From positions 1-39,285 of the forward strand of contig CAIUKU010000132.1 in assembly GCA_903899825.1 (NCBI GenBank): a DNA stretch of 39,285 nt, written 5' to 3'. The DNA comes from an uncultured Bacteroidales bacterium (GTDB lineage: Bacteria > Bacteroidota > Bacteroidia > Bacteroidales > JACABE01). Position numbers and translations under genes: made by a program. A model generated the notes under the pieces. That model had not been told where the DNA came from. It ran no database searches and worked only from the letters and a program-made list of their open reading frames with translations. This document shows, one piece after another, positions 1 through 39,285 of this stretch. Numbering within the stretch: the stretch's first letter is position 1; each line of letters starts with the position of its first letter.

Positions 1-44
1 ACCACATGCCCAACATCGTTTTTTCTTAGTATTTTTCATATAAA

Positions 45-78
45 AAAAGTTTATTGAAACGAATTTCAATAAACTTTT
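45..78. terminator. Strong hairpin, probable intrinsic terminator
   Basis: A perfect 15-bp inverted repeat (45-59 with 64-78) closes on a CGAA tetraloop. On the minus strand the stem is followed by a run of T, as in an intrinsic terminator. It lies about 90 bp past the stop of the sugar dehydrogenase and probably ends the upxY-dehydrogenase transcript. T bases also follow on the plus strand, so it may act in both directions. Confidence 0.75.
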
Positions 79-166
79 CTATATATCAATATTAATAGTT
101 ATTTTAGAAGTTTCTACCAACCATTTTTTGCTATTATACCCAAATAAAAAATAAGAAATAAGCATT

Positions 167-1447
167 CTACAGTCTCCCATCCACAACATCCAAAGGCAAT
201 AATGATTTTATATCATACAAAACACTCATTTTAGAACGCTTAGCAAAATCAATACCTTTAAATTCATTGTGAGCAACGGCCAAAACGATGGTGTTGTAAT
301 CTGAAAGATTATAGTCAGTTAGAAGTGTTTCCTTATATTCATGCATAACTTCAGCAGCATCGGCCCATGGATCGAAAATATCCACATCGCATCCAAACTG
401 ACGCAATTCGTTCACTACATCTACGACCTTTGTATTGCGCACATCCGGACAATTTTCCTTAAAGGTAATGCCCAAAACCAATACTTTTGATTTATTGATA
501 GGAATGTCTTTTTTGATCATTAATTTTACAATCTGGGACGCAACCCAGGCTCCCATGCCATCATTCATTCTACGCCCGGCAAGAATAATTTCAGGATGAT
601 AACCCATTTCCTGAGCCTTTTGGGCAATATAATAGGGATCAACCCCAATGCAATGTCCTCCAACCAGACCCGGTGAAAATTTAAGGAAATTCCATTTGGT
701 TCCGGCTGCATCCAGTACAGCACGGGTATCGAGTTTCATGTGGGCACATATATGTGCCAGTTCATTGACAAATGCAATATTAATATCCCTTTGTGAATTT
801 TCTATTACTTTGGCTGTTTCTGCTACACGTATCGAAGGTGCTTTATGGGTTCCTGCAGTGATAACGGTTTTATAAAGCTGGTCAACAATTTCAGCAATTT
901 CGGGTGTTGAACCTGAAGTTACTTTGCGTATTGTAGTTACGGTATGCTCTTTGTCTCCGGGATTGATACGTTCAGGAGAATAACCTGCATAAAAGTCAAC
1001 ATTAAGTTTCATACCCGATATTTTTTCTATAACAGGCAGGCAGTCTTCTTCGGTACAACCCGGATAAACGGTTGATTCATAAATAACGATATCAATCTTA
1101 CTAATCACTTTCCCAATTGTTTCGCTGGCTTTTATCAAAGGTGTAAGATCGGGCCGGTTGTTTTTGTCAACAGGTGTTGGTACGGTAACGATGTATACAT
1201 TACAGGCCCGAATTTCTTCTAAATTGCTCGAAAGGTAAAGACCTTTTCCGGAGGGTATTTTTAATGATAATACAGATTGAAGATTATCATCTTCCACTTC
1301 CAATGTATTATCATGACCCTGATTGAGTTCATCTATACGGGATTGCCGTATATCAAAACCGATAACCGGGAAATATTTGGCAAATTCAACGGCTAATGGT
1401 AAGCCAACATAGCCTAAGCCTATCATGCAAATTTTGTGAGAATCCAT
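167..1447 (-). CDS. Nucleotide-sugar (UDP-glucose/UDP-ManNAc type) dehydrogenase
   Basis: This 426-aa protein is a UDP-sugar 6-dehydrogenase of the TviB/WecC group, which oxidises a UDP-hexose(amine) to the uronic acid with two NAD+ for surface polysaccharide. The Rossmann motif GLGYVGLP is near residue 10. The catalytic cysteine is Cys266 in GGHCIGVDPYY. The middle segment carries the family ESTVYPG and YSPERINPGD motifs, and a UDP-binding C-terminal domain follows (GITFKENCPDVRN). Length is normal. It lies 49 nt behind the antiterminator gene on the same strand, which fits a capsule or exopolysaccharide unit. The exact substrate (UDP-GlcNAc, UDP-ManNAc or UDP-GalNAc derivative) cannot be told from sequence alone; the TviB-like features favour an N-acetylated hexosamine. 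Confidence 0.93.
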   Translation of the reverse strand: MDSHKICMIGLGYVGLPLAVEFAKYFPVIGFDIRQSRIDELNQGHDNTLEVEDDNLQSVLSLKIPSGKGLYLSSNLEEIRACNVYIVTVPTPVDKNNRPDLTPLIKASETIGKVISKIDIVIYESTVYPGCTEEDCLPVIEKISGMKLNVDFYAGYSPERINPGDKEHTVTTIRKVTSGSTPEIAEIVDQLYKTVITAGTHKAPSIRVAETAKVIENSQRDINIAFVNELAHICAHMKLDTRAVLDAAGTKWNFLKFSPGLVGGHCIGVDPYYIAQKAQEMGYHPEIILAGRRMNDGMGAWVASQIVKLMIKKDIPINKSKVLVLGITFKENCPDVRNTKVVDVVNELRQFGCDVDIFDPWADAAEVMHEYKETLLTDYNLSDYNTIVLAVAHNEFKGIDFAKRSKMSVLYDIKSLLPLDVVDGRL

Positions 1448-1496
1448 ATTTTATGTAGTTATTGGTTATTGTAATTGCTTAAGTTAATATCATTTT

Positions 1497-2000
1497 TTAT
1501 TCCTTTTCCGCCATTTCAAGATCACTCAATGGCAATGTTACCAACAAAGTACGGCCAATCTGACTAATCCTGATTACAACTCTTTTTTTCCCCTTATAGG
1601 AAATCAATTCTCCGTCGAAGCCTTCAAGAACACCGGAAACAATCCGAACCACACTACCGGGTTTAAATATTCTGGTGCTGATTGTTACTTCATGATCTGT
1701 ATTTAATAATTTCTGCATGGCTAAAATCTGCCATTCAGGAATGCAAGCAGCTTTACCTGAAAAACTTATATATTTAACGGCACCTTCAATATTTAATGCT
1801 GTATAATACTCCAATTCACTTACTTTTACAAAAACATAAGAACGAATCAAGGGTTCTTCTATCCATTTCTTGCGATCTTTCCATTTGCGAAGTTTCTTCT
1901 GTAATGGCAAATAGGCTTCAATTCTTCTTTCTAAAAGCCTTGAATAAACTTTCTTTTCAAATCTTGGAAAAGTATAGAGTGCATACCAATTATAAGCCAT
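1497..2000 (-). CDS. UpxY/NusG-family transcription antiterminator
   Basis: The protein is a NusG paralogue of the UpxY/RfaH/LoaP kind: an N-terminal NGN domain starting MAYNWYALYTFPRFEKKV, and a C-terminal KOW-like segment (PGSVVRI...GFDGEL). In Bacteroides such proteins bind RNA polymerase at the leader of a capsule operon and allow it to be transcribed in full. I place the start at 2000 (167 aa). The open frame extends upstream to 2117, but those 39 residues do not look like NusG, and the ATG at 2000 is preceded by a purine-rich AGAGAAGAAAA. It is followed by a sugar dehydrogenase gene, as expected for the first gene of a polysaccharide unit. Confidence 0.88.
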   Translation of the reverse strand: MAYNWYALYTFPRFEKKVYSRLLERRIEAYLPLQKKLRKWKDRKKWIEEPLIRSYVFVKVSELEYYTALNIEGAVKYISFSGKAACIPEWQILAMQKLLNTDHEVTISTRIFKPGSVVRIVSGVLEGFDGELISYKGKKRVVIRISQIGRTLLVTLPLSDLEMAEKE

Positions 2001-2336
2001 TTTTCTTCTCTGATTATATTCGTTAATGCATGATACTCTATGATAAATCAGCAAAAAATCACTTCTATTTATCTGTATTTTAGTTGGTTTCTTATTACTA
2101 TCTAAAAAAGAGATCAACGAAAATTAAATTGATTGTCTTTTTTATTGCTGCAAATTTAATGAAAGAAAACGAAATCTAAAGCATAAGGGGGAAAATAAAT
2201 GTGAGGCTTGCTGTTTTTGATACCCCATTCTTAAACTGAAAGAAAAACAGTAGTTTATTATTATGTTTAATTTATTGATTTTAATTGCTTCAAATTAATT
2301 GGTAAGACATTCTTTGCTTCAAATCATTTAGAAACC
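2001..2336. other. Intergenic leader of upxY, no gene seen
   Basis: This 336-bp AT-rich stretch separates upxY from the AsmA-like gene; both read leftward. It holds the candidate upxY promoter and an upxY leader of about 145 nt. The nonamer GCTTCAAAT occurs twice (near 2286 and 2314). No coding sequence and no clear terminator for the AsmA gene were seen. Confidence 0.5.
2151..2180 (-). promoter_or_regulatory. Candidate Bacteroidota promoter for upxY
   Basis: Read on the minus strand, TAAATTTG (2151-2158) matches the -7 consensus TAnnTTTG. TTTA (2177-2180) sits 18 nt upstream as a near-match to the -33 TTTG. Transcription would start near 2145, leaving a leader of about 145 nt before the upxY ATG. 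Confidence 0.45.
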
Positions 2337-4988
2337 CTATTCTTCCCATTTAATTTTAATTTTTGAAGGCGGAAGACTATCGTTTGTGGCTTTTTTCTTA
2401 GGTTTTTCTTTGTTGTCTTCCTCCCAATCAATAATATATTTCCCTTTTTCCTGTATTTTAAAACGTTGTTGTTGAATAATATCTGCAGTATCCCGTTGCA
2501 GCCATCTGAATTCTTCTTTCAGTATCGTATTAAGGTTCTTTTTTTCGTTTTTGATATCCAATAAAATTTTATTTTTCAGGCTTTTGCTATCGTAGTTGAA
2601 AACCGGATTGTCGATAGTTCCGCTAACTTTCAAAAATAGTTTTGTTCGACCCAAACCGTCGTCTTCCTCATATCCAAATTCCTGTAAAGCTTGTTGCTTT
2701 TGTAGGTTACGCAATTTTCTTTTTTTAGAATTCAATTCCGAAAGTAAAATATTGATGTGATAGTTAATGTTGTTGGTAAACTTATGTTCGCCGGCAATAC
2801 CAAGGTTGATTGCTGTTGTTTCAATATTCATCGCAGGAATATATATACATTCATTTTTGATTAAAATTTGATTTTGTAAGGTTTTAAAATGAACTTCTTT
2901 TAAATCGTCTGCATTGATGAATCGCGATAATTTCAATAAAGGCTGATAATTCAGCAATTTTCCATTTTCAATCTTCAAATTTATTTTCGACCAGATTGTT
3001 TTTTTGTCAATATCCAAATATGTATTAAAATAAGCGGCAAACTGTACATTGGCAGTAATACTGCCGTTGATGTTTTCTGAGGTCATGTTGTGTTGCCCGA
3101 AATTGTCAAAAACAAAAAACAACTGCTGCGCATTCACTTTCAACATGTTTACATCGCAACTGATCAGGAATTTGTTTTTTTGCGAACCATCCAGCATCAT
3201 CGAACCATTCAGATTTCCGTCCATACTTTCCATATTGAGCTGTTCGGCTTTAAAAAGCTGATTACTGTAACTTAGTTTCCCTTTTAAATTCGCTGCTTTG
3301 AATTTTTTATATTTTATTTTTCGGGTATGCAACGAAAGATTAAAGGTATAATAATTACTTAAATTTAGCTCAGAAGTAGCTGTTGTGCTGTGTTTAGTGC
3401 CGATGATTTCGTCAAGATCGGTGTAATTTGAAAATAGATCAGCATTTACTTCTATTTTTTGATTATCGAGAAAGAAAAAAGGGATTACATTTTTAAAATA
3501 ACCTTTCATACTGATATCACTGGATGAAATATTGGCGGTTAAAGAATTGATTTCAATATCATTATTGGTAAATGTAAAAATACCATTGATGTTTTTATAA
3601 ATACGGCTATCGTTTGTTAATTGCAGCTGAACATTGTTCAGGCTGATATTCCCTTTACACTGGCTGTTGAGAAAATCGTTAAGCTTCAGTGCTTTTTTGT
3701 TGATTTTGCCTCTATAATCGAAATCTACAGTTATGATGCCCTGCATGGTTTTAATTCGATCATTTTTTATAAACTCCTGTAAGTCTTGCAAATTCATGGA
3801 AACCGATGCATTACAGCTGATGAAGGGATTTATAAAGTTGTTGATGTTAAAGCTGCCACTTATTTTTCCGTTTTTCAGATTGGCCGAAAACTGCTGAACA
3901 TTGAGGCTGTTATTTTCAGCTTTGCCATCCTTGCCATTGGAATATCTGCCAATTATATTTACATTGGTTAGTTTGGCTTTGGTTTTTAAATGGAAAATTT
4001 CAGCGTTTCTGAGATTGAAATTTGCTGATATCAAAGGTAGGGCTGTTCCTCCATACTTCCCATTGATTTCAATGGCAATATCAAAAATACCTTTGCTCTG
4101 GTAATTGCTGAAATAAGATTGTTGTTCTTTGGGTAATTCTTTTATAAAGTGATGTAATTGGATATCTTTACCCTTAATAAATAATTGAATATTTTTATTG
4201 TTTGCTGCATAAAATATACTGCCTTTTATATCAAATCCTAAATCGTTGAATAAAACATCTCCTTTTTGGATTTCAACTGAGCCGTTGAGGGTATTGACAC
4301 TGGCCAAAATATTAATAACAGCTTTTCCTTTACTTATGTAAACAGTATTCTCCGATTGGAATTGATTGATTTGAAGCTGTCCCTTCAATTTCACAACCTG
4401 AATATCGTTGGAAAAATTACCTTTGGCAACTGTATTTTCCATAAGGAAATCATAATACTGATAATTTTGCTGATTGATGTATTTAATGGCAACATTTTTA
4501 AACTGAATATTTTTGAGATTGAATTCAAATGGAGCTTCATTTTGTTTTACTGTAGATTTCCAGCAATGAAAATTATCCTTACCTTCCTTATCTACTTTTA
4601 ATAGTATAACAGCATCGTTGAGTTCAATGTTTTTGATGCGGTATTTTTTGTAATACAAATCCATGATATTGAATTCGAGAAAAATAGTTTTGGCTTGCAA
4701 CAAAATACCTTTTACAGTATCTTTTACTGCATCTTTTGCTATTACATCTGTAAAGCGCAAAGAAGCATCCGGAAATTTATCAAAAACGGAAAATTCAATA
4801 TCTTTTACCGATATTTCGGTTTGAAGTGATTTGTTGATTTCAGTTATAAAAACCTGTTTGATACTATCCTGATTATAGTAAACATATAAAAAACCACATG
4901 CAACAGCCAGTAATAAAAAAATCAGAATACCCAGAAGTATTCTGATTGTATATTTTTTTATTTTTATAAGTTTACCGTTAGCTATCAT
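2337..4988 (-). CDS. AsmA-family inner-membrane/periplasmic protein
   Basis: This 883-aa protein has a short cytoplasmic N-terminus, one membrane helix (about residues 14-35, rich in I, L, V and A) and a very long periplasmic part. That part consists of beta-rich segments typical of AsmA-like proteins (repeated short strands with N-G-[KN]-[IL] turns), with a family C-terminal region around 690-780. It ends in a charged Lys/Glu-rich tail. AsmA/TamB-type proteins form hydrophobic-groove bridges that carry phospholipid between the two membranes; this role is family knowledge, not visible here. The gene stands alone between the upxY unit and rluB. Relatives vary widely in length, so size is not diagnostic. 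Confidence 0.78.
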   Translation of the reverse strand: MIANGKLIKIKKYTIRILLGILIFLLLAVACGFLYVYYNQDSIKQVFITEINKSLQTEISVKDIEFSVFDKFPDASLRFTDVIAKDAVKDTVKGILLQAKTIFLEFNIMDLYYKKYRIKNIELNDAVILLKVDKEGKDNFHCWKSTVKQNEAPFEFNLKNIQFKNVAIKYINQQNYQYYDFLMENTVAKGNFSNDIQVVKLKGQLQINQFQSENTVYISKGKAVINILASVNTLNGSVEIQKGDVLFNDLGFDIKGSIFYAANNKNIQLFIKGKDIQLHHFIKELPKEQQSYFSNYQSKGIFDIAIEINGKYGGTALPLISANFNLRNAEIFHLKTKAKLTNVNIIGRYSNGKDGKAENNSLNVQQFSANLKNGKISGSFNINNFINPFISCNASVSMNLQDLQEFIKNDRIKTMQGIITVDFDYRGKINKKALKLNDFLNSQCKGNISLNNVQLQLTNDSRIYKNINGIFTFTNNDIEINSLTANISSSDISMKGYFKNVIPFFFLDNQKIEVNADLFSNYTDLDEIIGTKHSTTATSELNLSNYYTFNLSLHTRKIKYKKFKAANLKGKLSYSNQLFKAEQLNMESMDGNLNGSMMLDGSQKNKFLISCDVNMLKVNAQQLFFVFDNFGQHNMTSENINGSITANVQFAAYFNTYLDIDKKTIWSKINLKIENGKLLNYQPLLKLSRFINADDLKEVHFKTLQNQILIKNECIYIPAMNIETTAINLGIAGEHKFTNNINYHINILLSELNSKKRKLRNLQKQQALQEFGYEEDDGLGRTKLFLKVSGTIDNPVFNYDSKSLKNKILLDIKNEKKNLNTILKEEFRWLQRDTADIIQQQRFKIQEKGKYIIDWEEDNKEKPKKKATNDSLPPSKIKIKWEE

Positions 4989-5181
4989 ATTTCTATTTTG
5001 AAGTTCCGGTCAGGAGAGGACTTAAAAAACCTAAAGTTATAAAGAATAACTCCAATAAAATATTTTTATTGTGAATACTGATATTCAAATAAAATATAGA
5101 AACTGAAAAATAAAGAAAAAGAAAATTTCCCCCTTTACACACTCAACTTAAAACATAAGCACTTTATACTTAAAACTTTTT

Positions 5182-6936
5182 CTATTGCAGCATTTTCAAA
5201 TAAGAAACTTCTTTTTCGCTTAAAAAGCGCCACATACCACGGGGAATGTCTTTCTTGGTAAGGCCTGCAAACATGGTTCTGTCGAGTTTTACTACTTCAT
5301 AACCCAGGGCTTCAAAAATACGACGGATTACACGGTTTTTGCCGGTATGAATTTCGATACCGATTTCCTTTTTATTTTGGGTTTCGTCAATATATGCAGC
5401 GTCGTCTACTTTTACGATGCCATCTTCCAGTTCAACACCTTCCCAGAGTCTGTCCATATCAGATTTAGACAATGCACGGTCCAGTTCAACATGGTATAAT
5501 TTTGTAACACCATAACGCGGATGCGTTAGTTTTTTAGCGATATCGCCATCGTTGGTAAAAAGCAGCAAGCCTGAAGTATTACGGTCGAGTCTGCCTACGG
5601 GATACAAACGTTCCTTACAGGCATCTTTTACCAATGCCATTACGGTACGTCTTTCCTGAGGATCGTCTACCGTTGTGATATAACCCTTAGGTTTGTTGAG
5701 CAATACGTATTTCTTTTTTTCACTTACCAGGGTTTCTCCACCATACTGAACGGAATCACCTGGAAGTACCTTGGTACCCAGTTCGGTAATAATCACACCA
5801 TTAATAGCCACAGCACCACTGATGATCAGATCATCGGCCTCACGGCGGGAACATATCCCTGCATTGGCGATGTATTTGTTCAAGCGAACCGGTCCGAAAG
5901 CATCAGGGCGGTTAGTGCTTTTAAAATTCTTTAATTCCAGTACATCTGCACGTTTTGGCCGTTCACGCACCGGCAGATCAATTTCCGATGTTCTGCGACG
6001 GGGCTTATTTTTGTGGAGGTAACGATCATTAGCGGGATCATTGTCATAACTTCTCCTTTTTTCTGAGAAAGGACGGTCGTCTTTTTGGTAACCTTTTTTA
6101 TAGTCTCTGGCAGGGTTTGAAGTCCCGCTATCACCTTCTCTTCTTGGTTTAAAATCCGTTTTATCCCCTCTGTCAATGTATGAAGGTTTGCTGTCTCTAT
6201 CTGAGAACTTAGGTTTAAAACTATTTTCTCTTTTATCTCCGTAAGCAGGTCTGTCGTCTCTATTAGGGTAGGATGGTCTGTCGGATGATGAATTACTTCT
6301 ATCTTCGTATCTTGGTCTATCCCCTCTGTCGCCAAAAGAAGGTTTGTTGTCTCTATCGCCAAACTTAGTTTTGAAACTACCTTCTCTTTTTTCTCCGTAT
6401 GCAGGTCTGTCGGATGATGAATTACTTCTTTCGCTGTATCTTGGTTTATCCCCTCTTTCACCATAGGAAGGTTTGCTGTCTCTGTCAGCGAACTTTGGTT
6501 TAAAACCGCCTTCTCTTTTATCTCCGTAAGCAGGTCTTTCGTCTCTTTTTGGATAGGAAGGTCTTTCGGAAGAAGTATTACTCCTATCGTTGTATCTTGG
6601 CTTATCCCCTCTTTCACCATAGGAAGGTTTGCTGTCTCTGTCACCAAACTTTGGTTTGTATCCACTTTCTCTTTTGTCACCATAAGCAGGTTTATCATAG
6701 GAGGGTCTGTCTGAGGATCTCTGATTACTTCCTCCGTATCCGGGCCTGTCTTCTTTACCGCGATAGGAAGGTTTATTGTCTCTGTCTCCGAATTTAGGTT
6801 TAAAAGAGGAGGATGGTCTGTCTGAAGATCCTTCGGATTTCTTTTTCCAATCCGGTTTCGAAAAATTTGATGAACTTTCTGAACGTCTGCTTCTTTCAGG
6901 TTTTCCAAAAGAGCGGTTATTGTTATTTCTTTCCAT
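5182..6936 (-). CDS. RluB/RsuA-family rRNA pseudouridine synthase with long disordered repeat tail
   Basis: The C-terminal ~240 residues form a standard enzyme: an S4 RNA-binding domain (VRLNKYIANAGICSRREADD) followed by the RsuA/RluB catalytic domain, with the active-site Asp in GRLDRNTSGLLLFTNDGD. It converts a uridine of large-subunit (or small-subunit) rRNA to pseudouridine. In front lie about 330 residues rich in Arg, Asp, Lys, Ser, Pro, Tyr and Gly, built from five tandem units that begin K-[PT]-K-F-x-D-R-D. The start is placed at 6936 (584 aa, MERNNNNRSF). An ATG at 6960 is in frame, but it falls inside the -7 box of a well-matched promoter (6958-6965), so it would lie upstream of the transcript. 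Basic, disordered extensions are common in Bacteroidota RluB proteins and probably help RNA binding. Confidence 0.9.
   Translation of the reverse strand: MERNNNNRSFGKPERSRRSESSSNFSKPDWKKKSEGSSDRPSSSFKPKFGDRDNKPSYRGKEDRPGYGGSNQRSSDRPSYDKPAYGDKRESGYKPKFGDRDSKPSYGERGDKPRYNDRSNTSSERPSYPKRDERPAYGDKREGGFKPKFADRDSKPSYGERGDKPRYSERSNSSSDRPAYGEKREGSFKTKFGDRDNKPSFGDRGDRPRYEDRSNSSSDRPSYPNRDDRPAYGDKRENSFKPKFSDRDSKPSYIDRGDKTDFKPRREGDSGTSNPARDYKKGYQKDDRPFSEKRRSYDNDPANDRYLHKNKPRRRTSEIDLPVRERPKRADVLELKNFKSTNRPDAFGPVRLNKYIANAGICSRREADDLIISGAVAINGVIITELGTKVLPGDSVQYGGETLVSEKKKYVLLNKPKGYITTVDDPQERRTVMALVKDACKERLYPVGRLDRNTSGLLLFTNDGDIAKKLTHPRYGVTKLYHVELDRALSKSDMDRLWEGVELEDGIVKVDDAAYIDETQNKKEIGIEIHTGKNRVIRRIFEALGYEVVKLDRTMFAGLTKKDIPRGMWRFLSEKEVSYLKMLQ
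6130..6810 (-). repeat. In-gene tandem repeat coding for 52/43-residue units
   Basis: About four full units and one partial unit are seen in the translated N-terminal tail of the pseudouridine synthase. Each starts K-[PT]-K-F-[GAS]-D-R-D-[SN]-K-P-S. Two clear units are 52 residues (156 bp) and one is 43 (129 bp), having lost the nine-residue SYPxRDxRP piece. The DNA copies are highly similar, so copy number probably varies between strains. Confidence 0.8.
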
Positions 6937-6957
6937 GATTTTTATAAAATGCGGCTG

Positions 6958-6990
6958 CAAAGGTAGGCATTTTTCCGGTAATTTCCTAAA
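6958..6990 (-). promoter_or_regulatory. Bacteroidota promoter for rluB; decides its start
   Basis: On the minus strand TACCTTTG (6958-6965) is an exact -7 match, with TTTA (6987-6990) 21 nt upstream as the -33 element. Transcription would begin near 6951, downstream of the first in-frame ATG (6960) and about 15 nt before the ATG at 6936. Confidence 0.6.
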
Positions 6991-7012
6991 TATAATTTAG
7001 TTAAGAATGACA

Positions 7013-7064
7013 AGCCTATCCTATATTTCCGATAAATAGGAACAGGCTCTTCCCGAAGGGGAGG
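7013..7064. repeat. Two adjacent inverted repeats between pheS and rluB
   Basis: Arms AGCCT.TCCTAT (7013-7024) and ATAGGA..AGGCT (7036-7048) form an interrupted 11-bp stem. It is followed at once by CTTCCC-GAA-GGGGAG (7050-7064), a 6-bp stem with one G-T pair. Neither has a convincing T tract, so they could be a weak terminator behind pheS or a degenerate intergenic palindrome. A related CTCACCGAATGGGAG lies at 7113-7127. Confidence 0.5.
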
Positions 7065-7143
7065 ACTTAAGAAAAAAGTAATAAATGAAACGAACTTAGA
7101 ATCAAGCAAGATCTCACCGAATGGGAGCATTGTAGGGGCAAAT

Positions 7144-8172
7144 TTATAGTGCTCCTTCAAACTGTTTTAAAAACCTCACATCGTTTTCGAAAAAAAGGCG
7201 TAAATCCCTGATGCCATAACGCAGCATGGTAATGCGTTCGATGCCCATGCCAAAAGCAAAACCCGTATATGCCTTTGAGTCGATGCCACAGTTGTCCAGC
7301 ACATTAGGGTCAACCATGCCGCAACCCAATATTTCTACCCAACCTGTATATTTACATATATTGCAGCCTTTTCCTCCGCAGATACTGCAGGAAATATCCA
7401 TTTCGGCTGAAGGTTCGGTAAAAGGAAAATAAGAAGGACGCAGACGGATGCTGGTGTTTTCGCCAAACATTTCCTTGGCAAAATAAAGCAGGGTTTGCTT
7501 CAGGTCGGCAAAGGAAACATTTTTATCAATGTAAAGCCCTTCCACCTGGTGGAAAATACAATGCGCCCTGGCTGAAATGGCTTCATTCCTGAAAACACGA
7601 CCCGGGAAAATTGCCCGTATGGGTGGTTTGTTATTTTCCATCATTCTAACCTGTACCGATGATGTATGGGTACGCAAGGCTATATCCCCTTTATCAGCAG
7701 ATTTTTCAATAAAAAAAGTGTCCTGCATATCGCGGGCCGGATGCTCCGGCGGAAAATTAAGTGCAGAAAAATTATGCCAGTCGTCTTCAATTTCTGGTCC
7801 TTCGCTTACCACAAAACCAATGCGCGAAAAAATGCTGATAATTTCGTTGCGCATCACCGATAAAGGATGGCGTGAACCCAGTGTCAGGAAATCGGCAGGC
7901 ATGCTGAGATCAGTGGCTGCTTTTTCTGTAGTAGTTGATTGAAAGCTATCTTTGTATTCGTCCAGCTTATGCTGAGCATTGTTTTTTAAATCGTTGAGCA
8001 GTACTCCTGTTTCTTTGCGTAATTCGGGAGCCAGGTTTTTAAAATCGGCAAATAAATCTTGTATACGGCCTTTTTTGCCTAAATATTGAATACGGAATGC
8101 TTCCAGCTGTTCACTGTTTATTGGTATAAAAGCTAGTATTTCAGCGTTCAGTGCAGCAATTTTTTCCTTCAC
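7144..8172 (-). CDS. pheS: Phenylalanine-tRNA ligase, alpha subunit
   Basis: This 342-aa protein attaches phenylalanine to tRNA-Phe as the alpha part of the PheST tetramer. It has an N-terminal coiled-coil arm (residues 1-90) and then a class II core: motif 2 region (FPGRVFRNEAISARAHCIFHQVEG), the THTSSVQ substrate loop, PFTEPSAEMD, and motif 3 in GFAFGMGIERITML. Four cysteines (CSICGGKGCNIC) form a probable zinc knuckle. The start is a GTG at 8172: an in-frame stop lies 15 nt further upstream and no ATG occurs before residue ~96. Length is normal. pheT is not in the window, as is usual in Bacteroidota where the two genes are apart. Confidence 0.97.
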   Translation of the reverse strand: MKEKIAALNAEILAFIPINSEQLEAFRIQYLGKKGRIQDLFADFKNLAPELRKETGVLLNDLKNNAQHKLDEYKDSFQSTTTEKAATDLSMPADFLTLGSRHPLSVMRNEIISIFSRIGFVVSEGPEIEDDWHNFSALNFPPEHPARDMQDTFFIEKSADKGDIALRTHTSSVQVRMMENNKPPIRAIFPGRVFRNEAISARAHCIFHQVEGLYIDKNVSFADLKQTLLYFAKEMFGENTSIRLRPSYFPFTEPSAEMDISCSICGGKGCNICKYTGWVEILGCGMVDPNVLDNCGIDSKAYTGFAFGMGIERITMLRYGIRDLRLFFENDVRFLKQFEGAL

Positions 8173-8204
8173 GGTAAATAGGGTTTAATAATTTTTTATA
8201 AATG

Positions 8205-8212
8205 CAAAAATA
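8205..8212 (-). promoter_or_regulatory. pheS: Candidate -7 element for pheS
   Basis: TATTTTTG on the minus strand matches TAnnTTTG and lies 32 nt before the GTG start. The best TTTG further up (8229-8232) is at 16 nt, closer than usual, so the -33 element is uncertain. Confidence 0.4.
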
Positions 8213-8299
8213 CAGAATATTCCGCATTCAAAAAAATTATCATCTCATTTCATGAATTATGCGAAATACTTTTATTATAATTGTAAAGATTTGGAGAGC

Positions 8300-8977
8300 T
8301 TACTTCATTGTAACCTTCATGCGGATATCAACCAAAGGACGGTTATTTTTATCGCAGGCCACTGCCGCAATTTTATCCAGGACTTCCCATCCGCTGATGA
8401 TTTCCCCGAAAACAGTGTAATTATCATCGAGATGTGGTGTGCCTCCAATGGTAGTATAGGCTTTGATTTGTTCGGGACTGAAAGTTTTACCCGATTGTTT
8501 GGCAAACATATTCAATTCTTCCAATTTCCATACTTTTCCCTGAACTATATAAAACTGAGAACCGGAGGAAGCTTTGGCCGGATTAACCTGATCACCTTCG
8601 CGGGCAGCCGCCAGCGCTCCTTTTTTATGAAAAAGTGATTTGCGAAACTCAGCAGGAATGGTATAGGAAGGGCCCCCATTTCCAAGCATACTTCCTGCAA
8701 TTGCATGTTTGGAATCAGGATCACCGCCCTGTATCATAAATGCTTTTATTACCCTGTGAAACAAAGTTGAATCCAGGTATTTTTCATTTACCAGTTTAAT
8801 AAAATTATCACGGTGCAAAGGGGTTTCGTTATATAATTTGAGGAGAATATCGCCCATTGCTGTTTGAATTAAAACTTTTTTTGTTCCCGGAGCCTTGGTT
8901 TTTTGAGCCTGACATACATTGTCTATCTGAAAGAAAAAGATAGCCGTTAGGAAGAATGTTAAAAATATTTTTTTCAT
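8300..8977 (-). CDS. Exported cyclophilin-type peptidyl-prolyl isomerase
   Basis: This 225-aa protein is a cyclophilin that speeds cis-trans isomerisation at proline during folding outside the cytoplasm. A signal peptide covers residues 1-24 (Lys-Lys then a Phe/Leu core, cut near CQAQ). The catalytic segment FHRVIKAFMIQGGD holds the Arg, Phe, Met and Gln of the active site, and GSQFYI and LDDNYTVFGEI complete it. The Trp and His of human cyclophilin A near the last motif are His and Tyr here, as in many bacterial forms. It has a typical bacterial insert of about 20 residues (WKLEELNMFAKQSG). Its 5' end faces the divergent lipoprotein gene at 9063. Confidence 0.93.
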   Translation of the reverse strand: MKKIFLTFFLTAIFFFQIDNVCQAQKTKAPGTKKVLIQTAMGDILLKLYNETPLHRDNFIKLVNEKYLDSTLFHRVIKAFMIQGGDPDSKHAIAGSMLGNGGPSYTIPAEFRKSLFHKKGALAAAREGDQVNPAKASSGSQFYIVQGKVWKLEELNMFAKQSGKTFSPEQIKAYTTIGGTPHLDDNYTVFGEIISGWEVLDKIAAVACDKNNRPLVDIRMKVTMK

Positions 8978-8980
8978 GAT

Positions 8981-9014
8981 TTTGCGATTATTAGTAAAAA
9001 AATATGTAGGTTTG
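8981..9014 (+). promoter_or_regulatory. Bacteroidota promoter for the lipoprotein gene at 9063
   Basis: TTTG (8981-8984), 22 nt, then TAGGTTTG (9007-9014), an exact -7 match. Predicted start of transcription is near 9021, giving a leader of about 40 nt. Confidence 0.62.
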
Positions 9015-9062
9015 CTGAATAATTATATGACAACGCAATATTAATAAAATATCAGTAAAAAG

Positions 9063-9437
9063 ATGAAAAATTTTTCAAAAAATTTACTTTTTATTCTCCT
9101 TTTCGCTATAGCATTGATGTTAACTAACACATCCTGTAAGGATGAAACAGATTGTAAAATGGAAATTATTGCTAAACTTGATAGCGATACCACTGTTCTT
9201 ATTCCTTTTGCAAGGGTAAATATTGATCAGGGGGACATTCATATTGTGGGTGCAACGGATGCTAATGGGAAATATGAGCATACCCGTGCACTGGAAGCAA
9301 TTCTTAATGTTAAAGTTACTGATAGTATTGTTATAGATTCTACAGCAATACCTCCAACCTATCTACTTCGTATTGGAGAAGGAACCATAAGACTTAAACC
9401 GGGAGAAACCGTTCGCAAAACCATTTTTGTGAAATAA
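9063..9437 (+). CDS. Small lipoprotein, carboxypeptidase-regulatory-like domain
   Basis: A 124-aa protein with a lipoprotein signal peptide: basic start, hydrophobic core, then TNTSC with the lipidated Cys25. The mature part reads as a single beta-sandwich domain (PFARVNI...GATDANGKYEHT...LNVKVT), recalling the carboxypeptidase regulatory-like domains common on Bacteroidota surface proteins; this assignment is by appearance only. It is a single-gene unit, divergent from the cyclophilin gene and convergent with the membrane protein gene. Function unknown. Confidence 0.75.
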   Translation: MKNFSKNLLFILLFAIALMLTNTSCKDETDCKMEIIAKLDSDTTVLIPFARVNIDQGDIHIVGATDANGKYEHTRALEAILNVKVTDSIVIDSTAIPPTYLLRIGEGTIRLKPGETVRKTIFVK

Positions 9438-9471
9438 AATCAATGCTAAGAGACAATGTGATTTGTTAAAT

Positions 9472-10494
9472 TCACTGTTGTTTTTTTGAATCATCATCTT
9501 TCAATTCAATTATATCCTCATCCTGAAGATTACTTATAATCATATTATATACTTGTTTACGCCTTTTATTGATGTTTCTTATTCCAATGTAGCTCAGCGT
9601 TAGAATCATAATGACAATGATTATCAGAATAACATATAATCCGGTAGTGTTTTCTGTTTCAGTTCCAAAACGAATCCCTTTTCCCAGGATAGTACGAAAT
9701 AAAGCTATAAATATTACAAAAAAAGAAATAAAAGGCCATGAAAAATTATGAAGTGGTGGATCATCTTCTACGTTGGGAATCATAATTGAATCGAACCTAA
9801 AATAAGCCGGTAGCAATAATATCAACATAGAAACATTCATAAGTATTTCGTGCACGGGAATTTTCGGAAGGTAAATAACCATCAAAATTAAACTACCAAG
9901 CAGCCAGGGAATAAAGATCTGATTTTTAATAAATCTGGCCCTGTTTTTACTGTTTATAAGTGTAAATGAATTGGCAGAAGTTATCATCGGAAAAACAGAA
10001 TAGTTGCCAATGATCAGCAAAACAACAATTGCAGCAACAACTACCAGGATTTTTATTTCCATACCCAGGTACAACCAATCGATTATTAAATTTGAACCAT
10101 AGAGTAAGAAAATAGACCCAACGGCAAAAGATCCGATAACTCTGTTTACAAAGTGCAAAGCGCCCCATAGAAAGAATAATTTAAGAATACCTTCTGTATT
10201 AGAAAACCTACGGTAGAGCATAATGAAAACGAAAGACATAAAAATAGAAATCAGGGGTCCTGCTGCAAAAATAGTCAACGCAGAATCTGAATACCAGAAT
10301 CTTGAATTGTCGGGAGTTAGGAACTTAATTTCGTTATAAAATAAAATGACCCTGATAAAATATTGACCGGCAATAAATGCAGTAATAAATTGATATACAA
10401 AATAAACAAACAGAAAAGCAAGAATATAAACAAGCGTTGAATCAAGTGCTATTAATCTGAAAATTCTTTTCTTTTCTTTCTTTTTTATAGACAT
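9472..10494 (-). CDS. Multi-pass inner-membrane protein, unknown function
   Basis: I do not recognise a family. The 340-aa protein has a Lys/Arg-rich start, about eight hydrophobic helices (near 15-48, 70-92, 102-130, 145-165, 188-210, 212-228, 248-268, 280-303) and a charged cytoplasmic C-terminal tail rich in Asp, Glu and Lys. No zinc-protease HExxH, nucleotide-binding or transporter signature was seen. It has its own well-matched promoter and no co-directional partner within 150 bp, so context gives no functional clue. Confidence 0.7.
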   Translation of the reverse strand: MSIKKKEKKRIFRLIALDSTLVYILAFLFVYFVYQFITAFIAGQYFIRVILFYNEIKFLTPDNSRFWYSDSALTIFAAGPLISIFMSFVFIMLYRRFSNTEGILKLFFLWGALHFVNRVIGSFAVGSIFLLYGSNLIIDWLYLGMEIKILVVVAAIVVLLIIGNYSVFPMITSANSFTLINSKNRARFIKNQIFIPWLLGSLILMVIYLPKIPVHEILMNVSMLILLLPAYFRFDSIMIPNVEDDPPLHNFSWPFISFFVIFIALFRTILGKGIRFGTETENTTGLYVILIIIVIMILTLSYIGIRNINKRRKQVYNMIISNLQDEDIIELKDDDSKKQQ

Positions 10495-10516
10495 TGCTGT
10501 GATGTTTTTCTTTTTA

Positions 10517-10548
10517 CAAATGTATATTATTATATAAGATTAAACAAA
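10517..10548 (-). promoter_or_regulatory. Bacteroidota promoter for the membrane protein gene
   Basis: On the minus strand TTTG (10545-10548), 20 nt, TACATTTG (10517-10524): both elements match exactly. The -7 box ends 22 nt before the ATG at 10494, so the leader is short. Confidence 0.7.
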
Positions 10549-10653
10549 AACTTAATTAATAATCCCGTCGCTCTTAAATACGCTGTATAGGAGCGGATAT
10601 TTAGATGACATACGGTATAAATATTAATTAATAAGGAGCAGTAAGCTGTTAAC

Positions 10654-12348
10654 TTATTTGCTTACAAATTGCTTTGCATAATATTTTGCAGTCAGTTTTT
10701 CGCCACAGGCTTGTTCAATCATATCGTTCCAGTACAAGGTTTTACCAGGTTTAAATACTTTTTCATCAAAGTATTTCCCTATTTCAGGATTGCCGACAAA
10801 ACTCTGAGATTTCATATCACTTTGCTTTAAAACTTTTTCAGTTAGGTAATAACTGAATTGTGATGCCAGTAATTCTCCCAGCAAGTAATTATGATAATAA
10901 CAAGGGAAAGTAGCGATGTGAATTTTTGAAGCCCAGTCAGGTGCATTTCTGTCGCTTGGTTTTTTAATCATCTGGTATTTTTCTACCAAATCCCACCATA
11001 ATTTATTTAAATCCTGATCAGGTTTTGCATACATGCCTTTTTCGAAACGATACATAACCTGCGCCCAACGGCTGAAAACCATTTGCTCGAGTCGAAGTGT
11101 TTTGTAACAGTCTTCGGCAATCTTTGCTTTTTCAGCATCGCTGATACCCAGCATGGTTTTTATCCATTCAGGATTGCTGGATAATCTTCCAAAAATCATG
11201 GCGATGGCTTCTGTTGTGAACGTATGAGCAGGCTCACGCAATGAATATGGTAAACTCCTGTCAATAAATTTATCGTAAACAGCATGTCCGTATTCATGCA
11301 ACATGGTTCCCATCCATTGCTGACTGGGTTTAATATTGCACAATACCCTTACATCACCTTCGTTGTCAATATCAGTACAGAATGCATGTTGGTTTTTACC
11401 CGGTTTTTCATACAAATCGCTGTTTTTTAATATATCATCCATAGGTAAACCAATCCCGGTAAAATAATCTGAAGTTAATTTTTCGAGATTTGATGTTGCA
11501 TAATATTTATCCAGATCAACTTTATACAATTTCGGAGCTTCCTGGAAAAAGCGGTTCTGATAATGCCAGGGCATGAGATCGGCCTTATTGATTTTATATC
11601 TTTTTGCAAAATAATCATCCATTTCGCTTTTTAATTCAACAAAAGTGCCTCTGGTTAAACTGTCTAACTCATCGAACAATTTTTCAATTTCTATTGGATC
11701 CTGTTCGCTTAATTGCAAACTCATGGTATGATAATTCTCAAACCCAAGTTCTTTGGCAATCTCATTGCGCATTTTAACGAGTTTGATAATATCTTCACTT
11801 ACAAGACTGCCTATGTTTTTGTGTGTGGTCCAGCACTCTTTCAATTCATCTGAATTGACGGAAGTTTTAAGAACTTCCTCTATCATATTGTCTGATAATT
11901 TTTTGCCTTTTACTTCAGCCCTGAAGTTGGAAAATTTCTTTTCAATACCGGATTGAAGTTTAATGACTGCATTTAACTTAGCCGTATCTACTGCTGCACT
12001 TAAATATGCATTGTACAATACCGTTAACTGGCGGTTGAGTAATTTATCTTTGATCTGGCCGGATGCCTTGATGGCTTTTAAAGTTGCAAAGGAGGCCGGA
12101 TTGGCATAAACACTGGTAAGTTTTATTGACAAGTCTTCTGTTTTTGCATAATCTTCTTCTTTTCCGCTTATGGCAGCATTCCAGGAAGCCAGGTTTACTT
12201 CTTTGCTGAGATTTACCGTCAGGGAATCATGTTTTTTAATAAAATCAATCAGTTGTGCTTCCATGTTTTCTTTGCTTGTGGTTTTACATCCTATTGTAAT
12301 GGATAAGCTAACAATTACAAGAATAAAAAAGTTTATTTTGGCTTTCAT
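10654..12348 (-). CDS. M2-type (peptidyl-dipeptidase A-like) zinc metallopeptidase, lipoprotein
   Basis: This 564-aa protein has the gluzincin signature HEYGHAVYD (zinc ligands and catalytic Glu) and a third ligand Glu in FTTEAIAMIFGRL about 25 residues later, the pattern of M2/M3 metallopeptidases. Overall sequence looks most like bacterial M2 (ACE-like) proteins, mainly helical with a deep cleft for short peptides. A lipobox (ITIGC) places it on a membrane facing the periplasm or outside. I start it at 12348; an ATG at 12372 would add eight residues in front of an already complete lipoprotein signal. It follows mreD by 26 nt and is probably cotranscribed with mreC-mreD. The link to cell-shape genes is positional; no functional tie is known to me. 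Confidence 0.85.
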   Translation of the reverse strand: MKAKINFFILVIVSLSITIGCKTTSKENMEAQLIDFIKKHDSLTVNLSKEVNLASWNAAISGKEEDYAKTEDLSIKLTSVYANPASFATLKAIKASGQIKDKLLNRQLTVLYNAYLSAAVDTAKLNAVIKLQSGIEKKFSNFRAEVKGKKLSDNMIEEVLKTSVNSDELKECWTTHKNIGSLVSEDIIKLVKMRNEIAKELGFENYHTMSLQLSEQDPIEIEKLFDELDSLTRGTFVELKSEMDDYFAKRYKINKADLMPWHYQNRFFQEAPKLYKVDLDKYYATSNLEKLTSDYFTGIGLPMDDILKNSDLYEKPGKNQHAFCTDIDNEGDVRVLCNIKPSQQWMGTMLHEYGHAVYDKFIDRSLPYSLREPAHTFTTEAIAMIFGRLSSNPEWIKTMLGISDAEKAKIAEDCYKTLRLEQMVFSRWAQVMYRFEKGMYAKPDQDLNKLWWDLVEKYQMIKKPSDRNAPDWASKIHIATFPCYYHNYLLGELLASQFSYYLTEKVLKQSDMKSQSFVGNPEIGKYFDEKVFKPGKTLYWNDMIEQACGEKLTAKYYAKQFVSK

Positions 12349-12374
12349 ATTTAATTGAATTAGGGAATACATAA

Positions 12375-12884
12375 TTATTTTTTTCTATAAAAAAGATATT
12401 GACCAATAATAATAAAAAGTACAGTGGATAAGGTACTTAGGATAACTCTGGCGAAAGTATAAAAAAATTCGTAAAAACTAAAAACTTCGAGATAGAAAAA
12501 TACAAGGTGATGAAGGAAAACAAGTATCAGGGCATATTTTAAAAACCATTCAATGCCCAGGTCATTGATACCGGGTGAGATTCCAATTTCATAGTCTTTG
12601 GAAGAAAATACCATACGGAGGATACCCGGACGGCAAAATGCCATAAAAACAGAAGCTGCTGTATGCATTCCCATCGTATCGGAAAACAAATCGACACCAA
12701 ACCCTAGTAAAAATGCAGAAATAAGCAATAACCATGGCGGTGTTTCAAAAGGAATCAATAAAATGAATAATACGTAAATATAAGGATTGATATAACCTCT
12801 AATCTGTACATTGTCAAATACCAACACCTGCAATAGTATCAGCAAAATGAAACGGATTATATTTCTGAAATAGAGATTATTCAT
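12375..12884 (-). CDS. mreD: Rod shape-determining protein MreD
   Basis: A 169-aa membrane protein with about five hydrophobic helices and the MreD pattern: early N-P-Y-I-Y-V-L-F segment, then LLISAFLLGFGVDLFSDTMGMHTAAS, where GxxxDLxxxxxxGxHA is the family hallmark. MreD is an inner-membrane part of the elongasome and links MreC with the MreB/RodA/PBP2 machine. It overlaps the end of mreC by 8 bp, so translation is probably coupled. Length is typical. Confidence 0.9.
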   Translation of the reverse strand: MNNLYFRNIIRFILLILLQVLVFDNVQIRGYINPYIYVLFILLIPFETPPWLLLISAFLLGFGVDLFSDTMGMHTAASVFMAFCRPGILRMVFSSKDYEIGISPGINDLGIEWFLKYALILVFLHHLVFFYLEVFSFYEFFYTFARVILSTLSTVLFIIIGQYLFYRKK

Positions 12885-13704
12885 GTTGAAATTCTTTTAG
12901 TTTCAACTGTTCGTCTTTGAACATGTTTTTAACAACATATACATAATCCAGTTTGTTAAAATCACATGAAAAGTTGATCTTGATTTTATAAAAATTATCT
13001 CCCGGAGTTAGATTGTACTCTGCTATAGTACCTATCATTATCCCTTCGGGGAAATCCAGCGAAAAACCACTGGTGATAACGGTATCGCCTGTCCTGAAAC
13101 GGATGTGAGAGGGGATATCGGTAAGGCTGCCCCTCTTATAGCTTCCTCCTTCCCATGTGACTGAACCTGCAGCATTGGTTTTTTTAAGTTTTGCACTTAT
13201 TTTTGCTTCAGCATGCAGCAACGACATCACTGAACTGAAATTTCCGGAAACCCCGTTGATAATTCCTACTATTCCGTTAGAGCTTACAACCGCCATATTG
13301 TTTCTGACTCCCTGATTGTAGCCTTTATTCAACATTAAATAATTGTTTCGCTTACCCGTAGAGTTGCTGATTACCTTGGCATCGATATAATTGTATTGTT
13401 GTTTGTATAAAGTATCATGAATTACAATTTCTTTGGTTGTAAATTTCACATACGATTTTTCGATCATTGCACGCAAACTTGCATTTTCCCCGGCCAGGAT
13501 ACGGTTGTTTTGTTTGAGATAGAGGTAATCAAATACATCGTTGTACGATTGATAAACGTTTCCTGTTAACTGATTGGCAGTGTTCAGCATGCGGGCGCCC
13601 TGATAATAGCTGTTATTGGCAATCATGATAAAAGCCATCATTTCGAGCAGTACAAATAAAAAGAAGAAATAGTTTTTTATCAGAAACGCAAAAAGCTGTC
13701 GCAT
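12877..13704 (-). CDS. mreC: Rod shape-determining protein MreC
   Basis: A 275-aa bitopic protein: N-terminal membrane helix (about residues 10-30), a coiled-coil stretch (about 55-85), then the two beta-barrel MreC core (residues 105-270) with YLMLNKGYNQGVRNNMAVVSSNGIVGII and the later GDTVITSGFSLDFPEGIMIG. It acts in the periplasm as the scaffold of the lateral wall-synthesis complex and activates PBP2. It heads a probable operon with mreD and an M2 peptidase. mreB, mrdA and rodA, often next to these genes in Bacteroidota, are not in the window. Confidence 0.93.
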   Translation of the reverse strand: MRQLFAFLIKNYFFFLFVLLEMMAFIMIANNSYYQGARMLNTANQLTGNVYQSYNDVFDYLYLKQNNRILAGENASLRAMIEKSYVKFTTKEIVIHDTLYKQQYNYIDAKVISNSTGKRNNYLMLNKGYNQGVRNNMAVVSSNGIVGIINGVSGNFSSVMSLLHAEAKISAKLKKTNAAGSVTWEGGSYKRGSLTDIPSHIRFRTGDTVITSGFSLDFPEGIMIGTIAEYNLTPGDNFYKIKINFSCDFNKLDYVYVVKNMFKDEQLKLKEFQHE

Positions 13705-13735
13705 TTAATTTTGAGTATTGGTCAATTCTTGTTGG

Positions 13736-13743
13736 CAAAGTTA
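13736..13743 (-). promoter_or_regulatory. mreC: Candidate -7 element for mreC
   Basis: TAACTTTG on the minus strand matches TAnnTTTG, 31 nt before the ATG. A TTTA at 13766-13769 (22 nt away) could be the -33 element. This suggests that mreC-mreD-peptidase is transcribed without mreB. Confidence 0.5.
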
Positions 13744-13745
13744 AT

Positions 13746-13784
13746 AAATTAGGAATTAAAAATTATAAATTAGGAATTAAAAAT
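13746..13784. repeat. Two tandem copies of an 18-bp AT-rich sequence
   Basis: AAATTAGGAATTAAAAAT occurs at 13746-13763 and again exactly at 13767-13784, a 21-bp period, in the intergenic space upstream of mreC. It overlaps where the -33 element would be. Confidence 0.85.
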
Positions 13785-13950
13785 ACACTCATTTGTTGTG
13801 CTGACGAAGTAAACATTTCAAAATAAAATAAAATGCATTTTTCCTATAAGGAGAATAATATATTTAAGAAAAGGAGTATAACCAAAATTGCTATTTAGAA
13901 ATTGAGCAATCAATTATGTTTTTTGAAAATTAAACGATGGCAAAACATAT

Positions 13951-13973
13951 AAAATAGATTTTAAATCTATTTT
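13951..13973. terminator. Perfect AT-rich palindrome behind the PNP gene
   Basis: AAAATAGATTT (13951-13961) and AAATCTATTTT (13963-13973) are exact reverse complements around one central base. It lies 11 bp past the stop of the minus-strand PNP gene and could end the lpxK-PNP transcript, though the stem is almost all A-T and so weak. A protein-binding palindrome is an alternative. Confidence 0.45.
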
Positions 13974-13984
13974 AAATCAGCATT

Positions 13985-14803
13985 TTATAAATTTATTGTC
14001 GCAATTAATTCTTTAATGACCTGTGTCATTTTAGGTTCAGTAGCTTTGGCAGCTTTAATCACTTCCTGATGAGAGATTTCCATAATCTTACCTTCTACGC
14101 CTAAATCAGTGATTACTGATACGGCAAAACAAGGGATATCCATCTGGCGGGCAACAATAACTTCAGGAACCGTTGACATTCCAACAGCATCACCGCCTAA
14201 AATTCTGTAAAGTTTGTATTCGGCAGGTGTTTCATAGGTGGGACCAGTAACAGCTACATAAACTCCGAGCTGATAATTTACATCGTGTTTTTTCGAAATT
14301 TCTATACCTTTTGCAATCAGTTCTTTATCATAAGGTATATGCATGTCAGGGAATCGGGGACCTAATTCATCGTAGTTTTTTCCCAATAACGGATTATCAC
14401 CCATCATATTAATATGGTCGGTAATAATCATCATATCGCCGATTTTAAAATCAGGATTCATTCCACCGCTTGCATTTGAAAGTATCAATAATTTAATCCC
14501 CAGCATTTTCAAAACACGAATAGGGAAAGTTACTTCTTTCATGGTATAGCCTTCGTAATAATGGAAACGACCCTGCATGGCAACCACTTTTTTATTGCCT
14601 AAAATGCCGAAAATTAATTGTCCGCTGTGACCTTCAACTGTAGAAACAGGGAAATTCGGAATAGATTTATAAGGAATGGTAAATTGAATGTCAATTTCAC
14701 TGCTGAGGTTTCCTAATCCTGTACCTAAAATAATGCCTATTTCGGGTGCAAAATCAATCTGTTTTTGAATATAATCAGTGGTTTGTTTTATTTTTTCTAA
14801 CAT
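13985..14803 (-). CDS. Purine nucleoside phosphorylase (trimeric, PunA type)
   Basis: This 272-aa enzyme splits purine nucleosides with phosphate to free base and (deoxy)ribose-1-phosphate in salvage. Family motifs appear in order: GIILGTGLGNL, VEGHSGQLIFG, MQGRFHYYEGY, SNASGGMNP (phosphate/ribose site), TYETPAEY with the base-binding Glu195, and GMSTVPEVIVA. The base-contact residue that is Asn243 in human PNP is Asp233 here (VITDLG), which may widen specificity to adenosine. The gene overlaps the end of lpxK by 29 bp, so the two are one operon. Length is normal for trimeric PNP. Confidence 0.93.
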   Translation of the reverse strand: MLEKIKQTTDYIQKQIDFAPEIGIILGTGLGNLSSEIDIQFTIPYKSIPNFPVSTVEGHSGQLIFGILGNKKVVAMQGRFHYYEGYTMKEVTFPIRVLKMLGIKLLILSNASGGMNPDFKIGDMMIITDHINMMGDNPLLGKNYDELGPRFPDMHIPYDKELIAKGIEISKKHDVNYQLGVYVAVTGPTYETPAEYKLYRILGGDAVGMSTVPEVIVARQMDIPCFAVSVITDLGVEGKIMEISHQEVIKAAKATEPKMTQVIKELIATINL

Positions 14804-15839
14804 AGTTTAGTATTTGTTTATCAAACTTATCTTTGTCTTTTTTATGGAATTTTACTTCAATAGGAAGGAAAAAGAGCGGCAAATTTACAAAAAAATTCAT
14901 TAAAGGAGTGTCTTTTATTCTCATGGCATCTTTTTCTGTAGTAACCATAATCTTGTTTTTTGAAAAAATACTTTCGAACATATCCTTTATTTTCAGCATA
15001 TCTTTGGCCTGATACTGGTAATGGTCTTTAAATTTTATAGTTTCAACCGTATCGGCAAAAGTTTTTAACTGATCTTCGAGAGGATAAGGATTGGCAATGC
15101 CTGCAAACATGAGAATGGTTGAAAATTTACCGGTCGCTATGTTTTTCGAAAAAGCATTCATTGGAATTAGATTTCCATAATCAATATAAGAGTAATATAC
15201 ATTTTGTCCGGATCGGATTTTCATTTCTTCTTCCATTGTTTTACAGGTGATGGGAGAAAGTACGCGTGGGCATTTCGTTACTACGATAATATCTGCACGT
15301 TTCATTCCATTTCTTGGTTCGCGCAGACTTCCGCTGGGAAGCAAATAATCATGAGAAAAAGCTTTGTAATAGTCTGTTAATAATATAGACAGTCCGGGCT
15401 TTACATATCTGTGCTGAAAAGCATCGTCCAATAATACAACATCTGTATTTGGTTGATGTGCTATTATTTTTGAAATACCGCTTACTCTTTTTTCATCTAA
15501 GGCAACACAAATATCAGGAAACTTTTTTCTGTATTGTAATGGTTCATCGCCTGCTGTTTCTGCGGTTGATGTTTCGTCAACCAACAAAAAGCCTTTGGTT
15601 TTTCTGCCATAACCACGACTCAATGTAGCTGTAACATACTCTTTGTGTAATAACCTGATTAAGTATTCGATATGAGGTGTTTTGCCGGTACCTCCAACAC
15701 TCAGATTTCCAACAGAAATCACAGGAATAGCAAACGAAACTTGTTTAATGATTTTGAAATCAAACATTTTGTTCCTCAAAAAAACAATGAGCCCATAAAG
15801 TAAAGCAAAAGGAAATAAAAACAATCCGGTAATATTCAT
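14775..15839 (-). CDS. lpxK: Tetraacyldisaccharide 4'-kinase
   Basis: This 354-aa inner-membrane kinase phosphorylates the 4' position of the lipid A disaccharide with ATP, the sixth step of lipid A synthesis. It has a hydrophobic N-terminal helix (residues 3-20), the Walker A loop GNLSVGGTGKT (44-54), then SRGYGRKTKG, VVLLDDAFQHR (the family D-D-x-F-Q-H motif) and GSLREP. A lipid A kinase implies an outer membrane with LPS or lipooligosaccharide. It is divergent from pdxJ. I could not find a good -7 element for it in the 169-bp gap. Confidence 0.96.
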   Translation of the reverse strand: MNITGLFLFPFALLYGLIVFLRNKMFDFKIIKQVSFAIPVISVGNLSVGGTGKTPHIEYLIRLLHKEYVTATLSRGYGRKTKGFLLVDETSTAETAGDEPLQYRKKFPDICVALDEKRVSGISKIIAHQPNTDVVLLDDAFQHRYVKPGLSILLTDYYKAFSHDYLLPSGSLREPRNGMKRADIIVVTKCPRVLSPITCKTMEEEMKIRSGQNVYYSYIDYGNLIPMNAFSKNIATGKFSTILMFAGIANPYPLEDQLKTFADTVETIKFKDHYQYQAKDMLKIKDMFESIFSKNKIMVTTEKDAMRIKDTPLMNFFVNLPLFFLPIEVKFHKKDKDKFDKQILNYVRKNKTNH

Positions 15840-15959
15840 GCGATATCGAAAAGTTTGTTAATAAATTACTTTATACGTGATTGGCAGAGAAAAGTTCCGG
15901 TAAACAAGATTTGTGTTAAACATTGCAAGAAAAGTAATTTACATCATAAGAAACAAGAT

Positions 15960-15990
15960 TTTGCACTCTTGTTGTTTTTAAGTAATTTTG
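15960..15990 (+). promoter_or_regulatory. pdxJ: Bacteroidota promoter for pdxJ
   Basis: TTTG (15960-15963), 19 nt, TAATTTTG (15983-15990). Both elements and the spacing match the consensus exactly; the ATG follows 18 nt after the -7 box, so the leader is only about ten bases. Confidence 0.75.
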
Positions 15991-16008
15991 CAGTAAATAT
16001 ACAATAAA

Positions 16009-16725
16009 ATGACCAGATTAAGTGTAAATATCAATAAAATAGCAACCCTACGGAATGCAAGGGGCGGAAATGTTCCCGATTTATTAAAAGTTGCCCTGGA
16101 TTGCGAACGCTTCGGTGCTCAGGGGATTACAGTCCATCCACGTCCTGACCAGAGACACATTCGTTACAGTGATGTGAATGAACTAAAACCAATACTCACC
16201 ACAGAATTTAATATTGAAGGTTATCCCAACAAAGCGTTTATTGAGCTGGTTACTTCTGTAAAACCTACTCAGGTTACACTGGTTCCGGATCCTCCCGATG
16301 CACTGACCTCAAATGCAGGATGGAATACCATTGCAAATGAGATATTTCTGAAAGATGTGGTGGCTCAATTCCATTCCTATGGTATCAGGACTTCCATTTT
16401 TATTGAAACGGATCTGAAGATGATTGAAAATGCCAGCAAAACAGGCACTGACCGGATTGAATTGTATACAGAAAGTTATGCAAAAAACTATCCGCTTGAC
16501 AAGGATAAAGCCATTGCTCCTTTTATAGAAGCAGCCAATAAAGCCAATGAATGCGGTTTGGGCATCAATGCAGGTCATGATCTTGATTTGCATAACCTGA
16601 CTTATTTTACAAAAAATATTCCCGCTTTACTGGAAGTCTCCATTGGTCATGCGTTGATAAGTGATGCGCTGTATTTAGGATTGGAAAATACTATACAACT
16701 TTATTTAAGAGCCTTGAAATGTTAG
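16009..16725 (+). CDS. pdxJ: Pyridoxine 5'-phosphate synthase
   Basis: This 238-aa TIM-barrel enzyme joins 3-amino-1-hydroxyacetone phosphate with 1-deoxyxylulose 5-phosphate to give pyridoxine 5'-phosphate, the last ring-forming step of the DXP-dependent vitamin B6 route. Visible hallmarks are the start [18 protein letters not shown], the active-site HPRPDQRHI (residues 43-51), the Glu in EFNIEGYP, and [15 protein letters not shown] near the C-terminus with the catalytic His. Length is typical. Its presence says the cell makes B6 by PdxA/PdxJ and not by Pdx1/Pdx2. Confidence 0.97.
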
Positions 16726-16761
16726 TTATTGGTTATTAGGTTATTAGGTTATTGGTTATTG
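16725..16761. repeat. Tandem GTTATT(A)G octamer repeat
   Basis: Five successive copies of GTTATTG or GTTATTAG begin on the last base of the pdxJ stop. The first 14 bases of a shorter copy recur at 1458-1471 and a similar GGTTATTGGTTG is found near 34984-34995, so this is a small dispersed intergenic motif. Further on (16778-16818) CACTTTAAGTA-type repeats follow. Confidence 0.8.
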
Positions 16762-16907
16762 TGTTATATTATTTTTCACTTTAAGTATTTTAGGCACTTT
16801 AAGTACTCTAAGTACTCAATTCAATTATGAACTTTCCATTCTTTATAACTTTATGAACTAAATTTTGTTATTTTTACAAATTATTTTTTTTAAAAACTTA
16901 CATAGGT

Positions 16908-17963
16908 ATGAAAAAAACAATTCTAATTACCGGGGGTGCAGGATTCATTGGTTCTCATGTTGTCAGATTATTTGTAAACAAATATCCTGATTACAATATT
17001 GTAAACCTTGATAAATTAACGTATGCGGGCAATCTTGCTAATTTAACCGATATTGAGCAAAAACCCAATTATAGCTTTGTTAAAGCTGACATTGTTGATG
17101 CTCAGGAAATGAACGCTTTATTCGAAAAATATAATTTCGATGGTGTAATTCACCTGGCTGCCGAGTCGCATGTGGATCGTTCAATTGCCAACCCCATGGA
17201 ATTCATCATGACCAATATTGTTGGTACAGTGAATTTGTTGAATGCAGCCCGCAATGCATGGAAAGATAGTTTTGAAAACAAACGCTTCTATCATATTTCT
17301 ACCGATGAAGTCTATGGTTCGTTGGGAGAAGAAGGGCTTTTTACAGAAGAAACCGCTTATGATCCCCGTAGTCCATATTCAGCTTCCAAGGCCAGTTCCG
17401 ATCATTTGGTAAGAGCGTATTTTCATACCTACAAATTACCGATTGTTATTTCTAACTGTTCAAACAATTACGGACAATTTCAATTTCCTGAAAAATTATT
17501 GCCTTTGTCTATCAATAATATTAACCATAATAAAACAATTCCTATTTACGGAAAAGGTGAAAATATCCGCGATTGGCTCTATGTGGTAGATCATGCCCGT
17601 GCCATCGATCTCATTTTCCATGAAGGAAAAACAGGTGATACCTATAACATTGGCGGAAACAACGAATGGACCAATATTGACCTTATTCACAAACTATGTG
17701 AAATTATGGATAAAAAACTCAATCGTGAACCGGGAACTTCACTGAAATTAATCACTTTTGTTAAAGACCGTGCAGGACACGATTTACGTTATGCCATTGA
17801 TTCATCAAAATTACAAAACGAACTGGGATGGAAACCTTCCCTGCAATTTGAAGAAGGCATGGAAATTACAGTTGATTGGTATCTGAACAACGAAGAATGG
17901 CTCAACAATGTTACTTCTGGTGATTATCAAAAATATTACGACAAGCAATATGTTAAACGGTAA
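16908..17963 (+). CDS. rfbB: dTDP-glucose 4,6-dehydratase
   Basis: This 351-aa extended short-chain dehydrogenase converts dTDP-glucose to dTDP-4-keto-6-deoxyglucose for deoxysugars such as rhamnose in surface polysaccharide. It has the NAD-binding GGAGFIGSH (9-17), the RfbB-specific NLDKLTYAGNL, the catalytic Thr132-Asp133-Glu134 in ISTDEVYG, and the YxxxK pair Tyr157 and Lys161 in SPYSASK. Length is normal. rfbA, rfbC and rfbD are not adjacent; the next gene, 84 nt on, is a polysaccharide-related phosphatase. Confidence 0.96.
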   Translation: MKKTILITGGAGFIGSHVVRLFVNKYPDYNIVNLDKLTYAGNLANLTDIEQKPNYSFVKADIVDAQEMNALFEKYNFDGVIHLAAESHVDRSIANPMEFIMTNIVGTVNLLNAARNAWKDSFENKRFYHISTDEVYGSLGEEGLFTEETAYDPRSPYSASKASSDHLVRAYFHTYKLPIVISNCSNNYGQFQFPEKLLPLSINNINHNKTIPIYGKGENIRDWLYVVDHARAIDLIFHEGKTGDTYNIGGNNEWTNIDLIHKLCEIMDKKLNREPGTSLKLITFVKDRAGHDLRYAIDSSKLQNELGWKPSLQFEEGMEITVDWYLNNEEWLNNVTSGDYQKYYDKQYVKR

Positions 17964-18047
17964 TGATCAACAAAGGCGATCACTTATCTGCCCTTATTCT
18001 GAAAACTTAATGAACTTTTCAACTTTATAAACTTTATTACTCCTTTA

Positions 18048-18794
18048 ATGTCGATACTTGGAAATATATTTGCTTCAAAAAAAATGAGACAGCCCATTAA
18101 TCTGGCTGCAATCGGGACAGATATGCATTCACATTTAATCCCGGGTATTGATGATGGTTGTCCTACTATGAACCATTCTGTTGAATTGATCAGGGAAATG
18201 AAAGATCTTGGGTTCAGCAAAATAATAACAACACCTCATATTCAGGGCGAGGTGTATAAAAATACGCCAGAAATCATACTTTCCGGTCTGGAAGATGTAC
18301 GTAAAGCCATAAAAATTGCAGGAATCAATGTTCAGCTGGAAGCTGCAGCCGAATATTTGCTGGATGATTTTTTTGCTGAAAAATTGCAGGCTAAAAACCT
18401 GCTAAGTTTTAGCAACAAACACATTTTGGTTGAACTTTCCTATTTTAGTCCTCACCCTAATCTGTTCAATTTTATTTTTGATCTGCAAATAGAGGGATAT
18501 AAAGTGATATTAGCCCATCCTGAACGTTATTCCTATTGGTTTAACAGCTATAATAAATATGATGAACTTAAAGACAGAGGGGTGTTTTTTCAGATGAATA
18601 CCATCTCCTTAGGCGGTTATTATGGCCCAATGGTAAAAAAACAAGCTGAAAAGATGGTAGATTTGGGTATGATTGATTTTCTGGGAACAGATATGCACAA
18701 TACCAATTATCTTCAGGGATTACAGGATGTCCGTTATGAAAAATACCTGGACAAAATACTATCTTCAGGAAAAATTATGAATGGGAGTTTATAA
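18048..18794 (+). CDS. CpsB/CapC/YwqE-family PHP tyrosine-protein phosphatase
   Basis: This 248-aa protein has the PHP metal-binding motifs in order: DMHSHLIPGIDDG (Asp25, His27, His29), the TTPHI motif, ILAHPERY, and the closing GTDMHN. This is the CpsB/YwqE type, manganese-dependent phosphatases that remove phosphate from the tyrosine kinase controlling export of capsule or exopolysaccharide. No Wzc-like kinase gene is in the window, so the partner must lie elsewhere. It follows rfbB closely and is probably cotranscribed. The gap holds GAACTTTATAAACTTTAT-like simple repeats (18000-18035). Confidence 0.9.
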   Translation: MSILGNIFASKKMRQPINLAAIGTDMHSHLIPGIDDGCPTMNHSVELIREMKDLGFSKIITTPHIQGEVYKNTPEIILSGLEDVRKAIKIAGINVQLEAAAEYLLDDFFAEKLQAKNLLSFSNKHILVELSYFSPHPNLFNFIFDLQIEGYKVILAHPERYSYWFNSYNKYDELKDRGVFFQMNTISLGGYYGPMVKKQAEKMVDLGMIDFLGTDMHNTNYLQGLQDVRYEKYLDKILSSGKIMNGSL

Positions 18795-18823
18795 ATAACC
18801 GAAATTGAACTCAAAAAAGTTTG

Positions 18824-18831
18824 TATATTTG
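18824..18831 (+). promoter_or_regulatory. Candidate -7 element for the HMA-AraC regulator
   Basis: TATATTTG matches TAnnTTTG and lies 48 nt before the ATG at 18880. No good TTTG is at the right distance (an ATTG is 16 nt upstream). Confidence 0.42.
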
Positions 18832-18879
18832 AAGAAGAGTTTTCTGCTGAATAGAAAAATTCTTTCTTAATAAACAGTT

Positions 18880-19455
18880 ATGGAAATAAGTAAGACATTG
18901 TATGTTAAGTATATGGTTTGCAAGTGCTGCATCCGCATCCTAAGGCAGGAGCTGGAGCAACACGGCATTCAGATACATCGTATAGTGCTTGGCGAAATTG
19001 ATATCAGTTATGATAGTATTAAAATTACAGATGTCGGTATTGAAAAAATAATCAACAACAATGGTTTTGAGCTGGTTACCAATAAAGACAAAATACTGGT
19101 AGAACAGATTAAAACGGCTGTAATTGAGTTGGTGCACTTTGCCAATAATATGAATTCCATTATCCGAAACTCCGATTACCTGGTTGAAAAACTGGGTTAT
19201 TCTTACCAGCATTTGTCTGCCGTTTTTTCCAAATACGAGGAAAATACCCTCGAAAAATATATCATTCTCCACAAAATAGAAAAAGTAAAGGAAATGATAG
19301 AATACGGCGATCTTACCCTGAGTGAAATTGCTTTTACAATGGGTTACAGCAGTGTTCAATACCTTTCCACCCAATTTAAAAACATTACCGGCATATCGGT
19401 AACCGATTACAAAAAAGCACCTGATGTAGAGCGTAAATCCATAGCAGAGATTTAG
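18880..19455 (+). CDS. Small AraC-family regulator with N-terminal HMA-like domain
   Basis: A 191-aa protein of two parts. Residues 8-65 look like a heavy-metal-associated (ferredoxin-like) fold: MVCKCC gives the MxCxxC pattern (Met12, Cys14, Cys17, plus Cys16), with a helix, the strand IVLGEIDI and a second helix ending FELV. Residues 80-185 are a complete AraC-type double helix-turn-helix, including LTLSEIAFTMGYSSVQYLSTQFKNITGIS. Such short regulators are common in Bacteroidota, but I know no settled function. Binding of copper or another thiol-seeking metal is an inference from the cysteines. No efflux pump or metal chaperone lies next to it, so its targets are not evident. Confidence 0.82.
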   Translation: MEISKTLYVKYMVCKCCIRILRQELEQHGIQIHRIVLGEIDISYDSIKITDVGIEKIINNNGFELVTNKDKILVEQIKTAVIELVHFANNMNSIIRNSDYLVEKLGYSYQHLSAVFSKYEENTLEKYIILHKIEKVKEMIEYGDLTLSEIAFTMGYSSVQYLSTQFKNITGISVTDYKKAPDVERKSIAEI

Positions 19456-19574
19456 GAAGGTAGGCAATGGCATTTTTTAGATAAACGCACGATTTTATTA
19501 CAAAAACAATTATTCATACAAATTCAGCAATGATTTTTTAGCTTAAAAGAAATAAGAATCATTTATTGTTATAT

Positions 19575-19731
19575 TTAAATCAGAGTATTAAATCTTCTGA
19601 TTTTTTAACGCGGATATGCATGATCCCTGAAGTGAAACGCTGATAAACATAGATGTTTAAAATCAGAAAGACATATAAAAATCTGCGAATATCCGCGTTT
19701 CCCGAAGATTCGGGATCCATTTTATCCGCGT
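19575..19731. repeat. Structured ACGCGGAT-type intergenic repeat element
   Basis: AACGCGGATAT (19607-19617) and its exact reverse complement ATATCCGCGTT (19689-19699) bracket about 70 bp. Inside and around are AACGCTGAT (19636-19644), AAACAT/ATGTTT palindrome (19646-19659), ATCTGCGA (19681-19688), a TCCCGA/TCGGGA hairpin (19700-19715) and a third ATCCGCGT (19723-19731... reading TTTATCCGCGTG). TTCTGATTTT and AAAATCAGAA give another nested stem. The repeated ACGCnGAT units and nested stems mark it as a dispersed repeat, not a gene. Confidence 0.65.
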
Positions 19732-20023
19732 GCTAAATTTTCAAATCAATAATAAAGATGTAATTATTATTATTCGAAGGACATCAACAATAAAGAGGTT
19801 GATCCCCTTGGGGAAAGATATTCATTTTATCAAACTATAACGAAAAGATGAAATATGTAGTAGTCTTTCGAAATTTGGGATCATCGTTTCTTGAACTACA
19901 ACATTTTTATGATTGGCATAATATCGTTGATATAATGAACTAAATTATAAATCATTTTAGTATTAAATAGTATAAAATATTTTAAAATCGCGCTCATTAC
20001 AATATCTTTCGCCGATTTTTCAT

Positions 20024-20031
20024 AATTTTGC
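20024..20031 (+). promoter_or_regulatory. aspS: Candidate -7 element for aspS
   Basis: TAATTTTG is an exact -7 match, 21 nt before the aspS ATG. No clear TTTG lies 19-21 nt upstream, so the -33 part is weak. Confidence 0.5.
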
Positions 20032-20052
20032 ACTTTATTTAAAACGAAACAG

Positions 20053-21804
20053 ATGCTAAGAACACACGATTGCGGAGAATTAAACTTAAGCAATATAAAT
20101 CAAGAAGTTGAATTGAGTGGTTGGGTACAACGCTCCAGGGATCTAGGAGGTATGACTTTTGTTGATCTGCGCGACAGATACGGAATTACACAATTGGTCT
20201 TCAATATGGAAACCGATGCTGCTTTGTGCGAACAAGCCCGCAAATTAGGCCGGGAATATGTGGTTACCATTAAAGGGATGGTTACCGAACGTAGCAACAA
20301 AAACCTGAAAATGCCTACCGGGGAGATAGAAATTACAGTACAGCATATCGAAATTCTTAATCAGTCCAAGCTTCCGCCTTTTACTATCGAAGACAATACC
20401 GATGGCGGTGACGAACTGAGGATGAAGTATCGTTATCTCGATTTACGCAGGAATCCTGTTAAGAAAAACCTCGAATTGCGCCATCAGCTTTCGATGGAAA
20501 CCCGCAATTATCTCAATGCTTTGAGATTCATTGAAGTTGAAACGCCTTATTTAATAAAATCCACTCCCGAAGGTGCACGCGATTTTGTGGTTCCATCGCG
20601 TATGAATGCCGGTGAATTTTACGCCTTACCACAATCACCACAAACTTTCAAGCAATTACTGATGATTTCGGGCTATGACCGTTATTTTCAGATTGTAAGA
20701 TGTTTCCGTGATGAGGATTTACGTGCCGACCGTCAACCTGAATTTACACAAATCGATTGCGAAATGTCGTTTGTTACTCAGGAAGATATTCTGAATACTT
20801 TCGAAGGACTTACGAAACATCTTTTCAAGGCCATTAAAGGCATTGATATTAATGAAATACCAAGAATAAGCTATGCCGATGCCATGAAATATTATGGTTC
20901 CGACAAGCCTGATATCCGCTTCGATATGCAGTTTGTGGAATTAAATGAGGTATGTAAAAACAAGGACTTCAAACTTTTTGATGAAGCTGAACTGATAATT
21001 GGTATCAATGCGAAAGGCTGCAGCGAATATACCCGCAAACAGCTGGATGAACTCACCGACTTTGTAAGGAAACCTCAGATAGGGGCAAGCGGCTTAATTT
21101 ATCTCAGATGCAATACCGATGGCAGCCTGAAATCTTCCGTTGATAAATTCTATACCCCCGAAGATTTGAAATTATGGGCCGAAAAATTCAATGCACAAGC
21201 CGGTGATTTGATATTGATACTGGCCGGTAACAAAGTAAAAACACAAAAAGCTTTGTGCGAACTCCGCCTCGAAATGGGGCAACGCCTTGGATTAAGAAAT
21301 CCTGATAATTATGCCCCTTTATGGGTAATAGATTTCCCATTGCTGGAATGGGGGGAAGAAGCCCAACGTTTTTATGCGATGCATCATCCTTTTACTTCAC
21401 CCAAAACAGAAGATATTGAAATGCTGGAAACCAATCTGCATGCAATTAGAGCCAATGCCTACGATATTGTCATCAATGGCGTGGAAGTGGGGGGAGGTTC
21501 TATCCGTATACATAACAAAGACTTACAGAAAAAGATGTTTTCCATACTTGGGTTTACAGATGAAGAAGCGCAAAATCAATTTGGATTTTTAATGAATGCC
21601 TTTGAATACGGGGCACCGCCTCACGGAGGAATCGCTTTTGGTTTCGACCGATTGTGTTCTCTTTTCGGAGGAAGTGAAAGCATACGCGATTTTATTGCCT
21701 TCCCCAAAAACAATGCAGGCAGGGATGTAATGATAGATTCTCCTTCTACTATCAGCGACGAACAGTTGAAAGAGTTAAGTCTTATCATTCATAAAGAAAA
21801 ATAA
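20053..21804 (+). CDS. aspS: Aspartate-tRNA ligase (bacterial type)
   Basis: This 583-aa class II synthetase charges tRNA-Asp with aspartate. The N-terminal OB fold (residues 1-105, starting LRTHDCGEL and [11 protein letters not shown]) reads the anticodon. The catalytic core has [14 protein letters not shown], motif 2 in [23 protein letters not shown] and motif 3 in [13 protein letters not shown] insertion of about 110 residues (near 290-400) marks the bacterial form. Length and motifs are complete. Which of the discriminating (AspRS) or non-discriminating kind it is cannot be settled by eye. Confidence 0.98.
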
Positions 21805-21917
21805 TATGCTGTGTTAATTACAGTGAAAATCGTATAATGTTGTAATAAAAAGGCAAAATCTTATAAACTATTCAAGTTATTAGTCTTTAATATTGCAATC
21901 GGAATAATACTAAAAAA

Positions 21918-23762
21918 ATGAGAAAAATATTTTTTACCCTGGCAGCAATTTTATTGCTGCTAAATGCTAAAGCTCAGGTATCAAAAGAAGATAACAAAGT
22001 GGAAGTTATTGTTTGTTCTGAGTTTCATGAAACCAAAACATTGAGTGAAATTGCAGCAACACAGGCTGGTCTTCAAAGTATTAATGATCAGATCAGGAAA
22101 GAATCTGAAGACAGAAAGAACAGGAAAGCCTATAATAAGAAAACCAATGTGAATGCATTGCCCTTAAAAGAAGACCCTATTGCTCAGAAAACGATGGGAA
22201 ACCGCCAATCGCAGACACTGTTGACTTCCTGGGAAGGATTGGCAGGCTTGAGCTATCCTCCTGATCCATCCGGAGCTGCAGGTCCTAACCATTATGTACA
22301 GGCGGTGAATTCTTCCTATCAGATTTTTACCAAAACCGGAGGTAGTGTTACCGGAGGAGGTCCTTTTACACTGGGTAGTTTATTATTTAATTCTAATGAT
22401 GGTGATCCTATTGTTTTATATGATAAGTATGCTGACCGTTGGGTTATTACTGAGTTTAAATCGGTTGGCAGAAAAGTTTTATTTGCAGTATCCAAAACAC
22501 CAGATCCTACAGGGCAGTATTACACCTATCAATTTACTTCTCCTCAGTTTCCCGATTATCAGAAATTTTCCATCTGGTCAGATGGTTATTATATGACTTC
22601 CAATCAATCTACCCAAAAAGTATTTGTATTTGAAAGGGATTCTATGCTGGCAGGATCAGCAACATCAAGAGCACTCAATAAAACATTTACACCAGTCAAG
22701 ACTACAGGTTTCTTTTGTCCATTGCCGGCAGATGCTGATGGTCAATTGCCTCCTGCAGGAACTCCCTGTCCGATTTTTTCTTATGAGGATGATGGCTGGG
22801 GTACCGGTTATATAGATAGAATTAATATTTACAAAATGAGTGTGGTTTGGGGTAGTACGCCAACTGCTACTATTATGGTTGATGCTCAGTTACCAACTGA
22901 GCCTTTTGATGCTTCTTACAATCAGAACTGGGATGATATTGCACAACCCGGTACTACTGCCAAGCTTGATGGTATTGGAGGAGTCTTTACTTACAGAGCT
23001 CAATTCCGTAGATGGACCGGTTACAATACTGTAGTCTTGAATTGTGGTGTAAAAGTAAATACTTCCACAGGACAAAGAAGTATTAGATGGTACGAATTGC
23101 GTCAGAATACTACAACCAACGAATGGAGCATTTATCAACAAAGTACCTTTGCTCCTGACAACCTGAACCGTTGGGTGGGAAGTATTGCCATGGACGACAA
23201 TGGAAGCATTGGACTAGCTTATGCTGTTTCAGGATCTACAGATGTATATCCGGGAATCAGATATACAGGACGTTTGGCTTCAGACACGCTTAATCAAATG
23301 AGTTTTGCTGAACAAACCGTGGCAGTTGGAAATTCAGCTCAAACTTCCAACAATCGTTTCGGTGATTATTCACATACTTCACTTGACCCTTTGGATGGTA
23401 CTATTTTCTGGCATACTGGCGAATATATATTAAACGGTCAACCAGCAACTAAAATATTTTCCTTTAAGTTTCCGCTGGGTTCATCCGGGATTAAGGATAA
23501 TGCAAATTCTTTCTCATTTGCTGCATTTAACAATGGGGGTGAAATTAAAATCATCCTCAAAAATTTACCTGAAAACAATGGATTACAGCTAGATTTGTTC
23601 GACATCAAGGGCAGATTAATTGAAAGTAAAAATTTATACCCTTCGGTAAATACACTGGAAACTGCATTCAACAGCTCTGGCCTTGCCAAAGGAACTTATC
23701 TGGTAAGAATTGGCAGTGTAAATACCAATTTCCAGAAAGTTGCTAAAGTTATTGTTGATTAA
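21918..23762 (+). CDS. T9SS-secreted protein, propeller-like body
   Basis: A 614-aa secreted protein. Residues 1-19 are a signal peptide ending AKA-Q. The middle (about 90-510) has repeated beta-strand segments with aromatic and Asp/Gly turns (DPSGAAGPNHYVQAVNS, DGDPIVLYDKYADRWVITEF, WSDGYYMTSN), which suggests a beta-propeller; no catalytic signature was recognised. The last ~75 residues (from about 540: LQLDLFDIKGRLIE... GLAKGTYLVRI...KVAKVIVD) are a type A C-terminal sorting domain, which sends the protein through the type IX system to the surface or medium. Residues 60-90 are a basic linker. It is a single-gene unit with a strong terminator 28 bp after the stop. Confidence 0.88.
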   Translation: MRKIFFTLAAILLLLNAKAQVSKEDNKVEVIVCSEFHETKTLSEIAATQAGLQSINDQIRKESEDRKNRKAYNKKTNVNALPLKEDPIAQKTMGNRQSQTLLTSWEGLAGLSYPPDPSGAAGPNHYVQAVNSSYQIFTKTGGSVTGGGPFTLGSLLFNSNDGDPIVLYDKYADRWVITEFKSVGRKVLFAVSKTPDPTGQYYTYQFTSPQFPDYQKFSIWSDGYYMTSNQSTQKVFVFERDSMLAGSATSRALNKTFTPVKTTGFFCPLPADADGQLPPAGTPCPIFSYEDDGWGTGYIDRINIYKMSVVWGSTPTATIMVDAQLPTEPFDASYNQNWDDIAQPGTTAKLDGIGGVFTYRAQFRRWTGYNTVVLNCGVKVNTSTGQRSIRWYELRQNTTTNEWSIYQQSTFAPDNLNRWVGSIAMDDNGSIGLAYAVSGSTDVYPGIRYTGRLASDTLNQMSFAEQTVAVGNSAQTSNNRFGDYSHTSLDPLDGTIFWHTGEYILNGQPATKIFSFKFPLGSSGIKDNANSFSFAAFNNGGEIKIILKNLPENNGLQLDLFDIKGRLIESKNLYPSVNTLETAFNSSGLAKGTYLVRIGSVNTNFQKVAKVIVD

Positions 23763-23789
23763 TTGATTGTCAGATATTTATAATAATAT

Positions 23790-23830
23790 ACCCGGGCTTG
23801 AATATTTCTTTTAATCCCGGGTTTTTGTTT
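23790..23830 (+). terminator. Intrinsic terminator after the T9SS protein
   Basis: ACCCGGG (23790-23796) pairs with CCCGGGT (23816-23822); past one mismatch the stem continues for about five more pairs to a small loop. A T-rich tract (23822-23830) follows on the plus strand: a classic rho-independent terminator. Confidence 0.9.
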
Positions 23831-23848
23831 CTTTTAAAAATATAAAAT

Positions 23849-24190
23849 ATGCGTAATCTATTCTTTTTTATAGGAATATTACTGATTGTTTCTTGTAAAA
23901 CTTCAGAAAAACAAGTCATTCATCCAATTGTATCCGATACAGTAAAAGGGAAAAATATCGGGATAGTTTCTCACCAATACAAGGAAAAAGGATGCGACAT
24001 CATTATCATTGTCAATAAAGGAAATGATAAACCTTTGCATTTAATCCCGATGAATGAACTGGAAGTAAAATTTAACAAAGATAAACTGAAAATTTCTTTT
24101 GATTATTTACCGTTGAGAGTGAAAAATCCCGAGGGCTGCAATGAGGGAATTCCTGCAGAAATCACTAATATTGCCATTGAAGGGAAATAA
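23849..24190 (+). CDS. Small lipoprotein, unknown function
   Basis: A 113-aa protein with a lipoprotein signal (MRNLFFFIGILLIVSC, lipidated Cys16). The mature 97 residues are Lys-rich with beta-like stretches (GCDIIIIVNKG, LEVKFNKDKLKISFDYLPLRV) and two further cysteines (near 49 and 97) that could pair. No family is recognised. It starts 18 nt after the preceding terminator, and no separate promoter is evident, so it may depend on read-through. Confidence 0.7.
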   Translation: MRNLFFFIGILLIVSCKTSEKQVIHPIVSDTVKGKNIGIVSHQYKEKGCDIIIIVNKGNDKPLHLIPMNELEVKFNKDKLKISFDYLPLRVKNPEGCNEGIPAEITNIAIEGK

Positions 24191-24417
24191 TTATTGCCGT
24201 TTAAGTTAAGAGCTTGATAGCGTGCATTTATGATTTCAAAATGGATGAGAATAATATCAACAAAATATGTTTGGTTTTAATTTGCGCTTTTACGGAGTAA
24301 GCATTCAATGACAATAAAGCAAATTCCCCTGATATGGAAGAAAACAAAACTCATCTTTATTTATTTGATTCTTTTAACTGGCTCTGCCAGTGTTTCCCTG
24401 CATACCAATCGTTAAGG

Positions 24418-24568
24418 TCTCCTTTTAGAGCCTTTCCCGATTTTTCATTGGGAAGAGGTTAGGGTGAGGTCGTGTTAATTTTGCAAAACTATTATTTTGT
24501 TTTTATGAAATTTTGGGCAGCTTAGCGTTTGGCTACAACCTCACCCCCGTCTCTCCTAAAAGGAGAGG
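24418..24568. repeat. REPIN-like inverted pair A of palindromic modules
   Basis: A forward module (24418-24474: hairpin remnants TCTCCTTTTAGAG and TTCCC/GGGAA, then GAGGTTAGGGTGAGGT) is followed by a reverse module (24531-24568: CTACAACCTCACCCCCG then CTCTCCTAAAAGGAGAG). Together they make a ~150-bp element with inverted ends around a spacer that begins TTAATTTTGCAAAACTATTA, the same spacer start as in pair B at 25382-25535. Confidence 0.7.
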
Positions 24569-24639
24569 TGCTACTGTACTGTAAATGTGACATATTAGTG
24601 CGTTGTAGTAAGCTTACTATTTTTACAAATGTATGAAAT
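24551..24639 (+). repeat. Direct repeat R1, left border of the DUF559 gene
   Basis: 89 bp that recur at 25101-25189. The block 24561-24590 (30 bases, from AGGAGAGGTGCTACTG to AAATGTGA) is identical in both, and most of the rest agrees (GTGCGTTGTAG, TTTTTACAAAT, TATGAAA). The copy ends 12 bp before the stop codon of the DUF559 gene. Confidence 0.85.
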
Positions 24640-24650
24640 TAATGGTAAAA

Positions 24651-25037
24651 TTATAGTGTATTCATATATTTTTCAATACCCTGTAAAACTCCAGCTATGT
24701 TTGTCATTACGCTTTTATTTTCAAAGCGAATTACCTTTAATCCAAGTTCATTCAGCTCATACGTTCTGTTTACATCTCTTTCATGTTGAATTTCCTGTAA
24801 ATGAACGCCACCATCAATTTCAATAACCAATTTCAATGTATGACAATAAAAATCTACGATAAATCGATTAATTGGATGCTGTCTTCTAAATTTTAAACCG
24901 TGAAACTGATTATTTTGAAGATATTGCCATAATTTCGTTTCTGCCACAGTCATGGTTTTCCTTAAAACACGGGCTCGTTTTATAATTTCTTCCGAAGCTC
25001 CGAAATAGAAATTTTCCTTGCCTTTTACGAATACCAT
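24651..25037 (-). CDS. DUF559 (Vsr-like) endonuclease-domain protein
   Basis: A 128-aa protein that is essentially one DUF559 domain, related to very-short-patch-repair endonucleases (PD-(D/E)XK fold). Hallmarks: ASEEIIKRARVLRKTMTVAETKLWQYL helix pair (14-40), KFRRQHPINRFIVDFYC (49-65) with Asp62, LVIEIDGGVH (70-79) with Glu73 and Asp75, and the closing GLKVIRFENKSV (99-110). All expected catalytic acids are present, so it is probably active; its DNA target is unknown. It is the only gene in 1.8 kb of palindromic repeats, bracketed by two 89-bp direct repeats. A TAACTTTG -7 match lies only 4 bp before the ATG, so the message may be almost leaderless. Confidence 0.9.
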   Translation of the reverse strand: MVFVKGKENFYFGASEEIIKRARVLRKTMTVAETKLWQYLQNNQFHGLKFRRQHPINRFIVDFYCHTLKLVIEIDGGVHLQEIQHERDVNRTYELNELGLKVIRFENKSVMTNIAGVLQGIEKYMNTL

Positions 25038-25041
25038 ACTA

Positions 25042-25049
25042 CAAAGTTA
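25042..25049 (-). promoter_or_regulatory. Candidate -7 element right at the DUF559 start
   Basis: TAACTTTG on the minus strand matches the -7 consensus, with TTTC 21 nt upstream (25071-25074). It ends 4 bp before the ATG, which would make a leaderless transcript; a chance match in AT-rich DNA is also possible. Confidence 0.33.
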
Positions 25050-25100
25050 AAATTATTTATTAAACAGTCAGAAAATTTGCAATTAGCTCTGCCAGAATTC

Positions 25101-25189
25101 CTCTCCTCTTAGGAGAGGTGCTACTGTACTGTAAATGTGATATGTTAGTGCGTTGTAGCAAAGTTTTTATTTTTTACAAATATATGAAA
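25101..25189 (+). repeat. Direct repeat R2, right border of the DUF559 gene
   Basis: Second copy of the 89-bp repeat at 24551-24639, with 30 identical bases at 25111-25140. Its palindrome (25100-25118) reads CCTCTCCTCTTAGGAGAGG. The two copies lie 550 bp apart with the endonuclease gene between them. Confidence 0.85.
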
Positions 25190-25303
25190 GTTTCTTTAAT
25201 GCAATAATATTTATAATTAGCTCTGTAAGAGTTCCTCTCCTTTTAGGAGAGGTTAGGTCGTGTCAATATTGCAAAACTATTTTTTTATGTCATTATGAGC
25301 AAT
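25150..25303 (+). repeat. Palindromic repeat unit 1 (154 bp)
   Basis: Starts GCGTTGTAGCAA, runs through TTTTTTACAAATATATGAAAG, AATGCAATAATATTTATAAT and TTAGCTCTG, then the perfect palindrome CCTCTCCTTTTAGGAGAGG (25234-25252), GTTAGGTCGTGT and ATTGCAAAACTATTTTTTTATG. The next unit begins directly. Confidence 0.85.
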
Positions 25304-25566
25304 GCGTTGTAGCAAGCTTATATTTTTTTACAAATGTATAATTTTTTTTAATGCAATAATATTTATAATTAACTCTGAGTTCCTCTCCTTTTAGGAGAGG
25401 TTAGGTGAGGTTGTCCAATTTTGCAAAACTATTATTTTGTTATTATGGCGTTATGGGCAATGGCGTTTTACTTAGGGTCAGTAAAAGTAGTAAGTACATT
25501 TGCAACCTCATCCCCGCTTCTCCTAAAAGGAGAAGAGTCAGATTCCCAGTAGTTTGGTATGTAAGT
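25304..25566 (+). repeat. Palindromic repeat unit 2 with inverted pair B
   Basis: Same order as unit 1: GCGTTGTAGCAAGCTTA, TTACAAATGTAT, AATGCAATAATATTTATAAT, then palindrome CCTCTCCTTTTAGGAGAGG at 25382-25400. After its GTTAGGTGAGGTTGT tail and spacer comes a reverse module (25502-25535: GCAACCTCATCCCCG and CTTCTCCTAAAAGGAGAAG). The 154-bp stretch 25382-25535 is thus a second inverted pair like 24418-24568. Confidence 0.85.
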
Positions 25567-25700
25567 GGGTTGTAGCAAGCTTAATATTTTTTACAAATGT
25601 ATGAAAGTTTTTTTAATGCAGTATTATTTATAATTAGCTCTGCTCTAACGCCTCTCCTTTTAGGAGAGGTTGGGTGAGGTTGTATAAAGTTTGCTCAAAT
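25567..25700 (+). repeat. Palindromic repeat unit 3
   Basis: GGGTTGTAGCAAGCTTA, TTTTTTACAAATGTATGAAAG, AATGCAGTATTATTTATAAT, TAGCTCTGCTCTAACG, then palindrome CCTCTCCTTTTAGGAGAGG at 25651-25669 and tail GTTGGGTGAGGTTGT. After this the similarity stops. Confidence 0.83.
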
Positions 25701-25810
25701 CAATCCTGAAAAAAGTACCCTTAATCCTCATTAAGAATCATAACAGGCTATCACCAGAAACCAGAATAGAGGTTCTCCTAATCAAATTTATCTTTATTTC
25801 AAAGCACTAA

Positions 25811-25897
25811 TATTTTAAAAAGCTCTGCTCTAACGCCTCTCATCTTAGGTTAGGTCGTGTTAATTTTGTATAACTATTATTTTCATGCCATTATATG
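25811..25897 (+). repeat. Degenerate palindromic repeat unit 4
   Basis: The 21 bases at 25821-25841 are identical to 25636-25656 in unit 3. The palindrome is broken (CCTCTCATCTTAGGTTAGG), but the tail GTCGTGTTAATTTTG and ACTATTATTTTCATGCCATTA still match the other copies. Confidence 0.75.
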
Positions 25898-25942
25898 CAG
25901 TGTACATCCTTTAAACAGAAGAAAGCAGGAAAAGAACAATGC

Positions 25943-25973
25943 AAAAAAAAAGCTCCAAACAGGAGCTTTTTTA
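25943..25973 (-). terminator. Intrinsic terminator of the OmpA/TPR lipoprotein gene
   Basis: AAAAAAGCTCC and GGAGCTTTTTT pair around an AAACA loop (stem core 25951-25956 with 25962-25967). On the minus strand a run of nine T follows, 20 bp past the stop codon at 25993. The plus strand also ends in T bases, so it could stop transcription from both sides. Confidence 0.87.
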
Positions 25974-25992
25974 ATAAAAATTTCAATAGTAA

Positions 25993-27798
25993 TTATTTGA
26001 TGGCATTTTCAAATTCAGCTGTTTTTGCAAATTTTGCAAATTCTAAATCGTCTTTTGCCTGTGCTTTAAATGAAGCATCCTGAGCAATGGCTTTTTTAAG
26101 GTTATCATATACCATATTGGCATTGTTATTTCTTGCAGCAATAATTGCGGCCAGGTAAAAAGTCTGAGCATCTTTTGTAGCACAATCAATCGTTGTAGCT
26201 GCTGAAGTAGCATTTCCGTTCAATAAGGAAGCTAAAGCCACATTGTAATCACAGGAAGTTTTTCCGAATGAACTTACAGCACCGGCATAATTGCCGTCTT
26301 TTATCATGATAACACCCAGATTATAGTTTTGGTTAATACCAGCTTTTTGAGCGGTTTCAAAATAGGCTTTTGCAGCTTTGTAATCTTTTTTCATCAGGGA
26401 AACTACCCCTAAATTATTGATTACAGTAGCATTATTGGGAGACAATGTATTTGCCTTTTCAAGGAAAGAAGATGCTTCGTTGGCATTTCCCTGTGCAATT
26501 GCTATGTAAGCAGCATTGTTATAGCCTTTCCAGTCTTTTGGATACACTGTGGTTGCAGCTTTGTATATTTTTAATTGTGTGTTTAAATCTTTGGTTAAGG
26601 TAGCAGCATATAATAATTCTTTGTTGTCTAAAGAATCAGGAGCTGTAGTTGATAACATAGCAATTCTTTCGTCAGATTTCTTAGGTTCAAGGAAATTAAC
26701 TGAAATTTCAGCTCTTCTTAATGGAGGAAGAATTTTGTCTTCAACTTGTTGGAAAACAACTGTCATGTTTCTCATTTCCTGTTCTCTTTTGTCTCTGTCC
26801 ACCTGAGCTTTGATTACATTGATCATGGTGTTTTTATCTTTGATATCAGATTTTTCCAATGATGCAAGGAAACCATCCCAGTCTTCGCCATTCGCTTTTA
26901 AGTTGTAAGTTACCACGTTTTTCAAATCCTTGAATTTGGTTTTGGTTTTTTTAGCCAGGTCTTTAATGAATTTGTCCAGTTGTTCTTCGGTATATTTATT
27001 AGCAGTTTTAGCTCTGTTTTCAGAAAGACCTGCATTCTTTTTTTCCTCGCCTTCTGGTGAAGCCCATGCAGTAATATCAATATTTTTAATTGCCCAGTTT
27101 TTAGCAATGGCATCGTTCATTTCCTTGATGCCCAATTGAGCTTCAACCGCTTTGTTCAGGTCGATTTTAAAGTTAAGGTTGAACATATTAACCAAAAAGT
27201 AAATTGTAGCTTTTTTATTAAGAACGGTTTCTTTTTCATAACCATCAGGTGTCAAAATTGAAGCACCAGTAGTTTTAATTCTTTGAGAGGTATAAATTAA
27301 GCCATCAGCCAGTTTGGTTTCACCCAATTCAACTGCTTTTTTTAATCCTTTCACGTTTTCTCTTGTTGAGCTTTCTTTTACAGCTTCTTTAGCCAGATGA
27401 GCAACAGGATTTACCACCAGTTGTGATTTATTCATTTCAGGTTTATAGTCAATTACATCAGAGTAGGTAAACGATCCGCCTGTTTTGCTGTTAATGGTTG
27501 TTCCTTCGCCTTCTGCTTTTTCACCTTTCAAATAGAAAGATTTCAAAGTTGTACTTCCACCTTCATATTTTAAAACAGGTTGAATAAAAGCACCGGCTTT
27601 TTTATTAAAATAACCTGCAGGGATAGTACCTTTTATGCTAACGGCTACTTTATCACCATGAACTTCTAATGGATTAGGAGTAACCTCATATTTTACTTCT
27701 CCGTATTTTTTTACCATTTTGCTGAGGCTGTTGCATCCAGCAAACAAAACACTTACTAAAAATAAGGCTGATAAAAGTTTAATACTCTTGTTTTTCAT
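25993..27798 (-). CDS. Lipoprotein with OmpA-like segment and TPR repeats
   Basis: A 601-aa lipoprotein (signal ends VLFAGC, Cys22). Residues 30-190 form a beta-rich domain; around 240-275 is an OmpA-like stretch (INITAWASPEGEEKKNAGLSENRA in spirit: ITAWASPEGE...LSENRAKTANKY) of the type that can touch peptidoglycan. Residues 395-590 are TPR-like helix pairs (WKGYNNAAYIAIAQGNANEASSFLEKA, NNATVINNLGVVSLMKKDYKAAKAYFETA). Similar proteins occur across Bacteroidota and are thought to be envelope scaffold lipoproteins; the precise role is not known to me. It has its own promoter and a strong terminator. Confidence 0.82.
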   Translation of the reverse strand: MKNKSIKLLSALFLVSVLFAGCNSLSKMVKKYGEVKYEVTPNPLEVHGDKVAVSIKGTIPAGYFNKKAGAFIQPVLKYEGGSTTLKSFYLKGEKAEGEGTTINSKTGGSFTYSDVIDYKPEMNKSQLVVNPVAHLAKEAVKESSTRENVKGLKKAVELGETKLADGLIYTSQRIKTTGASILTPDGYEKETVLNKKATIYFLVNMFNLNFKIDLNKAVEAQLGIKEMNDAIAKNWAIKNIDITAWASPEGEEKKNAGLSENRAKTANKYTEEQLDKFIKDLAKKTKTKFKDLKNVVTYNLKANGEDWDGFLASLEKSDIKDKNTMINVIKAQVDRDKREQEMRNMTVVFQQVEDKILPPLRRAEISVNFLEPKKSDERIAMLSTTAPDSLDNKELLYAATLTKDLNTQLKIYKAATTVYPKDWKGYNNAAYIAIAQGNANEASSFLEKANTLSPNNATVINNLGVVSLMKKDYKAAKAYFETAQKAGINQNYNLGVIMIKDGNYAGAVSSFGKTSCDYNVALASLLNGNATSAATTIDCATKDAQTFYLAAIIAARNNNANMVYDNLKKAIAQDASFKAQAKDDLEFAKFAKTAEFENAIK

Positions 27799-27843
27799 TG
27801 TATTATAAATTAAAATATTAATAATTAAAAGTCAATTTTTTTG

Positions 27844-27874
27844 CAAATATAAGACAAAAATGTGAGTACACAAT
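27844..27874 (-). promoter_or_regulatory. Bacteroidota promoter for the OmpA/TPR lipoprotein
   Basis: On the minus strand TATATTTG (27844-27851), 19 nt, and ATTG (27871-27874), one base off the -33 TTTG. The leader would be about 40 nt. Confidence 0.62.
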
Positions 27875-27922
27875 ATATATTGTGTAAAAAAAAGTAATAA
27901 ATAATTGTTATTAAAACAATTA

Positions 27923-28861
27923 CTAATATAATTTTTCACGTTTTTTCAAATAAGGATACAAAACCTGATGAAAACCAAGATTGATATCTGCTTCAATAAA
28001 ATCAATTTTATAGTGTGCACATCGGGTCTTTAGCTCATTTTCAAAAGTTTTTACAGCATCAATATAATTTGTTCTTACTTCGGATGGGTTTATTTTAAGT
28101 TCTCTGCTGTTTTCAACATCAATAAATTTATAGGGCCGGTTGTCAAATTCAAAATTCAGTTCTTTGTTTTTGTCCGTAACATGAAAAAGAATGACTTCAT
28201 GTTTGTTGTATTTCAAATGTTGCAAAGCCTGAAACATATCTTCCGCTTTTCCTTTATTTTCGAACATATCACTAAAAATAATGATGAGCGAACGTTTGTG
28301 AATACCTTCGGCAATCAGATGCAGGGCTTCAGCAGCAGAAGTTTTTTTACGTATTTCGGTTGAAATAGGCGTTAAAAGCTCTTCCAGCTTATTATAAATG
28401 AGTTTATGATGGGTTAAGGTTGATTTACAGGGTGTATGAGTTTCCAGTTGTTCGGCAAAAACACTTAAACCTACAGCGTCTCTTTGTTTTCGCAACATAT
28501 ACATAATGGCAGCTACAGCATACACCGAAAATGAAATTTTATTTGGTTTTTCAAAACTCACTTCCTGATTAAACGGGTAATACATGGATGAAGAGTCATC
28601 TATTACAAGCTGACAGCGTAAATTAGTTTCTTCTTCGAAACGTTTTACGAAAAGTTTATCGGTGCGTCCGTATAATTTCCAATCGACATGCTTTACAGAC
28701 TCCCCGGAATTATAAAGGCGGTGTTCGGCAAATTCTACCGAAAAGCCATGCAACGGACTTTTGTGTAAACCGGTAATAAAACCCTCAACAACCTGCCGGG
28801 CAATAAACTCTAAGGAGCCGAAGGGTGATATCCGGCTTTGATCAATATTTTTTTCTACCAT
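27923..28861 (-). CDS. DUF58 domain protein
   Basis: A 312-aa cytoplasmic protein with the DUF58 core GESVKHVDWKLYGRTDKLFVKRFEEE (about 53-78), followed by a von Willebrand A-like fold with a MIDAS start DDSSSMY (about 91-97). DUF58 proteins usually work beside MoxR AAA ATPases in envelope assembly or BatA-type stress systems. Here no MoxR gene is in view. It follows trxA by 17 nt on the same strand, so the two are probably one transcript. Length is typical for the short, soluble DUF58 type. Confidence 0.9.
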   Translation of the reverse strand: MVEKNIDQSRISPFGSLEFIARQVVEGFITGLHKSPLHGFSVEFAEHRLYNSGESVKHVDWKLYGRTDKLFVKRFEEETNLRCQLVIDDSSSMYYPFNQEVSFEKPNKISFSVYAVAAIMYMLRKQRDAVGLSVFAEQLETHTPCKSTLTHHKLIYNKLEELLTPISTEIRKKTSAAEALHLIAEGIHKRSLIIIFSDMFENKGKAEDMFQALQHLKYNKHEVILFHVTDKNKELNFEFDNRPYKFIDVENSRELKINPSEVRTNYIDAVKTFENELKTRCAHYKIDFIEADINLGFHQVLYPYLKKREKLY

Positions 28862-28878
28862 AAATGGTTTTCTAGAGC

Positions 28879-29196
28879 TTATAACAGCGCCTCTAATTTG
28901 CTGATAAGTACATTTTTAGGAACGGCACCCACTTGCTTGTCGACGATTTCTCCGTTTTTGAAAAATAAAATGGTTGGAATATTTCTGATACCATAACGGG
29001 AAGTAGTAGCTGGGTTACTGTCTACATCCAGTTTTCCTACTACGGCTCTGCCCTCAAATTCTTTGGCTATTTCTTCAACAATGGGGCCGAGCATTCGGCA
29101 GGGTCCGCACCATTCAGCCCATAAATCAATAATTACCGGTTTGTCTGATTTCAGGACAATTTCTTCGAAATTTCCATCTGTAATTGCTAATGCCAT
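28879..29196 (-). CDS. trxA: Thioredoxin
   Basis: A 105-aa thioredoxin with the active-site WCGPC (Cys32, Cys35 region) in LWAEWCGPCRMLGP, the buried Asp in IIDLW, and the cis-proline NIPTILFFKNGE. It has no signal peptide, so it is the cytoplasmic dithiol reductant for ribonucleotide reductase and other targets. It is the first gene of a two-gene unit with the DUF58 gene and has its own promoter. Confidence 0.96.
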   Translation of the reverse strand: MALAITDGNFEEIVLKSDKPVIIDLWAEWCGPCRMLGPIVEEIAKEFEGRAVVGKLDVDSNPATTSRYGIRNIPTILFFKNGEIVDKQVGAVPKNVLISKLEALL

Positions 29197-29235
29197 AACT
29201 ATAATATTAAAAATTTTTCTTGTTTTTTTCTTTTA

Positions 29236-29267
29236 CAAACATACAACAAATTTTTTATAGTGCTAAA
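29236..29267 (-). promoter_or_regulatory. trxA: Bacteroidota promoter for trxA
   Basis: On the minus strand TATGTTTG (29236-29243), an exact -7 match, with TTTA (29264-29267) 20 nt upstream. The ATG at 29196 is 39 nt after the -7 box. Confidence 0.58.
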
Positions 29268-29406
29268 AATAATTTAATAATTTATCTCAATTCTTGATTT
29301 GAATAAGTCATTCGTCGCTCCAGATTTCAATCAGTCTTTTTCACTGAATTGAAAAACATAAAATTATTAAAAGCGCTGCTTTAATAGAGATTCTCAGTTT
29401 TAAAAA

Positions 29407-32400
29407 TTATTTACTGCCCACTACCTCTATCCAATTTCCGGCATACCTTGCATTAATGGTATTGTCGTACATGGCTTCGCAACTTACTGTTGGTAAATAA
29501 AATTTTCCCAGATAGCTTGTATTGAGCATGATTTTAAAGGTTTTGGACTGATGCTGATTCAGGTCGAAATAGGTATAAACCCTGTCGTCGCGTATATCCT
29601 GGTAATTAAAGTAAGAAGCATTGGTATTGGATTGCGCAAATTCGCTCATACGTGCATTGAAAATCTCCCAGCCTGAAGGGAAAATCTGAGTCAAAGCCAG
29701 TTGTTTGTAAACACCTCTGCTTCCCGGATTGGTAACGCAGACTTCAACTGTAAAATTAGTCCCTTGTTCTAAGCTTGCCGGATTGATACGCTGCCCTGTC
29801 ATATTTTTATATTCAACTGTCATTTTCAAATCATTCTGAACAGAAGTTTTATCACCTGTTGCTGGAATTCCCTGTGTAACTACACGGGCATACAATATGT
29901 TTTTACCGGAATTACTTATTTGAACAATCCCCTTTTTTGTATTTTGCCTGACTCCTAAATCAGTTGTTGAAATCGATTTTTTAGTTTGAATCACTATAGC
30001 TTGGTTCCCATCGGCTTTATAGGAAATATTTATTCCAGAACCCGCAGCATCACCAGCAAACCTTGAAATAGCAATCAGACAATAAGCTGTGGATTGGGTA
30101 CTCATCCATTCGCTTTTACATAGCTGGGCAGAAATATCTCTCACCAGCGGAGCTGCTTTTGCTTTCTGGTTCATCAGACACAAACATTGTACTATCATGG
30201 CTTTGTCTCTTACATCCGAACCATAAGTGTACCAAAGTTCACGATAAGGCTTGATATAAGTTGGTGCATTGGCAATTAAATTTTTTGCAACTTCCGGTTT
30301 TCCGGCCAGCTGATAGGCTGCAGCCAACTGCCAGCGTGCAGTCAAAGAAAGTCCTTTGAATTCATACAATTTATTCATTGCTCCCAGTTCGGGAGATTTG
30401 GCAAGCGCCAGTGTATACAGGCGGTAAGCCTGGATAAGGTCATCATTATAATAGCTTGCATTGATTGACCAGCTTACAGCTTTTTGTTTCTGGTATTTTT
30501 TCCAGGCAGCGATGAAACCCATTGGCAATTGATAACCTTTCATTTCAGCTTCCAGCATAAAATGCCCGGCATAATTACTTCCCCAATCGTCAGCATATTG
30601 AGCACCCTCCCAATAACCCAGTCCACCATTGTTAAGCTGAAAAGACTTTAAACGCTGGATGGCTGCTTTGATGTTTTGTTCTGTTCTTGCTTTTTGATTG
30701 ACCGATAAATCAACCAAACCTGCAATATATAATTGCGGGAAAACAGTTGAGGTTGTTTGTTCTATACAACCATGCGGATATTCAATCAAATAGCTTAAGC
30801 GTTTTTCGAGATTTAACGGTGGAATGGAAGAAACTTCCATCTTTGCCTTATTAGTCCCTTGCATACCAATGAGCTGATAATTTGCATTCCAGGTTTTACC
30901 GGGTTGAATAATACTTTCAACCACATCTGTAACTTTAGGATTTGGATTGCGAATGTCAATTTCAATATCATGAACTGCTTTTTGGCTGCCACTTGTAGCA
31001 ATAATTTTAATTTTGCCAACACCTGTTATTTCTTTCACTTTCAATTCAAAATTAAGCATTTCATCGCCGGGTGTTTTAAATGTCAAACTTCGGGTGTTGC
31101 TTCCATTTATTGTAAATTGATTGTCAGCAATAATCTGTACTTTAACATCACGTATGGATTTTTCCATAGCAAAAACACTTACCGGTAGCTTTACCGTTTC
31201 ACCAGGACCGACAACCCTTGGCAAAGTACCCAGCACCATCAGAGGTTTACGAACAGCCACTGCTTTTTCGGCACATCCGTATTTGCCTTTGTCACCAGCA
31301 ACCACCATTACCCGAACCGAACCAACATATTGAGGCATTTTAAAACTATGGGTTTTTGATTGTCCTTTGCCCAATTCGAAGGGACCTAAGAATTTAACCA
31401 TTGGAATAAAACGGTTGGCTTTCAAGCTGCCTTTATTTAATCCTTCACCATCGCCGCCAATGCTCAAAATACGCTGTAATTCACCGGTGTAAGCTCCCAT
31501 TACCATATCAAACAAATCCCAGGTTTTAATTCCCAGTGCTTCGCGTGCATAAAATGCCAGCCAGGGGTTGGGTGTTTTAAACCTTGTTAAATCAAGCAAG
31601 CCTTCGTCCACAATGGCAAGGGTATAGGTCATCGGTTTCCCTTTTTCTTCTTTCACCGTGATGGATGCATGCTGTTCCGGGAGCAAGACATTTTTCATAG
31701 CAATTACAGGTGAAAGGTGTGTATTGGGATCTTCCACTAAAATAGGAAGGATGCCATACAAACGAATGGGCAAATCATTTACGGTTTGGGCATGCGGTTG
31801 AATCAAGGTCACATAGGCATAACAATTGGGCGCCATTTCTTCACTAACGTCAAAAACGAATTCTGTATTTCCTTGTTTCGTTGGGATCCAGAATGATTTT
31901 AATACTTTTGAACCGGTTTCCAGTGTAAGTAAAGCCCTTCCGTCAGCAGATGTCGGAATGGTAATTTTTACTTTTTCCCCGACATTGTATTTTTCTTTAT
32001 CTGCTGTAAAAGTAAGCATGGTAGCAGCTTGCTTTTCGCCACCGGGAGCACGGGAATAGCCATACCAATCAACATATACAACTTTTCCAGAACTATGCCC
32101 CGATTTTTGATCGGTTACTTTTATCAAATAACGTCCCCAATTGTCGTGATCAATATTAAGTTTATAAATTCCTTTTCCTCCTGTTGTTGAAATTGTTGAA
32201 GAATCTTTTAACTGACTGTAGGAAGTTGAAATAAAATCAGCCTGAGAACCCGATTCTGAATTGTCCCACCACCAGCGCCATTCAATTTTATACAATTCTA
32301 CCTTTAATTTGTTGGAAGGAACAATCATGCCATTGTAATCCAGATTCAACAAATTGACGGAATATGATTTATCGGTATACAACATCCGGTCATTGTTCGA

Positions 32401-34581
32401 ATTCTGTGGTACACTTATGCCGGCATAGCTCAGATAAGGATAATAAGGGAGTGTAAATCTGTCAACACTGAAGTCGCCACCTGCTTCAAATACAGTGGTT
32501 TCAAAATTGGCTTTCAACATACCCGGAGCAGCCGTTGTAATATTTATATCCGGGTTTATGATAGCTTTCCCCGATTCATCTAAGTTTCCGCTAAAAATAC
32601 TGATATTTTCTGAAGAAAATCCGGAACCTGGGTTATCAAAAATATAGTTTGGATATTTTTTAAAAGTAGTAGTTGAACGGCTTAGTGTAAGGTTTACTGT
32701 AGCTTTCAGGTTTCTAGCAATTGCACCGGTTAGCCAGTGGACTTCAAGATTTCCTCTTGCAGCATCATTCTTTATCAGGTATTCTTTCCCAAATCCAAAT
32801 TTAATTTTCAAACGATTGGGTTTAACCGTTTCGATCTTAAGATTTTTCTGAAATTCAACACCTCCAACCTTAACTTTTGCCTGCCAGTTGCCGGTGGCTG
32901 CATTGCGTTCTGTTGCGGTCCGGAAATCGTAAAATCCATTCATGGAAGTTGTTTTGATCATTCTTTTTACAATCTGACCATTGGGATTGATCAGGTCGAA
33001 AGTAACCGGATGGTTTCCGGGCAGTATTTTTTCTTTATCTTCTAAAATGAAAGTGAGATAGAGTGAATCTCCGGGACGCCAAACGCCACGTTCACCATAA
33101 ATAAATCCTTTTAGCCCTTTTTGAACAGTTTCTCCACTTACATCAAACATACTCAGTGATAAACTAGCGCCTTCCACCATTTTCAGATAGCCCCGCTGAT
33201 CATCTTTCTTTGCAATCAATACAAATGGTCTTCTTTTTAACTTGATTTCAGCCATTCCATCTTGATTGGTAGTAACACTTCCTAATAATTGCTGCTGATA
33301 ATCGTAAAATTCAACGCTGGCGTTGGAAATGGGATGGGTAGTTACCAGATTGGTAATATATACATTAAAATTTCCTGAACTGCCTGCTTTTGCAATAATA
33401 CCCAAATCGGAAGCCAACACATTGCGAATGACAGCTTTTTGATTATAATAAGATTTGTTACATGGATTATCACGCTGATCCCAATCGTAATCATAATATC
33501 CTTCATCATCATAATAATCACCATAATAGTAATTATCATAATACCAGCCGTCTTCTCTTTCATTGTCATCGTTCCATGAAACCAGGTCAATATCAGCACT
33601 TTCTGCTTCTCCTTCACATGCATAAGTTGAATATTGTTTTTTAAAACTTATTCGTACCGAGTAGATTGAACCTGCTTCTGTTTTGATAAGTTGAGAAAGA
33701 TCTATCGAAAAACGGTTCCATTTTCCATAATTTAGCACATTATTTAAAGGCATGGTCTTTTTAAGAACGGTTCGTCCAACTCTTGCCAGTTGCTCCTGAC
33801 CACTCAGGTCGTTTACCTGTAAAAACTGTATGATATTATTTTCATAAATACGGGTCACTTTTATATCAATAGCTTTCAGGTTAACTGCTTCAAAAGCTAA
33901 CATTAATCCATTGGAAGAAGGCATAATTACACCATTTCCGATAAAACGGACATTGGGTTTGATGTCTTCGAAAGTAATTTCTTTATTTAAAGTAAGTCCT
34001 AATGTCTCCCCGTTCATGTTCTTTACAGAAGATTCAATTGTAAGAGTAGCATCTCCTGATTTTTTAAGCGGTGGATAAATCCGCAATTCATTGTCTTCAA
34101 TTGCATACCGCAAATCCATTGATTTTGCAATTTTAATCAGTCCTTCAAGGTTCTGGTTTTCCATCAAAGGATCTGAGAATTGCACCAGTAAATATTGCTC
34201 CTGTCCTTCCACCAGTCTAACATTGGTTATTTTAAAATCACCTAAATTCGGTATCTCGACCGTTTGTTCTCCCTTGGTTTTTGCCTCAATTGGTTTCCCT
34301 TTATATGAAAGACATACAAAGCTTTTTGATTTCCCACGTACCACTGAATCAACCTGAAAATAATGTATTTTTTTTTGAGCATCATGCACCCAATTTATCG
34401 ACAATGGCTTGTCTCCCTGTTTGGCAGTTAAGACTTTTTCAATCTGCAAATCATCGGCTATATCAGCAGTATGTAGCGTCCCGTATAATTTTTCTAATGT
34501 TAAATCCGATTTATTATATGCTTTATGGTTTTCAATTTTGATTTCATAATCCTGTTGCATGGTTTGAAACTGAAATTCCAT
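29407..34581 (-). CDS. Alpha-2-macroglobulin family protein, main fragment (frameshifted from its N-terminus)
   Basis: This 1724-aa reading frame is a bacterial alpha-2-macroglobulin without its first ~130 residues. It has MG/MG2-type beta domains (about 1-800), a Tyr/Asp-rich low-complexity loop (about 325-370), the bait and MG7-10 region, and the thioester motif GCIEQTT with Cys1272, which starts an alpha-helical thioester domain (WEGAQYADDWGSNYAGHFMLEAEMKGY). Bacterial members trap proteases in the periplasm and are thought to protect the envelope. As read, it lacks any export signal; the missing signal anchor lies in the overlapping frame at 34544-34972. Deleting one A from an A6 run (34584-34589) would join both into one ~1854-aa protein. 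No pbpC gene follows, unlike the common a2m-pbpC pair. Confidence 0.85.
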   Translation of the reverse strand: MEFQFQTMQQDYEIKIENHKAYNKSDLTLEKLYGTLHTADIADDLQIEKVLTAKQGDKPLSINWVHDAQKKIHYFQVDSVVRGKSKSFVCLSYKGKPIEAKTKGEQTVEIPNLGDFKITNVRLVEGQEQYLLVQFSDPLMENQNLEGLIKIAKSMDLRYAIEDNELRIYPPLKKSGDATLTIESSVKNMNGETLGLTLNKEITFEDIKPNVRFIGNGVIMPSSNGLMLAFEAVNLKAIDIKVTRIYENNIIQFLQVNDLSGQEQLARVGRTVLKKTMPLNNVLNYGKWNRFSIDLSQLIKTEAGSIYSVRISFKKQYSTYACEGEAESADIDLVSWNDDNEREDGWYYDNYYYGDYYDDEGYYDYDWDQRDNPCNKSYYNQKAVIRNVLASDLGIIAKAGSSGNFNVYITNLVTTHPISNASVEFYDYQQQLLGSVTTNQDGMAEIKLKRRPFVLIAKKDDQRGYLKMVEGASLSLSMFDVSGETVQKGLKGFIYGERGVWRPGDSLYLTFILEDKEKILPGNHPVTFDLINPNGQIVKRMIKTTSMNGFYDFRTATERNAATGNWQAKVKVGGVEFQKNLKIETVKPNRLKIKFGFGKEYLIKNDAARGNLEVHWLTGAIARNLKATVNLTLSRSTTTFKKYPNYIFDNPGSGFSSENISIFSGNLDESGKAIINPDINITTAAPGMLKANFETTVFEAGGDFSVDRFTLPYYPYLSYAGISVPQNSNNDRMLYTDKSYSVNLLNLDYNGMIVPSNKLKVELYKIEWRWWWDNSESGSQADFISTSYSQLKDSSTISTTGGKGIYKLNIDHDNWGRYLIKVTDQKSGHSSGKVVYVDWYGYSRAPGGEKQAATMLTFTADKEKYNVGEKVKITIPTSADGRALLTLETGSKVLKSFWIPTKQGNTEFVFDVSEEMAPNCYAYVTLIQPHAQTVNDLPIRLYGILPILVEDPNTHLSPVIAMKNVLLPEQHASITVKEEKGKPMTYTLAIVDEGLLDLTRFKTPNPWLAFYAREALGIKTWDLFDMVMGAYTGELQRILSIGGDGEGLNKGSLKANRFIPMVKFLGPFELGKGQSKTHSFKMPQYVGSVRVMVVAGDKGKYGCAEKAVAVRKPLMVLGTLPRVVGPGETVKLPVSVFAMEKSIRDVKVQIIADNQFTINGSNTRSLTFKTPGDEMLNFELKVKEITGVGKIKIIATSGSQKAVHDIEIDIRNPNPKVTDVVESIIQPGKTWNANYQLIGMQGTNKAKMEVSSIPPLNLEKRLSYLIEYPHGCIEQTTSTVFPQLYIAGLVDLSVNQKARTEQNIKAAIQRLKSFQLNNGGLGYWEGAQYADDWGSNYAGHFMLEAEMKGYQLPMGFIAAWKKYQKQKAVSWSINASYYNDDLIQAYRLYTLALAKSPELGAMNKLYEFKGLSLTARWQLAAAYQLAGKPEVAKNLIANAPTYIKPYRELWYTYGSDVRDKAMIVQCLCLMNQKAKAAPLVRDISAQLCKSEWMSTQSTAYCLIAISRFAGDAAGSGINISYKADGNQAIVIQTKKSISTTDLGVRQNTKKGIVQISNSGKNILYARVVTQGIPATGDKTSVQNDLKMTVEYKNMTGQRINPASLEQGTNFTVEVCVTNPGSRGVYKQLALTQIFPSGWEIFNARMSEFAQSNTNASYFNYQDIRDDRVYTYFDLNQHQSKTFKIMLNTSYLGKFYLPTVSCEAMYDNTINARYAGNWIEVVGSK

Positions 34582-34972
34582 CGTTTTTTAATGAATCCGG
34601 CACTTTTAACAATTTTGACAAATAAAATTCCACTTCATAGAATTTTCTGGGTGGTAATTTTGTTTCGGGACAAAACTCAATGGTCCGGCTATCCAACCAG
34701 ATAGCTTTGCCTTTGATGGAAGGTTTAAAACTGAATAATTTTTCTGTTACCGGAGTTCCGAATAAGGATGAATCAGCGTAATCGTTGACCAATCGAACTT
34801 TTACAGTGGTATGGGTAGATACCACACCCGATGTAAATGCCTGAACATACTCTTTAAAAGCAGGATTAACTCTTTTGAAATGATGCTTATGTGTAGCTAT
34901 TTTATAAACTACAAAAGCAAGTACTACCACAGTAATTACTGTAGCAGCAATCTGGATGGTTTTTTTTCTCAT
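34544..34972 (-). CDS. N-terminal fragment of the alpha-2-macroglobulin (frameshift)
   Basis: This 142-aa frame holds the export anchor (hydrophobic residues 7-26) and the first domain of the same protein: FKEYVQAFTSGVVSTHTTVKVRL, FSFKPSIKGKAIWLDSRTIEFCPE and FYEVEFYLSKLLKVPDSLK all read like the N-terminus of Bacteroidota alpha-2-macroglobulins. After Lys129 the frame runs 13 unrelated residues to a stop, overlapping the main fragment by 38 bp in a different frame. The join at an A6 run points to a one-base mutation or a sequencing/assembly error; a working gene in most cells cannot be excluded. Confidence 0.8.
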   Translation of the reverse strand: MRKKTIQIAATVITVVVLAFVVYKIATHKHHFKRVNPAFKEYVQAFTSGVVSTHTTVKVRLVNDYADSSLFGTPVTEKLFSFKPSIKGKAIWLDSRTIEFCPETKLPPRKFYEVEFYLSKLLKVPDSLKNDGISVSNHATGL

Positions 34973-35000
34973 AAAACGGATGTGGTTATTGGTTGAAACT

Positions 35001-35015
35001 ATTACGTAACGTAAT
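35001..35015. promoter_or_regulatory. ATTACGT-A-ACGTAAT palindrome upstream of the macroglobulin gene
   Basis: A perfect 7-bp inverted repeat around one base, 29 bp before the ATG at 34972 and 37 bp below the -7 box, so it would lie in the transcribed leader. It could be an operator or chance in AT-rich DNA. Confidence 0.3.
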
Positions 35016-35051
35016 TAATTATTAAATTGTTATGCAATTATAATAATTTTA

Positions 35052-35059
35052 CAAACCTA
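35052..35059 (-). promoter_or_regulatory. Candidate -7 element for the macroglobulin gene
   Basis: TAGGTTTG on the minus strand is an exact -7 match, 79 nt before the ATG at 34972. No clear TTTG lies at 19-21 nt upstream. Confidence 0.48.
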
Positions 35060-35174
35060 CATTTATTTTAATCAAAAAAAGCAATTATTAGTAAATATTT
35101 TTTCCTTACATCTTATGTTAATTTTATCTGATTATTGTCAATCAGGATTGAGCATTGCAGCGTTTTAATTCTCT

Positions 35175-36017
35175 TTATTTTATTACCGTTTTTGCTCTAG
35201 AAATTGAATATGCTGCAAAATATCCAACGGCTCCATTGCTGATATTTCCTTTAACATTTGCCGGGGGTCCACTAAAAAGCGGTGTCGAAGGACGGGTAGC
35301 ATCCTTGAGCTCCATAACAAATTTCTGAAAATCTTTGGTTATTCTCCATATTTCCAGCCCAATGGTATCACCGGGAAATGTTTTTTCATCCGGTTTTCTG
35401 TCTCTTAAATATCCAACGCCTATTCCATTGGTATAGTTTCCGTTATACATTTTGTCGTCTACTACCAATGGTTCCGTGATGGTATCGGTCATCAATTTAT
35501 TGTTTTTATAGATATTAAACAGATAATAATCCTCAGTAGGAGGATCGAGAACATAACATTTAACCTCCCATGCTTCAAAAAAAGATCTATATTCCATTCT
35601 GATAGAATCAATGGTATTGATAGGATAAATTGTAGAATTTGCAGCATATTCTTCAAAATTACCATCATTGTCGATGTCAACATTTTTTATCAGTAAACGA
35701 TAAGTCTTACCAATTATACCATAAGAATTGGGAGGTGTTTCGTAAACACCAGGACGGATAATGCTTTCTGTTAAAAGCAATACATTAGTGCCATCATCAA
35801 TCGTAACCAAAGCGCCTCTGACTGCAGGAGCTGTATTGTTATAAAAATAAGCGGATGTTTTAGTAAGCCTTACCTGATGGGTCGTAGTGTCCGTTGATAG
35901 CCTTCCCTCTACTACTAATCTGGTATAGGAATCATCCAGATCAATATCCATTTTTTCGGTACAACTGTACAGTATGCTTATAAATGTCAAAAGGATTATA
36001 TATTTTATTTTATGCAT
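35175..36017 (-). CDS. DUF4249 lipoprotein
   Basis: A 280-aa lipoprotein (signal MHKIKYIILLTFISILYSC, Cys19). The opening after it, TEKMDIDLDDSYTRLVVEGRLSTDTTTHQVRLTKTSAYF, and the later GALVTIDDG, GVYETPPNSYGIIGKTYRLLI are typical of DUF4249 proteins. These are encoded next to TonB-dependent receptors in Bacteroidota and probably sit on the outer membrane as the partner for an unknown ligand, much as SusD does for SusC; this is inference. It lies 4 nt after the receptor gene, so they form one operon. Confidence 0.9.
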   Translation of the reverse strand: MHKIKYIILLTFISILYSCTEKMDIDLDDSYTRLVVEGRLSTDTTTHQVRLTKTSAYFYNNTAPAVRGALVTIDDGTNVLLLTESIIRPGVYETPPNSYGIIGKTYRLLIKNVDIDNDGNFEEYAANSTIYPINTIDSIRMEYRSFFEAWEVKCYVLDPPTEDYYLFNIYKNNKLMTDTITEPLVVDDKMYNGNYTNGIGVGYLRDRKPDEKTFPGDTIGLEIWRITKDFQKFVMELKDATRPSTPLFSGPPANVKGNISNGAVGYFAAYSISRAKTVIK

Positions 36018-36021
36018 TTTA

Positions 36022-38379
36022 TTAAAATTTAAAATTGTAAGTTATTGCGGGTATAAAACTAAAAAGATATGTTTTTTCGGCATAGGTTATATCCGGATTA
36101 TCTTTGTCTTGTCTGAAATTAATGGCCCAGGCATTTTTTCTTCCATAGGCATTGTACAATGAAAAGTTCCATTCTGAACTCCATTTCCGATTTGGCTTTT
36201 GCTTACTTTTAATGGTTAATGCCAGATCTAAACGATGATAATCGGGCATGCGGTAAGCATTTCTGTCAGAATAAATCGGAACAATTTTCCCGCCGATATC
36301 GGCTCTTCCGGTAGGAAAGGTAACCGGAGAACCGGTATAGTAAATCCAATTGGCTGAAAAAGTCGTTCGTTTACTTATTTCATAATTAAAAACAATAGCA
36401 ATATTGTGAGGTTTGTCGTAATAGGCCAAATAATTATTTCCATTGTTAATATCAGGGAAATCCCTGTCTGTTCTCGAAAACGTATAGCTAATCCATCCAT
36501 TAATACGGCCTTCCGGAATTTTTACCAATACTTCCAGTCCTTTTGAGGTAGCTTCACCAAAACGAAGCTCTCCTTCTAATTTCTGATTGAGTAATAATTC
36601 TGCATGATCTTTAAAATCAATAGCATTTTGCATTTTTTTATAATAAACCTCAACGGATGTTTCCAGATAATTCCCAATAAAATTTCTAAAATATCCCAGG
36701 GCAAACTGATCACATAGTTGTGGCTTTATATTGGGACTGGCAGGAAACCAGACATCTAAAGGTGTGCCGGATGTTGAATTCTGAGCCAGCTGAATGTATT
36801 GGAAAGTCCTTGAATAATTTGCTTTTACTGATGATTGGTCGTTGATGGTATATGCAATTCCGAAACGAGGTTCAATTCCGGAATAGGTTTTGTAAATATC
36901 ACCTGACGTATAAACTGTTGAGTCGGTGGATTCAAAATTTTTGTTATAATTAAAGATGGTTGCAGGACCCACATTTTGAAACATTGAAAACCTTAAACCA
37001 TATTTCATATTGATTTTGTTGTTAATTTTCTGATCATTGCCTAAATACAATCCATTTTCCAGTGCATAGGTGGATGGAACAATAAATTCACTGAAAAAAC
37101 TTTGAGAACCGGTACCTTTTGCCATTCCGGGGTCAAAAATATGATAAATACTGCTAATGCCGAATTTTATAGTATTCTTTGGATCAGCATACAGGGTAAA
37201 GTCTGCTTTTAAACCATAATCACGCATTTTTGAATTCCAGTCAAAAGAATTGGCTTCTCCTTCCGGTGTTCCTAAATAATAATCGTATTTGCTGTAAACA
37301 AACATAAAATTTGAAAAAAGTTTTTTTGAAAATAAATGATTCCATCTCAGCGTAAAAGTCTGATTTCCAGATGTTAATTTTGAGAAATCATTGTTAAAAA
37401 CATCTCTTCCAAAATAACCGGAAAGATACAGTCTGTTGTTTTCATTAATTGTATGTGAAATTTTAGCATTAAAATCATAAAAGTAAAGTACATTTTCCCG
37501 AATTTTTTCGTCGGCAGCTAAAGGTAAAAATAGATCGAAATACGTTCTTCTCCCTGACATAATAAAGGAAGTTTTATCTTTTATCAAGGGTCCTTCAACA
37601 GTTAATCTGCTTGAAATTGTACCTATTCCGCCACAAGCCGTAAAATTCTTTTGATTACCATCATTCATTCTCACATCCAACACCGACGATAATCTGCCAC
37701 CATAATTCATTGGAATATCTCCTTTGTAAATTTTTACATCTTTAATAGCATCGTTGTTAAATACAGAAAAGAAACCCAATAAGTGGGAGGCATTGTACAC
37801 TGTGGCTTCGTCCAGTAAAATAAGATTCTGATCAGGACTTCCACCTCTGACACTAAATCCGGAAGAGCCTTCACTGGTAGTTTGTATACCCGGGAGCAAC
37901 TGTAAAGCTTTTATCACATCCACTTCCCCCATAAATGCAGGAATTTTACGAATCGTCTTTGCATCCATCCTTACAACACTCATTTCGTTTTTTAAGACAT
38001 TGTCGTTATTTCGTTTTTCGCTAATTACAACCTCTTTAAGTTCCTGTTGTCTGGGTTGTAATTCCACATTGATGGTTGTGTTTTCTTTAAGCTGGATTTT
38101 ACGTTCAAAACTTTCGTATCCGATATATGAATAAACCAATGTATAGCTTCCTCCGGGAATACTTAAAGAATAAAAGCCATATACATTGCTGGCCACTCCG
38201 GTTTTTAATTCTCTGATATATACGGTAGCACCAAAAAGTTGTTCCCCTGTTTGTGCATCTTTAATGCTGCCACTTATGATTGGTTTTTTTTCTCCCCCAT
38301 CATTCGGATTGCTAGCTTCAGCAAATGAGAAACAAAAAATCAGGAATAAGTTCAATAAATATAGTTTATAAAATTTCAT
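36022..38379 (-). CDS. TonB-dependent receptor with carboxypeptidase-regulatory-like N-domain
   Basis: A 785-aa outer-membrane receptor. Signal peptide 1-22; CarboxypepD_reg-like domain about 33-110 (ISGSIKDAQTGEQLFGATVYI); plug domain about 120-240 (LLPGIQTTSEGSSGFSVRGGSPDQNLILLDEATVYNASHLLGFFSVFN); then a beta-barrel to the terminal TYNFKF, whose final Phe is the usual outer-membrane insertion signal. It takes up an unknown ligand using TonB-ExbBD energy. The DUF4249 partner marks it as not a SusC/SusD polysaccharide system. Its position 4 nt before the DUF4249 gene indicates one transcript. Confidence 0.95.
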   Translation of the reverse strand: MKFYKLYLLNLFLIFCFSFAEASNPNDGGEKKPIISGSIKDAQTGEQLFGATVYIRELKTGVASNVYGFYSLSIPGGSYTLVYSYIGYESFERKIQLKENTTINVELQPRQQELKEVVISEKRNNDNVLKNEMSVVRMDAKTIRKIPAFMGEVDVIKALQLLPGIQTTSEGSSGFSVRGGSPDQNLILLDEATVYNASHLLGFFSVFNNDAIKDVKIYKGDIPMNYGGRLSSVLDVRMNDGNQKNFTACGGIGTISSRLTVEGPLIKDKTSFIMSGRRTYFDLFLPLAADEKIRENVLYFYDFNAKISHTINENNRLYLSGYFGRDVFNNDFSKLTSGNQTFTLRWNHLFSKKLFSNFMFVYSKYDYYLGTPEGEANSFDWNSKMRDYGLKADFTLYADPKNTIKFGISSIYHIFDPGMAKGTGSQSFFSEFIVPSTYALENGLYLGNDQKINNKINMKYGLRFSMFQNVGPATIFNYNKNFESTDSTVYTSGDIYKTYSGIEPRFGIAYTINDQSSVKANYSRTFQYIQLAQNSTSGTPLDVWFPASPNIKPQLCDQFALGYFRNFIGNYLETSVEVYYKKMQNAIDFKDHAELLLNQKLEGELRFGEATSKGLEVLVKIPEGRINGWISYTFSRTDRDFPDINNGNNYLAYYDKPHNIAIVFNYEISKRTTFSANWIYYTGSPVTFPTGRADIGGKIVPIYSDRNAYRMPDYHRLDLALTIKSKQKPNRKWSSEWNFSLYNAYGRKNAWAINFRQDKDNPDITYAEKTYLFSFIPAITYNFKF

Positions 38380-38585
38380 AGTAAAAATTCAATTTAAGCA
38401 ATAATATTCAAGTAGTTGATATTTAATTCAGGTAATGTTGAGTGAATTTATTGATGCATATTTCACCCAATTGTAAGAAACAATGGCTAAAGTTTAATGT
38501 TCTCAATAATAAGGTATATGTTACAAATCGTTTATTATTGAGTTTTCAGTAAGGATTCATCAATTTGTTAATTTACATCTTTTAC
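38380..38585. other. Intergenic region between receptor and barrel protein genes
   Basis: 206 bp, AT-rich. TATTATTG (38399-38406, minus) is one base off a -7 element and could serve the receptor operon. No gene or hairpin of note. Confidence 0.3.
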
Positions 38586-39260
38586 TTATCTGCCAAATCC
38601 TCCAAACAAAAAACTGACAGTAAGCTGAGGGCTGTTATAATCAGATGATTTATAATATGAAACAACGTCTCCTGCACTATTTGTATATGTTTTATCAATT
38701 CCACTGACAAAACGATAGCCGGCTCCAATGTTTAATTTAAACCAACGGGCAATATTCATCTCCATTTCCAATTGTGGTGTAAGAACAAAAACCTGATCTA
38801 ATCCAACCTTGGTATGTGATTCCTCATCAAAATCAGCATCCACCAAACCTATTGAACCCCATCCGATTTTGGTACTCACACCCCAATGCAATGCTTCTTT
38901 TCTATGGTGTATATAGCCCAGCCAAAATCCTCCATGGCCAAAAACTGTTCTCATTTGTGGGTAATTAACAATCTCTCCGTTTGATTGTTTTATTTTCAAC
39001 CCATCTACATCGTGTTGTGTGGCTAAACCCATACCATAAGCTCCCATAAAAAATGTCTGATTTATTAAAACGGCACCACCCCCACCTGTAAATACTGCCA
39101 GATTTCCTCCTTTTGAGGAAAATTCAACAATAGGTGCTCCGAAACCATTGATGGATAATTTCCCGTTATTTCCAAATATATAATGTGTTGGTTTTTCTTC
39201 CTGTGCATTTAAAGAAATAGCAATCATTATAATTATAAGTGTAAAGATTAATTTTTTCAT
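38586..39260 (-). CDS. Outer-membrane beta-barrel protein, unknown function
   Basis: A 224-aa exported protein: signal peptide 1-19 (MKKLIFTLIIIMIAISLNA, cut before QEE). The mature part alternates aromatic and Gly-rich strands (SINGFGAPIVEFSSKGG, LAVFTGGGGAVLINQTFFMGAYGMG, HGGFWLGYIHH, LEMEMNIARWFKLNIGAGYRFV) and ends in LTVSFLFGGFGR. This fits a small 8-10-stranded outer-membrane barrel found widely in Bacteroidota. No ligand or enzyme signature was recognised. It lies upstream of the TonB receptor on the same strand but 206 bp away. The ATG is 25 bp from the window edge, so its promoter lies outside. Confidence 0.8.
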   Translation of the reverse strand: MKKLIFTLIIIMIAISLNAQEEKPTHYIFGNNGKLSINGFGAPIVEFSSKGGNLAVFTGGGGAVLINQTFFMGAYGMGLATQHDVDGLKIKQSNGEIVNYPQMRTVFGHGGFWLGYIHHRKEALHWGVSTKIGWGSIGLVDADFDEESHTKVGLDQVFVLTPQLEMEMNIARWFKLNIGAGYRFVSGIDKTYTNSAGDVVSYYKSSDYNSPQLTVSFLFGGFGR

Positions 39261-39285
39261 TTTTTTTAATTTATTGATTAAATAG

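Follow-up and report, generated by a model that had tools for sequence, protein, structure and literature searches.

Homing endonuclease sites prefer the conserved motifs of conserved genes (PMC3943268). The Box C repeat of E. coli is a stem-loop of 56 bp that is present in 32 copies (PMC2267715). The Caulobacter protein VsrA is a DUF559 protein and has been linked to cytosine methylation (PMC12907096). Our literature search, with most subscription journals outside it, found no paper coupling DUF559 with repeats or mobility, and the novelty of the element described here is provisional. To our knowledge, no mover of Box C is known. The window, which is the whole 39,285-bp stretch of DNA that was analysed, belongs to a draft genome of 526 contigs (its own genome below). 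Our reading is that the palindromes of the window are probably the ends of a tiny selfish element, which carries one gene only, for the nuclease DUF559, and that this nuclease is probably homing-like.

The window was searched for CCTCTCCTTTTAGGAGAGG with up to 3 mismatches, and shuffled sequence was used as the control. The palindrome was found at six places between 24550 and 25669 (24550 on the minus strand, 25100, 25234, 25382, 25517 on the minus strand, and 25651), with at most two mismatches at each, and the shuffled sequences gave 0 matches. These six are the only palindromes of the class with a CT-rich 5' arm in all 39,285 bp. Chance was rejected by the shuffles here and, for the coupling with DUF559, by the random positions given below. 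A clear GGTTAGGTGAGGT tail follows 25382, 25651 and the 24418 unit, and stands in inverted and varied form at 24551 and 25517. The tail is truncated at 25234 and 25835, and absent at 25100. The initial annotation had counted at least eight copies of one module, a hairpin head followed by this tail. Six good palindromes stand, the copies at 24418 and 25835 are degenerate, and the tail occurs in about five of the eight positions. The features are as follows.

24418–24473, plus strand: degenerate copy with a different hairpin and a good tail, GGTTAGGGTGAGGT (sequence)
24537–24549, minus strand: outward tail of the 24550 end, AACCTCACCCCCG on the plus strand (sequence)
24550–24568, minus strand: terminal palindrome on the 3' side of the DUF559 gene, 1 mismatch to the core
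24550–25118, minus strand: gene-bearing (autonomous) unit of palindrome, arm, DUF559, arm and palindrome; first 89 and last 47 bp common to the gene-less units
24651–25037, minus strand: DUF559 nuclease gene, 128 aa, the only gene of the element (PF04480, E 2.4e-36)
25100–25118, plus strand: terminal palindrome on the 5' side of the DUF559 gene, shared with the next unit, without tail (CCTCTCCTTTTAGGAGAGG search and sequence)
25100–25252, plus strand: gene-less 153-bp unit, MITE-like internal deletion derivative (alignment to both ends of the gene unit)
25234–25252, plus strand: palindrome with exact core and truncated tail (CCTCTCCTTTTAGGAGAGG search)
25300–25400, plus strand: truncated gene-less unit that ends in the palindrome 25382–25400 (alignment; repeat families D1, D2 and D7)
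25399–25411, plus strand: outward tail GGTTAGGTGAGGT (sequence)
25517–25669, plus strand: second complete gene-less unit, palindrome at each end (alignment to the gene unit)
25651–25669, plus strand: palindrome with exact core and tail GGTTGGGTGAGGT (CCTCTCCTTTTAGGAGAGG search and sequence)
25835–25883, plus strand: degenerate copy with broken hairpin (3' arm lost) and truncated tail (repeat families D1 and D5)

The module had been taken as the basic repeat. Alignment of the units showed that it is rather the end of longer repeated units. The start of 25100–25252 has 86.5% identity to the first 89 bp of the gene-bearing unit and its end has 85.1% identity to the last 47 bp, while the middle 433 bp of 24550–25118, including the DUF559 gene, are absent. 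The second complete gene-less unit matches the gene unit at 90.7% over 43 bp and at 81.8% over 44 bp. As in a MITE with an autonomous partner, the gene-less units share their ends with the gene-bearing one, and judged by these alignments the relation is like that of an autonomous element to its internally deleted, MITE-like derivatives. DUF559 and the palindromes are coupled in the window because the palindromes end both the gene-bearing unit and the gene-less derivatives.

The sole gene among the palindromes is, as first described, a DUF559 gene with its conserved acids intact. The Pfam match is that listed above, and E33, D62, E73, D75 and H79 are all present in the window protein. All five are retained by 42 of the 43 embedded copies and by 58 of the 59 free ones (100/102); because these copies were picked by score, the set is poor in decayed ones. 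The dN/dS was 0.03–0.26 in the pairs that were computable with differences in both classes. The AlphaFold2 model of the window protein (pLDDT 87.9) had PDB 3hrl, a putative gonococcal endonuclease, and the I-Bth0305I catalytic domain (E 2.4e-4, TM 0.77 by target length) as its matches, and the match to Vsr was weaker. The predicted fold matches that of a known homing nuclease. In Pfam, the window protein gave DUF559 and a sub-threshold MTES_1575 only, with no match to PF03852 (Vsr) and no strand-transfer, HUH or separate DNA-binding domain. We take the DUF559 protein to be without the extra DNA-binding domains of the I-Bth0305I-type homing enzymes.

The initial annotation asked whether the module is dispersed beyond this place and in intergenic sites, and both were found to be so. 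Copies occur at other sites of the own genome, mostly outside long ORFs and in some cases inside ORFs, and the 89-bp part of the unit lies at 92% on another contig (C34, locus L001). One palindrome of the own genome (L269, contig C251), with a TTTGGAGAGG tail, lies inside a 284-aa open frame and directly precedes the apparent start of an ABC-transporter ATPase. The closest related DUF559 gene found in another genome (L023) is 79% identical, and beyond the gene itself its locus shares just 37 bp of module sequence with the window; the 10 kb on one side had no further match. Two loci on different contigs of genome G078 (L142 and L166) share 490 bp at 85.5%, and the similarity runs from outer palindrome to outer palindrome and stops there. 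Between species, the similarity of L116 to L123 and of L156 to L184 is likewise confined to the element. These comparisons showed that related units lie at unrelated places and that the similarity stops at or near the palindromes.

The two ends of a unit also resemble each other. The similarity between the upstream and downstream palindromes of one unit was 0.738, compared with 0.524 to the palindromes of other units, and the best of 5000 permutations reached 0.569. Palindrome similarity also rises weakly with DUF559 similarity across families (r 0.185; null maximum 0.093). In embedded copies the tail commonly lies outermost, and in free-standing copies its orientation is mixed. A DUF559-less palindrome pair (L245) is predicted to fold into one long stem as single-strand DNA (z -7.2). 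No clear target-site duplication was seen at E. coli fimH-gntP, at phnP-yjdP or at L142 and L166, and no base-exact empty site was clear. Dispersed intergenic copies at unrelated places, matched ends within units, and MITE-like deletion derivatives would also suit a DUF559 that acts like a transposase, as an end-processing nuclease that would cut at the hairpin ends and carry the unit to other sites. This is the main rival to a homing-like nuclease, and the insertion sites in host genes bear on it.

In-frame insertion in host genes is the least expected result. Among 100 DUF559 domains of Bacteroidota, 42 lie in frame inside larger ORFs (>260 aa). Among the DUF559 matches listed, frames of >260 aa made up 47/150 phylum-wide and 39/69 in one genus. 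The flanking palindromes of embedded copies are mostly translated too, giving peptides such as SPLPLGEGLGEG. By Pfam, the 41 hosts scanned included LeuRS (7), MetH (6), HsdR (5), RecG (4), N6-methylase (3), methylmalonyl-CoA mutase (2), and others. An intron or intein as the carrier of the embedded copies was rejected: the 8 hosts scanned singly had no intein domain, and seven loci examined for an intron had none.

The insertion sites recur and abut strongly conserved motifs. The RecG site lies before MTATP, the MetH site before DVHDIG, the HsdR site before QGSGKS, and the LeuRS sites before TTRPDT and before TMPGWAGSSWY. In one genus, the RecG site is empty in 16 genomes (KLWKKN-IPPH; LWRKN in one) and filled by the element in two others (G084 and G290). 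LeuRS site 2 is empty in L231, holds a DUF559 element in L232, L242 and L244, and holds the DUF559-less palindrome pair, about 28 extra codons, in L245. As in homing, occupied and empty alleles are found at one conserved site in relatives, in both RecG and LeuRS. The HsdR gene of the own genome has a gene-less module in frame at the corresponding position (L272). In some relatives these conserved sites are filled. In others they are empty or, at LeuRS and HsdR, carry a palindrome module that lacks DUF559. Within a single genus, occupancy is patchy.

Several further loci were observed. At LeuRS site 2 of L246 (G122) there is an unrelated-looking in-frame sequence of about 130 aa (RFDFFVEENNVGIAFEL), perhaps a decayed DUF559 or another nuclease. 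The own genome has a second DUF559, in frame in leucyl-tRNA synthetase (L011, C477:835-4137), in which E73 is changed to Q and H79 is lost; the sole remnant at its edge is the tail piece CCTCACCCC, and it looks like a dead copy. One 1386-aa open frame has two DUF559 matches (G361:C58:27550-28752), possibly two sites of one host gene filled together. Two genomes of one genus have DUF559 at a further MetH-like site, before FLTLRQQ...ADFIAPKDSG (L307, L315). In three genomes of one genus, DUF559 lies in frame in a large host ORF, before NAYVQYFLDIVLERDIRNQAGI (L312, L321, L322).

The DUF559 domains group by host site, with 8 changes in the tree compared with 19.1 in shuffles. A branch separates the MetH copies, which come from four families, from the others, and another does so for the RecG copies. 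At third codon positions, the element was more alike than its host in some pairs (98 vs 83, 82 vs 55, and 73 vs 54), which suggests, and does not prove, lateral spread. Site-specific DUF559 clades could also be explained by vertical descent with losses. A transposase-like DUF559 is hard to reconcile with the re-use of conserved sites, each with its own DUF559 clade. A predicted fold closest to a homing endonuclease, a protein in which no strand-transfer or HUH domain was found, and insertions at which no clear target-site duplication was seen also argue against it, and we consider it unlikely.

The coupling of DUF559 and palindromes is general. Of 346 Bacteroidota genomes, 198 have DUF559. The window and an earlier locus set served to define the palindrome class, which was then tested on a largely separate set of 100 high-scoring DUF559 loci, all from Bacteroidota, with up to 6 kb on each side. 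A CT-rich palindrome lies within 250 bp of the DUF559 domain at 84 of the 100 loci, and on both sides at 65. Random positions in the same loci (500 draws) gave 3.7 flanked loci (maximum 10) and 0.14 flanked on both sides (maximum 1). The density of palindromes decreases from 4.7–6.5 per kb within 100 bp of DUF559 to about 0.08 per kb at distances above 2 kb. Palindromes of the mirror class, in which the 5' arm is AG-rich, are nearly absent around the loci. At 55 named GTDB loci, mostly cross-phylum (Bacteroidota, Planctomycetota, Alphaproteobacteria with many Brevundimonas, Spirochaetes, Patescibacteria, Bacillota, and others), palindromes were found at 48, and on both sides at 31. They were beside 0 of 28 Vsr genes, which rules them out as a general trait of Vsr-fold nuclease genes. 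The association of DUF559 genes with the module, proposed at the outset, is confirmed by these counts.

At genome level, 66 of the 147 genomes that match DUF559 strongly had at least 3 palindromes of the form CCTCYCC-N2-8-GGRGAGG, compared with 20 of the other 199. Palindromes are commoner in genomes with DUF559, and not equally common as in the refuting case named by the initial annotation (odds ratio 7.3, Fisher p 1e-13; 346 genomes, counts copied by hand, phylogeny uncorrected). Some genomes are rich in palindromes and have no DUF559. Many palindromes of G086 and G125 keep the tail, and in G030 the tail differs. The loci of G030, which has no DUF559 match (L251-L263, odd numbers), and L187 carry another tail with a second small hairpin (TGTCGCGAAGCGACGGAGGGGT, TGGCCCGCAGGGCCGGAGGGGT). 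The flanking tests support the claim that DUF559 belongs with the palindromes; that it also moves them is probable.

Such genomes with palindromes and no DUF559 would fit ordinary REPs moved by a RAYT (Y1/HUH) or another transposase elsewhere, with DUF559 as a bystander. REPs are likewise small, palindromic, dispersed and tailed, and the own genome has 7 Y1_Tnp matches. The module was at none of the five Y1 loci inspected there. RAYT was set aside as an unlikely mover of the window module because the inspected own-genome Y1 genes have other palindromes or none. Moreover, DUF559 is flanked far above chance, the units seem to move whole with the gene included, and the palindromes and nuclease co-vary, so the bystander reading is highly improbable. 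Two of the Y1_Tnp genes, L343 (GATGTCCGTAGGACATC) and L346 (TAGTCGTAGCGGGACGCTACGACTA), have their own, other palindromes and look like ordinary REP/RAYT loci. The REP/RAYT-like picture of the initial annotation holds for tailed, dispersed palindromes around one nuclease, and is less apt for the element ends, the fixed in-frame sites and the homing-like fold.

A host-serving, Vsr-like repair or defence nuclease with regulatory or terminator palindromes and useful in-frame fusions has VsrA and the restriction-modification genes among the main hosts in its favour, and it has very little chance of being right against two-sided palindromes translated in frame in LeuRS, MetH and RecG, which do not fit terminators, patchy occupancy within one genus, DUF559-less versions that persist at the same sites, and an own-genome LeuRS copy that has lost catalytic residues. 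Palindromes on both sides and in frame inside ORFs rule out simple terminators.

In E. coli K-12, ycjD, which adjoins fabI, encodes a DUF559 protein (E 1.4e-49) with 40% identity to that of the window. A palindrome of the same class (CCCCTCACCCTAACCCTCTCCCCAGAGGGGCGAGGGG) adjoins ycjD, and another overlaps its end. A long hairpin upstream of ycjD (CACCTCATTCTGACAAGATTTAATCTTTTGTCAGAATGAGGTG; L323:3762-3804) is unlike the downstream palindromes in sequence. Among 5426 E. coli genomes, 3363 contain the ycjD region over at least 80% of its length. The ycjD-linked 51-bp palindrome is dispersed in nearly all E. coli genomes (median 16 places), and it also occurs as a pair at phnP-yjdP. Strains differ in its presence at two sites, in part through deletion. 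The palindrome-free phnP-yjdP site was rejected as an empty target and looks like a deletion, because extra host bases are missing too. The ycjD-less strains are not simple empty sites, since an efflux operon stands there: a TetR/RND/OMF/MFS cluster lies between fabI and sapF (L329, L324-L326), and the full cluster was seen in one strain. ycjD with its dispersed palindromes and the window system look alike. Box C has been found beside envM/fabI, and on this ground the ycjD-linked palindrome probably belongs to the Box C family.

We propose that DUF559 works like a Vsr/EDxHD homing nuclease. Its nick or cut would fall in a target without the element, or in the hairpin ends, and the element would be copied in by host repair. 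The hairpins may keep the two termini of the element in contact, and they may also allow gene-less copies to be processed in trans by the nuclease. Internal deletion would give gene-less palindromes, which are possibly served in trans. The open palindromic ends would let the element be read through in coding genes, and we propose that it survives there because it is read through as an inserted domain and is not spliced. Several observations weigh against this mechanism: the mixed tail orientation of free-standing copies, the lack of a clear target-site duplication or base-exact empty site, the palindrome-rich genomes that have no DUF559, a possible vertical descent of the site-specific clades, and a protein without the extra DNA-binding domains of I-Bth0305I-type enzymes. 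More broadly, we lean towards the view that DUF559 is an unrecognised, phylum-spanning selfish class: a minimal Vsr-fold homing nuclease with palindromic ends, inserted unspliced and in frame in conserved genes, with gene-less palindromes seeding REP-like families (including the E. coli ycjD-linked repeats) and with decay to inert domains.

If this is true, a widespread 'domain of unknown function' is the engine of a mobile element, and a mover is explained for a class of palindromic repeats without a known one. A homing-type nuclease could then live in essential genes without an intron or intein, by in-frame read-through. The 'LeuRS-DUF559' and 'RecG-DUF559' fusions are probably insertions and not functional domain combinations. 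E. coli K-12 ycjD and its dispersed palindromes are a directly testable laboratory system.

Compared with known systems, the DUF559 element resembles EDxHD homing endonucleases such as I-Bth0305I in its predicted fold, in insertion beside conserved motifs of conserved genes, in empty and filled alleles, and in site-specific lineages. Unlike them, it is not in an intron or intein in the hosts and loci scanned and is read through in frame, it has palindromic ends, gene-less derivatives and intergenic dispersal, and its protein is small with no separate DNA-binding domain detected. Like REP/REPIN sequences with their RAYT (TnpA-REP), it has short tailed palindromes, single or in inverted pairs, around a single nuclease gene, and gene-less copies are dispersed. 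The associated gene is DUF559, a nuclease of the Vsr/PD-(D/E)XK fold, and not a Y1/HUH tyrosine nuclease, and the element has fixed in-frame coding sites, unlike REP/RAYT. Rickettsia palindromic elements (RPE) and other MITEs in coding genes are also small palindromic in-frame units with internally deleted derivatives; unlike RPE, an autonomous DUF559 nuclease form occupies the same kinds of site. The modelled general fold of DUF559 is like that of the Vsr repair endonuclease, whose genes lack such palindromes (0/28). E. coli Box C, a stem-loop of about 50–56 bp in tens of copies, is likened to the ycjD-linked palindrome by description.

Follow-up and report, generated by a model that had tools for sequence, protein, structure and literature searches.

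The window, by which we mean the whole 39,285-nucleotide stretch analysed here, comes from an uncultured Bacteroidales bacterium and carries a small DUF559 nuclease gene within a cluster of short palindromic units (Table 1). A preliminary description had singled out two 89-bp direct repeats with 30 identical bases and the nuclease gene between them, and this much holds: the copies lie where they were placed, agree at 68 of 89 bases when aligned without gaps, have a longest identical run of exactly 30 and enclose a single gene. Chance similarity of the pair is excluded by BLAST (86.5% identity, E 4e-23). What had been overlooked is a larger cluster, in which the 89-bp pair represents two of at least six copies of a palindrome module. 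The six palindromes have arms of 7-8 bases and share the form CCTCTCC-loop-GGAGAGG, that is, a C/T arm and then a G/A arm. Further repeat blocks of 119-154 bp emerge from self-BLAST at about 84-86% identity, and degenerate units near 24425-24475 and 25830-25885 are counted within the cluster. Units occur in both orientations, since ACAACCTCACCCCCG precedes the left palindrome and GGTGAGGTTGT trails several of the right-hand ones; the left-end outer tail recurs as an inverted pair at a locus of another genome of the family (L046 of G107). The sequence CTCTCCTNNNAGGAGAGG has seven sites in the genome, five of them inside the cluster. Between the repeats the DUF559 gene stands alone, with no transposase gene of the DDE, serine or tyrosine type.

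Table 1. Features of the palindrome cluster and its nuclease gene, in window coordinates.
Feature	Position	Strand	Basis
DUF559 (PF04480) nuclease gene, 128 aa, relative of E. coli YcjD	24651..25037	-	PF04480, E 2.4e-36
Left 89-bp direct repeat copy, starting with palindrome CTCTCCTAAAAGGAGAG	24551..24639	+	self-comparison
Right 89-bp direct repeat copy, starting with palindrome CCTCTCCTCTTAGGAGAGG at 25100-25118	25101..25189	+	self-comparison
Left-end outer tail ACAACCTCACCCCCG, inverted counterpart of the right-side GGTGAGGTTGT tails	24535..24549	+	read from sequence
Palindrome unit CCTCTCCTTTTAGGAGAGG, then GTTAGGTCGTG	25234..25252		palindrome search
Palindrome unit CCTCTCCTTTTAGGAGAGG, then TTAGGTGAGGTTGT	25382..25400		palindrome search
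Palindrome unit CTTCTCCTAAAAGGAGAAG in left-end orientation, CAACCTCATCCCCG before it	25517..25535		palindrome search
Palindrome unit CCTCTCCTTTTAGGAGAGG, then TTGGGTGAGGTTGT	25651..25669		palindrome search
Entire repeat cluster	24420..25905		repeat families D1-D10, self-BLAST, synteny

The cluster sits at a synteny breakpoint between an AspS / T9SS / p113 block and a TPR / VWA / thioredoxin block. Its left neighbours, a T9SS protein and a 113-aa protein, stay adjacent in three genomes of the same genus (G149, G150 and G151), together with AspS in G149 and G151, and no palindromes were found in the roughly 1 kb that follows them in these three. The right neighbour, a 601-aa TPR protein, lies elsewhere in G149, G151 and the family member G107, again without palindromes. 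Because the left neighbours stay together and the right one is elsewhere, synteny breaks exactly at the cluster, which among the genomes compared (G149, G150, G151 and G107) belongs to this lineage only. An empty site holding a single 89-bp copy, as had been predicted, did not turn up at the orthologous place in any of these four genomes, and the break in synteny makes such a site unobtainable here. A copy of about 90 bp that adjoins no DUF559 gene is present elsewhere in the window genome (G000:C34:7467-7555, 89% identity); it is compatible with either loss by recombination or solo insertion, and a clean empty counterpart was not obtained.

In the same genus, the DUF559 genes of G149 (79% identity, L054) and G150 occupy other places than the window locus. 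Their palindromes read CCTCCCC..GGGGAGG as against CCTCTCC..GGAGAGG in the window, with matched changes in both arms. The G150 gene is bracketed by 116-bp direct repeats of 95.7% identity and sits within an RHS gene, which it truncates and which adjoins intact RHS paralogues; a fragment of the host gene is repeated within the 116-bp repeats. Long direct repeats also bracket a DUF559 gene in G080. The idea that the gene is carried between module copies is supported by this recurrence of the layout at unrelated sites in G150 and G080. The 89-bp pair itself consists of flanking unit copies, amounting to less than a whole module, and is part of an element family. We also note that RHS proteins of G150 contain an in-frame palindrome of the same kind near their N-terminus (ITSPFRGSRDGV; L263 5311-5346 and paralogues).

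The window protein matches PF04480 at 124.4 bits, against a curated cut-off of 20.6, and its only other Pfam match is PF18741; it is a DUF559 protein, and no HUH-Y1 tyrosine transposase was found. Relative to its G150 homologue (dN 0.23, dS 1.24), it is under purifying selection. Residues E33, Q53, D62, E73, D75, H79 and D88 are conserved. An AlphaFold model (pLDDT 88, pTM 0.83) retrieves by Foldseek, in this order, NGO0050 (3hrl), I-Bth0305I, AbaSI, PvuRts1I and Vsr (1vsr, E 0.04, TM 0.54/0.52), and a sequence profile search returns the same first relatives. The closest solved fold outside DUF559 is I-Bth0305I (PDB 3r3p; Foldseek E 3e-4, profile E 2.6e-4). The nuclease is thus predicted, on this modelling, to adopt a fold of the Vsr / PD-(D/E)XK type. 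In earlier work, a YcjD profile detects Vsr (PMC1189080). A Caulobacter DUF559 protein has been proposed as a Vsr-like mismatch-repair enzyme, which is another function than the one favoured below, and tied to DNA damage in cells without a cytosine methylase (PMC12907096).

The association between this gene family and palindromes extends far beyond the window. We took 57 DUF559 loci from GTDB genomes, picked solely by similarity to the window protein and with repeats disregarded, that span Bacteroidota, Planctomycetota, Alphaproteobacteria, Spirochaetota, Patescibacteria and other groups. At these loci, palindromes of the C/T-then-G/A type reach a density of 4.1 per kb within 150 bp of the gene, compared with 0.04 per kb at 4-10 kb, and none in the reverse order (G/A then C/T) lies within 2 kb. 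Counted out to 400 bp, 31 of the 57 loci have palindromes to the left and right of the gene and 19 have them on one side, whereas 342 displaced control positions yield 0 and 14, respectively. For the density counts and the Y1_Tnp comparison below, we required arms of at least 7 bases with 90% pyrimidine; for the both-side and one-side counts and the 128-element set that follows, arms of at least 6 bases with 85% pyrimidine.

Within the order of the window genome, DUF559 is present in 59 of 149 genomes, and standalone genes have palindromes on both sides in 31 of 56 cases and on one side in 21. The loci of the order come from the 30 best genomes, taken automatically, from 20 added stretches, mostly of multi-copy genomes, and from others included later; fragments were skipped and L258, a duplicate of L054, was removed before counting. 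In the set of 128 elements, palindromes flank the gene on both sides in 71 and on one side in 45, and 12 have none within 400 bp. Plasmids behave alike: ten loci, sampled from 43 plasmid records with a DUF559 match and coming from cyanobacteria, Deinococcus, Azospirillum and sphingomonads, all have at least one unit within 500 bp or overlapping the gene. An array-like expansion is seen at L114 of G119, where seven near-identical palindromes, several about 98 bp apart, flank one DUF559 gene on both sides.

At the level of whole genomes the link is weaker than it is locally. The CCTCTCC family is present in 22 of 58 DUF559-positive and 11 of 90 DUF559-negative genomes (Fisher p 0.0005, not corrected for kinship), and among the 45 genomes without Y1_Tnp the link is not significant. 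Thus 11 of 33 genomes with the CCTCTCC..GGAGAGG family give no DUF559 match. G086, for example, has 20 such palindromes and no DUF559 match; either the nuclease has been lost or another enzyme spreads them.

Palindromes go with the element rather than with the genome. Left-right palindrome similarity within an element is 0.72 (71 elements with both sides), compared with 0.41 for different elements within one genome and 0.31 for elements from different genomes, and none of 2000 shuffles reaches the within-element value, the maximum being 0.39. One genome (G026) has four kinds of DUF559 gene, each paired with its own unit. Palindrome similarity also correlates with nuclease similarity, at r 0.42 for the 111 elements of the tree set that have a palindrome on at least one side and at r 0.15 for 64 elements of the same order (0 of 2000 permutations in both tests), and does so chiefly where the proteins are more than 60% identical. 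The tree, made by a quick method, has 122 domains and 57 open forks; six of the 128 elements, whose domains are shorter than 80 aa, were excluded from it and from the residue count given below. The other origin offered in the preliminary description, in which the gene simply inserted between two pre-existing module copies, is rejected, because the palindromes match their own nuclease gene and not the genome.

RAYTs could in principle move the units, since RAYT-family genes are common in the same genomes, Y1_Tnp being found in 103 of 148 genomes of the order. In nine genomes having both gene types, however, pyrimidine-purine palindromes occur within 3 kb at 0 of 20 Y1_Tnp loci, compared with 5.7 per kb within 150 bp at 19 DUF559 loci. 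Palindromes of mixed composition show the reverse, with many close to Y1_Tnp loci, unlike DUF559 loci. In addition, G048, G064 and G123 have DUF559 genes with palindromes and no Y1_Tnp match. As none of the 20 Y1_Tnp loci carries this palindrome type, we rejected RAYT as the partner of the units.

Elements end sharply, and at unrelated sites. In G048, two sister DUF559 genes lie in unrelated genes, one for HsdR and one for a type III-like methylase, and the elements are alike over about 540 bp, with a left limit at ATTCCCCTCCnnnGGAGGGG and a right limit at GGAGGGGAA. Two related elements, one within a type ISP gene (G080) and one intergenic (G054), end at the same units; inside the unit is a second small hairpin, both arms of which vary across the four elements. 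Two Deinococcus plasmids have the DUF559 gene in their hpa operon at different positions, each vacant in the other plasmid. D. psychrotolerans and D. proteolyticus have two elements with long, near-perfect inverted ends, the outer parts of which are not shared between the elements. Read by eye, unit tails are GGGTGAGGT-like or GGGGTGGT-like, and their orientation varies by family, pointing outward in some and inward in others, unlike a simple transposon end. No clear target-site duplication was seen when the ends, including one filled/empty pair, were compared by eye. We also observed that L284 of G080, which encodes the type ISP enzyme with a DUF559 element, has solo in-frame FPSLGGVPEGRG-like units at two further places, one of them in triplicate.

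Many elements reside in frame within genes for enzymes, including leucyl-tRNA synthetase (LeuRS), the methionine synthase MetH, HsdR, HsdM and other restriction-modification enzymes, and their palindromes come with them. The inserts are in frame and open, so palindromes are translated, for example as LTPALSKGEG or SFGEDLGEV. When order-wide DUF559 matches at E<=1e-24 are restricted to frames of more than 600 codons, all 12 fall in LeuRS (seven) or restriction-modification enzymes (five). The host gene of about 1100 aa is LeuRS; an identity as IleRS was rejected. No intein families appear among the Pfam matches (E 1e-5) of eight host proteins.

Of 148 genomes of the order, 146 have a LeuRS match. 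The first insertion site in LeuRS is occupied, as read by sequence, in G000, G002, G019, G053, G065, G076 and G119. The same is true of G149, G150, G151, a Tannerella and one more Bacteroidota genome; G030 and G144 were assigned to it by position only. Three genomes of the same family (G133, G121 and G107) have shorter, ordinary LeuRS frames with no DUF559 match there. In the window genome, G000, there is no second LeuRS match, so the interrupted gene seems to be its sole copy. A Paludibacter genome has an element in MetH, the nuclease of which groups with those borne by LeuRS, and HsdR is occupied just before the Walker A motif in one Bacteroidota and one Planctomycetota genome. Catalytic-type acidic and histidine residues are retained in 16 of 18 embedded domains and in nearly all of 104 others; the LeuRS-borne copies of G000 and G149 have lost the conserved residues. 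Separately, a second, strongly diverged DUF559-like LeuRS insert follows QG(M/K)IQGRS..YR in G035, G081, G101, G045, G058 and G076 (L197, L198, L199, L202, L204 and L045) and is perhaps an old, domesticated element.

Units also occur without the gene. Sites of the CCTCTCC..GGAGAGG form number 14 in the window genome, 59 in G107 and 38 in G024. In the window genome, HsdR contains an in-frame solo unit just before Walker A, reading FPSLSFGEGRGEV; the G150 orthologue, 81% identical, lacks the unit and reads ASGINGDKRGG, and the two constitute one filled/empty pair for a solo unit. In G150 and G151, the LeuRS-borne elements have ends to which this HsdR unit is 94% identical.

A similar picture is found in E. 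coli K-12, where ycjD (NC_000913.3 1351407-1351760; L330 1908-2261) has one C/T-then-G/A unit nearby and dispersed copies of the same unit are located elsewhere. Across 5426 E. coli genomes, ycjD is present in 3365 and the ycjD-type unit in 5357, with 1-25 places in each (median 14). In the tktB-ypfG interval of five strains, two carry the unit and three have another repeat, which we take to be REP. In NJS001, the one ycjD-lacking strain that we followed, an efflux operon occupies the fabI-sapF interval, which is therefore a replacement and not a clean empty site. A published account likewise has ycjD as the gene that replaces eefRABCD (PMC12817139).

We think it likely that the window holds a cluster of palindromic units together with their own nuclease gene, that is, a selfish, mobile element that resembles REP/RAYT systems and uses a Vsr-type nuclease. 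Mobility of DUF559 elements is well supported. From the tight pairing, the residue conservation and the fold, we infer that DUF559 cuts the unit and that cutting drives copying. Element ends are hairpin-forming units, each with a C/T-rich arm, a G/A-rich arm and a GGGTGAGGT- or GGGGTGGT-like tail, usually flanking the gene on both sides. The nuclease may recognize its own unit, either in hairpin form or as a site with two-fold symmetry, and nick or cut the DNA there, whereupon repair would copy the unit to a new place, with the gene included or left behind. Units copied alone would become dispersed, REP-like repeats, and units copied with the gene new full elements. In-frame units could persist inside genes, essential ones included, because they are short and tolerated as open reading frame, and within genes the nuclease may act like a homing endonuclease, decaying later.

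More than one other account of the palindromes deserves consideration. They could be the target, with DUF559 genes landing in pre-existing repeats, as some insertion sequences do in REPs, and other enzymes such as RAYTs spreading those repeats. The wide distribution of Y1_Tnp in the order and the CCTCTCC-family genomes without a DUF559 match are compatible with this, as are the differing outer arms of the Deinococcus elements, which insertion into different hairpins would give. Yet we find the idea unlikely, given that DUF559 genes sharing a genome differ in their palindromes, left and right ones matching in each case, that palindrome similarity tracks nuclease similarity, that RAYT loci of the same genomes are without these palindromes (0 of 20) and that three genomes have palindromes at DUF559 and no Y1_Tnp match. 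The presence of close relatives in unrelated places (LeuRS and MetH, or HsdR and a methylase in one genome), the different positions in the Deinococcus hpa operon and the dispersal of solo units argue against pure homing, in which DUF559 would be specific for fixed sites (the LeuRS loop and the pre-Walker-A loop of HsdR, for example), with the palindromes as co-converted passengers or recombination aids. Such homing does fit the repeated occupation of one LeuRS position across several families, close relatives being free of the insert, and that of one HsdR position in two phyla, where the window genome has a solo unit. It also fits the presence of the homing endonuclease I-Bth0305I among the nearest solved structures, and a decay stage would account for the degenerate motif of the LeuRS-borne copies in G000 and G149. 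On balance, we regard it as distinctly improbable.

We give even less credence to a regulatory role, in which the palindromes would be terminator or attenuator hairpins limiting a possibly harmful nuclease, the gene itself being an ordinary accessory mismatch-repair or restriction enzyme. In its favour are the hairpins closely flanking the gene and the link of the Caulobacter protein to DNA damage in the absence of a cytosine methylase (PMC12907096). Against this, units are also dispersed alone, up to 59 in G107 and with a median of 14 in E. coli genomes, and the sequence matching on both sides of the gene would be needless for a terminator. Solo units in frame in coding regions without any DUF559 further disfavour an exclusively regulatory function.

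The mobile element that we favour invites comparison above all with REP/RAYT systems (TnpA-REP, or 'REPtrons'), in which, in the accessible descriptions, RAYTs are HUH-Y1 enzymes and REPs are GTAG-tagged (PMC3733652; PMC8266576). As far as those sources describe them, both have short palindromic units that occur on either side of a small nuclease-type gene, frequently in inverted pairs, and elsewhere on their own; in both, nuclease and repeats match family by family and intragenic copies exist. Unlike REP/RAYT, the elements described here have a DUF559 gene with a Vsr-type fold and a strictly C/T-then-G/A palindrome, and RAYT-family loci of the same genomes are without this palindrome, unlike DUF559 loci. 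By eye, the tails look GGGTGAGGT- or GGGGTGGT-like, REPs being recognized by a GTAG or CGTC tag at the base of the stem.

We know of no palindromes that flank I-Bth0305I and of no nuclease associated with the Rickettsia palindromic elements, which appear longer than DUF559 units (~33-45 bp). I-Bth0305I has a related fold, and DUF559 elements recur at fixed sites in conserved genes; it is named a mobile intron protein in the PDB (3r3p), whereas the eight DUF559 host proteins checked are without a Pfam intein domain. The Rickettsia elements likewise place palindromic repeats in frame inside protein-coding genes (cited in PMC3733652). ShiLan-type insertions, in which a hidden HNH endonuclease lies in a phage methylase, are similarly open, non-splicing and endonuclease-bearing insertions within a host enzyme gene; their HNH is read out of frame and their host is a phage, with palindromic ends unmentioned in the accessible text, whereas DUF559 is in frame with the host enzyme (PMC11855218). 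WHO / HO elements of yeast resemble ours in splicing-free homing into a conserved enzyme gene, cluster build-up and transposition to other loci; they differ in their nuclease, an intein-zinc finger fusion, and palindromic units are unmentioned in the text available (PMC7282813). E. coli YcjD and N. gonorrhoeae NGO0050 (3hrl) belong to the same protein family as the window protein. In the literature searched, and as far as its text was accessible, YcjD is treated solely as a predicted nuclease (PMC1189080) or as replacing eefRABCD, in the latter case with repeats unmentioned (PMC12817139). We found no published description of the DUF559-palindrome pairing in the open-access literature, subscription papers and preprints being outside the scope of the search.

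By the features tested, DUF559 elements combine a REP/RAYT-like anatomy with homing-like recurrent sites and are members of neither class. We are evenly divided over a broader proposal, that they form a separate, phylum-spanning class of selfish elements, the counterpart of REP/RAYT built from an unrelated enzyme, in which the nuclease recognizes its own polypyrimidine-polypurine hairpin and spreads the unit and itself, able to live in frame even in essential enzymes such as LeuRS and MetH. The K-12 gene ycjD and the CCCTCACCCTAACCCTCTCCCC units dispersed in its genome would then be a resident member.

Such a class would have several implications. If DUF559 is the autonomous partner of hairpin repeats, a widespread domain of unknown function would gain a role and a large set of short bacterial repeats an explanation. 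It would also be a second solution to the problem that RAYTs solve by HUH chemistry, and, as this solution comes from an unrelated nuclease fold, the two could be compared side by side where a genome has both. With elements in frame in LeuRS, MetH and restriction enzymes, one would have non-splicing selfish DNA resident in essential proteins, its decay stages open to study. Sharp pairing between nuclease and unit would offer a start for new sequence-specific nicking enzymes, and the E. coli K-12 member, ycjD, makes the question directly testable.

Finally, we note two other genes of the window, their families assigned by reading. The overlapping frames at 29407-34581 and 34544-34972 (minus strand) are apparently one large alpha-2-macroglobulin-like gene with a frameshift near 34550, and the frame at 5182-6960 (minus strand) encodes a pseudouridine-synthase-like protein with a long, repetitive, charged N-terminus.
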